Source: Blepharisma japonicum
Lineage: Eukaryota; Ciliophora; Heterotrichea; Heterotrichida; Blepharismidae
NCBI GenBank assembly: GCA_949751835.1
Contig: CATKHK010000134.1
Location: 1 to 64,000 of the forward strand
DNA: 64,000 nt
Reading direction: 5' to 3'
The notes under the pieces were generated by a model that saw only the letters and a program-made list of their open reading frames with translations, was not told the origin of the DNA and did not search any database. The stretch's first letter is position 1. Each line of letters opens with the position of its first letter. Shown piece by piece: positions 1-64,000 of the stretch. The position numbers were made by a program, and so were the translations under genes.

Positions 1-101
1 TTAAACCCTGCTAACCTTAATCTCCATTCAATTTAGCTTCACTTATAGCAATCCTACACATAATATGGGTGATTTTCCTGGTGTTGACTTAACGTCGCTA
101 A

Positions 102-1349
102 AGTCTATCTTTAATTTTAGTAACTCAAACTATTTGTAGTTATCAAAATATACTTGAACAAGTTTTAAAAGAAATCGATTCTGATTCTGCAAAAATTGGC
201 AGTTATATAGAAAAAATCTGGATAACACAAAAACTATCTAGATTGGAGATAGATCCAGCTTTAAATTTGTTAGCTTTGCAATCAAATGATGCTGTTGATA
301 AAGCTAGAGTAATTTTTACAGTAAGAGCAAATAATAGCATTGAATTATTTTGTGATATAGGAAAGCAAATTGATATAATTATCAAGAGCTTCTATGAAGA
401 AAAGTCCAAATTAGTTTCAAATGAAATACATTTTGAACTGAAGAACAGTCTTGAAGAGAGTATTAACTTTATGAATGAACTGGAAAAAAAATACCCAAAA
501 CTAAAAAAGTATAAAGAAGCTATCAGAATTAATCCAAATAATTCTGATGCATACAATGACATAGGATTTATCTTCTATAATGAAAAGAGATATGAAGAAG
601 CAATAAAACATTACAATGATGCAATTAGAATCAATCCAAATAATCTATTTTATTATGGAAATAAAGGAAATGCTCTTAGAGAGTTAGGCAGAATAGAAGA
701 AGCTATGGAATGCTATAAAGAAACTATCAGAATTGATCCAAATCATGCTGATGCATACCTGTGCATAGGAAATATCTTCTATAATGAAAAGAGATATGAA
801 GAAGTAGTAAAACATTACAACGATGTAATTAGAATCAATCCAAATGAAACACGTTTTTATAAAAATAAAGGAAATGCTCTATATATGTTAGGCAGAAGAG
901 AAGAAGCTATGAAATGCTATAAAGAAGTTATCAGAATTAATCCAAATGATGCTGATGCATACTATAGCATAGGAAATATCTTATATAATGAAAAGAGATA
1001 TGAAGAAGCAATAAAACATTACAACGATGCAATTAGAATCAATCCAAATGCTGCATTTTATTATAGAAATAAAGGATATGTTCTAAATGAGCTAGGGAGA
1101 AGAGAAGAAGCTATGGAATGCTATAAAGAAGCTCTCAGAATTGATCCAAATCATGCTGATGCATATCTGGGCATAGGAAATATCTTCTATAATGAAAATA
1201 GATATGAAGAAGCAGTAAAACATTACAACGATGCAATTAGAATCAATCCAAATGATGCAAAATATTATAGAAGTAAAGGAACTGCTCTTATCGAGTTAGG
1301 CAGAAGAGAAGAAGCTATAGAATGCTTTAACAGAGCTAAAAATTTATAA
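102..1349 (+). CDS. TPR-repeat protein, 5' incomplete, with family coiled-coil N-terminus
   Basis: The frame is open from 102 to a TAA at 1347-1349. It has no ATG before the Met of NFMNELEKK near 471, and stops lie just upstream, so the true 5' end is missing or interrupted. The first ~120 residues match the coiled-coil part of the finger/coiled-coil/kelch protein at 58.5-60.2 kb (LEQVLKEI and DPALNLLALQSNDAVDK against LEKELKDF and DPISELLILQPREAVEK). From about 520 onward the protein is only TPR units (YEEAIKHYNDAIRINPN and EEAMECYKEAIRIDPNHADAY types), where relatives have a kelch domain. TPRs are protein-binding scaffolds; the partner is unknown. It could be a decayed copy whose finger exon has been lost. 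Confidence 0.7.
   Translation, partial: SLSLILVTQTICSYQNILEQVLKEIDSDSAKIGSYIEKIWITQKLSRLEIDPALNLLALQSNDAVDKARVIFTVRANNSIELFCDIGKQIDIIIKSFYEEKSKLVSNEIHFELKNSLEESINFMNELEKKYPKLKKYKEAIRINPNNSDAYNDIGFIFYNEKRYEEAIKHYNDAIRINPNNLFYYGNKGNALRELGRIEEAMECYKETIRIDPNHADAYLCIGNIFYNEKRYEEVVKHYNDVIRINPNETRFYKNKGNALYMLGRREEAMKCYKEVIRINPNDADAYYSIGNILYNEKRYEEAIKHYNDAIRINPNAAFYYRNKGYVLNELGRREEAMECYKEALRIDPNHADAYLGIGNIFYNENRYEEAVKHYNDAIRINPNDAKYYRSKGTALIELGRREEAIECFNRAKNL
513..1349 (+). repeat. Four tandem 204-bp TPR-coding units
   Basis: The TTCTATAATG block recurs at 573, 777, 981 (as TTATATAATG) and 1185, an exact 204-bp period. Each unit encodes two 34-residue TPRs of alternating type (YNEKRYEEA and ELGRREEAMECYKE). 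High nucleotide identity between units indicates recent tandem duplication. Confidence 0.9.
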
Positions 1350-1950
1350 ATTGTTTAATCTTGTCAAAAATAAAATATATCTTCCTAGATCTCAAGTTAT
1401 TATATATATAGATTATTAAAACTAGCAGTTAAAGAAACAAATTTTATTTTTAAAATAAAAGCTCAAAAAAAAATGTATGTTTATAAAAAAAGAGCAAAGA
1501 GTAAACTAACTCTTTAAAATGAACTCAAATAACTTTTAATATTTAATGATGCCCTTTACTCTGCAGGTAAAGCAGCCATTGCGATATAGGACTAGCATTT
1601 CAAGGATAGTAGATAAAGCATCTTGATTTTTTTTCTTCAAATATTAGAGAAAATATAAATTAACTTTGAATAATTGATTTTCCTTATTTTATGTGCATCT
1701 TTAGCTCTAATGTCTAGATGGCGTTTTCATTTAAATTCCAAAGTTTAACCAAGAGTTCGAACAATCATACTCTTGCCAAATTTACAGCTCAAGCTGGGAT
1801 TTTCATTTTAAACAAAGCTGGCCAAATTTCGTTCTCAAAACCTATTCAAAAGTGTCATTATTTGGCATTCAATTTGAATAATTTTATTTATAATTATTTT
1901 TAAAAATCTTATGAAAGTAAAAAATAATAAATTCCATTTAACTAACTTCT
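1350..1950. other. Intergenic, no gene recognised
   Basis: AT-rich DNA between two convergent genes. A 61-residue frame at 1718-1903 has no recognisable motif and unconvincing composition. Nothing else is seen. Confidence 0.5.
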
Positions 1951-4900
1951 TTAATATAATCCAATGTTTTTTCTCTTCCAATACTTGCGCTCAAATGTTT
2001 CATATTTCTCATCGAAATCTTCCAAATAGTCTCTCCCTTTTCTAATATATTCATTCATCTTTTCTACAAATTTTTTATCCATTTCTATATATTCTTTCTG
2101 GGTTATTTTCATATCTCCAGACAGCTTTTTTAGCTTCTCCATTGCCATTTTGTCTCCTTCTTCACTAATTTTTTTCATAATTACAACTTTATCTTTAATT
2201 TCCCTTAAAGACCCATCCCATTCCTCCTCAGCCTTGTCATTTTCATCTCTGCAGCTCTGTAAAAATTTTTTTATTGTTTTATTTCTATTCCAAATCAGTA
2301 ATAATTCACAATCAATAATTAAGTTGGCCAGCTCTTTCGCATCAGCAACTACAATTCCATCTTTTACTTTGTCGTATGTGTCGCCCATGATGCTGATTAA
2401 TAAGTTCAGCATGATTATTGAATTTATCAAAGTCGCAGAGCAAAATACAATTCATTCAATTGAACTGAAATTGCTCGTATCAAAATCATTCAAATCGATT
2501 CTGTAAGCCATGGTTATGTAATCTGATATATGAAGACTTGCATTATTTTGAATTGTATAAAAAATAACTCCAAATGAAAGAGTAGAATATAGCAGCAATA
2601 CAAGAAACGACGCTATTTCAAATGAAACTTCTTGAATAAGGTTGATCAAATACCGAGTTTCTTTAAAGATACGAAAATAAGAAATTCCACGAATAAATGA
2701 TAAGAAAATAAGCAACGTAAATAAATAAGAGTTGTTGTCTTGCCAGTAGTCTGACCAAAGAAATATGATATAAATTATCAAGACTACAAAACGCAGAAAA
2801 TCAATAATTTCCCAAGCACTTTCAAATACCACTGTTCCACCGGTCAAAGCCCTATATATAACTATTGCAACAAGTAGAAGGTTGATTAAAAATAATGGTA
2901 TAGCTTCGCTTCCATAACCAGGATAATTAATTGTATAAGCAATTAAATATGCCATGTAAATAGCGTATATGAGTGACTCAATAGCTTTTATCCATCACAG
3001 CTGTGCTCATTTATAACGCAGTAAACATTTTATGAAATTTGTTCTAAAAATTTCTTTATTTTCGCATTTCCACACACTTCTTAAAAAAGCTATGCTTTCT
3101 TTTGAGCCAGAAGCCATATTGATACTTACCGTTGAAATAAAATACCGAACTGGCTTTCCTTCACTTACGCCGACACTTTCTTTAAAAAAATTTTTTGATA
3201 AGGGTTCAATGCTTCCTGAAGAAATTGTCAAGGGAAGCTTAATATTTTTTGAGCAAAACTTTTGTAAATCGTCGTCTTTTGCGTTATATCAAAATTTCTC
3301 GTAAAGTATGTTAAGGATAGGATAGCCTTTGAAATTTAAGGTTGTCAGTGAATCTTCTATACATTTTGAAGCATACATATTTGTTTCTAAATTTTTAATA
3401 GCCCAATTAAGAATTAAACTAGTCGCATCTGGATAATCCTTTGATAGGCAAAGAGAAAGAGGACTGACGTTGTTTTTTGATGAGTAAAAAGGTGTATTGT
3501 CCTCTAATGCCTGTTTTAAGTGAGTTGTTAAATTAAAATAGCTATATATATGCAGGATATTCATCATAACTGGAGATATTAAATATTTATTCATAGCAGC
3601 ATTATAAGGTTTTGGCTCACCCATAAGAATACATTTTACATAAGACAAAAATCCAAACACATCTCTATCGCCATGAACCCAAAAATCAGTATCAACCAGG
3701 GGGTTTTTTAAAATATAAACATTGAGCTGCTCAGCAGCTATAATGTATTTTTCATCTGGAGTTAAAGTAAGAGCTGTACAGTCTTTATCATATTTTATTT
3801 CAGTAACCAATGAGAAGTTTCTTAAATTTCATATCGAAATTAGCTGATTTTTTTGTGCTAGCATAAAATAATTATTATCATTTGTAAAATAAATCGCATT
3901 AACAATGTCCCCAACATTTACACTTCTTATCAAAGCTTTCTTTAAAATACTTCACACTTTATAAGTGTTATCCCATGACCCAGATATCAAGTAGCTATCA
4001 TTTTTCGATACCTCAAGACATTTAACTTTCTTTGAATGTCCAAAATAACTGCTGATTACAGTTCCATCAATAAGACTTATTTGGTAAATAACTCCTGTTT
4101 CGTCTCCTGAAAAAAGCATTGTTGATCTGGAATTTACTGCAAGAGACCAGACAGTTGTTTTATGCTTTCTAAAAATCAATAAAACTGTAGTTTTTCCTGA
4201 AGCATCGATGCTTTTTATAGTAACTCTGCTGGCCGTGTCTCCTGTAATTAAATATTTTCCACATTTTGTAGCGATAATTGACTTAATTACAGCTCCATTT
4301 GTGTCTTCTGGAAAAGATTGGGCATATGTATCGAGATCCCAGTAAATTATTTCATTTCCTGCTGTGCAAGTAATTAAATACTTTTCATCATGAGACAAAC
4401 ATTTTGCATAGACGCCATCTTTATGCTTAAATTCATGAACAACTTTTTTGGTATTAAAATCCCACGCAACAGCTAAAAAATCATTTGCGCTTGTAAAAAA
4501 TAATCCTCTTTTTCTTGAATAAATAATGCTATAAATATCTTGAGAATGAACATTACTAAGTCTGACCTGGTTATTTTCATCAAAATCTGGTGTTCTTCAA
4601 GTCACAATTCTGTGGTCTACTGATATTGAAAATATGCTTAATTCGTCGCTACTTATTGCTATTGCTCTTACTAAGTCTTGATGCCATTGCATAACTATTG
4701 GATTAGAGTTGTTAGTTAAATCTCAAATCCTTAAAGAGTGATCATAACTGGCCGTAACACAGCGCTTATCATTATTTATAAATTCAATAGAGGAAATAGT
4801 TTTTTTATGACCAGTAAGTAAATGAAGACGATTTCAGGTCCCAAACTCATGAATAAATACACGTCCTTCATCATCCCCTGAAGCAATGCTGGTGCATTTT

Positions 4901-5559
4901 TTGTTAAATTTCAAATAACTTACATAAAACTTTGCGCCTTTAACGACTGCAATTTCTTTTTTTTCTTGCAAGTCATATATTTTTATAATTTTAGCACCGC
5001 CCCCAGTCGCTAAATACCTTCCATCAAGTGATAAATCCATACTTAAAGCTTTGTCTATGTGCTGAATAATATCTTGATAAGTTCCATCTTCCATATTCCA
5101 GATTTTAACTGTTGAATCGTCACTGCAACTATACATCTGTTTTTCGTCTTTTGACAAGATAATTCCACTGATTCTATTTGTGTGACCTCGAAAATCCCTT
5201 ACAAACTTGAATTCTTTGTCACCTAATGCATATTGTCTAATAACGCCCTCTATGCCTCCAGCCAGGAAATGCTTTTCGTCTTTGAATAGAGTTAGTGCAT
5301 AAACCCGACCTCCAGGAAGCTGTATTTCATAAATAATTTCATCGTTTTTGTTTCTATCAATTGCTGCTACGTTGCCTTCAACACTGCAAAAAATAAATTT
5401 GCTTTCATTGTCATATAACGCTAAAGTGAGACCTTTGAACGGAATCTTTATCTCTTTAGGAGCGTATTCTTTTATTCCATGAGCTAGAGATGACATATCG
5501 TTTACTGAATTCTGTGAGGTTTCTTTGTTATATTTGATGCTATAGCCTTTTGTAAACAT
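1951..5559 (-). CDS. WD40-repeat / TRP-polycystin-like cation channel fusion, about 1202 aa
   Basis: One continuous frame from ATG at 5559 to 1951, 3609 nt, uninterrupted if TGA is Trp; several such Trp fall at WD-repeat positions (KIWNM-type contexts). Residues ~60-620 hold WD40 repeats (STVKIWNMEDG, SLRIWDLTNN, LISGSWDNTYKVW). Residues ~640-760 are helical and ankyrin-like. Residues ~860-1060 hold hydrophobic segments typical of a six-helix ion-transport domain, ending in LNLLISIMGDTYDKV, a hallmark of the S6 of TRP/polycystin-type channels. A charged coiled-coil tail follows. By family it should be a membrane cation channel with a cytosolic propeller sensor, perhaps ciliary or cortical (inference). 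Selectivity cannot be read. Confidence 0.85.
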
Positions 5560-6213
5560 TATTATGACGGTTTCGCATTAATAAGTTAAGATTATCTAAA
5601 TTTATTAATAAAAATATTACAGTTTTATTTATATATTTAATAATGAGAGGGCTAGAGCAATATTATCTAGGATCGTAGAAATGCTCTACTAATTAAATTT
5701 CTATATCTCAAGCTAATAACCCAAATAATCAATAATAATTTTCTGAGAAAATATCCTATCTAATATATAGAAGAACATTCTCTTTGGAAAATTACTTATA
5801 AAACCTTATATCACAAGAAAATGCTAGAAATTTTACAAATTCAAACTACTCTTATGATTTATGATTGAGGAATTAATATAACAAAAGATTTATATTTGAT
5901 TTTCTACTCTAATCATGAAAATTTTCGAGGAATTCCTGGAGATTGTTTATATAGTCCGCTGATTCCAATCATAAAAATATTTCCGTAAGAAATTTCATTA
6001 TTATAACTTATGGGCTCCAAAAGAGTTAATAGACTTCAGAAAGTTCTTATATATAACTACTTTGGGTTAGGCTATGCCTTTTTAGTTTGATTTATTTTTA
6101 AGATACTATATACTTATTCCCTTAATTTTTCTGCAATTTTATATGTTTTATCCTATTTCGATCAGCAAAATTTAGCAATGAATTAACCTATCTTATTTTT
6201 TACCTTAACCTAT
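5560..6213. other. Intergenic, no gene recognised
   Basis: AT-rich stretch of about 650 bp with no convincing frame. It would hold the 5' flank of the WD40-channel gene and the 3' flank of the methyltransferase gene. Confidence 0.5.
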
Positions 6214-7233
6214 CTATCCCCTAGGGATTTTTTCCAAGACAATTGAATGATAGCTCGACTGAGAATTTCTTACATCCATGCTATCAACCACTTCACACAA
6301 TTCCTTTGTAAAAATTTCAAAAATCCTCTCAAACTCTTCATTATCCCTTTTTATTGCTCTCTTTAAAGGTGCTCTCATCATTCCAGGTCTATATTTCTTT
6401 ATCTTCTCAACAATCTCTTTAAAATCCTCATCAGAAACTCCTTCACCCCTTTTCGTTTCTATTTTATCGATGGAAATTACTCTGAATAAATTTCCGACCT
6501 CTTCTAATGCCCTTTGGATTTCTTCATTACTTCTTCTATAAATCGGCATCGATAAATCTCTTCTTTCTTCTTTAGTAATAACTCCTCTAGTTAGTAAATT
6601 TAAAGAAACTTGCTGCATTAAGACGTTTCCTAAGTTTAAGTTAGCATTATTGTCAGCGAACTGCAACAGTAACCTACCATTGTTTACTAGCTCTTTATAT
6701 CTGTGAGATAAAAAAGTAACTAAATCTCTATGGGCAAGTTCTGATGCTATAGCCTTGAATTCTAAGTCATTGGAAGAGGATGGGACAATACTGTCAGGAG
6801 CACTTAAAGGCTGGGATAACCAATGAATGGCTGCCGATGAAAACCCAATATGGACCGAATTTTCAGGTAAAAGCTGCTCATAAAATGATCTTCCTATAGC
6901 TGAAAAATAAACGTCAGGAATTTTTATATATGATTCGTCAGACTCTAATAGGGTTTTATAAGCAGCGACCCAGTTATTGTCAGGCAAATCATTGTGAATG
7001 ACAAAAACAGGCTGCGTTGAAATTTCTCTGAATTTCTGAAGTGTACTGTTAAGAAAAGTCATGGAGTTATAGACCTCAGAAGATCCATAATCAGCAATTA
7101 CTATGGTGCTATTTGTAAGGGTTGAAGAAAAATTGAGAATTCCACTGAATGTTTGAGCGGCTTTGAAGAGCATTTTTCTCTGCTGGACTGAAGATTCATT
7201 GTAGTTTGGAAGAACAAAGCCTCCTGTTTCCAT
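6214..7233 (-). CDS. SABATH-type carboxyl methyltransferase-like protein, 339 aa
   Basis: ATG at 7233 begins METGGFVLPNYN. The protein matches the SAM-dependent carboxyl methyltransferase (salicylate/jasmonate methyltransferase, Methyltransf_7) plan. Motif I is IVIADYGSSEVYNSM; next comes VFVIHNDLPDNNW; then SFYEQLLPENSVHIGFSSAAIHWLS, the substrate/active-site signature; then FLSHRYKELVNNGRLLLQF. Length fits the family (~350-380) with a slightly short C-terminus. The family methylates small carboxylic acids with S-adenosylmethionine. The substrate here is unknown. No introns or internal TGA are needed. The family is best known from plants and is scattered in protists, so its origin is worth a phylogeny. 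Confidence 0.85.
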   Translation of the reverse strand: METGGFVLPNYNESSVQQRKMLFKAAQTFSGILNFSSTLTNSTIVIADYGSSEVYNSMTFLNSTLQKFREISTQPVFVIHNDLPDNNWVAAYKTLLESDESYIKIPDVYFSAIGRSFYEQLLPENSVHIGFSSAAIHWLSQPLSAPDSIVPSSSNDLEFKAIASELAHRDLVTFLSHRYKELVNNGRLLLQFADNNANLNLGNVLMQQVSLNLLTRGVITKEERRDLSMPIYRRSNEEIQRALEEVGNLFRVISIDKIETKRGEGVSDEDFKEIVEKIKKYRPGMMRAPLKRAIKRDNEEFERIFEIFTKELCEVVDSMDVRNSQSSYHSIVLEKIPRG

Positions 7234-7516
7234 GGTTTTATTATTAAATTAGATGATTATTAAAGATCTATATTGAACCATCATTATTTTGCATATAAGC
7301 ATTATTAAGACAAAATGAGGACAATTAGAGTGGTGGAAAAGAAATATTTTAGAAAATTAAAATTTAACTGTCCTCTCGTTTATAATTTAAGATAAATTAA
7401 TAATGACTATAGAAAAAAGGCAAAACAATGTTTACTTTGTATTATTTATGATATTCTAAATATATCCATCAGATTATGATATAAGATAGAGCTTAATTGA
7501 TTTTAATAATTTTATT

Positions 7517-8815
7517 TTAGATAGTTGCTACCTGAGTTGTTTGTTTTGAAGCAAGATCAAATCTCCAGAGCTGGTTTTGATAAATAACAAAGTAAAGGGA
7601 ACCCTTGTAGTGAACAACGCTTGATTGATTATAGCCACCCTGAGTGCTATTAGTTCCTATTATATTCCAGCTTGAGATATTGTTTTCAGAACTTTCGAAA
7701 GTCCTTCCACCTTTCTCAAGCACATAAATTCTACTGTTACCTCTCATCATCAATTTATAGCATTTTGCATTCAAAGCTAAATTCGGGACTTCTTGATAGT
7801 TATTTTGGAGGATGCTATAAGTTATGATTTTTTGGATATAATAACTTGCTACAAGAATCGTATCTTTATATAGCATATTGCAGCCATAACTGAAATTATA
7901 GCCTTTTGGGAGTAAAGCCATACTTTCCCAAACATTTTGCTTAAAATCATACCTTTCGGCTAGATTATTCTTTCCTCCTATCAAATATACAAAATTATTA
8001 TAAAATATAGGATCAACATAATAATTCGCTTTTGAGCTTTGCAGCATTTTAATGTCTTTATTTTTATCAACAGTAAATGTAAGGCCTGAATTGGTATCTG
8101 GATTACAGCAATAAAAATAAGTTTTATCAGGGAGTATGCAACTTCTCGTGTATCCGTGTATTGATTCTTGAGTTGGAAGAGTCACTGTAGAAGAAATCTG
8201 GAAGGTATCTAAATTTATAGTCACAAAATCTTTTGAATCATGTCTAAAAAATGAAAGTTCATTTGACTCAACATATTCTCGATTTTGCCCAAAAGGATTA
8301 AAAGTGGTTTTATAAATGTTTTTAATCGCTGCATTTATTTCTGTGTAATCTAAGCAGAATTCATTTATATTTCACTCATTCATCTTGTTTTGAACCTCTG
8401 AAGCGTTTAATTTTAGCACATTTTCCATATCATCTTCAGTTGCAATGTCAAGAATATCCTCTCCACTGTATAAAACTTTTACTATTTTATTGCATCTCGT
8501 CTCGGCATCTTTAATTTGAGCAATATATTTATCAAATTCAGCTTTAAAATTCTTGATAATTTCATTTGCGCTGGCAATTGCTTCGATTCTATGTTTTTTA
8601 ATATCTTGTTTGAGTGCTTTCAGTTTATCGATGATGGGTTTCTTAATTTCTTCTGCTGGCTTAAAGTAGAGTCTTATACATTGATGTCCTTTAGAAGTTG
8701 GCTTTACTACATGATCAAGGGCATGCTCTTTGCAAAATAAGATGGTTCCTTCGCACTCACACCTTCCAAAGAGTTTGCTTCCACAGCCATCTATAAAGCA
8801 CCTTCCACTAAACAT
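7517..8815 (-). CDS. Cys/His finger, coiled-coil, kelch-like protein (family member 1), 432 aa
   Basis: ATG at 8815; one in-frame TGA at 8372-8374 is Trp. Residues 6-35 form a finger: C6-x4-C11-x7-C19-x-C21-x6-C28-x2-H31-x3-H35. It resembles a B-box-like zinc finger (inference). A coiled coil spans ~50-130 (IKKPIIDKLKALKQDIKK). From ~200 there are kelch-like blades, e.g. VYLIGGKNNLAERYDFKQNVW, ending ...LWRFDLASKQ. The closest relative is the neighbouring gene at 10.3-11.8 kb, 433 aa. The family is a protein-interaction scaffold by architecture; no enzyme motif is seen and the function is unknown. Confidence 0.8.
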
Positions 8816-10282
8816 ATTTAATTTAAGACTTAATTTTAAAATATATTTTCTTTATTTATAAGCAATTTTGTAAATGATTCTTAGAGTTATGAAATGGCAT
8901 ACAAATTAAAATTAATATATATTTGAAAACAAGCTATTATTACTCATACTAACTTAAGATCGGACATATGCTTTCACTAATAGGTTAAAAGTGGTTACAG
9001 CTACCCTCAAGCATGCAATACTTTATCGATTCATTATTTTTCAGGAAGTTAGGATTCATTTCTAAATCTTGATTTGTATGGCCCAAAATTAAATGATAAA
9101 GATTTAGTTCTTCTTTGAAAATAGATAATTAAGTTTATTCCTGGAGCTCTGGGTCCCATCTGCAATTTTGGGTTTGCAATTAGCATAAAATTTTACAAAA
9201 TTCCCTAATTGAGATAGAGAGTGACACACAATTATAAATTAACATATTCCAAAAGCATATATTCCATTTATTATCATGATAGTTGCTATATTATTATAAA
9301 ACATAAGAAAATTTTAATTCTAAAATGCATGGCTTCTACATTATCATCTTCAATAAATTTATGGTACTCTGGCATGCGAAAAATGATATCTTATGTTTTT
9401 TCTATATTTTATTCTAAATAATATAATCTTGAGATATATATAGACAAATTATTCATATAACTCAGGTGATAAGAGAGCTGTCAGATTAAATTTTGAGTTA
9501 AAATTGTTGATTTTTTCTGTAAATCGCATCTAAGATCTAGAAAATTTCCCATTATCGTTTAGATTTGCGAACTTTCGGAGTTGATTTGCCTCTGAAATGT
9601 GGAAAATTCTGTTTCAGACTTTCAGGGCAATATCGGATATATCTCGAATTCTTAATAAAATTGCTATCTCACTGAATTTCTTAAATAATATAGAGTTATG
9701 TGCATAGCTTACTAACCTTGACCTTAATGATTAGAAGCATATTTATTTTAAATAAGGAGCGAAATTAAATTGAATTTGAAATTTGGTACATCCAAAAATT
9801 TGACTGCTATAAAACTTAGTCTTTTAAAGAGTTTTCAGAAGTTTCACTGATAGAAATAAATCCTATTTTTATATTTATGCAAAAGACAATAGATTGTATG
9901 CTCGAGAAAAGTTATTTTAAAGTATCTTGCATTGCAAAAAAATTATAGCCTAAAGCCACGTTAAAATAGCCTTGGGCTCTAAAATTCCAACTTGTTTAAA
10001 ACAAAACGTTGCCAGCTCAACTTCATAAGCTAACTAACAATTAAAAATTAAAAGAGTACTGGCCAATTACTAAATTTGACTCGCAACTTTTATTGTCCGA
10101 GCTCCGCAAGTTGAAAGGTTTTTTTAGCCCGTGGTTATAAGTTTTAAAAAAATAATAGCTCATCTTATTTCTATTATTTAAAATCATATAACTGGTATAA
10201 AATTATCATGGAAGATAATTAATTTTGAAATTCAATGAAAATGCTGCTATAGCAAATTAAATAATTCTTATAAAATTTTATT
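8816..10282. other. Intergenic 1.4 kb, no gene recognised
   Basis: No frame with recognisable protein motifs on either strand; a 66-residue frame at 9221-9421 looks like chance. The length is large for this compact genome, so decayed family copies or eliminated-type sequence may lie here, but none could be aligned by eye. Confidence 0.4.
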
Positions 10283-11808
10283 TTAAACTGTTTTTACTAG
10301 AGATAATTGCTTTGAAGATAGATCAAATTTCCAAAGCTGACTGTCATACTCAATAAAATAAAGACTGCCCTTATAGCGAACAATTGCTGATTGATGATGA
10401 TACTCATTTGATATTGAATTTTTGCCTATTTGCTCCCAATTTAAGATATCATTTTCAGCACTTTCAAGAATCCTCTTTCCTTTTTCAAATAAATATATTC
10501 TATTGTTACCTCTCAGCATAAATTTCCTGCAATTATTCTCCAAGACTAAATTAGGGACATCTATATAATTGTTTTGAGTGATGCTGTAACTTATAATTTT
10601 TTGGAGGTTTCTGCCAGTTATAAGAATCAAGTCTCCAAATAATGAATTGCAGCTGTAATCATAATTCAAATCTTGAGGCAATGGAGCCAAGCTTAGCCAT
10701 TTATTTTGTTTAAGATCATATCTTTCGGCTAGATTTTTGCATCCACCCAGCAGATATATGAAGCTACCATAGCCCATAGCGCTGATAGTTCACCCTAAGA
10801 TATTAACCTGAACCTAAATCTATAAGGCTAGTTTAACAATTTTTTCCCCGGACCAACGTAACAGGCTAGTGCAGCCTTTATTTGAAATTTGCCAACTTGT
10901 GGAGTTAGGTTTACTAATTTTGCCTTCTCGTAAAAACTATGGCTGAACTGAAACTAAAAGCTATCGCTAAACTATAGCCGATTCTGAGATATATAAATAA
11001 CAGGGTAAAGATAATAGTTTACTTTTGAGCTTTGCAATTGTTTCACATTTCTATTCTTATCGACTAAAAATGTCAGTCCCGAACATGGACTAGTATTACA
11101 ACAGTAAAAATAAGTTTCATCTGGTAGTATGCAAGTTGAGGTGTATGCATATATTGTTTCTTGAATAGTTAGATTGGCAGTCGATGAAATTTGGAAGTTG
11201 TCTAAGTTTATTGTAGAAAAGTTCGATGTAGCATGTCTAAAAAATGACAATTTATTAGATTCAATTTCATCTTTAATTGATCTAAAAGGGTTAAAAGGAA
11301 TTCCACAATTCTTGATTATAGCTGCATTTGTATCTGTATAATCCAAGAGAGGAAAATTTAAATTTCATCCTTGCATTTCGGCCTTGACTTTTTCAGGCTC
11401 AAGTTTAAGTATACTTTCAATATCATTTTCAGTAGGAATATCAAGAAATTCTTCATAATTAAGCAACCCTTCAATTATCTTGTTGCATTTTTTATCGACC
11501 TCATAAATTTGATTAATATAATTTCCAAATGCAATTTTTAAATTTCTAATAACTTCACTTGTTCTGGCAATTGATTCTTTCCTAAAAATTTGGATAGCTT
11601 TTTTGAGTTCTGTTAGCTTTTGAATTACTGTCTGCTTGATTGCTTCGGATGGCTTGAATATTATATATATTAATTGATGTCTGGCGGTTGAAGGTTGTGC
11701 AAAATGCTCAAATGCATGTTCTCGGCAAAATAAGATGCTTCATTCACAATCACACTTTGCAAAGGGCTTGCTTTGACAATTCTCTTTGTAGCATGAGCTA
11801 CTAAACAT
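10283..11808 (-). CDS. Cys/His finger, coiled-coil, kelch-like protein (family member 2), interrupted by a 224-bp insertion
   Basis: ATG at 11808 gives MFSSSCYKENC...; in-frame TGAs read as Trp (CDCEWSILFC). The finger is C6-x4-C11-x7-C19-x-C21-x6-C28-x2-H31-x3-H35, identical in spacing to the 7.5-8.8 kb paralog. The kelch part is broken after YPVIY and resumes at GSFIYLLGG. The paralog reads PIFYNNFVYLIGG there, with no gap. Leaving out 10772-10995 gives 1302 nt and 433 residues against 432 in the paralog, so the gene is intact apart from that insertion. It would be functional if the insertion is an IES removed in the somatic genome, otherwise a pseudogene. Confidence 0.8.
10772..10995. other. 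224-bp IES-like insertion inside a kelch-family gene
   Basis: The segment interrupts the coding sequence and contains stops in the gene's frame. It is flanked by a direct ATA repeat (10769-10771 and 10993-10995; TAT on the gene strand, containing TA). Removing one repeat copy plus the insert exactly restores PVIYGSFIYLLGG, matching the paralog in length. TA-bounded precise insertions are the hallmark of IESs in Blepharisma and Paramecium. Only weak sub-terminal inverted similarity is visible (ATAG...GATAG near both ends). No coding capacity is seen. Confidence 0.75.
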
Positions 11809-12351
11809 TTTTATAAATTACCTCAACTTATCTGTTTTTAGGGTAATTTAAGTTAATAAATTGATAAGCTAAGAGTAATTAGGGATGAAATATTATAATT
11901 AATAGCAAGGAAATTCGATTATTTTTCTATATTTTAAATTATCTAGGTAATTTGATAAATTAAATTTTCTTTTATATTTATACAAAGGTCTTTATATCTT
12001 CATTATTTATTATAATGAAATTCAATGACTGGGCTCATAAGAGCAACTTTTTGGTAAAATAAAACTTTTTTTTAAGCTTATTTTGTGAAAAGCAGCATAT
12101 CATTTTTCATGGTAGTAGTGTGCTGCTTTATCATGAGCTCATGTAAATCCAATGGCATCGAAACACTTGGTTTATGAATAATTATATGTTCAAACTCAAT
12201 TTTACAGTATCAGATAGCCCTTTTAATCTGAATACTAATTGATTAATTATGTTAGAGCAAAAGCAAATGAGCTGAATAGCGTAATACCTTAATTTTATTA
12301 TGCATAAAAAACTTGATAAGAATGTTTTTTATGTCAGTATATAATAATTAT
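11809..12351. other. Intergenic, nothing recognised
   Basis: AT-rich stretch of about 540 bp between the divergently placed family gene and a decayed family copy. No motif or frame could be supported. Confidence 0.4.
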
Positions 12352-13160
12352 ATGGAGCTTATGAAATATTTTGAGCCTGAATGAAAGCTCGAGGTTGAAT
12401 ATTCATGCCCATGCACTACTCCTCGAACTCTATCCTGTGAACTACTTCGGAAAGCATTTGAAGCTGCTTGATAAGACTCATACCATTAATAAAATTATTT
12501 TAGAGCCACTTAAAGTACAAAAGAAGCAATTCTTGAACTTCTTACAAAAGAGCAATCAAAAAATAGTTAGCTAAAGGAAAGATCCTAGATTTCTTTAGCA
12601 AACTTTGATTGAATCAGAAAATAATATTAGAGAGCTTTTAAGGCATATTCAGCTTCAGCTGAAATATGCAATTATTTTACAAAGATTTCTCAAACCCAAT
12701 AAATATCAAAGTCAGAGCTGGGCTCTATCATAGAATTACTGATTTTACAGCCTGATATTAGATAATTAATATTGTAGTTTTATATTACTCTATTTCATGG
12801 CTTGAGATCTCATTTTAGATGAAGGGTCACTAGTCTTCACTGTATCAAGCAAGAACTGGTCTAATGATTAAAAATGCTCCAGGCTAGTTTTACCTTAAAT
12901 AATAAATAAAGGCTCGCAAATACGCCTTAGATTCCATCTTTCTTCAGCACCGTCATTTATTTCTTTAATGGCCAATAAGAATATGAATTTAGATATAACT
13001 TTAATCTTGAAATATTATCTTGCAAAGCGTGATTATGCGATTCAAGAAAATTTTAGAGGCAATTTTAGTTAAGTTTCAAAGACGTATATATAGATTTAGA
13101 AAAAAGCCTTTGTCATTAATAGAGCAAATTGCTCAAATTTTTGACAAATAAAACTTTTAG
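12352..13160 (+). pseudogene. Decayed copy of the finger/coiled-coil/kelch family
   Basis: In the frame of ATG 12352, translation gives YSCPCTTPRTLSCELL, then STKEAILELLTKEQSKNS, then IIELLILQP. These match YACKCTSPETLSCEVH, GTKEAILEFLTKENSKYS and ISELLILQP of the gene at 58.5-60.2 kb, in the same order and spacing. The frame is broken by many TAA/TAG triplets at positions that are Glu, Lys or other residues in the relative, so this is decay and not a code change. A weak kelch-like blade (VIYFFNGQ...RYNFNLE) follows near 12950-13030. The 67-residue frame at 12371-12574 is a shadow of this. Confidence 0.75.
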
Positions 13161-13235
13161 ACTTATAATATTATAATTTCTAATTAACTTTTTAATCAGA
13201 TAATAAATATTTCATCAAAGGTTTTAAATTAAATT

Positions 13236-14180
13236 TTAGCACCCTCTAAGAACTAAAACTAGATGGATTGTACTCCTATTAGAAATCTTATAGTCCCTTA
13301 AGCTCCATTCATCTTCTAGTTGTTTACCTGCATAAATTAACCTTTGCGAAGGCATTGAAGTTCCTTCAACGTCTTGAATCTTTTGTTTCAAACTTTTAAT
13401 GGAATCTGCTGAGTTTACTACAAATTCATAATTTTCTCCTCTCAAATTTTTAATAGTAACTGGAAAATTTTCAGTAATATTGCTTTCCTTTTCCAGTCTC
13501 AGGAATATCAGAGCGCCGTCATATATATTAAACTCAGACATAATTTGGTTGTCAAATAACTCTCTTCCATTATATATTAATCTTTGTTGGATTTCCGGGA
13601 TACATTTATAATTAAATATTTTAGATTTTACTTCAAAAACTGAATCAGTAGATTCTACTTGGAGATGAAATCAGCGATTTTCAAATGTCTTAAAAACAAC
13701 AGAATAACTTCTAGGACTTGTCGGAGTTTCAATTTTATCTGAGCTTTGCTCTATATCATCAGGAATCCTTTGGATTAATTCTTCTATTCTATTTTCAAGA
13801 ATTGCAACTCTATCTTTTTCATCTTTTAAAGCATTTTCAAATCTTTGTATTCGACCATTATTGATCTCTATAGCTTGCTTCATGATTTCTTCTTTAAATC
13901 TGGCTGCATCCCTGACATTAGTTTGGCTTTTTCTATGTTTAAGAGGCAATTCTCTTTTAAATTTGTCTATCATCCTTCTGAGTATATAATTAGGAGTTAA
14001 TAATCTATGACGAAGCTTTTCGTTAGTCATTGGGCTTTTGTGATGGCCTTTTTCTAATCATAAGGTAATAGCTAATCTTTCATATGTAAATCCATCTGCT
14101 GCAACGACAGGATTCTCCATTAAATCACGAGTGATTGGACACAAATACTCATCAGGAGGATTGAGATTTTCCTCAACCAT
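13236..14180 (-). CDS. U-box protein with coiled coil and two ubiquitin-like domains, 314 aa
   Basis: ATG at 14180 begins [20 protein letters not shown]. Residues ~10-80 are a U-box ([50 protein letters not shown]), the E2-binding fold of ubiquitin ligases. A coiled coil lies at ~90-150. Two ubiquitin-like domains follow at ~165-225 and ~235-314; the second has [21 protein letters not shown] and a LVLRGC end. Internal TGAs are read as Trp. The C-terminal RGC lacks a GG, so it is not a conjugatable ubiquitin. It is probably an E3 that docks proteasome or ubiquitin-binding partners; the target is unknown. Confidence 0.85.
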
Positions 14181-14468
14181 TATGAATGCTGCAGAATAAG
14201 TAAATGGAAAATAATTTTAGGGGGCTTATTTTATTATTTAAGATTTGAAATGATAAAATATATGTCAGTTCAAATTTAAGAAGAAATCCTCACTGTGAAG
14301 CGCATTATATTTACTTTAAAACTAAATATTTTTAGTCCAAGTTTTTAGTTGGTTTTCTCTGCATTTAATTCAAATTTAATTTAATTAATAATTATCTAAG
14401 TTTCCTCATATGAAATTCAATAAAAATTTTAATTAAAATCACATAATAATTTTTAAGAAAATATTACC

Positions 14469-15941
14469 TTATAACTCTTCTGTGAACAACGTCTGGCTGC
14501 TTGCCGAAACAACTCTTGCTTCAATATTTTGTCCTAACTTCCAGCTTCCCCTTCCAAAAGTCCTTTTATTCTGTTCTGTCCTACCAGTCCAGTCCCAATT
14601 CCCTTTCAACGCTGGCCCATCAACCATTACCTTTACAGTCTTCCCAATTTCTTTTTGATTTATTTCATTTTGTATTTCTTTTACAACTTCAATAATTTCT
14701 GCTAATCTTCCCTTCTTTATGTCCTCTTTTACATCATCTTGCATCGTATTAAATGCATGGGTTTTGCTTCTCATTGAGTAGGCAAACATATAAGCTTGCT
14801 CAAACCTTACAGCTCTCAATACTTTAAGCGTCTCCTTATGGTCTTCTTCAGTTTCTCCGCAAAATCCTGCAATTACATCTGTCGATAAAGCGACCCCAGG
14901 CAGCTCATTTCTGATTCTTTCAGCTAAATCTAAATAGGCTTGTTGTGTATGGTATCGCCTCATTGAATATAAAATCCTGTCGCTTCCGCTTTGTAAGGGT
15001 AAATGAACCTGCTTGCAAAGGTTTGGATAGGCTTTCATGACATCGAGGACTTCTTGGGGAAAATCTTTGGGGTGAGGGGATGTAAATCTTATTCTGGAAT
15101 TTGGAGCTGCTTCTGCGACATTGGCTAAGAGCTGAGCAAATCTGGCACCTGATGGTCGGGATTTAAATAGTTCAGAAAAACCTGGGGTGTTTTCGTGAGA
15201 ATTAATAGAGTCCGAGGTAGTATCACAGTAAGAATTCACGTTTTGGCCTAATAAGGTGATTTCTTTGATTCCTTGGTCGTTCAAAAGCTTTACTTCTTCA
15301 AGGATGGAAGCCATAGGTCTGCTTCTTTCTCGCCCTCTTGTGAATGGGACAACACAGAAGCTACACATATTGTTGCAGCCTCTCATAATAGAAATAAAAG
15401 CTGAAATTTCATTGTTTCTGACTGGTGTTATATCAGCATAGGTTTCCTCAAGAGAAAGTTGGACATCAATAGCATTTTTTTTGCCATCACACATTACAGC
15501 TTCTACTAATTTTGGAAGAGCTCTATACGAATCAGGTCCTACCACAATGTGTGCAAGTTTTTCCTCTAAAAGGGAGCTTTTAAGCCTTTCAGCCATGCAC
15601 CCTAAAACTGCGATTTTTGCCCTTTTGTTTTGCTTTAAAAGTTCATGGAGCCTTTGTTTGACTTTTTGTTCTGCCTTTTCTCTAATAGAGCAAGTGTTGA
15701 TTAATACTAAATCGGCCTATTTGGAGGTTACTTTATCTGATGTGTCTGCAGATTTAAGCCCAGCAGTTTGAAGGATGCTGCTGACTATTTGTGAATCATT
15801 TTCGTTCATGGCGCAGCCATAAGTTTGTAAATAGTATTTAAGGTCTGTCAGTTTTTCAGGAATTGAGATGGCAGAGTCGAGTACTGGATTGATAAATTGA
15901 GAAAGGGGTGGGATGTGTGAAATTCGCGAAAAATGACGCAT
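14469..15941 (-). CDS. CDK5RAP1: tRNA 2-methylthio-N6-isopentenyladenosine methylthiotransferase (CDK5RAP1/MiaB type), 485 aa
   Basis: ATG at 15941; a 15-nt intron at 15717-15731 separates TSDK from ADLVLINTC. The N-terminal methylthiotransferase domain has YLQTYGCAMNENDSQIV, LVLINTCSIREKAEQ and AVLGCMAE, with three cluster cysteines. The radical-SAM motif is MRGCNNMCSFCVVPFTRGRE, i.e. CxxxCxxC. The C-terminal TRAM domain holds GKTVKVMVDG and WTGRTEQNKRTFG. Members use two 4Fe-4S clusters and SAM to add a methylthio group to A37 of tRNAs reading U-starting codons, mainly in mitochondria in animals. Length matches the family. It is convergent with nothing; 5S rRNA starts 264 bp upstream on the other strand. 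Confidence 0.95.
15717..15731 (-). other. 15-nt intron
   Basis: On the gene strand GTAACCTCCAAATAG. Phase 0; unspliced it puts an in-frame TAG into the methylthiotransferase. Removal joins TSDK to ADLVLINTC, restoring a motif conserved across the family. Confidence 0.93.
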
Positions 15942-16205
15942 GGTTTATTATTTTTTGTCTTATCATTATTATAAAGAATAAGAAAATAGAAGACTGTAAA
16001 GCATACAAATTATAATAATTAACGATTTATTTAGCATAAATTAAGTTTATTTATAAAAGTCTTGAAGTAAGGTTATAATTGAAGAGCTTAATAATTTAGT
16101 AATAAAATATGAGGAGTAAAATACTTAGTTCATGCAATAAGGCAGTTTTATAGCTATATATGATTTTATGAAGATATATTTAAAGCGGTAGAAGGTTTAA
16201 TTCTC

Positions 16206-16324
16206 GTTGTCGGCCATACTATGCCTAACGCACCAGATCCCATCCGAACTCTGAAGTTAAGCGGCATAAGGCGAGGTTAGTACTTGGGTGGGGGACCGCC
16301 AGGGAAGCCCTCGTGCTGACAGCT
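16206..16324 (+). rRNA. 5S ribosomal RNA
   Basis: It holds the conserved 5S core (GGCCATACTATGCCTAACGC, CCCATCCGAACTCTGAAGTT, AGTACTTGGGTGGGGGACC). The ends pair as helix I: GTTGTCGGC (16206-16214) with GCTGACAGC (16315-16323). About 119 nt, the normal length. It stands alone here, not in a tandem array, between protein genes. Confidence 0.96.
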
Positions 16325-16328
16325 AAAC

Positions 16329-16334
16329 TTTTTT
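16329..16334 (+). terminator. Pol III T-run terminator of the 5S gene
   Basis: Six T residues start five bases after the 5S end, as expected for RNA polymerase III termination. Confidence 0.75.
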
Positions 16335-16561
16335 CCTTTATTTTATTAGCTTTATTTTCTTAAATGCTTTTTAATTTTGTCATAAATTTGCTAGATATTT
16401 TTCATTTGTTTTGTAAGTATAATAATTAATATTTTATATGCTCAATAAAACCTTTGGGGATAACATATTTATTTTAGTTAGAAAAATAGCTTAAATTGTC
16501 AGATAATCTCATAGATTATTATCAGTCGGATATATGAACACGAAATCGAAGCTTCAAATAA

Positions 16562-18052
16562 ATGGAAAATGAAAAAGAGTTTCTCAAACAGACTTATCTG
16601 CAATATAAATTAAACCAAAAATATTTATTATTCACAGGAAACAGAAATAGGCATGAGCCCACAGTCGTCACTATCAAGCCTTTATCTTCTTCAAGAGAAA
16701 TCACAGTCCTTGAGTTCTCTCAAAAACTATTACATGGCAAGTCTCTTCATTACCAATTAACGCCTAAGAATATTTTCACAAAATCCCCTAATGCACCTCA
16801 GATTGATAAAAAGGTTAATTTTTGTAGCAAATGCTATATCTATTCATGCAGGACTCATTTATTTGAAAGATATCAAAAAAAAAGCGCAAATGGGCAAAAT
16901 ACACTGTACAATGATACGTTCGTACAAGAAATCGATCCAACTTTTTGAAAGCAGACATGACGAGGCCAAGAAAAGCATTTATTGAAGACTGGAAGATGAC
17001 TAATAAACTTCCAATGCAAAAATTCCAGCCAATGTGGAAAAATTACAGGTTCAGACCATAAGCCTCATTCCAATGAAATTGTTGACATAGTCATCCGATT
17101 TCTAAAAAACGGCGTCAGTAATCCTTGCAGCATTTCTTTATTTTTGCCCATCCCCTGCAGTGAAGCCTGGGATCTTATCAAATTACTAAAACCAATTTAT
17201 TTTGTATACCCAGAAACACCACAAAAGCTTCCAAAACTTGTTTTCACAGACAAAGAACCAGCCCAAGTCCAAACCCAAAATATCGTAGGCTGCAACTGTA
17301 ATTGCAAAGATCCTTGCAGTGTCACAAACTCCTGCCCTTGCATGATAGGTGATCCAATTTCTCCTGAAGAGCAGGCCGATGTGATCCCAGGCAGACAATT
17401 TTGTGAAAAATTCTGCTTATGCAATTCTGACTGTAAACAAAGGTTTTTAGGCTGCAACTGTGAACTTGGCTCCTGCAGCAGCACAAATTGTGTCTGTTTT
17501 ACGGCAAAAATGGAATGTGATCCTGATCTCTGCAAATTTTGTAAGTGCAGCTCTATAATCCAGCACCCAGAAAATTTTGGGAAAAATTGTAAAAATTTGA
17601 CAATTCAGTTGGAAAAATGAAAAAGAACAGCCCTGTCCCAGTCCACAATAGAAGGGGCAGGACTAGGACTTTTTATATTAGAATCTTGTAAAAAAGGAGA
17701 AATGATTGTAGACTATAAAGGAGAAATGTTGGAAGATGCAGAAGCTGATAGGAGAGGGCTGGAATATGACAAAAAGCAGCATTCTTTTATTTTTAATATA
17801 GATTCAAGGTATTCTATAGACGCGACTTTTTATGGAAATAAAATGAGATATGTGAATCATAAGAGCCAAGGGGAACACAATTGTATGACAAGTATATGGA
17901 GGTCTTTAGGAAATACAAGGATCGTGCTTATTGCACTAAAAGATTTGGAAGCAGGGATGGAGTTGTTTTTTGACTATCAGTACCCGAAAGATGTCCCTTA
18001 TGAGTGATATCAGAATTATACAAAGCAAGTGACAAAGAAGAGGTCGAAATAA
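16562..18052 (+). CDS. Enhancer-of-zeste (EZH2-like) histone H3 lysine methyltransferase, 496 aa
   Basis: ATG at 16562, TAA at 18050-18052; several TGAs are Trp (DPTFWKQTW, GRWLINF). A central CXC region (residues ~235-345) is packed with cysteines (CNCNCKDPC, FCEKFCLCNSDCKQRFLGC, CNCELGSCSSTNCVC). The C-terminal SET domain (~360-480) has GAGLGLFI, DEADRRG-like DAEADRRGLEYD, HSFIFNID, GNKMRYVNH and GMELFFDYQY. CXC followed by SET with these signatures is the E(z) plan, the PRC2 H3K27 methyltransferase. In Paramecium and Tetrahymena such enzymes act in programmed DNA elimination. The catalytic NHS motif reads NHK here (RYVNHKSQGEHNC). Confidence 0.92.
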
Positions 18053-18136
18053 AATTAAAATAAAATTGGTCTATTTAATTGAAAATCAAGGAAAAATTGA
18101 GCAGTTTTTATTAAAAAATTCGTAGATATATTAATA

Positions 18137-19945
18137 ATGGCAAACTCTGATAGATACCTAGCAGAAGTCCAGCTTTTCATCAGCTGCAGAAAGCTCAAAG
18201 ATATGGACACTTTCAGCAAATCCGATCCCTTTGTCGAAGTCTACGAAAAGAATAACACCACAAACAACTGAAAAAAAGTCGACAGGACCGAAGTTATATG
18301 AGATAACCTCAACCCTGATTTCGTAAAAAGCTTTAAATTTCCTTTTCAGTTCGAAGAGCAGAAATATTTGCAATTTAAAGTCTACGACGCTGATGACGAC
18401 CAAGCAAAGATCGAAAATGCTGATTTTATAGGAGAAACTGAATGTGCGTTGGGGGAAATAATAGGGTCTCAAGGTCAGCAACTTATAAAGACGCTAAAAC
18501 TTCCAGGAAAACAAGAAAGCAGAGGAAATATTATATTGAGAACTGAAGAAGTCAGCGCTAATAAAGACTTGGTTTGTATTGAAATGGGTGCCAGAGACCT
18601 TAAAGACATATCAAGTCTATTTGGGACGTTTAAACCATTTTTCTGTATATCAAAAGCTATGGAAAATGGTGCTTATCAAAGAGTTTATATGTCGGAATAC
18701 AAAAGAGGTAGAAATGTGTCATGGAAAAAACTTGAAAAATCTTTACAAGATATTTGCACTGGGGATTTGGATAGGCCACTTTTATTTGAAGTTTACGACC
18801 ACCACAAAAGTGGAAATCACAAAAAATTCGGCGCTGCCCATGTTAGTATAAAAAGTATTTCTGAAGGCTCAGAAAAATCTTTCCAACTTAAAGACTCAAT
18901 TGTCGTCAAAGAAGGTGGGCATTGTACACCTAGACGAAACAAGAAAAAAGAAGAAACTGTGGGGACATTGATAGTAAGATCTTTAGATATCGTAAAAGTC
19001 CACAGCTTTATTGACTATATTGCTGGAGGCTGCCAAATCTCGCTTATAGTAGCTATTGATTTTACAGCTTCTAATATGGACCCAAGAGATCCACAGTCTT
19101 TGCACTATTTAAATCCTAATGGGTTTAACCAATACCAATCCGCCTTATTTTCTGTAGGAGAAATCTTACTGAACTATGACAGTGATAAGCTTGTCCCTTT
19201 TTATGGCTTTGGCGCTAAGATAAATGGAGCCATAAATCATTGTTTCCCTATAAATTTCAACAATACAGACCCAAATGTCCAAGGCCTCGACGGCTTAATG
19301 AACTCCTACCGTGAAGCCCTCAATATAATTGAGTTCTCAGGTCCTACTCTCTTTGCCCAGGTGATCCAAAAAGCTGTCCTTGAAGCTGAAAACGCCCACG
19401 TCCATCAGGGCTTCCAGCAATATTTTGTACTTTTAATCTTGACTGACGGAGAAATCCACGATATGAGGGCCACAATTGACTGAATTGTAAGGGGCTCTGC
19501 GTCGCCAATATCAATTGTAATTGTAGGTATTGGGGATGACAGTTTTACTAATATGGTTGTATTGGACGCAGATGAGGAGCCTTTAATTGATTCTCATGGG
19601 AAAAAGATGGAAAGGGATATTGTGCAGTTTGTGCCTTTTAGAGAGGTAGGAAATTCGCCTGTTTCTCTGGCGAGAGAAGTTTTGGACGAAATTCCCAGAG
19701 AAATTGTGAACTTTTTCAATAAAAAAGGAATTTTTCCGAATCCGCCGGTCAGTGCGCCGGAGTTTGATTTTAGCAGAAGCTATAGTACGGATAGGCAGGG
19801 GATTGCGGCGGAAGATGTGACTTTTCAGGTTGGAGGAAATCAGCAGTCACTTCCGCAGAATATGTATCCTTATAACCCGAATACTGTGAATTTTGGAAAA
19901 GCAGTCATAAACAAACAGTTTAGTCGTCATAATAGCCATAATTAA
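18137..19945 (+). CDS. Copine (C2A-C2B-vWA), 602 aa
   Basis: ATG at 18137, 84 bp after the EZH2-like stop; internal TGAs are Trp. C2A at ~10-125 (DTFSKSDPFVEVYE), C2B at ~150-270, and a copine-type von Willebrand A domain at ~300-510 (SLIVAIDFTASNMDPRDP, LVPFYGFGAKI, FVLLILTDGEIHDM). Copines bind membranes in a Ca2+-dependent way through the C2 pair and recruit partners through the vWA domain. Ca2+-binding Asp residues are visible in C2A. Length fits the family (~540-600). The last ~80 residues are low complexity. Confidence 0.96.
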
Positions 19946-20418
19946 ATATATAAAGATTATAATTCACATAAAAATGTAATTAATAAGGATGGAAGTAATA
20001 AAAATAAATTATTATGCGATTGCGCTCATAAAATAGGATTGAAACCTTAGGCAAGATTATTCTGTTTATCAAATATGTATTTAAGAAAATATAGGAATAG
20101 ATATTATTAAAACAGAGAAAATCTACACATATAGATGAAAAATTAATTTAAATTGGATTTTAAATCCCTATTTATATTTTTTGAGTTTTTATTAATTGTA
20201 GTTAATAGAAGTTTCATATTTGCTTTCAAAATAAAAGCTTTGCTTTAAATCTTCGATTTTTCACTCATACTTAATCTTTCTCAAAATTATCAATTTTTTT
20301 AAATTTTTAAATTGTCAGTTTCCATTTGATCAGCCACAATTTGCATACTTATTTCAAAAAATAAATTAAATTGAAGTCAGCTATAAAGATCTCTCCAATG
20401 TAAGTTAATTTTAGAAAT
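19946..20418. other. Intergenic, nothing recognised
   Basis: AT-rich spacer between two same-strand genes, with poly-T tracts and no supported frame. Confidence 0.5.
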
Positions 20419-20829
20419 ATGAATGAAGAACAAAAAAGAGAAGAGTTAGGCTCTGGTGATAAAAGCAGTAGCGCAGAAGACATAGATTCTGAAGTGGGAG
20501 AAGAACCTAAAGTTAACTCAATTTATGGGAAATCTATGAATCTCTTTGGCAGGGAAAGCTTTAAAGTCGAAATTTTTGATGAAGATATCCCTGATATTCT
20601 CCCAACAATTTGGCGAAAAAAGAGCCAAATTGCCACCTGCACACATTGCAAGCTGACCATTGAGACCAAAACCCAAAAGGAAGCAGGTTTCGGCTGTTTG
20701 TTATTTTTCTCAAGCTTTTTGGCGATCGGAGGATGTTGCTGGATTCCTTGTATTTTTCCGATGTTCAGAGATACGGTCCACTATTGCCCAAAATGCAAAA
20801 ATCGACTGGGGTGCCGCAGTTTCTTATAA
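20419..20829 (+). CDS. LITAF-domain (zf-LITAF-like) membrane-associated protein, 136 aa
   Basis: ATG at 20419. The acidic N-terminus (~1-35) is followed by the LITAF pattern: ATCTHCKLTIETKT (first CxxC knuckle), a hydrophobic membrane-inserting segment (GCLLFFSSFLAIGGCCW), then HYCPKCKNRLG (second CxxC). The two knuckles together bind one zinc at the cytosolic face of late-endosomal or lysosomal membranes. Length is typical of the family. Confidence 0.88.
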   Translation: MNEEQKREELGSGDKSSSAEDIDSEVGEEPKVNSIYGKSMNLFGRESFKVEIFDEDIPDILPTIWRKKSQIATCTHCKLTIETKTQKEAGFGCLLFFSSFLAIGGCCWIPCIFPMFRDTVHYCPKCKNRLGCRSFL

Positions 20830-21449
20830 TAGAGCTCGATTATATATTATTTACCAAAATCTAATGTATAAAGTAACCCTTTAATTCTTCTGCAATATTA
20901 TTTCTTATTATTGCAGATTAAATCCTAAAAAGTCGATAAAGACTGTTTCTTATATTATTTAATTTTAGATTTCGGATTTTTGGGCTATTTCTTATACAAT
21001 ATAGATAGAAATTAACTAAAATAATTTCAAGTTTATTTATTCCTGAATTGAGCCACATTTTAGCTAATCCAGAAAAGGGAGTTAATGCGAGAATAAATTA
21101 GATCTGAATTTTGAAAAATTGGTAAAGTTAAAATCTTCAAGCCTTTTCAAGCTTACTTGGCCACTGTTAATTTAACTAATTTGTCTTATATTAAAGTTTT
21201 TAAATTTCCAAATATTAATTTTAACTGCATATTCTCTTTTACATAAAAATTCTCTTTTCAAATAACCGTAACTTATCAATTACTTTTCATCAGAAATCTA
21301 AATAATCCTGACTTGGTCTTTTCCATTTTTTATGTTACATTTTCTATAATTCTTCATAATTTCATTCACAGCCAATTTAATTTATTATCTTAATTCTTCT
21401 CTTTTATATCTCCTTCTTTTGTCCTCAGAACTTGCTAATATATTAAAAA
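20830..21449. other. Intergenic, nothing recognised
   Basis: About 620 bp of AT-rich DNA; a small overlapping frame at 20660-20884 is a shadow of the LITAF-like gene. Nothing else is supported. Confidence 0.5.
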
Positions 21450-23243
21450 ATGGAAGACTTTGAGAATCGACCCAAGGCTGAAAAATACTTTCCTCAAGCA
21501 GATGCCACTCTTGAAGGTGCTCAATCCAAGATGCAATTTCTCCAAAAAAATACTGAAATTGCTATAGGCATCCCCCTAAGGCACCAAATTTATTCCCTTT
21601 TACAGTCATCTGACCAAGGTGGTCTCACAGTCCAAGAAGTCTCAAAAAAGCTGTGTTTAAATACCAAAACCTGTGCAAAAGTCCTAGACGAAATGGTCAG
21701 CAAATACCCAGATATCAAAACAACCGCCCATCGTTATGGAAGAGTCTTTGTCCACAAATACCACATCAGTATAAAACAAGAAGAAAAACATGAAAAATTA
21801 CTAGAAGACGAAGAATACTTGACCCAGGTCAACCAAGACACCCTCGATTTAATAAAAAAGACTGAAGCTGATCATGGAAAAACGATTCTTAAAGCTATAG
21901 AAGTCCATGGCAAAGCTAATAGACGGCCTACAAACCGCCAAAGGGTTACTCACCAAACTTATATAAGATCGTTATTTATAGTGTCAAGAATCCAAGAATT
22001 GAAAGTCAGCTCTATTTATGAGATGAAAGAAATTATTAAAAGCGATCTAGAACCCAATGCAAAATGGTGCCTTGACAAGAAAACGGTCTTGAGAATCGTG
22101 TGGAAGCTGCAAGGGGTAGGGTTGGTAAGACAAATGTGCTTTAGAATTACGTTGAAAAAAAATGATGAAAATGATCTGGAGTATTTGGGGGATGAGTTTG
22201 GGTGTATTGAAAAAGATAAAAAAGTTATAAAACTTAATGGGACAACTGATGCCAGAGGAAATACAGTACTTTATAAAGTTATTATAACACTGCCGAATTT
22301 ATGTGAAAATGACCCGTTAGTGCTAACATATCCCTTATTGCAAAATCCTACTAATAGGAAACCTATAGCAACTCCTGGCCATAAATTATCAGCTCCAGTT
22401 CCTATATTTCCAAAGTCTATTTATTTGAAGAAGTTTTATCAAGAAGGCCATAAATCTTTTAAAAAATGTAAAGAAATTGGGGAAGTTAGTGTGGATAATT
22501 TTATTGAAATTGTCAAAATTTTATATAAATGCAAGACAGAAAATGAGAAAAAAGATGAAAAAATAGAAGATGAAGGAAGCATACAAATTGAGGATGAAGA
22601 AGTATCTGAAGTTGCCAGAAAAGCTATTAATTGCTCTGTATTTATTAAATGGGCTGAAGAATTTCATAAAAAATGGGCACTAAAATGCTATGAAATATTC
22701 ATCGGAAAATTCAGAGTATCATCTACCTATCTCGCCCTTAAGTCAATTCAAAATTCTCAGAAAAAAGACGTACAAATTAACAATAAATTAAGCCTGGCAT
22801 ATGGAAATATCAGCTTTAAGCCTGCTAATATACAGTCTTTTGCAAGTATCCCAGAAAAATTATTCAATAATCTAGCCGACGAAAAAATGGATATAGATGA
22901 AAAATTGCCATGCTCTTCAACTTCTTCAGATGTCAATGAAAGTAATGGTGATGGGGAAATTTTTGAAGAGCAGCTCAAAGAAATTAGAAAAAATATTTAT
23001 GAATTGAATTTCCTTAAACATAGAAAACTTCCGAAAAAGAGAAAAGGAGGGGTAGTTGATGCAGCTGCAACGATTAAAAAAGTGTTTTTGACAATGGAGA
23101 ATAAGCCTATGATGATGACAGTCGAGCAAGTTGATACTTTGACCAAGAAGCTAGACGTTGAGCCTACCCATTTCCTTAGCTATCTCCAAATGCTTGGGAT
23201 TATTAGTGAGAGTTTGGGGAAATTCAAAGTTAACCCGCCGTGA
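21450..23243 (+). CDS. Winged-helix protein resembling the TFIIIC B-block subunit, 597 aa
   Basis: ATG at 21450. Residues ~40-115 look like the B-block-binding winged helix of TFIIIC subunit 1 (IYSLLQSSDQGGLTVQEVSK, then VLDEMVSKYPDIKT, then YGRVFVHKYHI). A second winged-helix-like part at ~165-235 has RVTHQTYIRSLFIVSRI, IDKK-like LDKKTVLRIVWKLQGVG and LVRQMCF. The rest is Lys/Glu-rich, with an acidic linker at ~495-520, and a final helix-rich part. By family it would help load RNA polymerase III on tRNA genes. It is much shorter than fungal or animal subunits, so the identity is tentative. Confidence 0.5.
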   Translation: MEDFENRPKAEKYFPQADATLEGAQSKMQFLQKNTEIAIGIPLRHQIYSLLQSSDQGGLTVQEVSKKLCLNTKTCAKVLDEMVSKYPDIKTTAHRYGRVFVHKYHISIKQEEKHEKLLEDEEYLTQVNQDTLDLIKKTEADHGKTILKAIEVHGKANRRPTNRQRVTHQTYIRSLFIVSRIQELKVSSIYEMKEIIKSDLEPNAKWCLDKKTVLRIVWKLQGVGLVRQMCFRITLKKNDENDLEYLGDEFGCIEKDKKVIKLNGTTDARGNTVLYKVIITLPNLCENDPLVLTYPLLQNPTNRKPIATPGHKLSAPVPIFPKSIYLKKFYQEGHKSFKKCKEIGEVSVDNFIEIVKILYKCKTENEKKDEKIEDEGSIQIEDEEVSEVARKAINCSVFIKWAEEFHKKWALKCYEIFIGKFRVSSTYLALKSIQNSQKKDVQINNKLSLAYGNISFKPANIQSFASIPEKLFNNLADEKMDIDEKLPCSSTSSDVNESNGDGEIFEEQLKEIRKNIYELNFLKHRKLPKKRKGGVVDAAATIKKVFLTMENKPMMMTVEQVDTLTKKLDVEPTHFLSYLQMLGIISESLGKFKVNPP

Positions 23244-23434
23244 ATGTGAATGTGATGAGGTCTTCATAAAATTATCATAAATCTATTTTTAAAAATTTTA
23301 ATCTTTAACTCCATAGTTCAATTCTCAAAAAATGTAGCATAATTTCAACGTTTCTTATAGAGTTTATTCAATCATCTACGAAGCTTTATAGGATTTTATC
23401 AATTCATTATATTTAAACCATAAAATATTTTTAT

Positions 23435-24064
23435 TTATTCTGTTTTTTGTTTATTCCCTATCCTCTTACTCAAAGTCCTATACGCAAATCCTATCACAAT
23501 TGTTGCTACAAACCCTATCCCAAACGCACAGATGTCACATTTTCCAACCACACTCACAATTTTCTCCCAATTACTCTTGTTCAAGCTTGGTAATTTATGA
23601 CTTGTGTAGTTCTGATAAGTTTTATCCTTAACAAGCGAAATAACTGGGTCCAATTTAAACGGTTTTGTAATATTATAATAATGCCCTTCATGTATATAAA
23701 CAGCTGCAGGGTAGTCATACAGTCCAAACTTATGGAAACTTCTCTTATATTTCCTTAAATCTACCTTGCACATTGGGACCTTCATGTTTTCTTTTTCAAA
23801 GAGATTTCGGGCAGCAAAGTTTCAGGTGGCAATAAGAAGCCCAGAGCTGTTTAGTTCGGCGTCGTAAAAGAGTATAAGCCAGTCATTGTTGGTATTGAAA
23901 ACTAAGTATTCGATTTCGTCATCTGTAAGCTCTATTACAGCAGCGCCTGACTCCTTGCTAAGCTTGCCTTGGATTTTTTCGAGTTTTTCATCAAGGGATT
24001 CTTTGGCTGACTTGGAAAAAACAAAGGACAGAATTAAGAAGGAAAAAAAGATTTTTGAAGGCAT
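23435..24064 (-). CDS. Thioredoxin-like single-pass membrane protein of the secretory pathway, 209 aa
   Basis: ATG at 24064 begins MPSKIFFSFLILSFVFS, a clear signal peptide. A thioredoxin-like fold follows (WLILFYDAELNSSGLLIATW, then VDLRKYKRSFHKFGLYDYPAAVYI). The site where a CxxC would lie reads NSSG, so it has no redox cysteine pair. A transmembrane helix near 180-200 (ICAFGIGFVATIVIGFAY) is followed by a basic tail. One TGA is Trp. It is probably an ER membrane PDI-like protein without catalysis, as in TMX-type proteins; the partner is unknown. Confidence 0.75.
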
Positions 24065-24192
24065 GGGAATAATTATTATAAAATCCAGAATTTTCTAATT
24101 ATTAATCTATATTATCTGGAAAATAAACTACATGCTTATGCAACTGTAAAGCATTTAAACCTATAAGAAATCCCACATTTTTATATTATTAA

Positions 24193-25515
24193 ATGGGAAA
24201 TTTACCATCAGGCGGAGGTGACCAACAAGGTAATGAAAATCGCAAAGAAGAGTACAAAAAACGGCGCCAAGAACAGCGCATCCCAGCCCGCGTCGGGAAA
24301 AAGAAAAAGGTTCGGGGTACCGAAGGCGCTTCCAAGCTTCCTACAGTTACCCCCTCCCTAAAATGCCGTCTCAAGCAGCTTAGACTCGAAAGAATCAAGG
24401 ACTATCTGATCCTCGAACAAGAATTTATCAAAAACCAAGAAATCCTCCGCCCACAAGCTGAAAAAAAGGAAGAAGAGCGTGCAAAGGTCGACGAATTGCG
24501 AGGATCTCCTTTATCAGTCGGCTCTCTTGAAGAATTCATAGACGAAAACCACGCTATTGTATCTACTTCTGTCGGACCGGAATATTATGTATCTGTATTG
24601 TCAATTGTGGATAAGGACCAATTGGAACCTGGCTCAAGCGTCCTTTTGCATCATAAGTCTCATAGTGTTGTAGGAATTTTACAAGATGAGGTAGACCCAC
24701 TTGTGAGTGTGATGAAGGTAGAAAAGGCACCATTGGAAAGTTATGCAGACATAGGAGGGCTCGAAGCACAAATACAGGAAATTAAAGAAGCTGTAGAACT
24801 GCCTTTAACACACCCTGAACTATATGAAGATATAGGGATCAAGCCACCTAAAGGGGTCATTCTATATGGAGAGCCAGGGACTGGGAAAACTCTGCTTGCC
24901 AAAGCAGTGGCTAATGAGACTTCTGCAACCTTTTTAAGAGTCACTGGGTCTGAACTAATACAAAAATACCTAGGAGAAGGGCCGAAACTTGTAAGAGAAC
25001 TATTCAGAGTCGCAGAAGAGCATGCCCCATCAATTGTATTTATTGATGAAATTGACGCAGTTGGGACTAAAAGATATGACAGTAATTCTGGCGGGGAAAG
25101 AGAAATCCAAAGGACTATGCTTGAGCTGCTTAACCAATTAGACGGATTTGACTCTAAAACAGATGTAAAAGTAATCTTGGCGACAAATAGGATAGAGACA
25201 CTAGATCCAGCATTAATTAGGCCTGGGAGAATTGACAGAAAAATTGAATTTACCATGCCTGATATTAAAACAAAAAGAAAAATTTTCCAAGTCCATACGA
25301 CAAAGATGTCACTTGCAACTGATGTAGATTTGGAAGCATTTATTATGGCTAAGGATGAGCTGAGTGGAGCTGATATTAAAGCAATTTGCACAGAAGCAGG
25401 AATGCTAGCTCTTAGAGAGCGCAGAATGCAGGTGTGCCAGGAAGATTTCTTGAAGAGCAAAGAAAAAGTGCTTTATAAGAAGAAAGGGAATATTCCAGAA
25501 GGGCTTTACATTTAA
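24193..25515 (+). CDS. PSMC1: 26S proteasome regulatory ATPase Rpt2, 440 aa
   Basis: ATG at 24193. The N-terminus MGNLPSGG fits the myristoylation signal conserved in Rpt2. OB domain at ~110-170, then the AAA+ module: Walker [16 protein letters not shown], Walker [12 protein letters not shown], second region of homology [20 protein letters not shown]. The C-terminus GLYI is an HbYX-type tail that docks in the 20S alpha ring. Length equals that of animal and yeast Rpt2 (~437-440). It is the best-conserved gene in the window. It is divergent from the thioredoxin-like gene, 128 bp apart. Confidence 0.98.
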
Positions 25516-25743
25516 ATAATAGGTAGGTCTCCTTAATTTTGCATTTAAATTTTACTTAAATAATCAGTACACACAATGAAGGCCAGTGAAAATTTTATCA
25601 TTTTTTGCCTCAAAAATGATTTTAATCATTCAAAAATTTATTATTAAAATATGAAAATGCTATATTTATCCAAAAAAAGAATTCAAAGGCTTTCCGAAAA
25701 AAGGACAAAGAAGGGAGGAAGGCATTTTAGTACGAAAAAATGA

Positions 25744-26412
25744 TTATTTATAATTAGGTTTATGTTTATTCTGTTTAGTTGGCGAATTTCCTTTCTTACT
25801 CTGTGTATAGTTGGGTGAATTGCCTTCTTGTGGGCCTTTACGCTTATGCGCAAGTTCGTTTCCGCAGATACGACAGACTCTGACTAGAGTAGAATAGCCG
25901 AGGTGTGGCAACGTAGTCATGACTGGAGAACATTCAGAACAGACTGACCTTCCGCACGCTCGACAATGGTGTCTGCGTGTGATGACACCAAATTTGGTGT
26001 GACAGCACATACAAAAGTCTTTCAAAGACCACTCAGCTCGCAAAGACTGCTTAACAAAAGACGTCCACTTTTCGAATTCCTCAGGCGAGCTGGCTCTGAG
26101 TTTTCATTGTTGGGATGAATTATCTCTTGTTGAAAATTTTACAGTGAAAATCAGCGAACTGCCTTGCTCATTTAAGACTTCGAAGTTTTTGTCAAGTAGA
26201 ATAGTTTCTATGGTGCTTTCTGAAGTGCTACATTCTAAAGTCGAGCCTTGCAGCTTGAACTTGCAGTGGACTCAATCTTTCTGGTCAAAACTGTAGGAAC
26301 GTTCTGAGTTATCAAGGATTGTGGGGAATTGGACGTCTAAGCTTCCCTCAAACACCAATTCGCTTTGAAGCATCACGCTGGATCGATCAATTTTGGACGA
26401 AAGGATTCCCAT
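25744..26412 (-). CDS. PH-like plus FYVE zinc finger protein, 222 aa
   Basis: ATG at 26412 begins MGILSSKIDRSS; TGAs are Trp (QKDWVHC, QQWKLRA). Residues ~20-120 form a PH-like region ending in EEFEKWTSFVKQSL. A FYVE finger at ~130-195 follows: FCMCCHTKFGVITRRHHCRA, CGRSVCSECS and RVCRICGNEL, with the R(R/K)HHCR signature that binds phosphatidylinositol 3-phosphate. A basic Lys/Asn-rich tail ends the protein. It should sit on endosomal or phagosomal membranes. Gly2 followed by ILSS may allow myristoylation. Confidence 0.87.
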
Positions 26413-26948
26413 TTTATTGTATTAGCTTGACCACGAAAATCATCAGGAGATGAAATCCTTATTGGCAAGCTTTTAGTTATTTATAAGGATCCTGATGGAT
26501 TTAATTTCATATTGGATTTGAATTAACCATTAGGGACCGTAAATAATAGAGATTAGAAATATAAGCAATATATAGCAATTTATATAAAAACCTGTCTAAG
26601 ATCAAGGATAGAATACTTAATGTATGAGACATACTTTATTTATCACTATAAGAACGCAAAAAAACAAGAGCAATGTTTTAATTCTCCAAATCAAATTTAA
26701 ATACTTGACATAGTTGTGGATTAAGAAATGCAAATATTTTAAATCGCCATGGCAAATTATAACGAAAGGCCGCGAAATTTGATATATTAATTTACTATTT
26801 CCTTTGAAAAATAGCTAAATACGCATTAAAATCATCTTGCCTTTATTGATGAATTAAAAATAACAAATTCAAAAACATAAAATCGTTTAATATTACTATT
26901 TATCATTAAATCAATTAGGCATTAAAGAATTTTACATATTTTCATACT
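26413..26948. other. Intergenic, nothing recognised
   Basis: About 540 bp AT-rich spacer with no supported frame or RNA gene. Confidence 0.5.
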
Positions 26949-28199
26949 CTAATTCATTTCAAGCTTAGAGTCTTTAATAAAAACCAGCTTAGCTATCTCT
27001 TGAGCATGATCCAATATTGGCTCCCCAATATTCAATTTCAATGCTTCAATGATTCTTGCTGCTTCGACTTTAAGCTCATATTTCTCTGCTGAGTTGAACG
27101 CAATAATCAAATATTCTTGTTTTGCAATATAATCTAACTCGTAAATTTTAATAAAATACACATTGCAAGTTTTCAATTTCCCTCTGCCTTTATAAATCAG
27201 TCTTTTCCTTTCTCTTCTATCGTTTTTGCATATATTGAGAAAAACTGTATCTTTTGCAATATCAATCACATTTAATACTTCGCCTTGAGGAATCGCTAGA
27301 AGGTCCTCTACAGAATTTAAGCCCAAAATAGAGCATAATTCAGTCGTCGAATAAATTGTTCACTTTGGTTTAGGTATTCCACTTTTTAATGGGTAAGCTT
27401 CCAATATAACATTTAATTTTTCTAAATTCCCAGCATCAGCCCCTACCATGGTCCTTAGTTTTTTAGAATCAAAACCATGCCTACTAATACAGACGAAGTA
27501 CTCCTCCCCATTGATATTTTTTTTGCCATGTAAAATATACCTTTGAGTCTCTTTTTTGTGTTCTTTTATCATCGTATATTTTTTAGTCTCTTTTTTTGAC
27601 CTAAAAAACGCCTGAATTTTGTAAGCAGCCTTGACAGCTTCATTTTCAGAAGTTTTTGCAGCGGAAGAAAACGCTGTAAAAACCATAGCTGTAGAGTGCG
27701 GGGTAAGTTGATCTATTTGTGGCTCAGGGGGTGGTATAAGAGCGCCAGAAGCAGAAGGATTGGCTGAGTGATTAGCTGTCTTAGCAATTTTTGGCATCTT
27801 GAAATTCTTAGGGGAGCTAACATCTATCATTGTTTTTGTGTCCTCCAAAGACCCGTTATTTGACGAATGTTTGGACTCTGGATTAATGAATCGTAAATTT
27901 CGTTCAGATTTAATTGACTGCAAAATGAATCGTTTTCTGGAGGTTTCTTCTTCAATAGGAAGAGTTGTGTTTTTGAATGGGGCTGGCAGTTTCTGAGGCT
28001 TCATACGAATATTCTGAGGGAGTAAGGCTGAGAGTTTTTCTCTGAATCTGCCTTTTTTTGGGTCTGAAGTTGCGTTGGTTGATGTACCTGAAGAAGAAAG
28101 AAGATTAAGCTTGCTTGCACTCCCATGCCTTGAGTTGTTCCTGTTTAAGCTTTCATTAAACTCAAACTTCTCGAAGTTATGGTCAATCTTTGTACACAT
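26949..28199 (-). CDS. IQ-motif protein of unknown function, 416 aa
   Basis: ATG at 28199 (MCTKIDHNFEKFEF) is preferred; the frame runs further up but with poorer composition. One TGA (PKPKWTIYS) is Trp. Residues ~1-215 are Ser/Asn-rich and probably disordered. An IQ-type calmodulin-binding motif is at ~230-250 (VKAAYKIQAFFRSKK). After it come two similar halves: EEYFVCISRHGFDSKKLRTM...LEAYPLKSG and NVYFIKIYELDYIAKQEYLI...ALKLNIGEP, which may be an internal duplication. No known enzyme domain is recognised; such IQ proteins are common in ciliates. Confidence 0.7.
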
Positions 28200-28767
28200 T
28201 TTATAAGGATTTATCCAATAATTCCAATTTAAACAAAGATTGCAGTAAATTATTGAAAAATACTTTTTGGGAAAATTTATCTTACCTTTGTCAATTAATA
28301 ATGATTTTAGCATTTATTATAATATCCAAGCGTTATAAAATAAAAATTTTGAATACCCAAAAAAAATCAATAGGGTCCTGACTTTAATTATATATTTAGC
28401 CTATTTTTTATATTTAATATCTCTAGAATATGGTTGAATAATAATAAGAAGTCATTGAAAAAAAGTCGCTTTAATAAACGAATAATAGTTAAATGGGGAT
28501 TGAAGCTCAGGCAATACCAGAAAGTCTGTTTACAAAGAATTGTATTTAAAAAATGGTATTTAATCTTCATAATTTTTTATCAGGAAGCAAAACCCTTTGC
28601 CAACTCTCCTGGGTCCAAGATATATAAAATTTCTACTGTTCAGCCTTTCCAAGATAAACACAAGCAATTAGGTCGACTGGGGTTGCTTGATTTATAAGGC
28701 TTAATTCGCTCAGCATAAATGATGATAATCATAAAATATATTTCAAGTTCTTAATAAAAATATAGAA
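28200..28767. other. Intergenic, no supported gene
   Basis: About 570 bp between divergent genes. An 87-residue basic frame at 28434-28697 has no recognisable motif and overlaps an equally long antisense frame, so it is not called. Confidence 0.45.
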
Positions 28768-29670
28768 ATGGATGCAACCGGAGATATTTCCAAACTTCAA
28801 TCCAGATTAGGTGATTTCTATTTGTCTAGCTTTTCAGATATTATTTTTATTCAAGAACCTTGAGAAATAATTTTTTGCTATCTCCAATCTACGATTATTC
28901 TTAACCTTCACAATGGCAATATATTTCGTCCCGACGTCTGAGAATTTTTAAGAAAAAATAAAGCCCCATATTCCCCAGGAAATGCCATAGATTACCAAAA
29001 TTCTGGGGAAAATTACCAAAATAGGATAAAACCTTATTCCAGTCCATGAGATGATCTGACAAGTTTTTATAAGAGAGATCGAAAACGAAATCAAATTAAT
29101 AAAGAAGATTATAAAAAGCCATTAAAAGAAATTGAAAAGTGCTGCTTAAAAAATAAAAATAGTGCTAATCCTTTAGCAATCTTCAAGGCCTTTTACAAAC
29201 ATCTTGGCATTGGCTTTGGATTGATTAGCGTATCAGACTCCCTTACTCAGATGGACTTTTTCCAAGATCATGAAGCAATTTGTGTTTTTGCTATTTTGAA
29301 TCCCTGTATCTACTATTTGATACCTAGACAAAACACTACCAAGGAATCCATAAAATCTTTATTTGAAGAAAAACTCATCTCTCATATTGAAGAACCAAAA
29401 TTTGGCAAAGGGACTGATCTGCTATTTCACTGTGGCTGCAGATTTGATATTTTTGATATATTGGATTTAACTTCCAAATGCAAATGCAGTGAAAAATTGT
29501 ATAAGTATGAAATTCATATGATTAAAACACTAAAGGAGGAATGTAGTTTATGTAATAAAAAATATAAGGGAAAAAAGGAAAAAAAGGAAAAAAAGACATC
29601 TCATGAAGCTTATGAAGCTTATGAAGCCTCTAGATATGGATGCTTTCCATCATTGTGGTCCTTATTTTAA
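28768..29670 (+). CDS. Hypothetical protein with C-terminal Cys-rich knuckles, 300 aa
   Basis: ATG at 28768 (MDATGDISKLQSRLGDFYLS); TGAs at conserved-looking aromatic positions are Trp (IQEPWEII, SSPWDDL). The central part (~130-215) is globular (AIFKAFYKHLGIGFGLISV). The C-terminal part has cysteine pairs, CGC, CKC and CSLC, which may bind zinc. A Lys-rich run and the repeat HEAYEAYEA (a 9-bp DNA repeat near 29600-29630) precede the end. I do not recognise the family. Confidence 0.6.
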
Positions 29671-29776
29671 AATTGAGATTGTTTTAATGCATAAATTATT
29701 GATAAATTAATAAATTAAATAATTTTAGAGGTTCAATAGTAGAAAATATTAAAATTTATGAGATTTTTAAATTACA

Positions 29777-31411
29777 TTAAACACTTACCTGCCTATGATG
29801 ATTTCGCGGTGAATTTTGACCAACATTAGCAACCGATGGAACTTCTAAGCCTTCTGGCAGCTCATCTTCTTCATGAATTGAGTGGTTGTTGCTATTTCCA
29901 GAGCTATAGCTATTAGAATCTCCGCCATGTGACGAATCTCTATCAATTTCTTCTTCTTCCTCGCTCTCATTAATTCCTCTGACAGAATCTCCAATTGCTA
30001 ATTCCTTAATTTCTGGTAGCTGCCTATTATGGGTAAAATCAAACATTTCACTCCCTGAAACAATCGACCCAATTTCTGGACTTTCACTACCAGTTTCCTC
30101 TGATTTATTTTCTTTTTTTTCGTTTTCATTCTCATATTCTCCAGTAAGTGAGCTTTCTCCATCTCTAAAAAATCTCTTAAAAAGTTCTCCTTTATTAACC
30201 TTCGTCTTAATCATCTCATGAGCAAGCTTACTTGACCATATATTTTTCGCCACAAAATTAAACTCTTCATGCACAAGAACAGTTTGCTTTCTTTCCATAT
30301 CATATATGCTGGCTCCGTTGCAAACTTGTCTTAAACATCTTACAATAGTAGCATGGCATAGCCCTAAAGATCTATCAAGATTACTTGTATCAACCTTGGG
30401 GATTAAACACTCATCAGCTTTTAATATAAATCGTTTTTGGATTTCTCTGATATTAGGGTAGCTTGCTACATATTTATTTAATTTTGGGTCAAGAGTCATG
30501 CATTTGCTACGAACTGCAAACCTTTCTTTATGCTTTTTTGTGTTTTTTATCATGATAATGAAAGGGATGCAGGAGTCATATTTTTTCATGAGTTTTTTGA
30601 TTGCACCTACGTGGAGATGGACACCTTCAATCACAATACTTTCCCCTCGACGGTGGTAGTCTTCTATAACGCTATCAAGGTAGCTTATAACTTTATCAGA
30701 TTGCTCTAAATACCCTTGAATGCAAGCTTGCTTAGGTGTAAGTCCTTCAGCTTTAACTAAATTCCCCGCTTCATATGTGGAGCAAAACAAAATTGGATCC
30801 TGGTCTCTATGCAGCACATTTCTCAGTATATGCCTAATTGAATCAGTCGAAAGCATACTAGAAATCCCTAATCTGCTTGCCAATAAAGATGATAAAGTAC
30901 TTTTTCCAGTCCCCGATGCTCCACCTAGCAGCACAATTACCGGCCTCCTCTTAGAAACGACCTCGCAAGCAATTTTAAAATCAATAATATGCTGCTCTCC
31001 CAAATACTCTTGAGAATGCAAAGCTTCCTTCGCAAACCTTTCAAATGCTGAATTCGATAAAGTCAAAGCTGGAATTATCTGATAAATTTCCCCTTCTCTA
31101 ATACGTGTTTTTGATTTTATGTGAGTCGAAATTAAGCTAAAAATTTGGCTTGTAATTGTATGCGCATCGTGAATTTTTACACCCATAAATTTGCAGGCGT
31201 CTCGGAGCTGCTGACGATTGTATTTAAATGTTTGTTTTAGAGATGGAGGGTAGCTTAGATAGCATTCTGAATGGCTTTCGCAAAGCGAAAGCTGCAAGTC
31301 ATTTGCGAGCTGGGAAAAGATGGAATCTTCAAGGACGTAGACGGATTCGATGAAAAAATTGTTTTGCTGGCACCTTTCGTCCCCACATACTGAGCAGGAA
31401 ATCCGATTCAT
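29777..31411 (-). CDS. 2-phosphoglycerate kinase / LPA1-like P-loop protein, 544 aa
   Basis: ATG at 31411 (MNRISCSVCGDERC) is chosen over the longer frame. Residues ~85-150 match the ATP-cone-like N-terminal part of the family. The kinase core begins VIVLLGGASGTGKSTLSSLL (Walker A), followed by STDSIRHILR, ESIVIEGVHLHVG (Walker B region) and PFIIMIKN. These are signatures of archaeal 2-phosphoglycerate kinase and plant LOW PHYTIC ACID 1. The C-terminal ~130 residues are acidic and Ser-rich. The likely role is phosphorylation of a small sugar or inositol phosphate; the substrate cannot be read. Confidence 0.85.
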   Translation of the reverse strand: MNRISCSVCGDERCQQNNFFIESVYVLEDSIFSQLANDLQLSLCESHSECYLSYPPSLKQTFKYNRQQLRDACKFMGVKIHDAHTITSQIFSLISTHIKSKTRIREGEIYQIIPALTLSNSAFERFAKEALHSQEYLGEQHIIDFKIACEVVSKRRPVIVLLGGASGTGKSTLSSLLASRLGISSMLSTDSIRHILRNVLHRDQDPILFCSTYEAGNLVKAEGLTPKQACIQGYLEQSDKVISYLDSVIEDYHRRGESIVIEGVHLHVGAIKKLMKKYDSCIPFIIMIKNTKKHKERFAVRSKCMTLDPKLNKYVASYPNIREIQKRFILKADECLIPKVDTSNLDRSLGLCHATIVRCLRQVCNGASIYDMERKQTVLVHEEFNFVAKNIWSSKLAHEMIKTKVNKGELFKRFFRDGESSLTGEYENENEKKENKSEETGSESPEIGSIVSGSEMFDFTHNRQLPEIKELAIGDSVRGINESEEEEEIDRDSSHGGDSNSYSSGNSNNHSIHEEDELPEGLEVPSVANVGQNSPRNHHRQVSV

Positions 31412-31689
31412 TTTTTGACTAAATTGGTTATTAAAAATGTTTAAATAAGATTTCAAGATAATGCAAATTTGGAGATAGATTGAAAGATATGAAATAGGAA
31501 TTTTGAAATTAAGACTATAAGTTAAATGCATATTGGAAATAACTAAATTATTATTTAGATAGTGGTTATGCAATATTTTCTTTTTTATTTTCAATATGCC
31601 TAATAAAGTTAACTTTCTGTTATTTATATGAAAGAATTTTTTTTTAAAAAATTTAATCAATTTTACAAATTATTTATTTATATGGAAAA

Positions 31690-32640
31690 TTAATCTCCTA
31701 AATCCTTATTCATAAAATCAACGATTTCAGTTCTCAATGGTATCTTTCCATTATACCACGGATCTTCTTTTATATCGCTAATTTTAATTCTCTGACCTGG
31801 ATCAGCTTTCAACATTTTCTCTATTAAATCGATAAACTCATCTGTAAACTCCACCTCAGGGTGTCTCCTTTGAAAATACTTCCAAAACATTATAGATGTG
31901 TCTTCGCTGGCTAGGCACCTAAAAAAGTGATCATTTAAATCAGCAAAATTAAAAGGTGGAACTCCTACAAACATAATAAACAAAATAATTCCAGCAACAA
32001 AAATATCAGAGGTTTCCCCACTGTAAGCTAAATGCTGCCTTATTTCAGGAGGCATATAGCATTCTGTGCCTTTGTATTCGTGTAGGTTACTGATATTATT
32101 ATAATCTGATGACCCAAAATCGGCAAGCCGCAGATTAAATTGGTCATCAAAAAGAATGTTTTCAGGCTTTAAGTCACCATGGTAAACGCCTGCTTTATGG
32201 CAAGCTTCGATTACGTCAATGATTTGTTGGAAAAAAAATCTAGTAACTGTTTCTGAAAAATTGCCTTTAGCTTTTATGAGATCATACAGTTCACCATTGC
32301 TGCAATATTCCATCAGAATGTACATGCATCTATAGCTTGTATAACCGTTTTTTTTGTAGTAATTTCCGTTTTCATGGTGTGAAAAAATTTTTATGACAGA
32401 TTTATGTCTGATTCTGCCAATGCACTCAATTTCTGTCAGTAAAAGGTCTCTTTGCTCTAAAAAATTATTGTGAGAAATCTTAAAAATTTTTGCTGCGTAA
32501 AGCTGTTCAGTATTTGGGTCTTGGACAAGCTTTACTTTTGAAGTCGCTCCATGGCCCACAGTTTTAATTACTTGGTAGTGGTCAAGTAGACTTCCTTCAA
32601 ATTCTTTTTTATTTTGACTCGAACTGTAAGATAAGTGCAT
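31690..32640 (-). CDS. Serine/threonine protein kinase (CAMK/SNF1-like), 316 aa
   Basis: ATG at 32640. A complete kinase fold: Gly loop GHGATSKVKL, ATP Lys in YAAKIF, catalytic loop VYHGDLKPENIL, DFGSS, GTECYMPPE and the D in SGETSDIFVAGIIL. The HRD arginine is Gly (HGD), a change that usually means activity does not depend on activation-loop phosphorylation in the RD manner. No regulatory domain flanks the kinase. A SNF1/NIM-like cytosolic kinase is the best guess from EYCSNGELYDLI and its overall layout. Confidence 0.93.
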   Translation of the reverse strand: MHLSYSSSQNKKEFEGSLLDHYQVIKTVGHGATSKVKLVQDPNTEQLYAAKIFKISHNNFLEQRDLLLTEIECIGRIRHKSVIKIFSHHENGNYYKKNGYTSYRCMYILMEYCSNGELYDLIKAKGNFSETVTRFFFQQIIDVIEACHKAGVYHGDLKPENILFDDQFNLRLADFGSSDYNNISNLHEYKGTECYMPPEIRQHLAYSGETSDIFVAGIILFIMFVGVPPFNFADLNDHFFRCLASEDTSIMFWKYFQRRHPEVEFTDEFIDLIEKMLKADPGQRIKISDIKEDPWYNGKIPLRTEIVDFMNKDLGD

Positions 32641-33106
32641 TTTTAAAGTTTCTTAAGTTTTTATTATTAATCCTCCTGGGTTAGTATGGTAGTTCATCTT
32701 AAAACGTTTTAATTTCTATGAATATGAAAGATAAAATTACTGCAGAAATTCTTTAAAAATTAGGCCTCATTAATGCTTTTCAGAGTCAGCCTTTCCTTAT
32801 ATGAATTTCTATAAATATTATGTATAATTCGAATGATCTCGAAAAAAAAAAAGGCACGTTAAAATCTGCATTTTAAATAAATTTCAGCTTCCAAAACCGA
32901 AAATATAAGCTTAAACCAACGACTGAATTGATTTTTATCAATAATCCCAAATAGTTGCATCAATTCACTAATTTTTCTATTACCTTATCAAAAATAAAAA
33001 TAAATAAAATAAATAAAATTCCGTCAGAAATATGGGAATTTACTATTAAAAATTCCGTCTTCATATTACAATTTTGAAATCATATTAATAAAATCATATT
33101 TATATC
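32641..33106. other. Intergenic, simple AT-rich sequence
   Basis: About 470 bp with an A-run near 32840 and a TAAA-type simple repeat near 33000-33020. No gene is supported. Confidence 0.5.
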
Positions 33107-34018
33107 TTAAGATTCCAAGACTTCATACTCCTCATCAATCCCATTTACATAACCCAAAGGACTTAGTAGCGTCGTTATATAAAATTCATCAAAGCACTCC
33201 TTTGCAAACTGCCCATTAAAATAAATTACAAGCTCTTCGAATTTTTTTCTCAAAATTTTCTCTTTTTTCAAAGACAGCATTTTCAATAATGAGGAAAAAA
33301 TTATTTGTTCCCCTTCACACAAAAACATATCCATAATCCTCACGCTGAATTCCAAGGGAGCTTTACATATAAAAAGTGTTATAAAACACCACGAAAAAAT
33401 GGTCATTTCCACCCCTTCTTTTTGAATGTGCTCATAAACGTCTCCTAAGTTCCTCTGCAAATCCCCTGCAAAGGTATCAAGCATCTTTATAAGTTTTGGC
33501 GTCCCAGTCTTAAACACACTTCTTCAGTCTTTATCAACCATGATATTCACAAAGGTCCAAAACGCCAATTCTGCATTTTTTATATTCATAAGTAATAATC
33601 CAACAATAAATGACATTCCTTGACAGTATCCAATTTCTTCGTCAAATACTGAGTAAGCCCTTAATATATTTAAAACCCCTTTTTGGCCTGGCCCTTCAGT
33701 TTCTTTGAACATTTCTATAGTTGGGAAAGTCCGAGCGAGATCTTTTTGAATCATTGTTTCGTTTTCTGAATTTGACTGTTCAGCAAGGATTAAATATTGA
33801 TCATCATGAATTCGGTTGCCTCGGGATATAAAAGTCCAGATTTCTCCACGCAGACTGGCAGGGATCCCGACAAAGAGAGACTGCCGTAATCGGTCAGGAT
33901 CAGTATAGTGAAGATCATTTTCTTTTAAAATAATCGATCATTCGTTGGGAGAGAATTCATTAATAGGCGGATCAATAATTAACACATAATCCTCACTAAA
34001 GCCTCGAGATCTTGACAT
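33107..34018 (-). CDS. TBC-domain Rab GTPase-activating protein, 303 aa
   Basis: ATG at 34018 (MSRSRGFSEDYVLI); TGAs are Trp (NEWSIIL, DKDWRSVF). The TBC domain fills residues ~50-270. IPASLRGEIWTFISRG opens it. The arginine finger region carries RTFPT, the glutamine finger is YCQGMSFIVG, and ELAFWTFVNIM and WCFITLFICK follow. Dual-finger TBC proteins speed GTP hydrolysis by Rabs in membrane traffic. It is a short, TBC-only form; the target Rab is unknown. Confidence 0.93.
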
Positions 34019-34627
34019 TCTTGGGGAAAAAGTTGTATTTTAATAGAAAAATAATTAGGAAAATGGAAAGAAAATACAAATATTTGAAGGAAAAATTAAA
34101 TATAGGAAGGATGTTGAGGGTAAAAATTGGAAAATAAAGCCAAAAGATTTTTAGTGATAAATAAAGAATATCTCATGAAAAATTCTAAAGTATAAAAAAT
34201 ATTGATTAAAATTGCAGAAAACTTTAAAAAAGTGAATAGAGGTAGAAGATTTAAAATTCTATTAAAATTTAATAATAAATTCTCATAATTATAAAATATG
34301 GAAGCAGGATGATGATTCTTTAGATGTTGACCCATGAAATTTAATCTTCCTTAGATGTCTGAAATTGCTTCCTTTATTCACCTTTCGTATTGTTCTCATC
34401 AAATTAGCCAGAAATCCCTCTCTTCCTTGGCTCTTCTATCTTTTAATAGAACTTATCCCAAATCTTAATAAAATTTTCGCATAAATCCTAAATAATAACT
34501 AACTTTATTTCTCACAAAAGACAAAATACCATAATACTTACTTTTAATAAAACCCAGTCTATTCCTTCATCACAAATTTCCATAAGAAACTTTTTAAATC
34601 TTAAAACTCAATTACTAGAAAATATAA
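34019..34627. other. Intergenic, no supported gene
   Basis: About 600 bp AT-rich. A 79-residue Leu/Phe/Asn-rich frame at 34096-34335 lies in a different phase from its neighbours and looks like chance. Confidence 0.45.
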
Positions 34628-35125
34628 TTAACGCCTTAAGCCTATCTTATTGAATCCCGAATCACAGCTCTTTGTAAACTCATTATAAGCCTTAGGCTTC
34701 AACATTTCTTTCCCTGTATTAGCTGCAATACTCTGAGGCCTTGGTACTGGTGGAGGAGGGATGAAATGACTTTCAATGGTCTTGTGAGCCTGAATTTTAT
34801 TCGCAGTTGTAAGTTCATAAGTGGTTCGGAAATCTCGCTGTTCAAAATCATGCTGATCTGGACCGTGGCCAAAAAAGATGTGACGGTCGACACCTCTTTG
34901 GGAAACTTGGTTAGGAATAAAAACATCGTCACCTATTAAAGGACTCGGCTCCGAGTAATGAGCCGTGCTTCGTTTTGAATGAACTGCTTGGGTTGTTGTA
35001 AGCAATGGAATGTGGGCTTTTGACTTTTGAGATAACTCAGTTGCGTATCTTTCTTCGACCCAGTTCCCAATGAGAACTCCAAATCTATAGGGATTTTCAA
35101 CATTTCGGTCTTGCACTTGGCTCAT
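34628..35125 (-). CDS. CFAP68 (C11orf1)-like ciliary microtubule inner protein, 165 aa
   Basis: ATG at 35125 (MSQVQDRNVENPY). RFGVLIGNWVEERYATE resembles the LMGNWNQERY signature of animal CFAP68. Further on, DFRTTYELTTANKIQ resembles the FETTYDTSYNNK part, and HIFFGHGPDQHDFEQ is also in a matching order. CFAP68 is a small protein lining the lumen of axonemal doublet microtubules, fitting an organism covered in cilia. No domain or membrane segment is seen. It starts 38 bp downstream of the stop of the preceding same-strand gene. Confidence 0.6.
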   Translation of the reverse strand: MSQVQDRNVENPYRFGVLIGNWVEERYATELSQKSKAHIPLLTTTQAVHSKRSTAHYSEPSPLIGDDVFIPNQVSQRGVDRHIFFGHGPDQHDFEQRDFRTTYELTTANKIQAHKTIESHFIPPPPVPRPQSIAANTGKEMLKPKAYNEFTKSCDSGFNKIGLRR

Positions 35126-35163
35126 TATTACAAATAGAAAAATATTTATAAGTAACTTACATA

Positions 35164-36912
35164 TTAACATATCAATAAACTTTTTAAAATCGGCTTTTTT
35201 AATTGTGTGCTTCTCAGTCTCGTATATAAATTTCCTTCTACATTTACTCTGTGAGGCTCAAGCTTGCGAACTTTCATAAAACTGCTGTTTTCAAGCATAG
35301 AAGGGTATAAAGGAACCCAAGCTTTTTTTTCTATTTTTTTCTGTGTGATCATGGTTTCTGAAAACGAATGATTTATTTTTGAAGGGTTTGAGCTTCTAGT
35401 AAAGGCCCTTTCATATAGTTTGGTTCTAATACCAAATATTTTTAAATTTTTGGGACAGTCAAAATGAATGGTATTGTTGGAAAAACAGCGAGAAAATTTG
35501 GAATTTGCATGGGCAAATGAAAATTTTCGGGATCCTTGTCGGCTGATAGGGCTGTCTTGAGTGTTGAAATAAATTTGGGAAAAAATCGGGTTGCTATCGA
35601 ACGAGACATTAAATTGCTTGGAAAGAATAACTTTTCTTGAATTCCCATTATTTTTATTTGAAATTATTTTCTGCTTAAAATACCTTGCTTCTGGCTGCTT
35701 TTTCGAAATATTCTCATTTTCACAGCTATGAGAAGAATTTTCGCTTTGATTTTCCAGGTCAATTTCATATTTAACACTCTCAATCCTCGTTATTTCCCCA
35801 CTTTTCTGTATTTTGGGATTTTTTTCTGAATCCAACACGTTAATTTTAGGTGATTTCATATTAGTTTCCCAGCCTGTCATTTTTGGAGATTTCAAAAAAA
35901 CAGTAGGTGTTCTAGGTTCTGGAGTATTTAAAAAGCTCCCTCTAGACGATGCTTCTGGGGAATTATAATAATAATTCCCTGTATATGAGCCCCTCCTAGA
36001 AATATCAGCAGGATTTAAATTAATTGGCGGTGAACTTGGGGAAATCGGTGAAACTGGGATTTGTAATAAATTTCCTGAAGAAACCAGCATTGATCTTCTC
36101 CTAGGCGCATCATCATAGACATCTTTATTAGCCTCTCTTCGAGCAGAAGATACAGGCAAATATTTTTTTGCAGCACCCTGAAAATTTGATTTATTTTTTT
36201 TATTTGGGGTAGGTTCATCTCTGACTTCTTCAATTATAGTGATTTCTGGGTTAATATCTCTTTTAGGCAAAGCAGTAGAGCACAGTCTTGAAAGTATTGG
36301 CATGACGGTGCTTGATCTCCTTTTAAATCTTGGCTTGACGTTTTCTTCCTCTTCCTCATTAGAAGAATCACCGCTAGAGGATGATGGGGATTCTGAAGGA
36401 TTGGCAGAAAAAGTCAAGGTTTTTTGGCTTTCGTACATTTTTTGGGAGCTTGATAAGCTTTCTAGCAGCCTTTGCTTAAAAATATTAGCCACGATTGTAT
36501 TGTCGATTATTGTGGAAGACCTTAACAGCTTGCCTGAAACCTCTGTTCTACTATCACTGCCAGCTGAAAACAAGCATTCTTCATCCTGAATATTTTGATT
36601 ATTTTTTACAGTTTCTCAGAATTTTCTTATTGTTTTTTCCCCATCTATGTGGATCTCTGTTTTTTCCTTTTCTCTGTCCTTTTCTGAATTTTCCAAATTT
36701 TTCTGTGGCTTTTTCAGCTTTTTATAAATATCACTGAGCTGGATATCCCTCAATATTTTCACAGGTTTAATCCTATCAATCGCATATAAAGGATAATATT
36801 GCTGCTGTAGCTGTGGTATCACAATTGGTGATGTGTCTTCTGTAATAGACGAGTCTGTCCCTTTCGTATCTTGACTAAAGCTAATCTTCTTAGTCCCAGA
36901 CCTAATAAACAT
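35164..36912 (-). CDS. Hypothetical Ser-rich, largely disordered protein, 582 aa
   Basis: ATG at 36912 (MFIRSGTKKISF); one TGA (IRKFWETVKNN) is Trp, joining two frames. The protein is rich in Ser, Asn, Lys and Pro, with SSSSGDSSNEEEEE at ~150-175, many SP/TP sites, and a basic C-terminus (HRVNVEGNLYTRLRSTQL). No domain is recognised. It shares a 45-bp divergent spacer with the mS41 gene. It may be a cytoskeletal or phospho-regulated protein, but nothing proves it. Confidence 0.65.
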
Positions 36913-36957
36913 CAGATAAATGGTTTTTACATCATTGTTTCAAATTAATTAGAAATA

Positions 36958-37413
36958 ATGCTCAGCATAATAAAATCCATCCCTATACGATTTTTTAGGC
37001 CAAGACTAAGGGATCCCCGCATTAGAACTTTCCTGAACCCTCCAATTTCTCCATGCCCTGGTCTAAATCTCAAAGCTCCTGAAGACTGGACCGTCGAAAA
37101 ATACTTTTCCAAAATCGGCGGAGATTTATCAGAATACATTGACAAATTCTCCACAGTACAAGAAGTCCTAGACGCCCACAGGTTCGAATTAAAAGGAAAA
37201 GGTATCCCAGCAAGGAAAAGGAAATACATTATGATGGTCAATGAATATTTCCGAAGAGGATTTTTGAGCTTTGAGCTTATAGAGAATAGAACAGCCACAC
37301 CTAAAAAACCATGGTCTAAGAAAAAATCTGCAAAAGCTCCTGCCAAGAAGGCAAAAACTGATGACAAAGGAGGGGATAAGGCAAAGAAAGAAAAAGAGAC
37401 AGCTAAGAAATAA
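36958..37413 (+). CDS. Mitochondrial small-subunit ribosomal protein mS41 (FYV4, IGR motif), 151 aa
   Basis: ATG at 36958. The IGR-motif region at ~45-100 reads YFSKIGGDLSEYIDKFSTVQ, then ELKGKGIPARKRKYIMMVNE, the pattern of Fyv4/mS41 proteins (K-IGR...F-W-E...L-GIP-R-RRYIL). The N-terminal ~25 residues are basic and hydrophobic, like a mitochondrial presequence. The last ~40 residues are Lys/Ala-rich. It should sit in the mitoribosome small subunit. Confidence 0.8.
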   Translation: MLSIIKSIPIRFFRPRLRDPRIRTFLNPPISPCPGLNLKAPEDWTVEKYFSKIGGDLSEYIDKFSTVQEVLDAHRFELKGKGIPARKRKYIMMVNEYFRRGFLSFELIENRTATPKKPWSKKKSAKAPAKKAKTDDKGGDKAKKEKETAKK

Positions 37414-37438
37414 GAAAATCTTAATAGTAAGCTTATAG

Positions 37439-37936
37439 TTATCGAGTATAATATCCTCCTAATGCATTGCGAGCGAATCCAGGGTTTGTTTCACGAATAT
37501 GAAAATCATTCATGACAGCACGACCTGCACCACCTTTGTGGAGCAAAATTTTGGGCTGGGCTGAGGATGCTCGCAAGGGTGCTTCAACAGCTTTGATAAA
37601 TAGCTCTTTTTTCTTCTCAGGGCTTATAGAGAAGCTATCTTCAAATAGGTCTCTTACAAGTCTTACTTTAGGGGAAACGTCAAATTTATAGCCTGGCTTG
37701 TGATGTTTTCTGCTAGACTTAATAGGGGTTCCACATCTGTTTGGGTAGTTTTGATATAAGTTAACATTGTAATTTGCACTGTTATATCTAGTCACGTCGT
37801 CAAGCTTGTCTATTTTATTATACTTGGGATTTATTGATCTGGAGACTTGGTGAAGTGGTTTTGATGACTTGTTTGATAAGTAGAATTCTAGTTTTTTATA
37901 AGCATCAGAAGAAAGGAAATTATTTAGTTTTGCCAT
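37439..37936 (-). CDS. Hypothetical basic protein, 165 aa
   Basis: ATG at 37936 (MAKLNNFLSSDAYKKLEFYL) is chosen as the first ATG; it lies 14 bp after the stop of the upstream same-strand gene. The protein is basic and Asn/Ser/Tyr-rich, with a conserved-looking end HIRETNPGFARNALGGYYTR. The character (short, basic, Pro/Gly tail) fits a cytoskeletal or axonemal protein, but I do not recognise a family. Confidence 0.6.
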   Translation of the reverse strand: MAKLNNFLSSDAYKKLEFYLSNKSSKPLHQVSRSINPKYNKIDKLDDVTRYNSANYNVNLYQNYPNRCGTPIKSSRKHHKPGYKFDVSPKVRLVRDLFEDSFSISPEKKKELFIKAVEAPLRASSAQPKILLHKGGAGRAVMNDFHIRETNPGFARNALGGYYTR

Positions 37937-37950
37937 TTTAATATACAAAC

Positions 37951-39522
37951 TTAAATAAAACTATGACTGGTAGTTGACAAAGTCCTTGTGATGCTGCTTG
38001 AAAGTCTTGATTTTGTAGACATAATATCTCGTGATATAGAAAGTCTTACCTTAGGTGTATAACTTCAGCCTTGGGAAGTAGCTTTTCGCTTAGCAGACCT
38101 AGGTGGGCTATAAGAGGTTTCTATTCTAGTTTCCCTCAGTTTTACCCTTAAAGTTGATCTGCGGCGTGCTATACGATCTTCACGGCTATATTTCTGTATC
38201 AGCTGAGTCATTTTTTTAGGATCTAAAAGTTCATCAAGCCTATAGGGAGTTAACGGCCTAAGCTTTGCAAAAGCATTATTAGTGAGCATATCTGGCTTCG
38301 TTGGCTCATAAAGCTTGCTTATTCCGCTGGCTTCTTTAATATACTCAAACTGTTTTGCCATTTGTGTTGATAATTTTTCAGTCCTTTTATTTTTCTGGCT
38401 TTTTGCAACAGCCTCAAGATCTTCAATCAGCCTATTCCTTGTATTATCAGCAAATGCATCAATTTGAATAGGCTCAGTTTTTTCTTCATTAATAGCAGTC
38501 ATTTCTCTCACAAAAATATTATTTGCATAAATAATTCAAATTTTTCCATCATCATCTTTTAAAAATTCAACCTGCATTTTGCATATTAAAACATGAAAAT
38601 TTGTAGCAATAAAATATACAATTCTTTCACATATAAGTAGGCAATATTTATCTATACATTCATTAATCATTCTTTCTTCATTTTCCTCATTATCTACAAT
38701 AGAATTTCTTAATTCTTCAAGTATCTTGCTGTCTTCTTTATTTTTCACCAAAAAATTATACAAAAATGATTCACCAATCCCTTTCCCACATTTAAGCACT
38801 GTTTGTATATAAGAAATTGTTTTCCAAAAATTGCTGCCTGACCTCTCTCACATAAGATTCATAAAGTCAATTTCCAGCATAACTCTTATAGGTCCTTCTT
38901 CGTCTTTTGGAGAAATTTCTGACTGATCGTTGTCTTTATCTTTGGCCATATGTCTGACAACTGCTATTTCTTTTCCATATTCCTGTGCGCTTATTAGGCT
39001 TTGGGAATCCCTTGGCCTTGTTGGGGATTCATCTTTTCTTCGATTTCTAACAATATTTGTGAAACTTTTCATAATTTCGTGATTTTTTAATTTTTCGCCT
39101 GTTTTTGTGTATTTTATGCTACCGTCTTTTGAGGACTGGATTAGAAAAGCTGCTTTTCCTTTGCGAAAAATGACTGTGTCAGGGATGTTTATTTTACATA
39201 AGTTATCAATGGAAAGCTCACCGATTTTTTCTATCAGTCAAGAGAAGGATTTTAAGTCTCCTGTAGGTATATCTGGAGGGTTTTCAATGGAAATAGGAGT
39301 AAGGTATTTGCCTTTGATTTGGATTTCACATATATGGCATGCACAGGTAAATTTCGCTGTTGATGGCTCAACGTGATATTTTGCTCTATTTAGAGTGGGG
39401 TAGCTTGAGCTAGTGTCTTGGTGTTTTAATAAGTCAAAGCAGTGCTGTGTAAGGTCAAATACGACTTCTGTTGTTTGTTTCGCTATTTGTTTGGTTATCT
39501 TAAAACTGAGATCAAGTTCCAT
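37951..39522 (-). CDS. Hypothetical ciliate protein, 523 aa
   Basis: ATG at 39522, TAA at 37951-37953; four TGAs are Trp (SFSWLIEKI, LMWERSGSNFW, GKIWIIYAN, SQGWSYTPK), joining four open pieces in one frame. An N-terminal CxxC pair (FTCACHICEIQIKGKYL) may bind metal. The middle is helical and acidic (EELRNSIVDNEENEERM), and the C-terminus is basic (REDRIARRRSTLRVKLRETR). No known domain. It is divergent from the WD40 gene with a 234-bp spacer. Confidence 0.72.
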
Positions 39523-39756
39523 TATTTATTAAAAAATTCATGAAGAAAAGCATGAATAATTATTGCAACAATTTTATTATAGAACAATAAATAATTTTCA
39601 TAGTTAAATAAAATAAATAGAAACTAATATCGCTAATTTACTATAAAATAATAAAGAGAAAATATTTTTCTTTTACTATTGTTAAATAAATTATTTTTTT
39701 ATTAATTTTCTTTATATTTTAAAAGTCATGCAAATTCTTATTGAGATAGCTTATAA

Positions 39757-40791
39757 ATGAAAACTGTTAAATCAAGAGCATATAAAGACCGTTTAAAAGG
39801 TCACAAAGAAACGATCCTTTCTTTATTTTCCCCAGATGGACCTCTTGGAAATATTCTTGTAAGTGCGTCTGCTGATGGCATCATAAGAGGCTGGGATTTA
39901 ATAGGCCGCTCTGTGAGATTTAAAATCCAGATCGAAAAACCAGAAAGCAAACAAGATATAACTTCCTATCATTTCTCAGGGTCTAATCTCTATGTAGGAT
40001 TCAGTGAAGGGGAAATAAGGATATTCGAAATGCTTAATGCAAAGCTCCTAAGCGTTATGCGAGGCCACGAAAAAGCCATTACCTCCTTACAGATCTACGA
40101 CAACAAACTGATTTCCGCAAGTCTAGACTCCACTGTCAGAGTTTGGAACCCCAAAACCGCTGAATGTGACTTAATTTATCAGTTCTCAGACCCTATTTCT
40201 GATATAAAAATCCTGAAAAATACATTAATCTTGGCATCTTGAGACAAAATGCTAAGGGTTCTCGATTTACAAGAAAATACCTTAAAAGATACTATCCAAG
40301 CCTTAGACCAACCTATAAAATGTATTGATATTTATGAAGGAATCATATACGTCGGCGGCTGCGACTCTGTAATAAAAGCCTGAGATCTCGAAAATAACAG
40401 CTGCAAAGAGTATAAGGGCCATTCCAGCTGAATATTAGGCATGAAAAATCATGGAGACCACATGTACTCATGCTCTGATGATAGAAAAATTAGGGTATGG
40501 GACAGAACTACACAAAAATGTGTAGAGGAATTCGAAGGGCACGAAGATGGGGTCACATGCTTGGAGTTTGCGAATGGAACTTTGTATTCAGGAAGCTTTG
40601 ACCATTCTATAAGGTCGTGGGATTTAGCTGAAATGTATAAAAGAATACAGGAAAGGCAATATATGACCAGAGAAGACATTTTAACTAGAAAAATAGAAAC
40701 TTATTTTAGACTTTTAAGCGCAAAGAAAAAAGGAAAAAAAGGCAAAAAAGGGAAGGGCAAAGGAAAAGGGAAGAAAGGGAAAAAGAAATAA
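39757..40791 (+). CDS. WD40-repeat protein with Lys/Gly-rich tail, 344 aa
   Basis: ATG at 39757. About seven WD repeats (GHKETILSLFS, SASADGIIRGWDL, SASLDSTVRVWNP, SCSDDRKIRVWDR, SGSFDHSIRSWDL), with TGA read as Trp at several WD positions (KAWDLENN, HSSWILG). After the propeller there is a helix (EMYKRIQERQYMTREDIL), then a run of K/G (KKGKKGKKGKGKG). Single-propeller scaffold proteins of this type have many roles; the basic tail suggests RNA or tubulin contact (inference). Confidence 0.88.
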
Positions 40792-41105
40792 ATAATAAAA
40801 TATCTGTTAAGTTAATAGCTTAATGAGTGATTTTTAATATAATAGCTATTTTATTGCAAATAAATTAAAAAAAAATCATTTTCATTGCGAAAATAAGATT
40901 CTGTCATGGTTTTATGATTAATTTTTCTTATATTTTTCAAATTTATTTTGCATAAGATAAAACTATCCCGACATTATTTAATCATGCAAAAAATGAAAAA
41001 ACGAAAATTTTTCTGACCAATTGTAACCATTTATCAATAAACAATATCTAAAAATTGCATATCCCTTGGAATTTGCAAGTGCTTAATTAATAAATACATT
41101 GCACG
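40792..41105. other. Convergent intergenic spacer, nothing recognised
   Basis: About 310 bp AT-rich DNA between the 3' ends of two genes. No frame or RNA gene is supported. Confidence 0.5.
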
Positions 41106-41591
41106 CTATGCCAAATCCAAAGATTTGTTTTTGTGGGTTAAAATTTCTTTGTTCGGTCTGTTTTTCACTCGGCTTTCTCTGATACCTGCTAGCATGTCTA
41201 AACATGATTCTTTTCGGATAAGAGGCAAAGAAGCGTCACTTTTGCGTCCAAAGGACTTTTTGATCAATTCGTTCGTTTTTTCGTAACCATTCTGAGCATA
41301 AATAAAGGGTAAATAATCTAATGCTTTAGCGGGAGTCATAAACGGAAGGATTTGGGCCCTAGGCTGTACATCTTCAAAACCTTGAATAAGTGAAATATCA
41401 AAACTCTGAATTCTCGGCCTCGTCGTGGTGCTTGTAGAAGGACTAAGAATACCTGACGACCTTCTGGATGAAGGAATAATGGATTTCGCAGAGCTTACTT
41501 CTAAATCTAGCTTATTTTTCATCCCCAGATATGAAGGCATGCTCAATGTAAAAGATCTGAGCTGAGATGCTGGGCTATTTTTTAAATTCAT
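41106..41591 (-). CDS. Hypothetical Ser-rich protein, 161 aa
   Basis: ATG at 41591 (MNLKNSPASQLRSFTLSMP), 67 bp after the stop of the tubulin-like gene on the same strand. The N-terminal half is Ser/Arg/Thr-rich (SSRRSSGILSPSTSTTT) and probably disordered. The C-terminal half has a short globular look (MTPAKALDYLPFIYAQNGYE). No family is recognised. Confidence 0.55.
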   Translation of the reverse strand: MNLKNSPASQLRSFTLSMPSYLGMKNKLDLEVSSAKSIIPSSRRSSGILSPSTSTTTRPRIQSFDISLIQGFEDVQPRAQILPFMTPAKALDYLPFIYAQNGYEKTNELIKKSFGRKSDASLPLIRKESCLDMLAGIRESRVKNRPNKEILTHKNKSLDLA

Positions 41592-41658
41592 TGCTTTTAT
41601 TTAAATTCAACTCTTTACTTACTATTTGGTACATTTTTTTATTATATCGCTTTTATTT

Positions 41659-42960
41659 TTATTCCTCCTCCTCATAGTCTTCTTCATCCCCGAAATCTTC
41701 TGACCCATCTATCTCTGAATATTGTGCGATAAGGTCTAATAAATCTGACTCAGCCTCCACGAATTCCATTTCATCCATCCCTTCTTGTGTATATCAATGC
41801 AAATACGCCTTTTTCCTGAACATCTGTGTAAAAGCGTCTACTATATTATTCAAAGGCTTAGAAATATCGGTCGAATTAGTCAACATTGAAGCACTCATTT
41901 TTCAGTCTAATGATGGGGTATTACAAATGGCTGTAAAAAAGTTGTCAGAAATTCAGTCAAAATAGTCGTCGTTTTGGTATTTTATGTTGTTAAGCTCCTC
42001 AATGGTTTTTTGAGGAGAAAATTCTCCTCGGAGGATAAGGGCGGCTGCATAAGTCATTCCTCAATGGAAATCATTGGAAATCAGCCGGTTTTCTGAATTA
42101 AATAATTTTTGGATAATTTCGAATTGGGTAGGTTGGTAATTTTGGAATTTTTCCAATGGGGATAAAGAAGGGGATAAATAATTTAGCCTTGGAAACGGAA
42201 TTAAATTGGTAGCGATTTTTCTTAGGCTGCCTGAAATTTGGCTTGGAAACCTCATTGTGCTTGTGAGATTAACCATTGAGGTTGCTATAATTCTATTTAA
42301 ATCTGCATATGTTGGCTTCATGTTATTGAAATTTCTTGTACAAATATCATGTAATGCTTCATTATCATATACTAAATTCAGCCTGGCATATTCACAAATT
42401 TTATGTAAAGCTAAAACAGCGTTATAAGGCTCTATAACAATATCAGAAACCTTATGGGAAGGTAAAACAATAGAGGTTTGGAGCAAACACTCTACATGCT
42501 CTTCTTTTATTAATCGTAAGGCATTTGTACCGATCCCAGAGCCACTACCGCCTCCTACAGAGAATACAAGCTGAGCTCCTATAAAAATATCAGATCTTTC
42601 TGCTTCGTACCTTACAATATCTAAAAACGGGTCCATTAATTCTGATCCATGAGTGTAGTATCCTATAGAATAATTATTCATTGCCCCATGCTTTCCTGAT
42701 AAAAAACTATCAGGTGAAAATAAAGACCCTAATGAAGAAGACTTAACAGAGTCTTCTGAGCCAGGGTCAAGATCAATAAAAATTGTGCGTGGGACATAGC
42801 GATCTACACCTTCCTTAAAAAAGCTGTCAATATGTGACAATTGGTCCTTGGAATCACCTATATATTGCCCATTTCTGTCAATTCCGTGCTCTTTTGCTAA
42901 GATTTCCCAGAATTTTAGCCCGTTTCGGCTGCCACATTGACCTACTTGTATAGAAAGCAT
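41659..42960 (-). CDS. Divergent beta-tubulin-like protein, 433 aa
   Basis: ATG at 42960 (MLSIQVGQCGSRNGLKFWEI) is chosen because it aligns with MREIVHIQGGQCG of beta-tubulin. The whole length follows beta-tubulin: RYVPRTIFIDLDPGSEDSV, NNYSIGYYTHGSELMD, VVEPYNA-like VIEPYNAVLALH, AVNLIPFPR-like ATNLIPFPRLNY, AYLHWYTQEGMDEMEF and an acidic EEDYEEEE tail. The GTP-loop signature is GGGSGSGIGT instead of GGGTGSGMGT, and the N-terminus lacks the MREI autoregulation motif. TGAs are Trp. Probably a specialised isotype, not the main beta-tubulin. Confidence 0.92.
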
Positions 42961-42974
42961 AATTATTATTTTTA

Positions 42975-43229
42975 TTAAGAATCTCCCCATGGGTCATCAT
43001 TTCCTACGTTTAATTTAGATACTTTTGGAGCATCAGGGCAACTTTGTAGATGATTTTCAAACTCATAATATCTAATGTGATGAATGGTGTTGTAAGGGCA
43101 GACTTTGAAGAGATGCTTCATTCTTTGACAGTCTGGACAACGCTGATAATGCCATAATAGCGTGGATTCAGGCATTGTGTGTGATTCATTGTAAACGCAT
43201 GTAGCATAGCCTTCTCTAATTGGTTGCAT
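42975..43229 (-). CDS. GTSF1-like double CHHC zinc finger protein, 84 aa
   Basis: ATG at 43229 (MQPIREGYATCVYNESH); stop 14 bp before the tubulin-like ATG. Two tandem fingers: C-VYNES-H-x9-H-YQR-C and C-PYNTI-H-x9-H-LQS-C, both exactly C-x5-H-x9-H-x3-C. This spacing and tandem arrangement are those of GTSF1/Asterix proteins; U11-48K has a single finger. A short acidic tail ending DDPWGDS follows; in GTSF1 proteins a Trp-bearing acidic tail contacts Piwi. Function by family: partner of Piwi in small-RNA silencing, and in Paramecium a GTSF1 acts in DNA elimination. Confidence 0.85.
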   Translation of the reverse strand: MQPIREGYATCVYNESHTMPESTLLWHYQRCPDCQRMKHLFKVCPYNTIHHIRYYEFENHLQSCPDAPKVSKLNVGNDDPWGDS

Positions 43230-43527
43230 AATTTTCTATTAATTTAGAAAATAATTTCGATTAAAATTAAATTAATATTAATATCTAAAAATAACTGAAG
43301 AAGGAGCAGATTTATTCTAAATTTTGAGGGAAATTATTAGGAGATTAGGTCAATATAGTCATTTTTTGGTTCAATTTTAAGATTTATATCACAAAGATAT
43401 AAATAATTAAGAAATAAACAATTCTTAAAAATCCTCAACGCTTGCAAATCCTTAATCATAAATTCCATTTTTCTCTCCAGCTAACTAGAGAGCAATTCAG
43501 CTTTTTGTTCAGTTAATTGCAAATTAA

Positions 43528-44586
43528 ATGGTGAAACTTTATCTCTTTACCCTCTCTCTCTTTGTCTGCTCCATTTCTGCTTTGAGCTGCTTAGACAATA
43601 CGGGAACTGCAGTTCCTTGGTTTACTTTTATCAAGCCACCCCAAGACGCTTATGTCCCTCCATTGTATGGAAAATCCTACTCTTTTCTGTCCCCAAACCA
43701 TATGACTGCTGAAATAAGCTCTCTCCCTCTCAACAGCTCTTCCCCAATAACTTACACTCTTAACCAATTTAACACTGATAGCTCAGTTTCCGTTGTATTT
43801 TTCAAGTAATCGATATTTAGTGATGAAGTTCCTCCAAACAACACGAATCCTAATTCATATTCTGGGCATACTAAAGGAGTCCTAGCTTATACGTCAACTC
43901 AAGCTATTTATATTATTCATTCTTTTCCCAATTTCCCTTTTTATAACTCGACGACTGGAAAGGTTTTATTAGATATATTTGACTCTGAGGTGGAATACGG
44001 TCAAAATTTAATGTGTGTCCAAATAACACCTCAGACATTGTTTTATTTGGCAGGAATTATGTCTATAAATTCACCTAGGGTTTACTATAGCAAAATTGTG
44101 ACCCCTAATGCCAACATTACCTTGATGATTCAGAACAAAACTAACCTCCAAATAACAAGCGCAACTTTAAGTTTTACAGTTGGGACTAACACTTTTACAT
44201 ATATAGCTAGGTCAGCAGCTGCCCAAAAGGATTTCTGGGAAGACATTGTTTCAAAATACTATAATGACGGTTTTTATGTACAGTCTTGGGGAAGACCTTA
44301 TATGCCAGGATATTGCCCGCCTGATGAGCCTTATACAAACCTCAATGTTGATAAGATTGGGATTGGAAAATATTACTGGTATGGATATGATGATCACTCC
44401 AAATGGGGGATCGGCATAAAAACGACTGTACTGTGCTATGCTGATTTAAATAGAATGTATAGCCAAACCAATAGGGGCGGTGGAGGGCTCTGTACGAATT
44501 TTCCATCTCTTTATGCAATCCATAAAGCATTTGATGAAGGAAATGATGCTTGTGGAAGCACTCTTCAGAAAAAAATTAAAATTTAA
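43528..44586 (+). CDS. DNase II family acid nuclease, 347 aa
   Basis: ATG at 43528; MVKLYLFTLSLFVCSISALS is a signal peptide. One 15-nt intron (43806-43820) lies between VVFF and DEVPPNN. Family signatures: SCLDNTGTAVPWFTFIKPP, the first catalytic block GHTKGVLAYT, IIHSFPNFPF, and the second active-site block DDHSKWGIG with the catalytic HxK-type His-Ser-Lys. DNase II cleaves DNA at acid pH in lysosomes, here probably phagosomes digesting food. Length is typical (~350). It is intact. Confidence 0.93.
43806..43820 (+). other. 15-nt intron
   Basis: GTAATCGATATTTAG, phase 2 in the DNase II gene. Unspliced it creates a TAA at once; spliced it continues through NDEVPPNN into the conserved GHTKGV block. 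Confidence 0.92.
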
Positions 44587-44942
44587 TCAATAATTGGAGA
44601 TTATTAGTTAATTTAATTTTATTAGAAAATTTTTAATCTAAAATATTCTTAACAAAAATTAATGTTTTTAATAGATATTATAGATATATAACGCTACAGT
44701 AACTTTTTAAATAAGAAAAAGCTTAATTAATAATTATTAGCTAAAAAAGATATCAAATTTATGTATTAAAACCTAATTAGTATGCTATAGTAATTCTATT
44801 TTAAATTTTACTATATAAAATATATTTTTATCTATTCTTGAAATAAAAAAATCACCCTTTTAAATTCCTCTTTTTTATCACTTTTGAGTTTATCCGTTGC
44901 ACAATATTTCCACAAAAACTCCTATTATTTTTTCAAGATAAT
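44587..44942. other. Intergenic, nothing recognised
   Basis: AT-rich spacer of about 360 bp between two same-strand genes. No frame or RNA gene seen. Confidence 0.5.
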
Positions 44943-46508
44943 ATGGGTTGCGTGGATTCAAAACTTTCATGCTCAAGCGTAGAAAGATCTATAATGAACG
45001 CTGAAGCAGAATTAGGCTACGGGAAGAAAAACTGCTGATATATTGACTTTATTCATAGGAAATACTCAATCGGAGGTTGGGTGAATCATGAGCAGTGAAG
45101 AGATATTTCAGGCTCCCTTTTAATTCAAACAAAAAACACTTCAGCTAATACAAAAATTGAGAGATTTTTTAGCAGCATTGCAAATTTCAATGGAAAACTT
45201 CCTCTCAGATCTTTACTTATCATAGGCTTTCTTCTTGGTGAAGGTAATTATCAGGAAAAATCTCAGCTTTTTTTCGATATTTATGACACAAATAACTCAA
45301 AAATTATTTTTAAATCAGACATTCATGCACTCGTCGAAGAAATGCTCGATATAGCTATAAACAAAATTCCTATCCTTGTGTGTAAGCCTCAAGTTTCAAA
45401 TGAAGAAGACTTTGAAAAATACTTGCAAGACCTGCATGATTTTAAAGAAGCTGCTCAAGAATTAATTGTAAGGAAATTTGTTGGAGCTGACAATTCCGAA
45501 CACTCAATTACTCTATCAGAATTTCAAGCAAATTTTCAAGATATTTCGACTGCTGAATTATTAAATTCTCATGGATTAAGATCATTTGTGTATAGCCAGA
45601 AATCAGCCTTGAAGTCAACAGATGTTAAACACAAAAAACAAAAATATTTTCTATCGTCAGAAGAAAGTGAAAATGCTGAAATAATTAATGAAGAAACTGT
45701 TGAAAAAGGAGAAAATGAAAGCTACTGTACTACATTAGAAACTGATCGGATTATTTTTGTAAAAAATTTTACAAACCAAATCGCAACCCTAAACTTACGA
45801 TGCAAAACAAAATCCTCTATATCTTCGATCGATTTTTTCAGCGAATTAAAATTATATGGCTCTATCTGCATTCCGAATGAAAGGGTATTTTTTTATGGTG
45901 GAATCTTAATTGGAAATAAAACTTCGGCACATGCATTTATAGTTGATAAAATGGGTTATGTGGCAAAACTGTTATCATATCAGCCGACTTGCAAAATTGA
46001 TTTGGCTTATTTAAATAACAGTGTCTATGCATTTGGGGGAGATCCACATGTTTCTTGTAGGTATAATTTATCAATGAATAGGTGAGAAAATTGTTCAGAA
46101 TTGCCTACTGGAAATTTTGCTTACTCAAATCTACTAGCATTTAAGGATAATATTATGTTAACCAGCAAACTCAGCAGCAAACTGTTTTATTTTGACACAA
46201 ACCAAGGCTTTTTTTATGAAATTGTGGGTTTGAAATTAAAGGAAAGTGCTTTGAAATTAATGTTTTCAGTAAATAATAGAATTTATATTGCAGAATTGTC
46301 AGGGAATATATATGAAAGTGAAATTAATGGGTTTTTAGCATGGAAGAATATCGGGAGGATGAAAAAATTCGATTTTGGTTGTGAAATCAGCTCTTATATG
46401 GCCTTATATCGGGATAATTTATTTTTTATTAATAAAATCACAGGCAAAAATGAGCTTATGGAATTCAAATTGAAAGAAAAAATTTTGAGAAAAATTCACA
46501 CACGATAA
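44943..46508 (+). CDS. Acylated EF-hand-like / kelch-like protein, 521 aa
   Basis: ATG at 44943; MGCVDSKLSC carries Gly2 and Cys3, the signal for N-myristoylation and palmitoylation. TGAs are Trp (KKNCWYIDF, NEQW contexts, MNRWENC). An EF-hand-like loop appears at ~115-130 (FFDIYDTNNSKIIFKSDI). A low-complexity acidic linker lies at ~230-260. The C-terminal half has kelch-like blades (VYAFGGDPHVSCRYNLSMNRW, RIYIAELSGNIYESEINGFL), related to those of the clusters at the two window ends. It is likely a membrane-tethered Ca2+-responsive scaffold (inference). Confidence 0.75.
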
Positions 46509-46709
46509 TACTTCTTTACATTACCGAAATAATCTGGACTTTTTTCATATAGATTTTATTACACTCTCTAATAAATAATGTGTATAAGCATTAATATCTA
46601 TTTATTTTCTATAAAGTCCCATTTTATCAGCCACTATAATTTTTATATAAACCCACAAGTCATTACCTAAATTAATTGAAAAATATTTATTAAATAATTT
46701 CCTTATAAA

Positions 46710-47237
46710 ATGGTCCGAGGCATGGATAGAGGATTTCGTCGTGGAGGGGGACCTCCACGATTCCAAAGAGAAGAAGGCCCACCAGACCAAGTCATCGAAG
46801 TAGGCGAAGTTATTCATTCTTCTGAAGGAAACCAGCTTCTCTGCAAAGCCACAATTGACCAAGTCCCATGGTTTTCTAAAGGCGTCTACCTAGAAAACAA
46901 AGCACAAATCGGCAAAGTAGACGAAGTCCTCGGGCAAACTTTTGACTTTGTAAGCTTTATTTAGATGTTTAGTGTCCAACTAGATGAAAACATGAAGGCA
47001 GAGAGCTTTGAAAAGGGCACAAAAGTCTATATGAGTCCTGCATTTCTGTTTCCAATGGCAAAATTCACCAGTCCACCTACAGCTAAAGCCGGTGGAGGTA
47101 GAGGACGTGGCGGAAGAGGTGGCAGAGGCGGAAGAGGAGGATCGTTCAGAGGAGGTGACAGAGGTGGAAGAGGAGGATTCAGAGGCGGAAGAGGAGACTC
47201 AAGAGGAGGAAGAAGAGGAGGATTTAGACGATTTTAA
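46710..47237 (+). CDS. GAR1: H/ACA snoRNP protein GAR1, 170 aa
   Basis: ATG at 46710; a 15-nt intron at 46950-46964 joins LGQTFDF to [10 protein letters not shown]. The GAR1/NAF1 core holds [38 protein letters not shown] and [20 protein letters not shown]. The C-terminus is a Gly/Arg-rich RGG domain ([10 protein letters not shown] type), and the N-terminus also has a short RGG-like stretch. GAR1 is a core protein of the box H/ACA pseudouridylation RNPs in the nucleolus. It is intact and of normal size. Confidence 0.97.
46950..46964 (+). other. 15-nt intron
   Basis: GTAAGCTTTATTTAG, phase 0, inside the conserved GAR1 core. Removal restores the beta-strand [11 protein letters not shown]; retention would end the protein at 85 residues. 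Confidence 0.93.
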
Positions 47238-47311
47238 AGAATAAAATTTTCTTTATAGAAGAGTTTGATATAAATTCATATAAATTAGAATATGAATTAT
47301 ATAGGTAAATT

Positions 47312-47905
47312 TTAGTATTGTGAATTTTGGGTCAAGGACTTTTTTTTGATTATAATTCTTCCTTTCCCTAAACAAACCACCATAATTGCTGCAATGAGCC
47401 CAGAACACCCACATATGATTAGAATAAAATACTGCACTGCAAGAATTGCAATGGTTAAAGCCCAAGCAGTCCAAAATTCTAATTAAAAATTACTTTCTTG
47501 GCAAGAATCGTCCCATCATATTCATATTGTCCCTAAAATTAGCCAAGTAATAAAGAAAAGAATTGACAGTGTATAAAATGAAACATATAGAATATGAACC
47601 CAAACCTTTTCCAGTAGTTTTTCATGAATAATCAGTTCAAATAATAGTGCAAACGATGTCCCAAACCCTGAAAATGCTGCATATACTATTAGCCACGCAC
47701 GAATTGGCTGATCACATTCATCCCCTCAATGAGACACCAAAATCACAATAATTGCAATAATTAACGCTCAATGGCAGCACGAATTCACAGCAGCAGTCAA
47801 AACTTTATGTTTTTTCCTTTGCATATACAATGCATCTTTATCCATTTCATCTTTCGTCAGTGCTTTTTCTATAGATTCAGGGCTTTCTTCCTCCTCTACA
47901 CTCAT
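47312..47905 (-). CDS. Four-pass membrane protein of unknown function, 192 aa
   Basis: ATG at 47905 (MSVEEEESPESIEKALTKDE), TAA at 47312-47314, with a 15-nt intron at 47479-47493 (phase 1). The total coding length is a multiple of three and TGAs are Trp (CCHWALI, VSHWGDEC, TIWIWWDD). About four hydrophobic helices: ALIIAIIVILVS, WLIVYAAFSGFGTSFALLF, FYTLSILFFITWLILGTI, and TIAILAVQYFILIICGCSG with LIAAIMVVCLG. Acidic N-terminus and basic C-terminus. It resembles small tetraspan proteins, but no family is recognised. Confidence 0.75.
47479..47493 (-). other. 15-nt intron
   Basis: On the gene strand GTAATTTTTAATTAG, phase 1. It joins DDSCQE to KFWTAWALTIAI; retention gives an early TAA. Confidence 0.85.
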
Positions 47906-47949
47906 TCTTAGCAATAATTATGAATAATTAAAGATGAATTATTTTGAAA

Positions 47950-48369
47950 CTAATATTTTCTGTCCTTTTTGTGAGGCTTCCACTCTTCTGGCTTGTAGAC
48001 TTCATTTGGATTAGAATTTGCCGTCTTTTGCATAGCTTCTCTGAACCCTTTCATTTTTTCTTCATCTTCTTTGTCAGCTGCTTCTCCTATTTTTTTGCGA
48101 TATAAATAGGAGTCTTGAGAGGATTTGACGTCTTCAGGCTTGGGTGGGTTTTTATCTCTACCACAGAGCCATGGAGCCCATATTGGGTCCATAGTTGGAT
48201 TTCTGATTCCTTCTTTATATTCGACTTCACGCTTAAAAGGTCTTCCGTCCTCATCGAAAATCTGGTAATATTTGTTTTCATACATATCAGTCCCGACTAG
48301 TTTTTTATCGTCTGTATTCCTTAGAAAGTTACGTAGATTTTTTAAAAACCCGAATCTTCTTATTATCAT
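47950..48369 (-). CDS. NDUFAF2/NDUFA12-family complex I protein, 139 aa
   Basis: ATG at 48369 (MIIRRFGFLKNLRNFL), a basic presequence-like start. LVGTDMYENKYYQI matches the VGTDxxGNKYYE block of the family, followed by RPFKREVEYKEG and PIWAPWLCGRDKNPPKPED, the W-W/RxxPPT part. The end EEWKPHKKDRK is like that of NDUFAF2. NDUFA12 is a subunit and NDUFAF2 its paralogous assembly factor in mitochondrial complex I; details favour NDUFAF2 slightly. It is a normal length. Confidence 0.82.
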   Translation of the reverse strand: MIIRRFGFLKNLRNFLRNTDDKKLVGTDMYENKYYQIFDEDGRPFKREVEYKEGIRNPTMDPIWAPWLCGRDKNPPKPEDVKSSQDSYLYRKKIGEAADKEDEEKMKGFREAMQKTANSNPNEVYKPEEWKPHKKDRKY

Positions 48370-48508
48370 TTTTATTATTTAAATAAATTTTTAGAGGAAA
48401 TTGATAAATAATAAGAAGGTTCTAGATTCTGTTAATGATATTATGATAATTAATTATGTTATAAAAAAATGAATAATCATTGTATAAATAATTGATTTTT
48501 CAATTTTC

Positions 48509-49149
48509 TTATCCTTTAACATCAAAAATGGCCTTTCTGATTTCATTTTCTAATTTTTCAAAGTAGGGCTCACATCGTCAAATCCCTGATGTTTCATCCC
48601 CAGCTTAAATACGATCAAGTATTCATGAATCCTTAATATTCTTCAAGACCCCATATATCATGATTATTTTTGGCCATATTTGATGGGCTTGGAAAAAATT
48701 CATTAAATGGGATTTATACCTCATAAAGAAAATTTATAGCACGTTATCTTTTAGCTCGAGTTGCATTTAACCTTTAAATGCGCTAAACATTAATTCTAAA
48801 GAGTCCTTATTTTTCTTAATAATATAATATCTGCATAGAAATCTTCTAGTTCTTTTCTTCTTTCATTAATAATTCTTCTCTAACAATCTTGTCAATTTTG
48901 CTATTCACATATAGGATTCTTGGTAATTTCATGTGGATATAACTTTGTTTTGTCTAAAACCTTATAAATATTCTAATAAAATTCTTCTAGCTTAAACCAA
49001 TGTAAAGCTTGCAATTGTATTAAATTTACATTTTTGTGGGTTAAATATGGATGGGCTCCTATAAAATTATCAGGTAGTATGCCTAATCGGAATTCTGTTA
49101 TAAGGAATAATTAGCATAGTTCATAAATCTAAAAATATGGATTATGCAT
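48509..49149 (-). pseudogene. Possible decayed gene, identity unknown
   Basis: Translation of the minus strand gives protein-like pieces, e.g. EFRLGILPDNFIGAHPYL, KVLDKTKLYPHEITKNP and ERRKELEDFYADIILLRKI. A second piece in another frame nearer the end reads RCEPYFEKLENEIRKAIFDV. They are broken by several TAA/TAG triplets and a phase change between the parts. The stops mostly fall where Gln would fit, as expected from C-to-T decay. No family is recognised, so this could also be chance in AT-rich DNA. Confidence 0.35.
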
Positions 49150-49176
49150 TTTTTCCTATTTTAATTAATTTTATTT

Positions 49177-49899
49177 TTATTCATCAAGCCATCTAACCCT
49201 TCTCCCATTCTCCCATTCTCCTTCTCTTTTACTCCCATCCTGACTTATAAGCAACCCTCTACCATGCTGCTTCCCTTCATGCCAATCTCCTAAATAAATT
49301 CTTCCATCAGGCCATTTAAAAACTCCAAAGCCTTCTTTTAAATCATTTACATAGTTTCCTTCATATCTTCTACCATCTGCAAACTTAAATAGTCCTTTTC
49401 CGTGCATTTTGCCATCAATTCAGCCTCCTGCATAGCTTCTTCCATCTGAAAAAATATATGTCCCTTCCCCATGGATTTTATTGTCTCTAAAGCCTCCATT
49501 ATAGCTGCTCCCATCTTCAAAGCTTATAGTACCTTGGCCTTCTTTACTGTCATTTATAAAATCACCTTCATATTTTATTCCATCAGGGTAGGTTTCAGTT
49601 CCTTTTCCATGTTTTTCGCCATTTACGAAATGGCCTTCGTACCTGCATCCATTCCCACTCTGATAAACTCCAAAGCCAGAATATTCGCCATTAAAATAAT
49701 TACCTTCATATCAGCTGCCATCTGCGTGAGTTAACTTCCCTTTTCCACTTGGTTTGTCATTTTCCCAGTTTCCTTCATATTTATCGCCATCTGGCCATGT
49801 TAAAATGCCATACCCATGACGCTGATTGAAATTGTTTCATTCTCCTTCATATACTTTGCCTCCTTCGAGCGTCACAGGCTCATATCTTGGCTTATCCAT
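49177..49899 (-). CDS. MORN-repeat protein, 240 aa
   Basis: ATG at 49899 (MDKPRYEPVTLEGGKVYEG). About nine MORN units of ~23 residues (YEGEWNNFNQRHGYGILTWP, DGRRYEGNYVNDLKEGFGVF, DGRIYLGDWHEGKQHGRG) fill the protein; TGA is read as Trp in several YEGxW positions. The last unit ends in REGEWENGRRVRWLDE. MORN repeats bind membranes or act as dimeric rods in cortical cytoskeleton. The end RRVRWLDE is shared with the MORN protein at 53.5 kb, so they are related. Confidence 0.92.
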
Positions 49900-50356
49900 T
49901 AATTCTTTATTAGGGGTTACATTATTTTTTTTGTTGAATTTTATTCATAAACTATATATGGTAATTCAAAATATAGGAAAAATAGCATTTTAATCAGCTA
50001 AAGAAGATGTTTTTATAATCAAAAATATATTATATTGATTATTTCTTGAATGCTTTTATTATTTTATACCCTTTTTCGAAGGTTTGACTATTAAATAAAA
50101 AGTAATTTATCTTTAATATTTAAAGTCATTTTTAAATAAATTAAAATTAGAAAAAGAGACTAGTACATTTTGGATTAAAAATTTCGAACACTCTAAATTA
50201 CTAGGATTTATCATAAAATTTGAAGCTCTTATAAGATTAAATTATTAATAAAAAATTTGCCCTTTTAATAGTCTTCTATTATCCCAAAGTTATTTTCCAT
50301 ATTTTTCTATCATCAAAATTTCTCATATTAATTGCATTTATCAGAACCCAAAAAAT
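49900..50356. other. Divergent intergenic spacer, nothing recognised
   Basis: About 460 bp, strongly AT-rich, between the 5' ends of the MORN and START genes. It must hold both promoters; no element can be identified. Confidence 0.45.
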
Positions 50357-50968
50357 ATGGAAAGTGAATGGCCAATTAAAGGGCAACAAGTCATAGAAAG
50401 CGGTCTAGAAGAGTTCAAAGTCCTTCTAAGTAATCCAGGCTGGTCCATTGTAGAAGACAAGCAAGGAGTCTTAACGACCTCCCAGACTCATGACCAAACT
50501 TTTTACACAAAATCAATTACCGATATCAATGCATTCCCAGCAACAATTATCAATTTTTTCAATGATCCTACCAATATAAAGCTCTGGAATCCCAAAGTTT
50601 ATAATCAGCAAGTCGCATTAGAGTCTGGCGACCTCAAGCTTATTAAATTCCAAATAAAGCATAAATGGCCTATAGAAGATCGGGAATTTTTATATGTCAG
50701 CAAAAATTTTACATTGCCAGATGGCCCAGTTTATTTAATTGAAAAAAGTATTGATTTGTCGTCAATTCCAGTAGCTAAAAAGCACATACGAGGATTTTAT
50801 CATTGTGGGTACTTATTTGAGTCAAGAGATGAAGAAATGACAAGAGTAACGCTGATTTCTGGAATAAATCCTATGGGAAGCGTCCCATCTGCTATTAAGA
50901 ATAAAATAGCTAAGAAATGGGTGAATCGGCTCAAAATTGCAAAAGAAAAATTCGATAAAAAGGAATAA
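50357..50968 (+). CDS. START-domain lipid-transfer protein, 203 aa
   Basis: ATG at 50357 (MESEWPIKGQQVIESGLEEF). A single START domain spans the protein: GWSIVEDKQGVLTTSQ, TIKLWNPK-like NIKLWNPKVYNQQ, IKHKWPIEDREFLYVSKN, HIRGFYHCGYLFES and TRVTLISGINPMGSVPSAIK. The pattern (IxDRDF, GWxPxxLxN) is that of the PCTP/STARD2-STARD10 group, which bind phospholipids in a closed cavity. No membrane anchor or extra domain. Confidence 0.93.
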   Translation: MESEWPIKGQQVIESGLEEFKVLLSNPGWSIVEDKQGVLTTSQTHDQTFYTKSITDINAFPATIINFFNDPTNIKLWNPKVYNQQVALESGDLKLIKFQIKHKWPIEDREFLYVSKNFTLPDGPVYLIEKSIDLSSIPVAKKHIRGFYHCGYLFESRDEEMTRVTLISGINPMGSVPSAIKNKIAKKWVNRLKIAKEKFDKKE

Positions 50969-50997
50969 TTTTTAAAATGGCTTTATCTAAATAAATA

Positions 50998-52224
50998 ATG
51001 ATCACCGATAGTAAAGAGTTTTCAACTTTCCTTGAAAATTTAAAAGACAAATCTTCAGCAGAAATAGGCTTCTTTATAGGCTATACCAATTTAGAAAAAC
51101 AATACATTTATATGCAAACAAATACTCCTACCATAGAAATCCCATCACATAAAAATATCTCCCCTCTGCTGTCATGCCCATTGCCAGTGCCAGAAACGAA
51201 TTATGCAGACTGAATATTGGAATATGCCAAGCAACTTTCAAGGGTTCTACCTGGAGGGCTTGAGATTTTGGGTATTTTCTTGGTATCTGAAGATGATATC
51301 AGCTTAGAGAGTTTCCTAGGATTTCCCGAAGGCTTATTGAACCTATTGGTCGACCTTAATTCTGAAGTTTTAGAAAAGGACAGCTTGATTGTTTTTCACT
51401 TCGCAATCCAAAGTCAAAAAACCACTGCAAAGATAATCGACTTAAAAAATAAAATTATCAGCTCGCCCGAACTAAAACTAGCAACAATCCCAAAGCTTGA
51501 AGAAGTCCGGTGCTTTGTAAAAGCATCCTTAGAAGCAGCTGAAGATGGAAACTCTCATGTCATTATCCAGCAAATTATAAGAGAATGAGGCAACCAATTG
51601 AAAAATAATGTCTTTTCGATAGACGGCCAAACTAAAGCAGATATTGCTATAGGAAGCTTAAAAACAGTAAAAAATATATAGGAAAAAAATTACCATGTAG
51701 CTGAAATTTACTCATCAGCCCCTGGATTTTGTACAAATTCTAATGCTCCAAGAATTAGGGTCCAGGGTTATATAGAAAGCAGAGTATTAGTTCACCCTAA
51801 AAACACTATAAAAGAAACTAGAGAAGTTATTATTAAGGATTTATTATTTTCATTGAAAAATAGGTTGGAAATAATTTCTGAAGAAATACCTTTACAGGAA
51901 AATCCGTTTTTAAATAATCCAGTGAAGTTTGTAAACCAGCTACCTAGACGAGCATTTTTTAATTTAAATAACGGCTGCATTCTGAGTAGTTATGGCACAA
52001 CTTCACAAGATAAAGATTTTATTCAAGCTTATACCACTACAATTTCATCGGCAAAGCTAAGCTATGCAGAATCAAGAGAATTTCACTTAAAAGTTGACTC
52101 GCCAATGGAGGTAGGGAAAGTGGAAGAAAAAAAAGACCAAATAGAAAATATGAGATTCATGATCTTTTTAGGCGTTATTTTTCCAGTGTTGTTGGTATCA
52201 TTCTTAATAAAAGCATACAGATAA
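50998..52224 (+). CDS. ODR4-like ER membrane protein, 403 aa
   Basis: ATG at 50998, 29 bp after the START gene stop; 15-nt intron at 51667-51681; TGAs are Trp. The family plan is seen: AEIGFFIGYTNLEKQYI, a WILEYAKQLSRVLPGGLEILGIFLVSE-type block, SSAPGFCTNSNAPRIRVQG, LPRRAFFNLNNGCILSSYG, and a C-terminal transmembrane helix FMIFLGVIFPVLLVSFLIKA. ODR4 is tail-anchored in the ER and, in animals, localises receptors and the UFM1 protease UFSP2. Length fits the family (~400-450). Confidence 0.88.
51667..51681 (+). other. 15-nt intron
   Basis: GTAAAAAATATATAG, phase 0 in the ODR4-like gene. Removal joins SLKT to EKNYHVAEIYSSAPGF; retention would end translation at TAG. Confidence 0.9.
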
Positions 52225-52355
52225 TGTAATTTACACAAATTAATTGCTAAGAGATTTGCTAAAATTTATTTTAGTATACATTTAAAATAGTGAATAAATT
52301 ATTTGACTTTGAAAACTTTTTTCAGATAAGATGGGTAATATTTTATTAATTAGAT

Positions 52356-53423
52356 ATGTGCTCTACCGAAGATTACCCAAATCCTACAAATGAATCAGAA
52401 ACCAGTTACTCAGAAATTATCGAGGATTTTACTAGTTTTACCCACGAGGATAAGAAAAAAAATCCAGCTTCTTTATCATGCCTGATCCCTTCTAGTTGTG
52501 GGAATTCTTTACCCATCAAAAGTGGGTGACTTCGTAAGCGCACCAGTGGTTTGATCCATAGATGGGTAAAACGATTTTTTACTCTAAGAAATAAAGTTTT
52601 AACTTATTGTTATGCTGAATCTGACAAAAAATTCGCAGGAATAATCAATTTTGATTTAGTCACTTCTGAAATCCAAGTGAATTCAAATATCATAACACTC
52701 ACAGCTATTGGATGTAAGAAATTATTAATGCTTAAAGCTGATAGCGAAAAATCTGCAAATAGCTGGGTGAATGCAATATCTCACCATATCCAAAATTCAC
52801 AAGGCCATAAAGTGAAATTACCAGTATTAAGTAAAAACTTTTGAAAATTTGCAAGAATCTCAGAAAAGCAGTTTCTATCAGTCGCCTCCACAGGAGACAT
52901 TTTACTATTCAAAGCAAATAATTTTGTTTCCAAAATTCAAAGGGTCATTACGCACAGCGAATATGACCATGTAGCGATTATTTTGAAATATACATCAGGA
53001 AGAATAGGGATTTTAGAAGCGACTTCTGAAGATGGGGTCTCTGTAGTTATGTGGGACGATTTTAAATATTACCAATTCCACAAACTTTATAACAGACTTG
53101 TATATAGGCAGCTTCATACAGAAAGAAGCAATGAGATGCTCATGGAGATTGAAAATTTCATCAAAGCTGTCAAAGGGATGAAGTACAATATTTCACCGAG
53201 AAAATTGATAAGGAACAAGGAAGATAACAGTAAAAAACAAGGATTTTTCTGCTCAGAGCTGGTTGCTGCTGCTTATAAGTCCATTGGGTTGCTACCAGAA
53301 AAGCCGCCAGCAAGCAAATATTGGCCAGGAGATTTTTCAGAAAAGAAAAAAATACAGCTGTTAAAAGGAGCGAGATGTGGAGAAGAACTTATCATTGATT
53401 TTGACCTAGATTCAAGAGATTAA
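52356..53423 (+). CDS. PH domain plus NlpC/P60-like (YiiX-type) hydrolase, 355 aa
   Basis: ATG at 52356 (MCSTEDYPNPTNESETSY); TGAs are Trp (KSGWLRKRTSGLIHRW, SKNFWKFA). PH domain at ~55-150 (GWLRKRTSG, RFFTLRNKVLTYC, ADSEKSANSWVNAISHHI). The C-terminal domain (~165-345) has the permuted papain-like layout: GDILLFKAN, catalytic His in YDHVAIILKY, and catalytic Cys in FFCSELVAAAYKSIGLL. Such domains (NlpC/P60, YiiX, LRAT-like) act on lipids or amides; a PH domain would place it on phosphoinositide membranes. The exact substrate is unknown. Confidence 0.88.
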
Positions 53424-53533
53424 ATACATATATTACTAATTTTATATCAGTATTTTATAATTTTTCCCATTTTTCCACATTTATTGAAATTCATTGTCAA
53501 TAAAAATTATTTAAGTTTTATTTTAAGACACTA

Positions 53534-54472
53534 TTAAGTAAGTTTAGAATCAAGCCATCTGATCCTTTTCCCTAGCTGCCACTCTCCCTTTCTAGGTGGA
53601 GAATCATTAGAAGATGCCCAGCCAATTCCATGCTGTTTTCCATTTAGCCAGCTTCCTGAATACATTTTCCCGTCTGGCCACACAAAAGTGCCTTGCCCTT
53701 CTTTTTTATCAAAATTGTAGTCCCCTTCATAGACTCTTCCATCAGGCCATTCGAATCTTCCAAAACCATGCATTTTGTTATCGAGCCATTCTCCAGTGTA
53801 CACTCTTCCATCAGCCCACTTATAAGTTCCTTTACCGTGGATGTTGTTATTTAAATATTCCCCTGTATAAGAGCTTCCATCAGCCCATTTGAAGACTCCG
53901 TTACCATTTTTCGCCTCATCTTTGAAATCTCCAATATACTCAGCTCCATCAGGTCATGTTTCTTTTCCCTCCCCATTTTGCTTATTATTTTTCCACCTCC
54001 CACTATAAATTGCACCTTCACTATTTATAAGTGTTCCATACCCTTCAACAATCCCATTCACATAATCTCCATAATAAAAATCACCATTTGAGTATATTGC
54101 CCTTCCTTTTCCATGCAAAGCACCGTTTAATCAGGTGCCTTCAAGCAAACTTCCATCTTCTAAAACACGCATTCCAAATCCATTTGGAATATTATTTTTG
54201 GCTTCTCCTCTATAGATTCTGCCATCAGATTCCTTTATTTCTTTTCACGTCGTAGAAGGAGGTGGCAAAAGTGGCGGCTGCGAGTTTCATATAGAAAGAA
54301 CACTTTGAGATATTGGTAGCCCTGCAATGTTATCATAATAAGATTTGGACTGATAATGCTCATCTGGCATGGTCGCTTCTAATTTTTCAGTTTTCCTATT
54401 GCCAAGCTTCTCCACTACAATTCCGGCGTCACGTTCTTTTTCGTCAGTGCATTTACAATCAAGATTCCCCAT
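53534..54472 (-). CDS. MORN-repeat protein with N-terminal acylation signal, 312 aa
   Basis: ATG at 54472; [15 protein letters not shown] has Gly2 and nearby Cys6/Cys8, fitting myristoylation plus palmitoylation. TGA is Trp (LSIWNSQPP). After a ~75-residue linker with a Pro run ([10 protein letters not shown]) come about nine MORN units ([50 protein letters not shown]). The end [19 protein letters not shown] is like that of the MORN gene at 49 kb. It is likely a cortical or membrane-linked scaffold. Confidence 0.92.
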
Positions 54473-54579
54473 AAAGATGAATTGAAATTATTTTAATTTA
54501 TTTTCAAATTGGCAGTACACTGTAAAGATCATTATTTAGAACAAAAAATAGCTTATTTTTAAGCTATTTAATGAATATT

Positions 54580-55221
54580 TTAAACAAATACAAAATTTAC
54601 CTTAGTTTTCTTCATGATATTTCCTATGTCAAATTCTTCAGTGTCTTCTTCATATGTGTTTTTTGGCTTATAGGATTCTTCGAGCATTTGCAAATATCTA
54701 GCTTTTATAGCTTCTAAGTCTTCGTCTTCATCGTTTTTTACGGAATTTCTTTCTCTTTTATCAATTCCTGAAAACCCATCTTCCCATTCTTCACCTCCTA
54801 TTGGTGTGACTGGACCACCTTTAGGAAATAGCCAATGATTGTTTTTCTTGGAAAGTGTTAGGGATTCTCTTAATGGGGATATGCTACGGGCTTTGCGTTG
54901 GAATGGAAGGCCATTATCTTTTCTGGATTCCTGAACCTTTGGGGAGAGCCTTTGGTTTTTTAGAGGATTTTTATCTTTGATTGAGGTTAATGATGGTATT
55001 TTTGAGAGTTCTAAAGAAAAACTGGAGTTTGATTTTGTGCTATTCGCATTTTCTATGGTATTTTCTTGTGTCAGCAAAGCTTGATAAGAGCTGTTGGTTG
55101 AGACCGCATCGTCATCAAGTGGATTTATTAAAAACGAAAAAGGTAGGTTTTGCTGCTTGGTTGATGGCTTAAGCAGCTCTTCAGCTTTGGATTTTGTGAT
55201 TGGTTTATATTTTTCTCTCAT
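54580..55221 (-). CDS. Hypothetical Ser/Lys-rich protein, 213 aa
   Basis: ATG at 55221 (MREKYKPITKSKAEELLKPS). Low-complexity Ser/Asn/Lys composition, with a short folded-looking piece NNHWLFPKGGPVTPIGGEEW and an acidic helix EDEDLEAIKARYLQMLEESY. No domain is recognised. No internal TGA. It lies 107 bp upstream of the MORN gene on the same strand. Confidence 0.6.
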   Translation of the reverse strand: MREKYKPITKSKAEELLKPSTKQQNLPFSFLINPLDDDAVSTNSSYQALLTQENTIENANSTKSNSSFSLELSKIPSLTSIKDKNPLKNQRLSPKVQESRKDNGLPFQRKARSISPLRESLTLSKKNNHWLFPKGGPVTPIGGEEWEDGFSGIDKRERNSVKNDEDEDLEAIKARYLQMLEESYKPKNTYEEDTEEFDIGNIMKKTKVNFVFV

Positions 55222-56080
55222 AGTTTTTAAATTATAATTTCACGTAACAGAATAGACCTTTTTTATTATTTAATTTTAAGAAATCTAAACGAACTTTGAT
55301 TTGATAAGACAAAATTTGATTATTTTATAAGATTTTTATAAAATACTTTATGAAAAATTAAAAAAAGCATTTTATAGGCTAAAATGATAAATAAATGAAA
55401 CGTTTTAATTAATTTTGAACTGTTAGATTTTAATAATGGCTTATATTATAAAATCCTTATAAATCTAAATTTTATTATCTGATTTTTGTATTGTATTCAA
55501 ATATTTATATATATTTATAGAAAGTTTAAACTCATACTCTATTTTCAAAATATTCATATGCAGCCTTTAAGGGCAATTTATATTGAAATTAAAGGTTAGT
55601 TTTAAGTGCAAATTAGAAAAATTAAACAATTCATTCTCGATAATAGTAAAATAGCTGTTTATTTTAGTCCCTATATCTGTAAATAGGTATGAGATTTAAA
55701 TAGTCAGAATAAACTAGAGCATAATACAGTGAAATAGAAGCAAAAAATTCAAATTTTGAATACGCCAAAGCAGCTAGATAGTTCAATATTAATAGATCAA
55801 CTTCCAAATACTAAATCATTCCTTTAATAATAGCCACAGTGTGAAGATTCCATTTATAATTGACAGGATGGTGGAGTTGTATTTTGGTATATGCAACTAA
55901 AATATTGAAGAGTTTTAGATAATTTCCAGACTCTTGAATTCCTTGAAAACTCTATTATTTTTTATTAAGAATGATTGATATAAAAATGCGAAGTCGGCCA
56001 AAACAGAAATTCTCCTTATTATTTTAAAATTGGTACATACTTATAATTAGCCTTTATAAATCAATCATTATAATAAATTA
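55222..56080. other. Intergenic 860 bp, nothing recognised
   Basis: Very AT-rich, marking the border between the dense central block and the right-hand kelch-family cluster. No frame, RNA or repeat could be supported. Confidence 0.45.
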
Positions 56081-57016
56081 ATGGAATATAATCGATGTTT
56101 CAAGAAAGACTGCAAGTTTACGGCTTTTCAGAAGGATACAAATAAGCATGTTCCAAAACTTATAAAGGCTTATCAAGACTATACTGGCACTTATATTCAA
56201 AATAAGTCACTTTATATAATATATCAAGAGAAAGGCAAAATTAATTTATTGATTTATAGCACTGAGCGAGAAAGCCAAGAAAAAAAAATTTTGGAGACTC
56301 CAGAATTACTAGATCTTCGCACATGTTTAGCTCAGCTTCCAAATGGTAAAATATTTTGTTACGGCAACAGAAGCCTACCAAATTCTGGCATCACGGTAAT
56401 GATTGATGAAAATGGTAAAGTCCATAAACTGCCATCTGGAACACCTTGCGGATTTTCATCAGCTATCTATTTTAATAGCAATATCTATTGCTTTGGGGGA
56501 GTTAATCAAGATAATCATTATTTAACTTTATCTTGCAAGTTTGATTTGAATAAAAATCGATGAATCAAATTAACTTCAATGCCAAAAGCTGATCAACATT
56601 GCACTAGTGTTGTATTTAATGGGAATATTTTAATTTATGGGTATGAAAATGCAAATCTTATGTTGTATTCAATCGATATTGACTCTTTCTCTACAATTAA
56701 TTGTGAGTTTGCAAAGTGAGACAATATGATCCTGGCAAGTGCAGAGAAGAGATTGTATTTGATTGGAAGGGTATCAATTTATGAGAGTGATTTTGAAAGT
56801 TACACTTCTTGGAGCTGAATTGCCGACTCAGTAATTAGAGATTCAATTTGTCAAGTCTATTGCTCATTCAATGCAGGAACAATATATATAGGATATATTC
56901 ATCGCTGTGGTTACAAGTTTTACAAGTTTGGCCTGAGCGAGAAAAGGATGACAAGATGTTTTGAAGACAAATTCTCTTTTAGGAAAACTGTTTGCATATC
57001 TTATAAAATAGCATAA
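56081..57016 (+). CDS. Kelch-like family protein with shortened N-terminus (member 3), 311 aa
   Basis: ATG at 56081 (MEYNRCFKKDC), TAA at 57014-57016; TGAs are Trp (LNKNRWIKL, EFAKWDNM, SWSWIAD). The N-terminus keeps only the first pair of finger cysteines (C-x4-C) and then goes straight to HVPKLIKAYQDYTG, which in the full-length gene at 58.5-60.2 kb follows the coiled coil. The kelch-like part holds LPNGKIFCYGNRSLPNSGIT, SNIYCFGGVNQDNH and VVFNGNILIYGYENANLML. So it looks like an internal-deletion form lacking the coiled coil. Function unknown. Confidence 0.75.
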
Positions 57017-57276
57017 TGCATATAATAGTTAATAGATAATCAAGCATGAGCAAGACATGGGAACTCCACTAGCCTAGCTAATATGCAAAGAGATTAAAGA
57101 AATTAGCATTTAATGGTCTGGCTTTGTGATTCAAATTCATATTAAGTTAAATTATTTTTTTGCACTAAATAGTATGAATTTGGCTTTAAGAAAAAGAGAT
57201 TGAAAGCACAATTTTCTATTTATGTTAAATATGTATATAATATATTATACTTTATAAATCAAACATTAATAAATAT

Positions 57277-58227
57277 ATGGAAGACAACCAATGCTACGAG
57301 CAAGGCTCCGCGCTTCAAGAATATCAAAACGATCCAACCAAACATGCTCCAAAACTTATGCAGGCCTACCAAGATTATGTTGATCCTTATAATCAAAATA
57401 AGTCACTTTATTTAATAAAAGAAATTTACAGAAAAACTTATTTATTTATATATAACACTGAGAGAGGTAGCAAAGAAATGAAAATTTTGAAGACTCCAGA
57501 ATTTCTAGACTATGGGACACGCATAGCTCAGCTTCCAAATAATAAATTGTTTTGTTATGGGAATTGATCATCATTTTCTGGGATCACTTTAGTGATTGAT
57601 GAAAATTATAATATCCAAAAACTTCCATCAGACACTGTAAAAATCCTAAAAACTTCTCTTAATTTTTTGTAAAACAAAAATTAATAATTATTTCCATCTG
57701 GGCATCCGTGTGCGATGTTTACAGCTACTTATTTCAATAGCAGCGTATATTGCTTTGGAGGATTTAATCCCACTGATAAGTGTTTAACTCTATCTCGTAG
57801 ATTTGATTTGGATAGAAATCGATGAATCATATTAGCTTCAATGCCAAAAGCAGATACCTGCAGCACTAGTGTTGTATTTAATGGCAATATTTTAATTTCT
57901 GGATATCTGAATGCAAATATTTTATTGTATTCAATTGATATTGACTCTTTCTACATAATTCCTTATAATTTTAAAGATGCTAGTCTAAAAATCCTGATAA
58001 ATGCAGAAAGGAGGTTGTATTTGATTGAATATAACTCAATTTATGAGAGCGATATTGAAAGTTACATGGTTTGGAGACGAATTGGGAAATCAAAAATTGA
58101 AAGCGGTCCTACTCAAGTGTATTGCTCATACAATGCAGGAGCAATATATATAGGATGCAATATTAATAACGTGACCTATTACTTCAAGTTTGGCCTGAAT
58201 AAGAAAAAGATTACAAAACTCCTTTAA
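57277..58227 (+). CDS. Kelch-like family protein (member 4), interrupted by a 69-bp insertion
   Basis: ATG at 57277 (MEDNQCYEQGSALQEYQND), end at 58227; TGAs are Trp (CYGNWSSFSG, DRNRWIIL). It is a tandem neighbour and close paralog of the gene at 56.1 kb, with the same deletion-type N-terminus. The frame is broken after IQKLPS by a 69-bp insert with an in-frame TAA; without it the text reads KLPSGHPC, matching KLPSGTPC in the paralog, and codes for 293 residues. Function would depend on removal of the insert. Confidence 0.72.
57630..57698. other. 69-bp IES-like insertion with TTCCATC direct repeat
   Basis: TTCCATC occurs at 57623-57629 and 57692-57698, and the DNA between interrupts the kelch gene. 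Deleting one repeat copy and the insert restores the paralog reading exactly. The content is AT-rich with no coding value. Length (~69 bp) is in the range of short ciliate IESs. The repeat holds no TA, which differs from the usual TA-bounded type. It could alternatively be a target-site duplication of a small dead insertion. Confidence 0.6.
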
Positions 58228-58289
58228 ATACATATTCTTTTTAGTAAATAAATTGTTTAAAAGTACAAAATTGACCAAAAAATAAATAT

Positions 58290-58490
58290 GATTTTTTACA
58301 CAGATGAGCAACACTTTGACTCTACCATTCACATCAATTAGCACTGTAATCCCAGAAGGTTCATAATACTTACCAAAACAGAATATCTTGCCATTTGGAA
58401 GTTATTTATGCAAGTTGTATAGTCCAATAATTCTACCTGGAAGATTTTGACATCTTTGGTTTTAGTGTTATTATTCAAAAATGCATTAAA
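58290..58490 (-). pseudogene. Fragment of a kelch-family gene
   Basis: Read on the minus strand it gives TKTKDVKIF, ELLDYTTCIN, PNGKIFCFGKYYEPSGITVL and IDVNGRVKVL. These match ETKEKKIL, EPLDYGTCIT, PNGKLFCFG and LIDVNSGFEVL of the next gene, with a phase change between blocks. It directly abuts the 3' end of that gene, so it may be a partial duplicate. Confidence 0.7.
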
Positions 58491-58498
58491 AATTACTT

Positions 58499-60193
58499 TT
58501 AATTAGCCATTTTAAATTTTTTTATTTCAGTCAATCTCTTTTCATTCAAATCAAACTTAAAGAAAGTAGCAGCATAAATGTTTAACGCAATATATATTGC
58601 TCCTTTATTATATGAACAAAACACTTGAGCAGGAACAATATAGATTGCTGATTTTCTTATTTGTCTCCAATTCGTGTCACTTCCAATTTCACTTTCACAT
58701 ATTAATCCATAAGGACATTCAATCAAATACAGTCTTTCTGCATTTATCAGGATCTTTCTTTTATTTCTTTCAAAATCATAAGGAATTGTTGAGAAAGAGT
58801 TGCTATCAAGTGAATATCGCAAAAGATTACTATTTTCGAATCCAGAAATCAAAATATTCCCATTGAATATTATACTATTGCAATTTCCATCTCCTTTTGG
58901 CATTGGAGTTAATTGAATTCATCGATTTTGATCCAAATCAAATCTACTAGATAGAGTTGAAGCATTATTATTATATCCTCCAAAGCAATAGACGCTGCTT
59001 TTGAAATAGATACATGATGAGCATTTACAAGGAGTTCCAGATGGCAGCACTTCGAATCCACTATTCACATCAATTAGAACTGTAAGCCCAGAAAGTCTGT
59101 TACTACCAAAACAGAATAACTTGCCATTTGGAAGTTTAGTTATACAAGTGCCGTAGTCTAGTGGTTCTGGAGTCTCCAAGATTTTTTTCTCTTTGGTTTC
59201 AGTTTCAGTATTATAAATAATTAATTCAGTGCTGTTTTTAACAGATTTGTTAAGATTATAAAGAGATGTCTTTTGTTGATAAGCATTAAGGTAATCTTGG
59301 TAAGCTTGGATTCGCTGTGGATCATCAAGAGTAATCTGATATGCTGAACAAGTTGCTCTGAAATCTATCTCTAATTCTTGATTGTTAGGCCTACTTAATA
59401 GATCTGCTGTTTTATTTCTTAAAGTCTCTATATCTTCGAGTTTTCTTTTAGGATAATTATTATCGATACTTGTTTGGGAATTAGGCAAGCTTGTCTCGCT
59501 TTCTGAATTTTTGTTTATTAATTCTTTTAAATTTTCAAACTCTTTCTCATTTATTAAAGAAATCGAATCCTTAACGTTTGCTAACTCTATACTTGCAGGC
59601 TGACTAGGTTTATTATGAATTTCAGGAGAATTTTGCATATTCTTGCTTTCTAGATATACATCGCATTTTTCTTTAATGAAGGATCTATTTAAACTCTCTA
59701 GCTTCTCATTGAATATATAATACAGTTTTGCACAATTATATCAATCTCGGCTAGCTATGGTCATCAATTTTACTTTCTCGACTGCCTCTCTAGGCTGTAA
59801 AATCAATAATTCTGAAATTGGATCTTGCTCTAATTTGTTAGCTTGGGATATTTTTACAAATAAATCATTTGTTTCACCTGAGTAGCAATCCAGCTTTCTT
59901 GTAAAATCTTTTAGCTCTTTCTCTAGATTGGAAAAACGCTTGCTAAAGGAATCTATGGTTTTTCTTCTCAACTCGCTATATTTTGAATTTTCTTTTGTAA
60001 GAAATTCAAGAATTGCTTCTTTTGTCCCTTCACAAGACCGCATTAAAATTGATTCAAGGTGATGAGATTTATTAGGTATGTTTATATGCTTTAAAGCATG
60101 CACTTCACAAGATAAAGTTTCAGGAGAAGTGCATTTGCATGCATATCCAACCTTATTCATACACCCTAGCTCGGAACATTTATTTGCAATCAT
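58499..60193 (-). CDS. Cys/His finger, coiled-coil, kelch-like protein (full-length member 5), 564 aa
   Basis: ATG at 60193; two TGAs are Trp (ASRDWYNCAKL, LDQNRWIQL). The finger is C6-x4-C11-x7-C19-x-C21-x7-C29-x2-H32-x3-H36. A long coiled coil with LEKELKDF and ISELLILQPREAVEKVK lies at ~60-180, an acidic Ser-rich linker at ~190-260, then YQDYLNAYQQKTSLYN. The kelch-like part (~330-564) has LPNGKLFCFGSNRLSGLTVL, SSVYCFGGYNNNAS and IIFNGNILISGFENSN. It is the longest family member and the best reference for the decayed copies nearby. Role unknown; a binding scaffold by design. Confidence 0.8.
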
Positions 60194-60771
60194 ATAATAA
60201 TTATTAGATAGTGATTTTTTAAAGCGATTTGATTTTAATCCTACTTCAAATAACTATAAATATGACAAAGTGAATAAAGCATAAATATTGGAAGGCCAAT
60301 CTGTAGAAACTAATAGATTAAGAATTAAAAATTATAATTTAAATAGCCTAATACGAGTGTAACCTCTCCTAAAATAAAAATGAGGAGGAAGACTAATATA
60401 AAAATTATTTCTGATGTTAGATAATCATTACTCTTGATACTTCTGCCATCAACTACTTCTTTGCTTGCAAATTAACTTATAATTAATGAGCTGACGCTTC
60501 TTTGAGTGATCTGCAGGTATGTGTCTTTTCGTAGATTTCCTTATTCACAATATGCTGATAGCTACAAATTAGAGTTAGTAGCTCAAAACGATTATTACCA
60601 AATTTAAATTTTTTGGGGCTAATTTAGCAGTCTTGTATAATTTTTCTTTGAATTATGACTTTTTCCAGCATTCATATTTAATTGATGATTATTTTTTATG
60701 CTTACACAAAATAAAACTGCTTAAAGTCATCAAAGAGTATTTGGTTCTCTCTTATATACGATCGTAGCAAA
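60194..60771. other. Intergenic, nothing recognised
   Basis: About 580 bp AT-rich spacer upstream of the family gene. No gene or RNA could be supported. Confidence 0.45.
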
Positions 60772-60945
60772 TTAGGGAGTAAATTTTATAATGTTTCTAC
60801 ATCATGAAAAAAAATATGAAGAAGCGATTGAATATTATGATCCCGTTATGAGATTTATTATGAAAATAAGGAAGCCTTAAAAACTAGGCAAGAACTAAGA
60901 AGTAGAAGAATATTATGATAAAGAAGATAGAATAAAATCATAATT
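60772..60945 (+). pseudogene. TPR gene remnant, part of a duplicated 62-bp repeat
   Basis: Translation gives FYHHEKKYEEAIEYYD, matching the TPR unit FYNEKRYEEAIKHYND of the gene at the left end. It breaks down after ~25 residues, with a trace of the next unit (EVEEYYDKED). The first 62 bp (60772-60833) recur almost exactly at 63916-63978, with one T indel and one base change. Confidence 0.7.
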
Positions 60946-61157
60946 CAATATGAACATGATAATAATATTTTAATATCATAAATACTTTTTAAGCTTAAAT
61001 ATTTAATTAGTCTATAAATATGAGTGATGATCTGCATGCAAATAAAGTTACTAATAGCTATTTAAAGTTATCATTTTAATAATTCTCAACTCTAATAATA
61101 TGACCCTTGATGAGAAAATTATATTAAATGCTTAAATTATTAATTTCTTCATTGGAT

Positions 61158-62243
61158 CTAAATATCAATTACGTCTACATTTTGAAGCTTAACCATAATT
61201 TTTTGATCTAAATCAAACTTATAATATTTTATTTCACCAAGAAGCTGTGCTGATATATAAAATCCTCCTTTATTATATAAGGAATATATCTGAAGAGGAT
61301 CTTCATTAATTATTGAGTTTCCTATTTGTCTTCAAGTGTGCGCGTCGCCAACTTGGCTTTCGTAAATTAATCCGCCATCAAAATTAGCTTCAATCAAATA
61401 CATTCGCTCTTTCGCATTCAAAAGGATCTTTCGTTTGTTAATTGCAAAATCATAGTCAATTTTCGAGAAAGAGTCAACATCAATTGAATATATCATTATA
61501 TTTTTAAGAACATCTGTAGAAATCAAAATATCCCTACCAAATATTGCACTAGAGCACTTACTATAAGCTCATGGCATAGGGGTTAATTTAAATCAGCAAT
61601 TTTTATCTAGATCAAACCTTTCTGATAGAGTCAAATCATATTGGTTTTCACCTTCTCCTCCAAAGCAATAGATATTTTTATTAAAATAAATAGCTGATGA
61701 ATAACAGCAAAGTGTTCCAGATAGATATAATCGAGTTTTCAAATTATTTTTATCAATTATCAAGGAAAAACCATACCATGTAATATCTTTGCCTATGCAG
61801 AATATTTCACCATTTGGGATTTGAGCAATGCATGTTCCTCGATCTAATTTTTGCCAACTCCACAACTCTTTATCTTTTTCTACTTCATTTTCAGTATCAT
61901 ACACATAAAAAAAAGTCTTGCCGATTCAATCACACTCGATGCTATAAAGAGATGTGATCTTATGATAAGCATCGATATACTCTTGGCAAGCTTTGTTTAA
62001 TTCTGGGTCAGAAGCAGAATTCTGGCTTTCAAATAGTGAACAAGTTCTTCTGAAATCTTGCTCTATTTCTGGATCATTATTGGCTTTACTTAACATTTCG
62101 GATCTTTTAACGATTAATTCTTGGAGATTTAATAACTGATTAGTAGTTTTTTCATTGAGCTGACTTTGAGTGTCATTTTTCTCATATGTGGCATCTCCTA
62201 CCAAAGAATGAAGTTGGCAATTAAGCAGATTTATAGGCTCCAT
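61158..62243 (-). CDS. Kelch-like family protein without finger (member 6), 361 aa
   Basis: ATG at 62243 (MEPINLLNCQLHSLVGDA), TAG at 61158-61160; TGAs are Trp (SIECDWIGKTFF, DKNCWFKL, MPWAYSK, DAHTWRQI). It matches the full-length gene at 58.5-60.2 kb from the linker onward: RTCSLFESQN, ACQEYIDAYHKITSLY, NGEIFCIGKDI, NIYCFGGEGENQYD, RDILISTDV. The finger and coiled coil are missing; a degraded piece of that region lies just upstream. Either a shortened gene with a new start, or a decaying copy. Confidence 0.7.
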
Positions 62244-62294
62244 ATTATAATAAGCAATTATTTGATTTCTTTTTTATGAAATTAATTGGTGCAT

Positions 62295-62558
62295 CTACAT
62301 AGTGTTCTTATTTTTCGAATTTACAGTTTCCTGAGTATATTCTATAATTTTATCTCTAAGAGTCGTTTTTAGAAAGAGTATGTATAAATTTTTACTATTA
62401 CTAAATAATTTTATTAAAAAGATATCTATCTTAAACGAATCAGTCTTTTTTATCAAGATTAAATTTGAAATTGTTTGGGCATTGATTTCAAATGCACCCG
62501 ATATACTATATCTCTGCTTATAGCATAGCATTGGATTACCATGAAGTATATATGACAC
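62295..62558 (-). pseudogene. Remnant of the coiled-coil N-terminus of the downstream kelch-family gene
   Basis: The frame reads INAQTISNLILIKKTDSF, SNSKNLYILFLKTTLRDK and ETVNSKNKNTM. In order and spacing these resemble DPISELLILQPREAVEK, NCAKLYYIFNEKLESLN and DVYLESKNM of the full-length gene. Stops separate it from the 61.2-62.2 kb gene, so the parts no longer form one frame. Confidence 0.5.
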
Positions 62559-63272
62559 TTTGAATTAATAAAAAGCTTATGCGAAGCTTTAAAGCTATTT
62601 CTCATCCTTAATTCACAGACTGCCTTATTCTGACTCTAGCTACTAATGAAAGTTTATGCACACTACACTATTCAGCCCAAACCATGTCTGAGTTACTTGA
62701 GTTTTTGGTTTTTCTAAAGAATTATTTCGATCTTCTAAAAAGTGGTGCTAAAAAGGAGAATTCTAGGAAGTTCTAAAAGTCCTGCTTGCAAAGCATTAAA
62801 CCTTTCACCCTTCAAAAAAACCATCTGATCTTCATTATAACAAATATTATAGATATTGTAGTATATTTCACTCTTTAAATTAAAAGAACCCCTAGAGATG
62901 CATATCATTTCTTTATTTGTAAATATCCCTAGGTAGAAGATAATTATTAATAATTTTTTACTTATTAATTGTTTCTATCTTGATCCTTGTTTGAAATATA
63001 ATGGATACCTTCTCCATATGGCGATGCCAAATTGATAGGTGTAAAATCAAGAGGAATTGATCAAGGCTTGTAAGAAAAGCAGTCAAGATAATCCAGCTAG
63101 AAAATACATCACCAATATAGATTGGGGGTTTTAAGATTGAATAATTAGACTCTCACATAGAAAGATGCTTTTGAGCTGATTTGTTTGGGCTGCTAATATG
63201 TAAACAGTGCTTTTACAACATAGAAATTCTGTAAAGCATATACTAGTGCAAGTGCTTTAATAAACGAGCTAA
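62559..63272. other. Intergenic, nothing clearly recognised
   Basis: About 700 bp AT-rich; might include decayed finger sequence near 62560-62650 on the minus strand, but this cannot be shown by eye. No gene is called. Confidence 0.4.
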
Positions 63273-63745
63273 ATTAACTATTTTATCTCTTGCAAGATAT
63301 AAACAGCTATATATATTGCTCCTCTATTGTATAAAGAGCACATTCCAGCAGGATCACAATAGATAGTTGATTGAGCAATTGGTTTCCAAGCAATACAGCT
63401 TTCAATTTCAATTTCATAAATTAAGTCAATTAAATGCTATCTCATTTCAGCATTTGCAAGGAACTTTGATTGACCTGCTGCAAACTTATAAGGAATAGTA
63501 GAGAAAGAGCCAATATCGATTGAATACAATAAAACATTTCTATAGTGAGAAATCTTAATATTCTCAGTAAATATTATGCTATTGCATAGTCGATCAGGTG
63601 TTGGAATTGAAGTTAATTTGATTCATCTATTTCTATCAAAATCAAATCTATTACATAGAGCTGAATATTCATAGAATTTATTTTTAAAGCCTCCAAAGCA
63701 ATAGACATTCTTGTTGAAGTCGATATTCCCTTTGGTTTTCTTCTT
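63273..63745 (-). pseudogene. Truncated, decayed kelch-family copy
   Basis: Minus-strand translation: NIDFNKNVYCFGGFKNKFYE, then LCNRFDFDRNRWIKLTSIP, IIFTENIKISHYRN, LLYSIDIGSFSTIPYKF and GAIYIAVYILQEIK. These match the kelch half of the neighbouring genes in order. One in-frame TAG lies within, and the first half of the gene is absent, so it is a 3' fragment. Confidence 0.78.
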
Positions 63746-63915
63746 AAAAGTTAAAGATTTTAGGATATGAGAGAAAAAATTGAAATAAAAATTTTGCACT
63801 GCAAAAGTTTTAAGAAAATTTACAATGACTGATATAAACTATAAGGATTTTATTTTGGAGCTCAAATTCCTAATATCAATCGTCTCCATACTCTATCTTG
63901 TATAGTTTAATAAAG

Positions 63916-63978
63916 TTAGGGAGTAAATTTTTATAATGTTTCTACATCATGAAAAAAAATATGAAGAAGCAATTGAAT
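63916..63978 (+). repeat. Second copy of the 62-bp TPR-derived repeat
   Basis: Nearly the same as 60772-60833 (TTAGGGAGTAAATTT..., TACATCATGAAAAAAAATA), differing by one T and one base. It encodes the same FYHHEKKYEEAIE piece in one phase. It reaches almost to the window edge; what follows is unknown. Confidence 0.8.
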
Positions 63979-64000
63979 AAATCCATTTTCAAATAAATAT

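Follow-up and report, generated by a model that had tools for sequence, protein, structure and literature searches.

The window analysed here comprises positions 1–64000 of contig C134, a stretch of 64,000 nucleotides in a 45.2-Mb assembly of 224 contigs, and it contains two nearby kelch-family genes on the reverse strand, one of them continuous and the other split by a 224-bp segment (Table 1). When this segment is left out, the split gene reads as one uninterrupted frame encoding 433 residues; its neighbour (7520–8815) has 432. Across the insertion site PVIYGSFIYLLGG aligned to PIFYNNFVYLIGG of the neighbour with no gap locally; over the full length, the restored product differs from the neighbour by one single-residue gap distant from the insert, and it aligns to a 433-residue paralog on contig C90 with zero gaps. 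The insertion point is residue 273, where the Kelch_6 motif begins. In the neighbour this motif spans residues 272–303 and scores 28 bits against a Pfam cut-off of 25.3, and in the downstream piece of the split gene a kelch motif scores 24.7 bits, just under the same cut-off. A sequence-only reading of this DNA had described the precise insertion, the ATA repeat at its ends (TAT on the gene strand) and the continuous paralog nearby, and had placed the host among the heterotrich ciliates; all four points held in our analysis.

No haplotype contig representing an insert-free second copy of the locus was seen in the assembly, and when the neighbour's protein was searched against it, that neighbour matched itself at 100% and the next copy at 68% identity. 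The gene at 6214–7248, adjoining the kelch genes, belongs to the SAM-dependent carboxyl methyltransferases (PF03492), which are known mainly from plants.

Table 1. Positions of the kelch-family genes, their inserts and the remaining surveyed joints. Coordinates refer to the window unless a contig is given.
Feature	Position	Strand	Remarks
Inserted segment, 224 bp	10772..10995	-	G+C 0.379; stops in six frames; unique in assembly at E<=10
ATA direct repeat, copy 1 (gene strand: TAT)	10769..10771		
ATA direct repeat, copy 2 (gene strand: TAT)	10993..10995		
Interrupted kelch-family gene, upstream part	10996..11808	-	start codon ATG at 11808
Interrupted kelch-family gene, downstream part	10283..10771	-	sub-cut-off kelch motif; stop codon 10283-10285
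Uninterrupted paralog, 432 residues	7517..8815	-	Kelch_6 (PF13964), 28 bits (cut-off 25.3)
Second IES-like insert, 69 bp	57623..57691	+	G+C 0.20; starts with TTCCATC; second copy 57692-57698
Kelch-like gene split by the 69-bp insert	57277..58227	+	293 residues once left out
Uninterrupted neighbour paralog of the gene at 57277-58227	56081..57016	+	
Insert, 164 bp	C90:34478-34641		8-bp direct repeat AAATGTTA; 430-residue product when left out
Insert, 137 bp	C6:714241-714377		TAT repeat; 419-residue product, gap-free up to last residue
Joints without open product (6)	second C164 gene (two), C50 (two), C77 432, C6 432		
Joints with repeat of 0-1 base (7)	C164 332, C2 35, C6 119, C6 138, C6 123, C6 26, C134 96 (~65.8 kb)		

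The genome around these genes is Blepharisma-like, as judged by in-frame TGA, the telomere repeat and a tiny intron. TGA occurs in frame in kelch-family members, where we read it as Trp; three units of the CCCTAACA telomere repeat gave 77 forward and 91 reverse matches, compared to 0 for a reversed control; and a 15-nt GT-AG intron (GTAAAAAATATATAG) lies at 51667–51681 in an ODR4-like gene. G+C averages about 32%, ranging from 28 to 39% in 2-kb steps. These features agree with the B. stoltei genome report (PMC9942806), which describes UGA as Trp, permutations of CCCTAACA as telomeres, 66% A+T and introns mostly of 15 and 16 bp; the assembly published there, of 41 Mbp with 64 telomere-to-telomere sequences, is unlike the present one in size and in number of contigs. 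When 40 further chosen frames of the window were scanned with Pfam, 32 had one or more family matches at E<=0.001, including long frames for a WD40 protein (1208 aa), a copine (628 aa), a tubulin-family protein (451 aa) and a proteasomal-type AAA ATPase (440 aa). The contig, in which two clean interruptions were seen, looks somatic because it is gene-dense, whereas B. stoltei germline sequence would be expected to carry roughly one IES per kilobase, given the 39,799 IESs on 41 Mbp recorded in PMC9942856.

Boundaries and content of the 224-bp segment

To delimit the segment, we scored 453 distinct open products, with ends up to 25 bp from the proposed ones, against five paralogs. In each of the best six of these the removed length is 224 bp; second among them, 1.0 point below the first (1370.6 versus 1371.6), is the TAT register. 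In a scan of local scores with two references, the best three products listed were again all 224 bp, none of them in the TAT register. The length is firm, being fixed by homology, and the proposed register rests on the direct repeat. Among random pairs of points 224 bp apart, a TA-containing repeat of at least three bases was found in 2.2% (1.6% in the window alone), and rough arithmetic allowing for freedom of register puts the chance of a TAT-class repeat nearer 10%, so that the ATA repeat counts for little by itself.

The sequence-only reading had also argued that random insertion followed by decay would rarely be so exact. This argument does not stand: a gene hit by any target-duplicating insertion is restored with equal exactness once one copy of the duplication is omitted, and exactness therefore cannot separate an IES from a plain insertion. 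A recent insertion that was never excised, transposon-like or repair-derived and with a short target duplication, would make the gene a young pseudogene in both nuclei, and it predicts the identical repeat and the identical exact restoration.

A coding exon is ruled out by stops in all six frames. The segment would be very improbable as a spliceosomal intron: eight in-frame GT-AG readings lie within 60 bp of the ends, none of them 224 bp long, and the top one, of 209 bp, scores 18 points lower than the TAT register (1352.6 versus 1370.6). Among the comparable inserts described below, the 164-bp one has three GT-AG readings, none 164 bp long and the best at 1112.0 versus 1125.0, and no GT-AG reading was found for the 69-bp one; B. 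stoltei introns, as given in PMC9942806, are predominantly 15–16 bp, the size of the intron in the ODR4-like gene. Only the 137-bp insert can also be read as a GT...AG intron at nearly the same score (356.5 versus 357.5), which suggests that some long introns may exist.

No terminal inverted repeat was found in the 224-bp segment, with 0 of the first 10 terminal positions matching; a search of the assembly at E<=10, in which very common words were skipped, returned no other match; and its DNA fold is ordinary, 157 of 200 shuffles folding at least as well. On these observations a MITE or other repeat family was rejected. Like Bogo, a transposon of B. stoltei, and the abundant MITE related to it (PMC9942856), the segment would be a germline-type insert with a short duplicated target, here a proposed one. 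It differs from them in that the target is ATA and not TAA/TTA, in its length, which is not that of the MITE class (about 389 bp), and in lacking the C-rich inverted repeat, some 30 bp long, that Bogo carries, and an identity with Bogo/Pogo-family MITEs was rejected on target and inverted repeat. The Bogo end motif as printed for B. stoltei had 0 matches in the assembly with up to one mismatch allowed, which implies either an assembly without such germline DNA or a species other than B. stoltei.

A closer likeness is to the IESs of B. stoltei. According to PMC9942856, about three-quarters of these are bounded by TA-containing repeats, most commonly TA, TAT/ATA and TATA, especially at lengths up to 228 bp; their median length is 255 bp with one peak at 228 bp, and about 70% are intragenic. 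The 224-bp segment falls within this length class, has a TA-containing terminal direct repeat (ATA/TAT), sits inside a gene, is non-coding and, when removed in silico with one repeat copy left, restores the coding frame precisely. It is richer in G+C than the 0.333 reported for B. stoltei IESs, lies in an otherwise somatic-looking assembly, and lacks the terminal inverted repeat that is common, if heterogeneous and not universal, in Blepharisma IESs; this lack is not disqualifying, since the same text describes no terminal motif conserved across all B. stoltei IESs. As far as the sequence can tell, the segment looks like germline DNA that is normally cut out and has been left in the assembly.

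Comparable inserts in the kelch family

The protein of the uninterrupted neighbour (7520–8815) has 103 matches in the assembly, 69 of which are single near-full-length stretches free of TAA/TAG (query start <=25, end >=417). The upstream half of the interrupted gene has 143 matches, some of them decayed pieces. Decayed family copies with internal in-frame stops lie at C90:25287–26097 and C90:14860–15476, and scattered kelch-family pieces at C160:19909–21842. Within the window, positions 63437–63838 hold a truncated kelch-like fragment, perhaps another copy that has decayed or been interrupted further.

We surveyed 292 kb of own-genome sequence, with some loci overlapping, for interruptions, retaining ungapped matches that exceeded 20 residues and reached 35% identity, and inserts of 20–900 bp. 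An event was listed if two or more queries supported it or its summed score exceeded 100, and part of this listing, 17 distinct joints, was scanned. Because such a survey detects interruptions only in genes that have paralogs, it is no measure of enrichment in multi-copy families. For four inserts, of 224, 164, 137 and 69 bp, the product was open and the joint carried a direct repeat of at least three bases. Similar stretches thus occur in related genes, at least two besides the 224-bp one and probably three, which bears out the earlier suggestion that the segment is one of a set: the 69-bp insert in the same window, the 164-bp insert on C90 and perhaps the 137-bp insert on C6.

Random pairs of points would yield an equally good repeat with a chance of 4e-4 for the 164-bp insert, 2.8e-3 for the 69-bp insert and 0.022 for the 137-bp insert. 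The 8-bp and 7-bp repeats carry weight, and the two TAT cases (224 and 137 bp) are each weak alone, at about 10%. The open 293-residue frame obtained by omitting the 69-bp insert resembles its neighbour at 56081–57016; here the TTCCATC register tied with the adjacent one, and with other references a different register came first. Neither the 137-bp nor the 69-bp insert has another match in the assembly at E<=10, and the 164-bp insert has one partial match of 48 bp, in A+T-rich DNA, which we did not take as meaningful.

Of the remaining 13 of the 17 joints, six yielded no open product, and in seven the repeat of the top-scoring product measured 0 or 1 base; several of the 13 appear to be decayed copies, neighbouring genes or a tandem repeat instead of inserts. 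This contrast leans towards the four, since the first scans put a repeat of at least three bases in the top product for the 164- and 137-bp inserts only, the 224- and 69-bp repeats emerged with more or closer references, and the other 13 joints were scanned once. Separately, a 346-bp stretch at C164:22880–23225 replaces a few codons of a kelch-family member untidily and with no repeat; with relatives on C6 and C34 (81% over 143 bp and 75% over about 165 bp), it looks, from these matches, like DNA captured from elsewhere in the same assembly.

The four clean inserts also bear on whether the segment might reflect assembly only, that is, an ordinary, well-excised IES whose consensus was built from germline or unedited molecules; this is a variant of the IES explanation, kept separate since it would leave nothing out of the ordinary. 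In its favour, assembly is difficult where related genes are clustered, and each of the four inserts is found in a cluster of this sort, although the survey covered only genes with paralogs. A germline-derived stretch should, however, show many more interruptions than this gene-dense contig with its long open frames, and we consider an assembly effect improbable.

Selection on the interrupted genes

Of 27 aligned sequences, 11 made up the tree to which codon models were fitted, and the background was held constant once the initial fit had been made. For the window gene, the terminal branch spans 1.69 neutral changes per codon and has an omega of about 0.25. Upstream of the insert (272 codons) omega is about 0.25 (2dlnL versus omega 1 = 21.6), and downstream (161 codons) about 0.2 (2dlnL 16.7). 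The best-fit neutral tail of the branch is zero, and making its last 15% neutral costs 1.8 log units across all codons, or 1.4 for the downstream part. Constraint acts on both sides of the 224-bp insert. The C90 gene with the 164-bp insert behaves like the window gene (omega about 0.2), and the C6 gene with the 137-bp insert, fitted with 12 sequences, gives a weaker signal, with omega about 0.4 overall and 0.5 downstream (2dlnL 5.8), where a neutral tail is hardly excluded.

The remainder of the gene is open in all four interrupted genes, an observation that is no independent evidence for those with the 224-, 164- and 69-bp inserts, whose scans required openness. Zero nonsense codons among the 433 of the window gene limit any neutral period to at most 0.14 changes per codon, and zero in the roughly 1575 codons of the four genes pooled limit an average or shared neutral period to at most 0.039, a bound that ignores indels and the easier recognition of clean genes. 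The interrupted genes were functional until recently, or are still so once the segment is removed.

These limits weigh on a recent, never-excised insertion as the explanation. The window gene carries no nonsense or frameshift elsewhere, its neutral period being bounded at 0.14 along a branch of 1.69; the pooled bound points the same way, weakened in that clean genes are those recognised as clean; and the searches of the assembly turned up no repeat family as a source of the 224-, 137- and 69-bp inserts. Copies with multiple lesions do occur in the same arrays (C90 and C160), so that turnover of the family looks high, and we regard a recent insertion as a substantial possibility, albeit not the one to which we incline.

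Origin and possible fate of the segment

Taken together, the Blepharisma-like genome, the length and repeat class, the comparable inserts and the constraint seen in each half of the gene favour an IES, and we consider it somewhat probable that the 224-bp stretch is an IES-like segment, retained or poorly excised, in redundant genes. Of the original proposal of a retained or late-excised IES, the length, repeat and non-coding character agree with B. stoltei IESs, while the appeal to exactness has been dropped. Germline origin, excision, partial retention and tolerance of the segment are what we infer. In such a scenario, a short non-coding germline segment would have entered a kelch-family gene at a site containing TA, and a developmental excisase, possibly a PiggyMac-type enzyme, the probable one in B. 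stoltei, could cut it at the TAT repeat with one copy left behind. The segment would be present here since excision was incomplete or failed in much of the macronucleus, or since the assembler took segment-bearing reads. Where retained, it would leave the gene frameshifted; where cut out, the gene would encode the 433-residue protein. Since the family is large and its members are clustered, retention in a single copy may be tolerated.

Retention of B. stoltei IESs in MAC-enriched DNA is given as 0.02 or less in PMC9942856, so that an IES reaching a consensus sequence would be unusual; its authors describe excision as a continuum and assemblies as collapsing partially retained IESs. Incomplete excision was commoner among new IESs than among older ones in coding regions (2.1% versus 0.3%), according to PMC8354472, a case that shares the incomplete excision proposed here but concerns another ciliate class and measured retention from reads.

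A bolder extension, that poorly excised IESs accumulate in the large, fast-turning kelch family and act as somatic on/off switches, strikes us as a long shot; if true, macronuclear copies, cells or clones would carry differing repaired sets, and the repertoire would depend on DNA editing. Whether the segments are excised or fixed, a read check is needed before interrupted kelch-family gene models are called pseudogenes. If they are fixed insertions, they would show how a would-be IES escapes recognition. If they are partly excised, they would form a natural set of loci for measuring the interplay of excision efficiency, IES age and gene redundancy in a ciliate whose lineage split off early from that of the model species.
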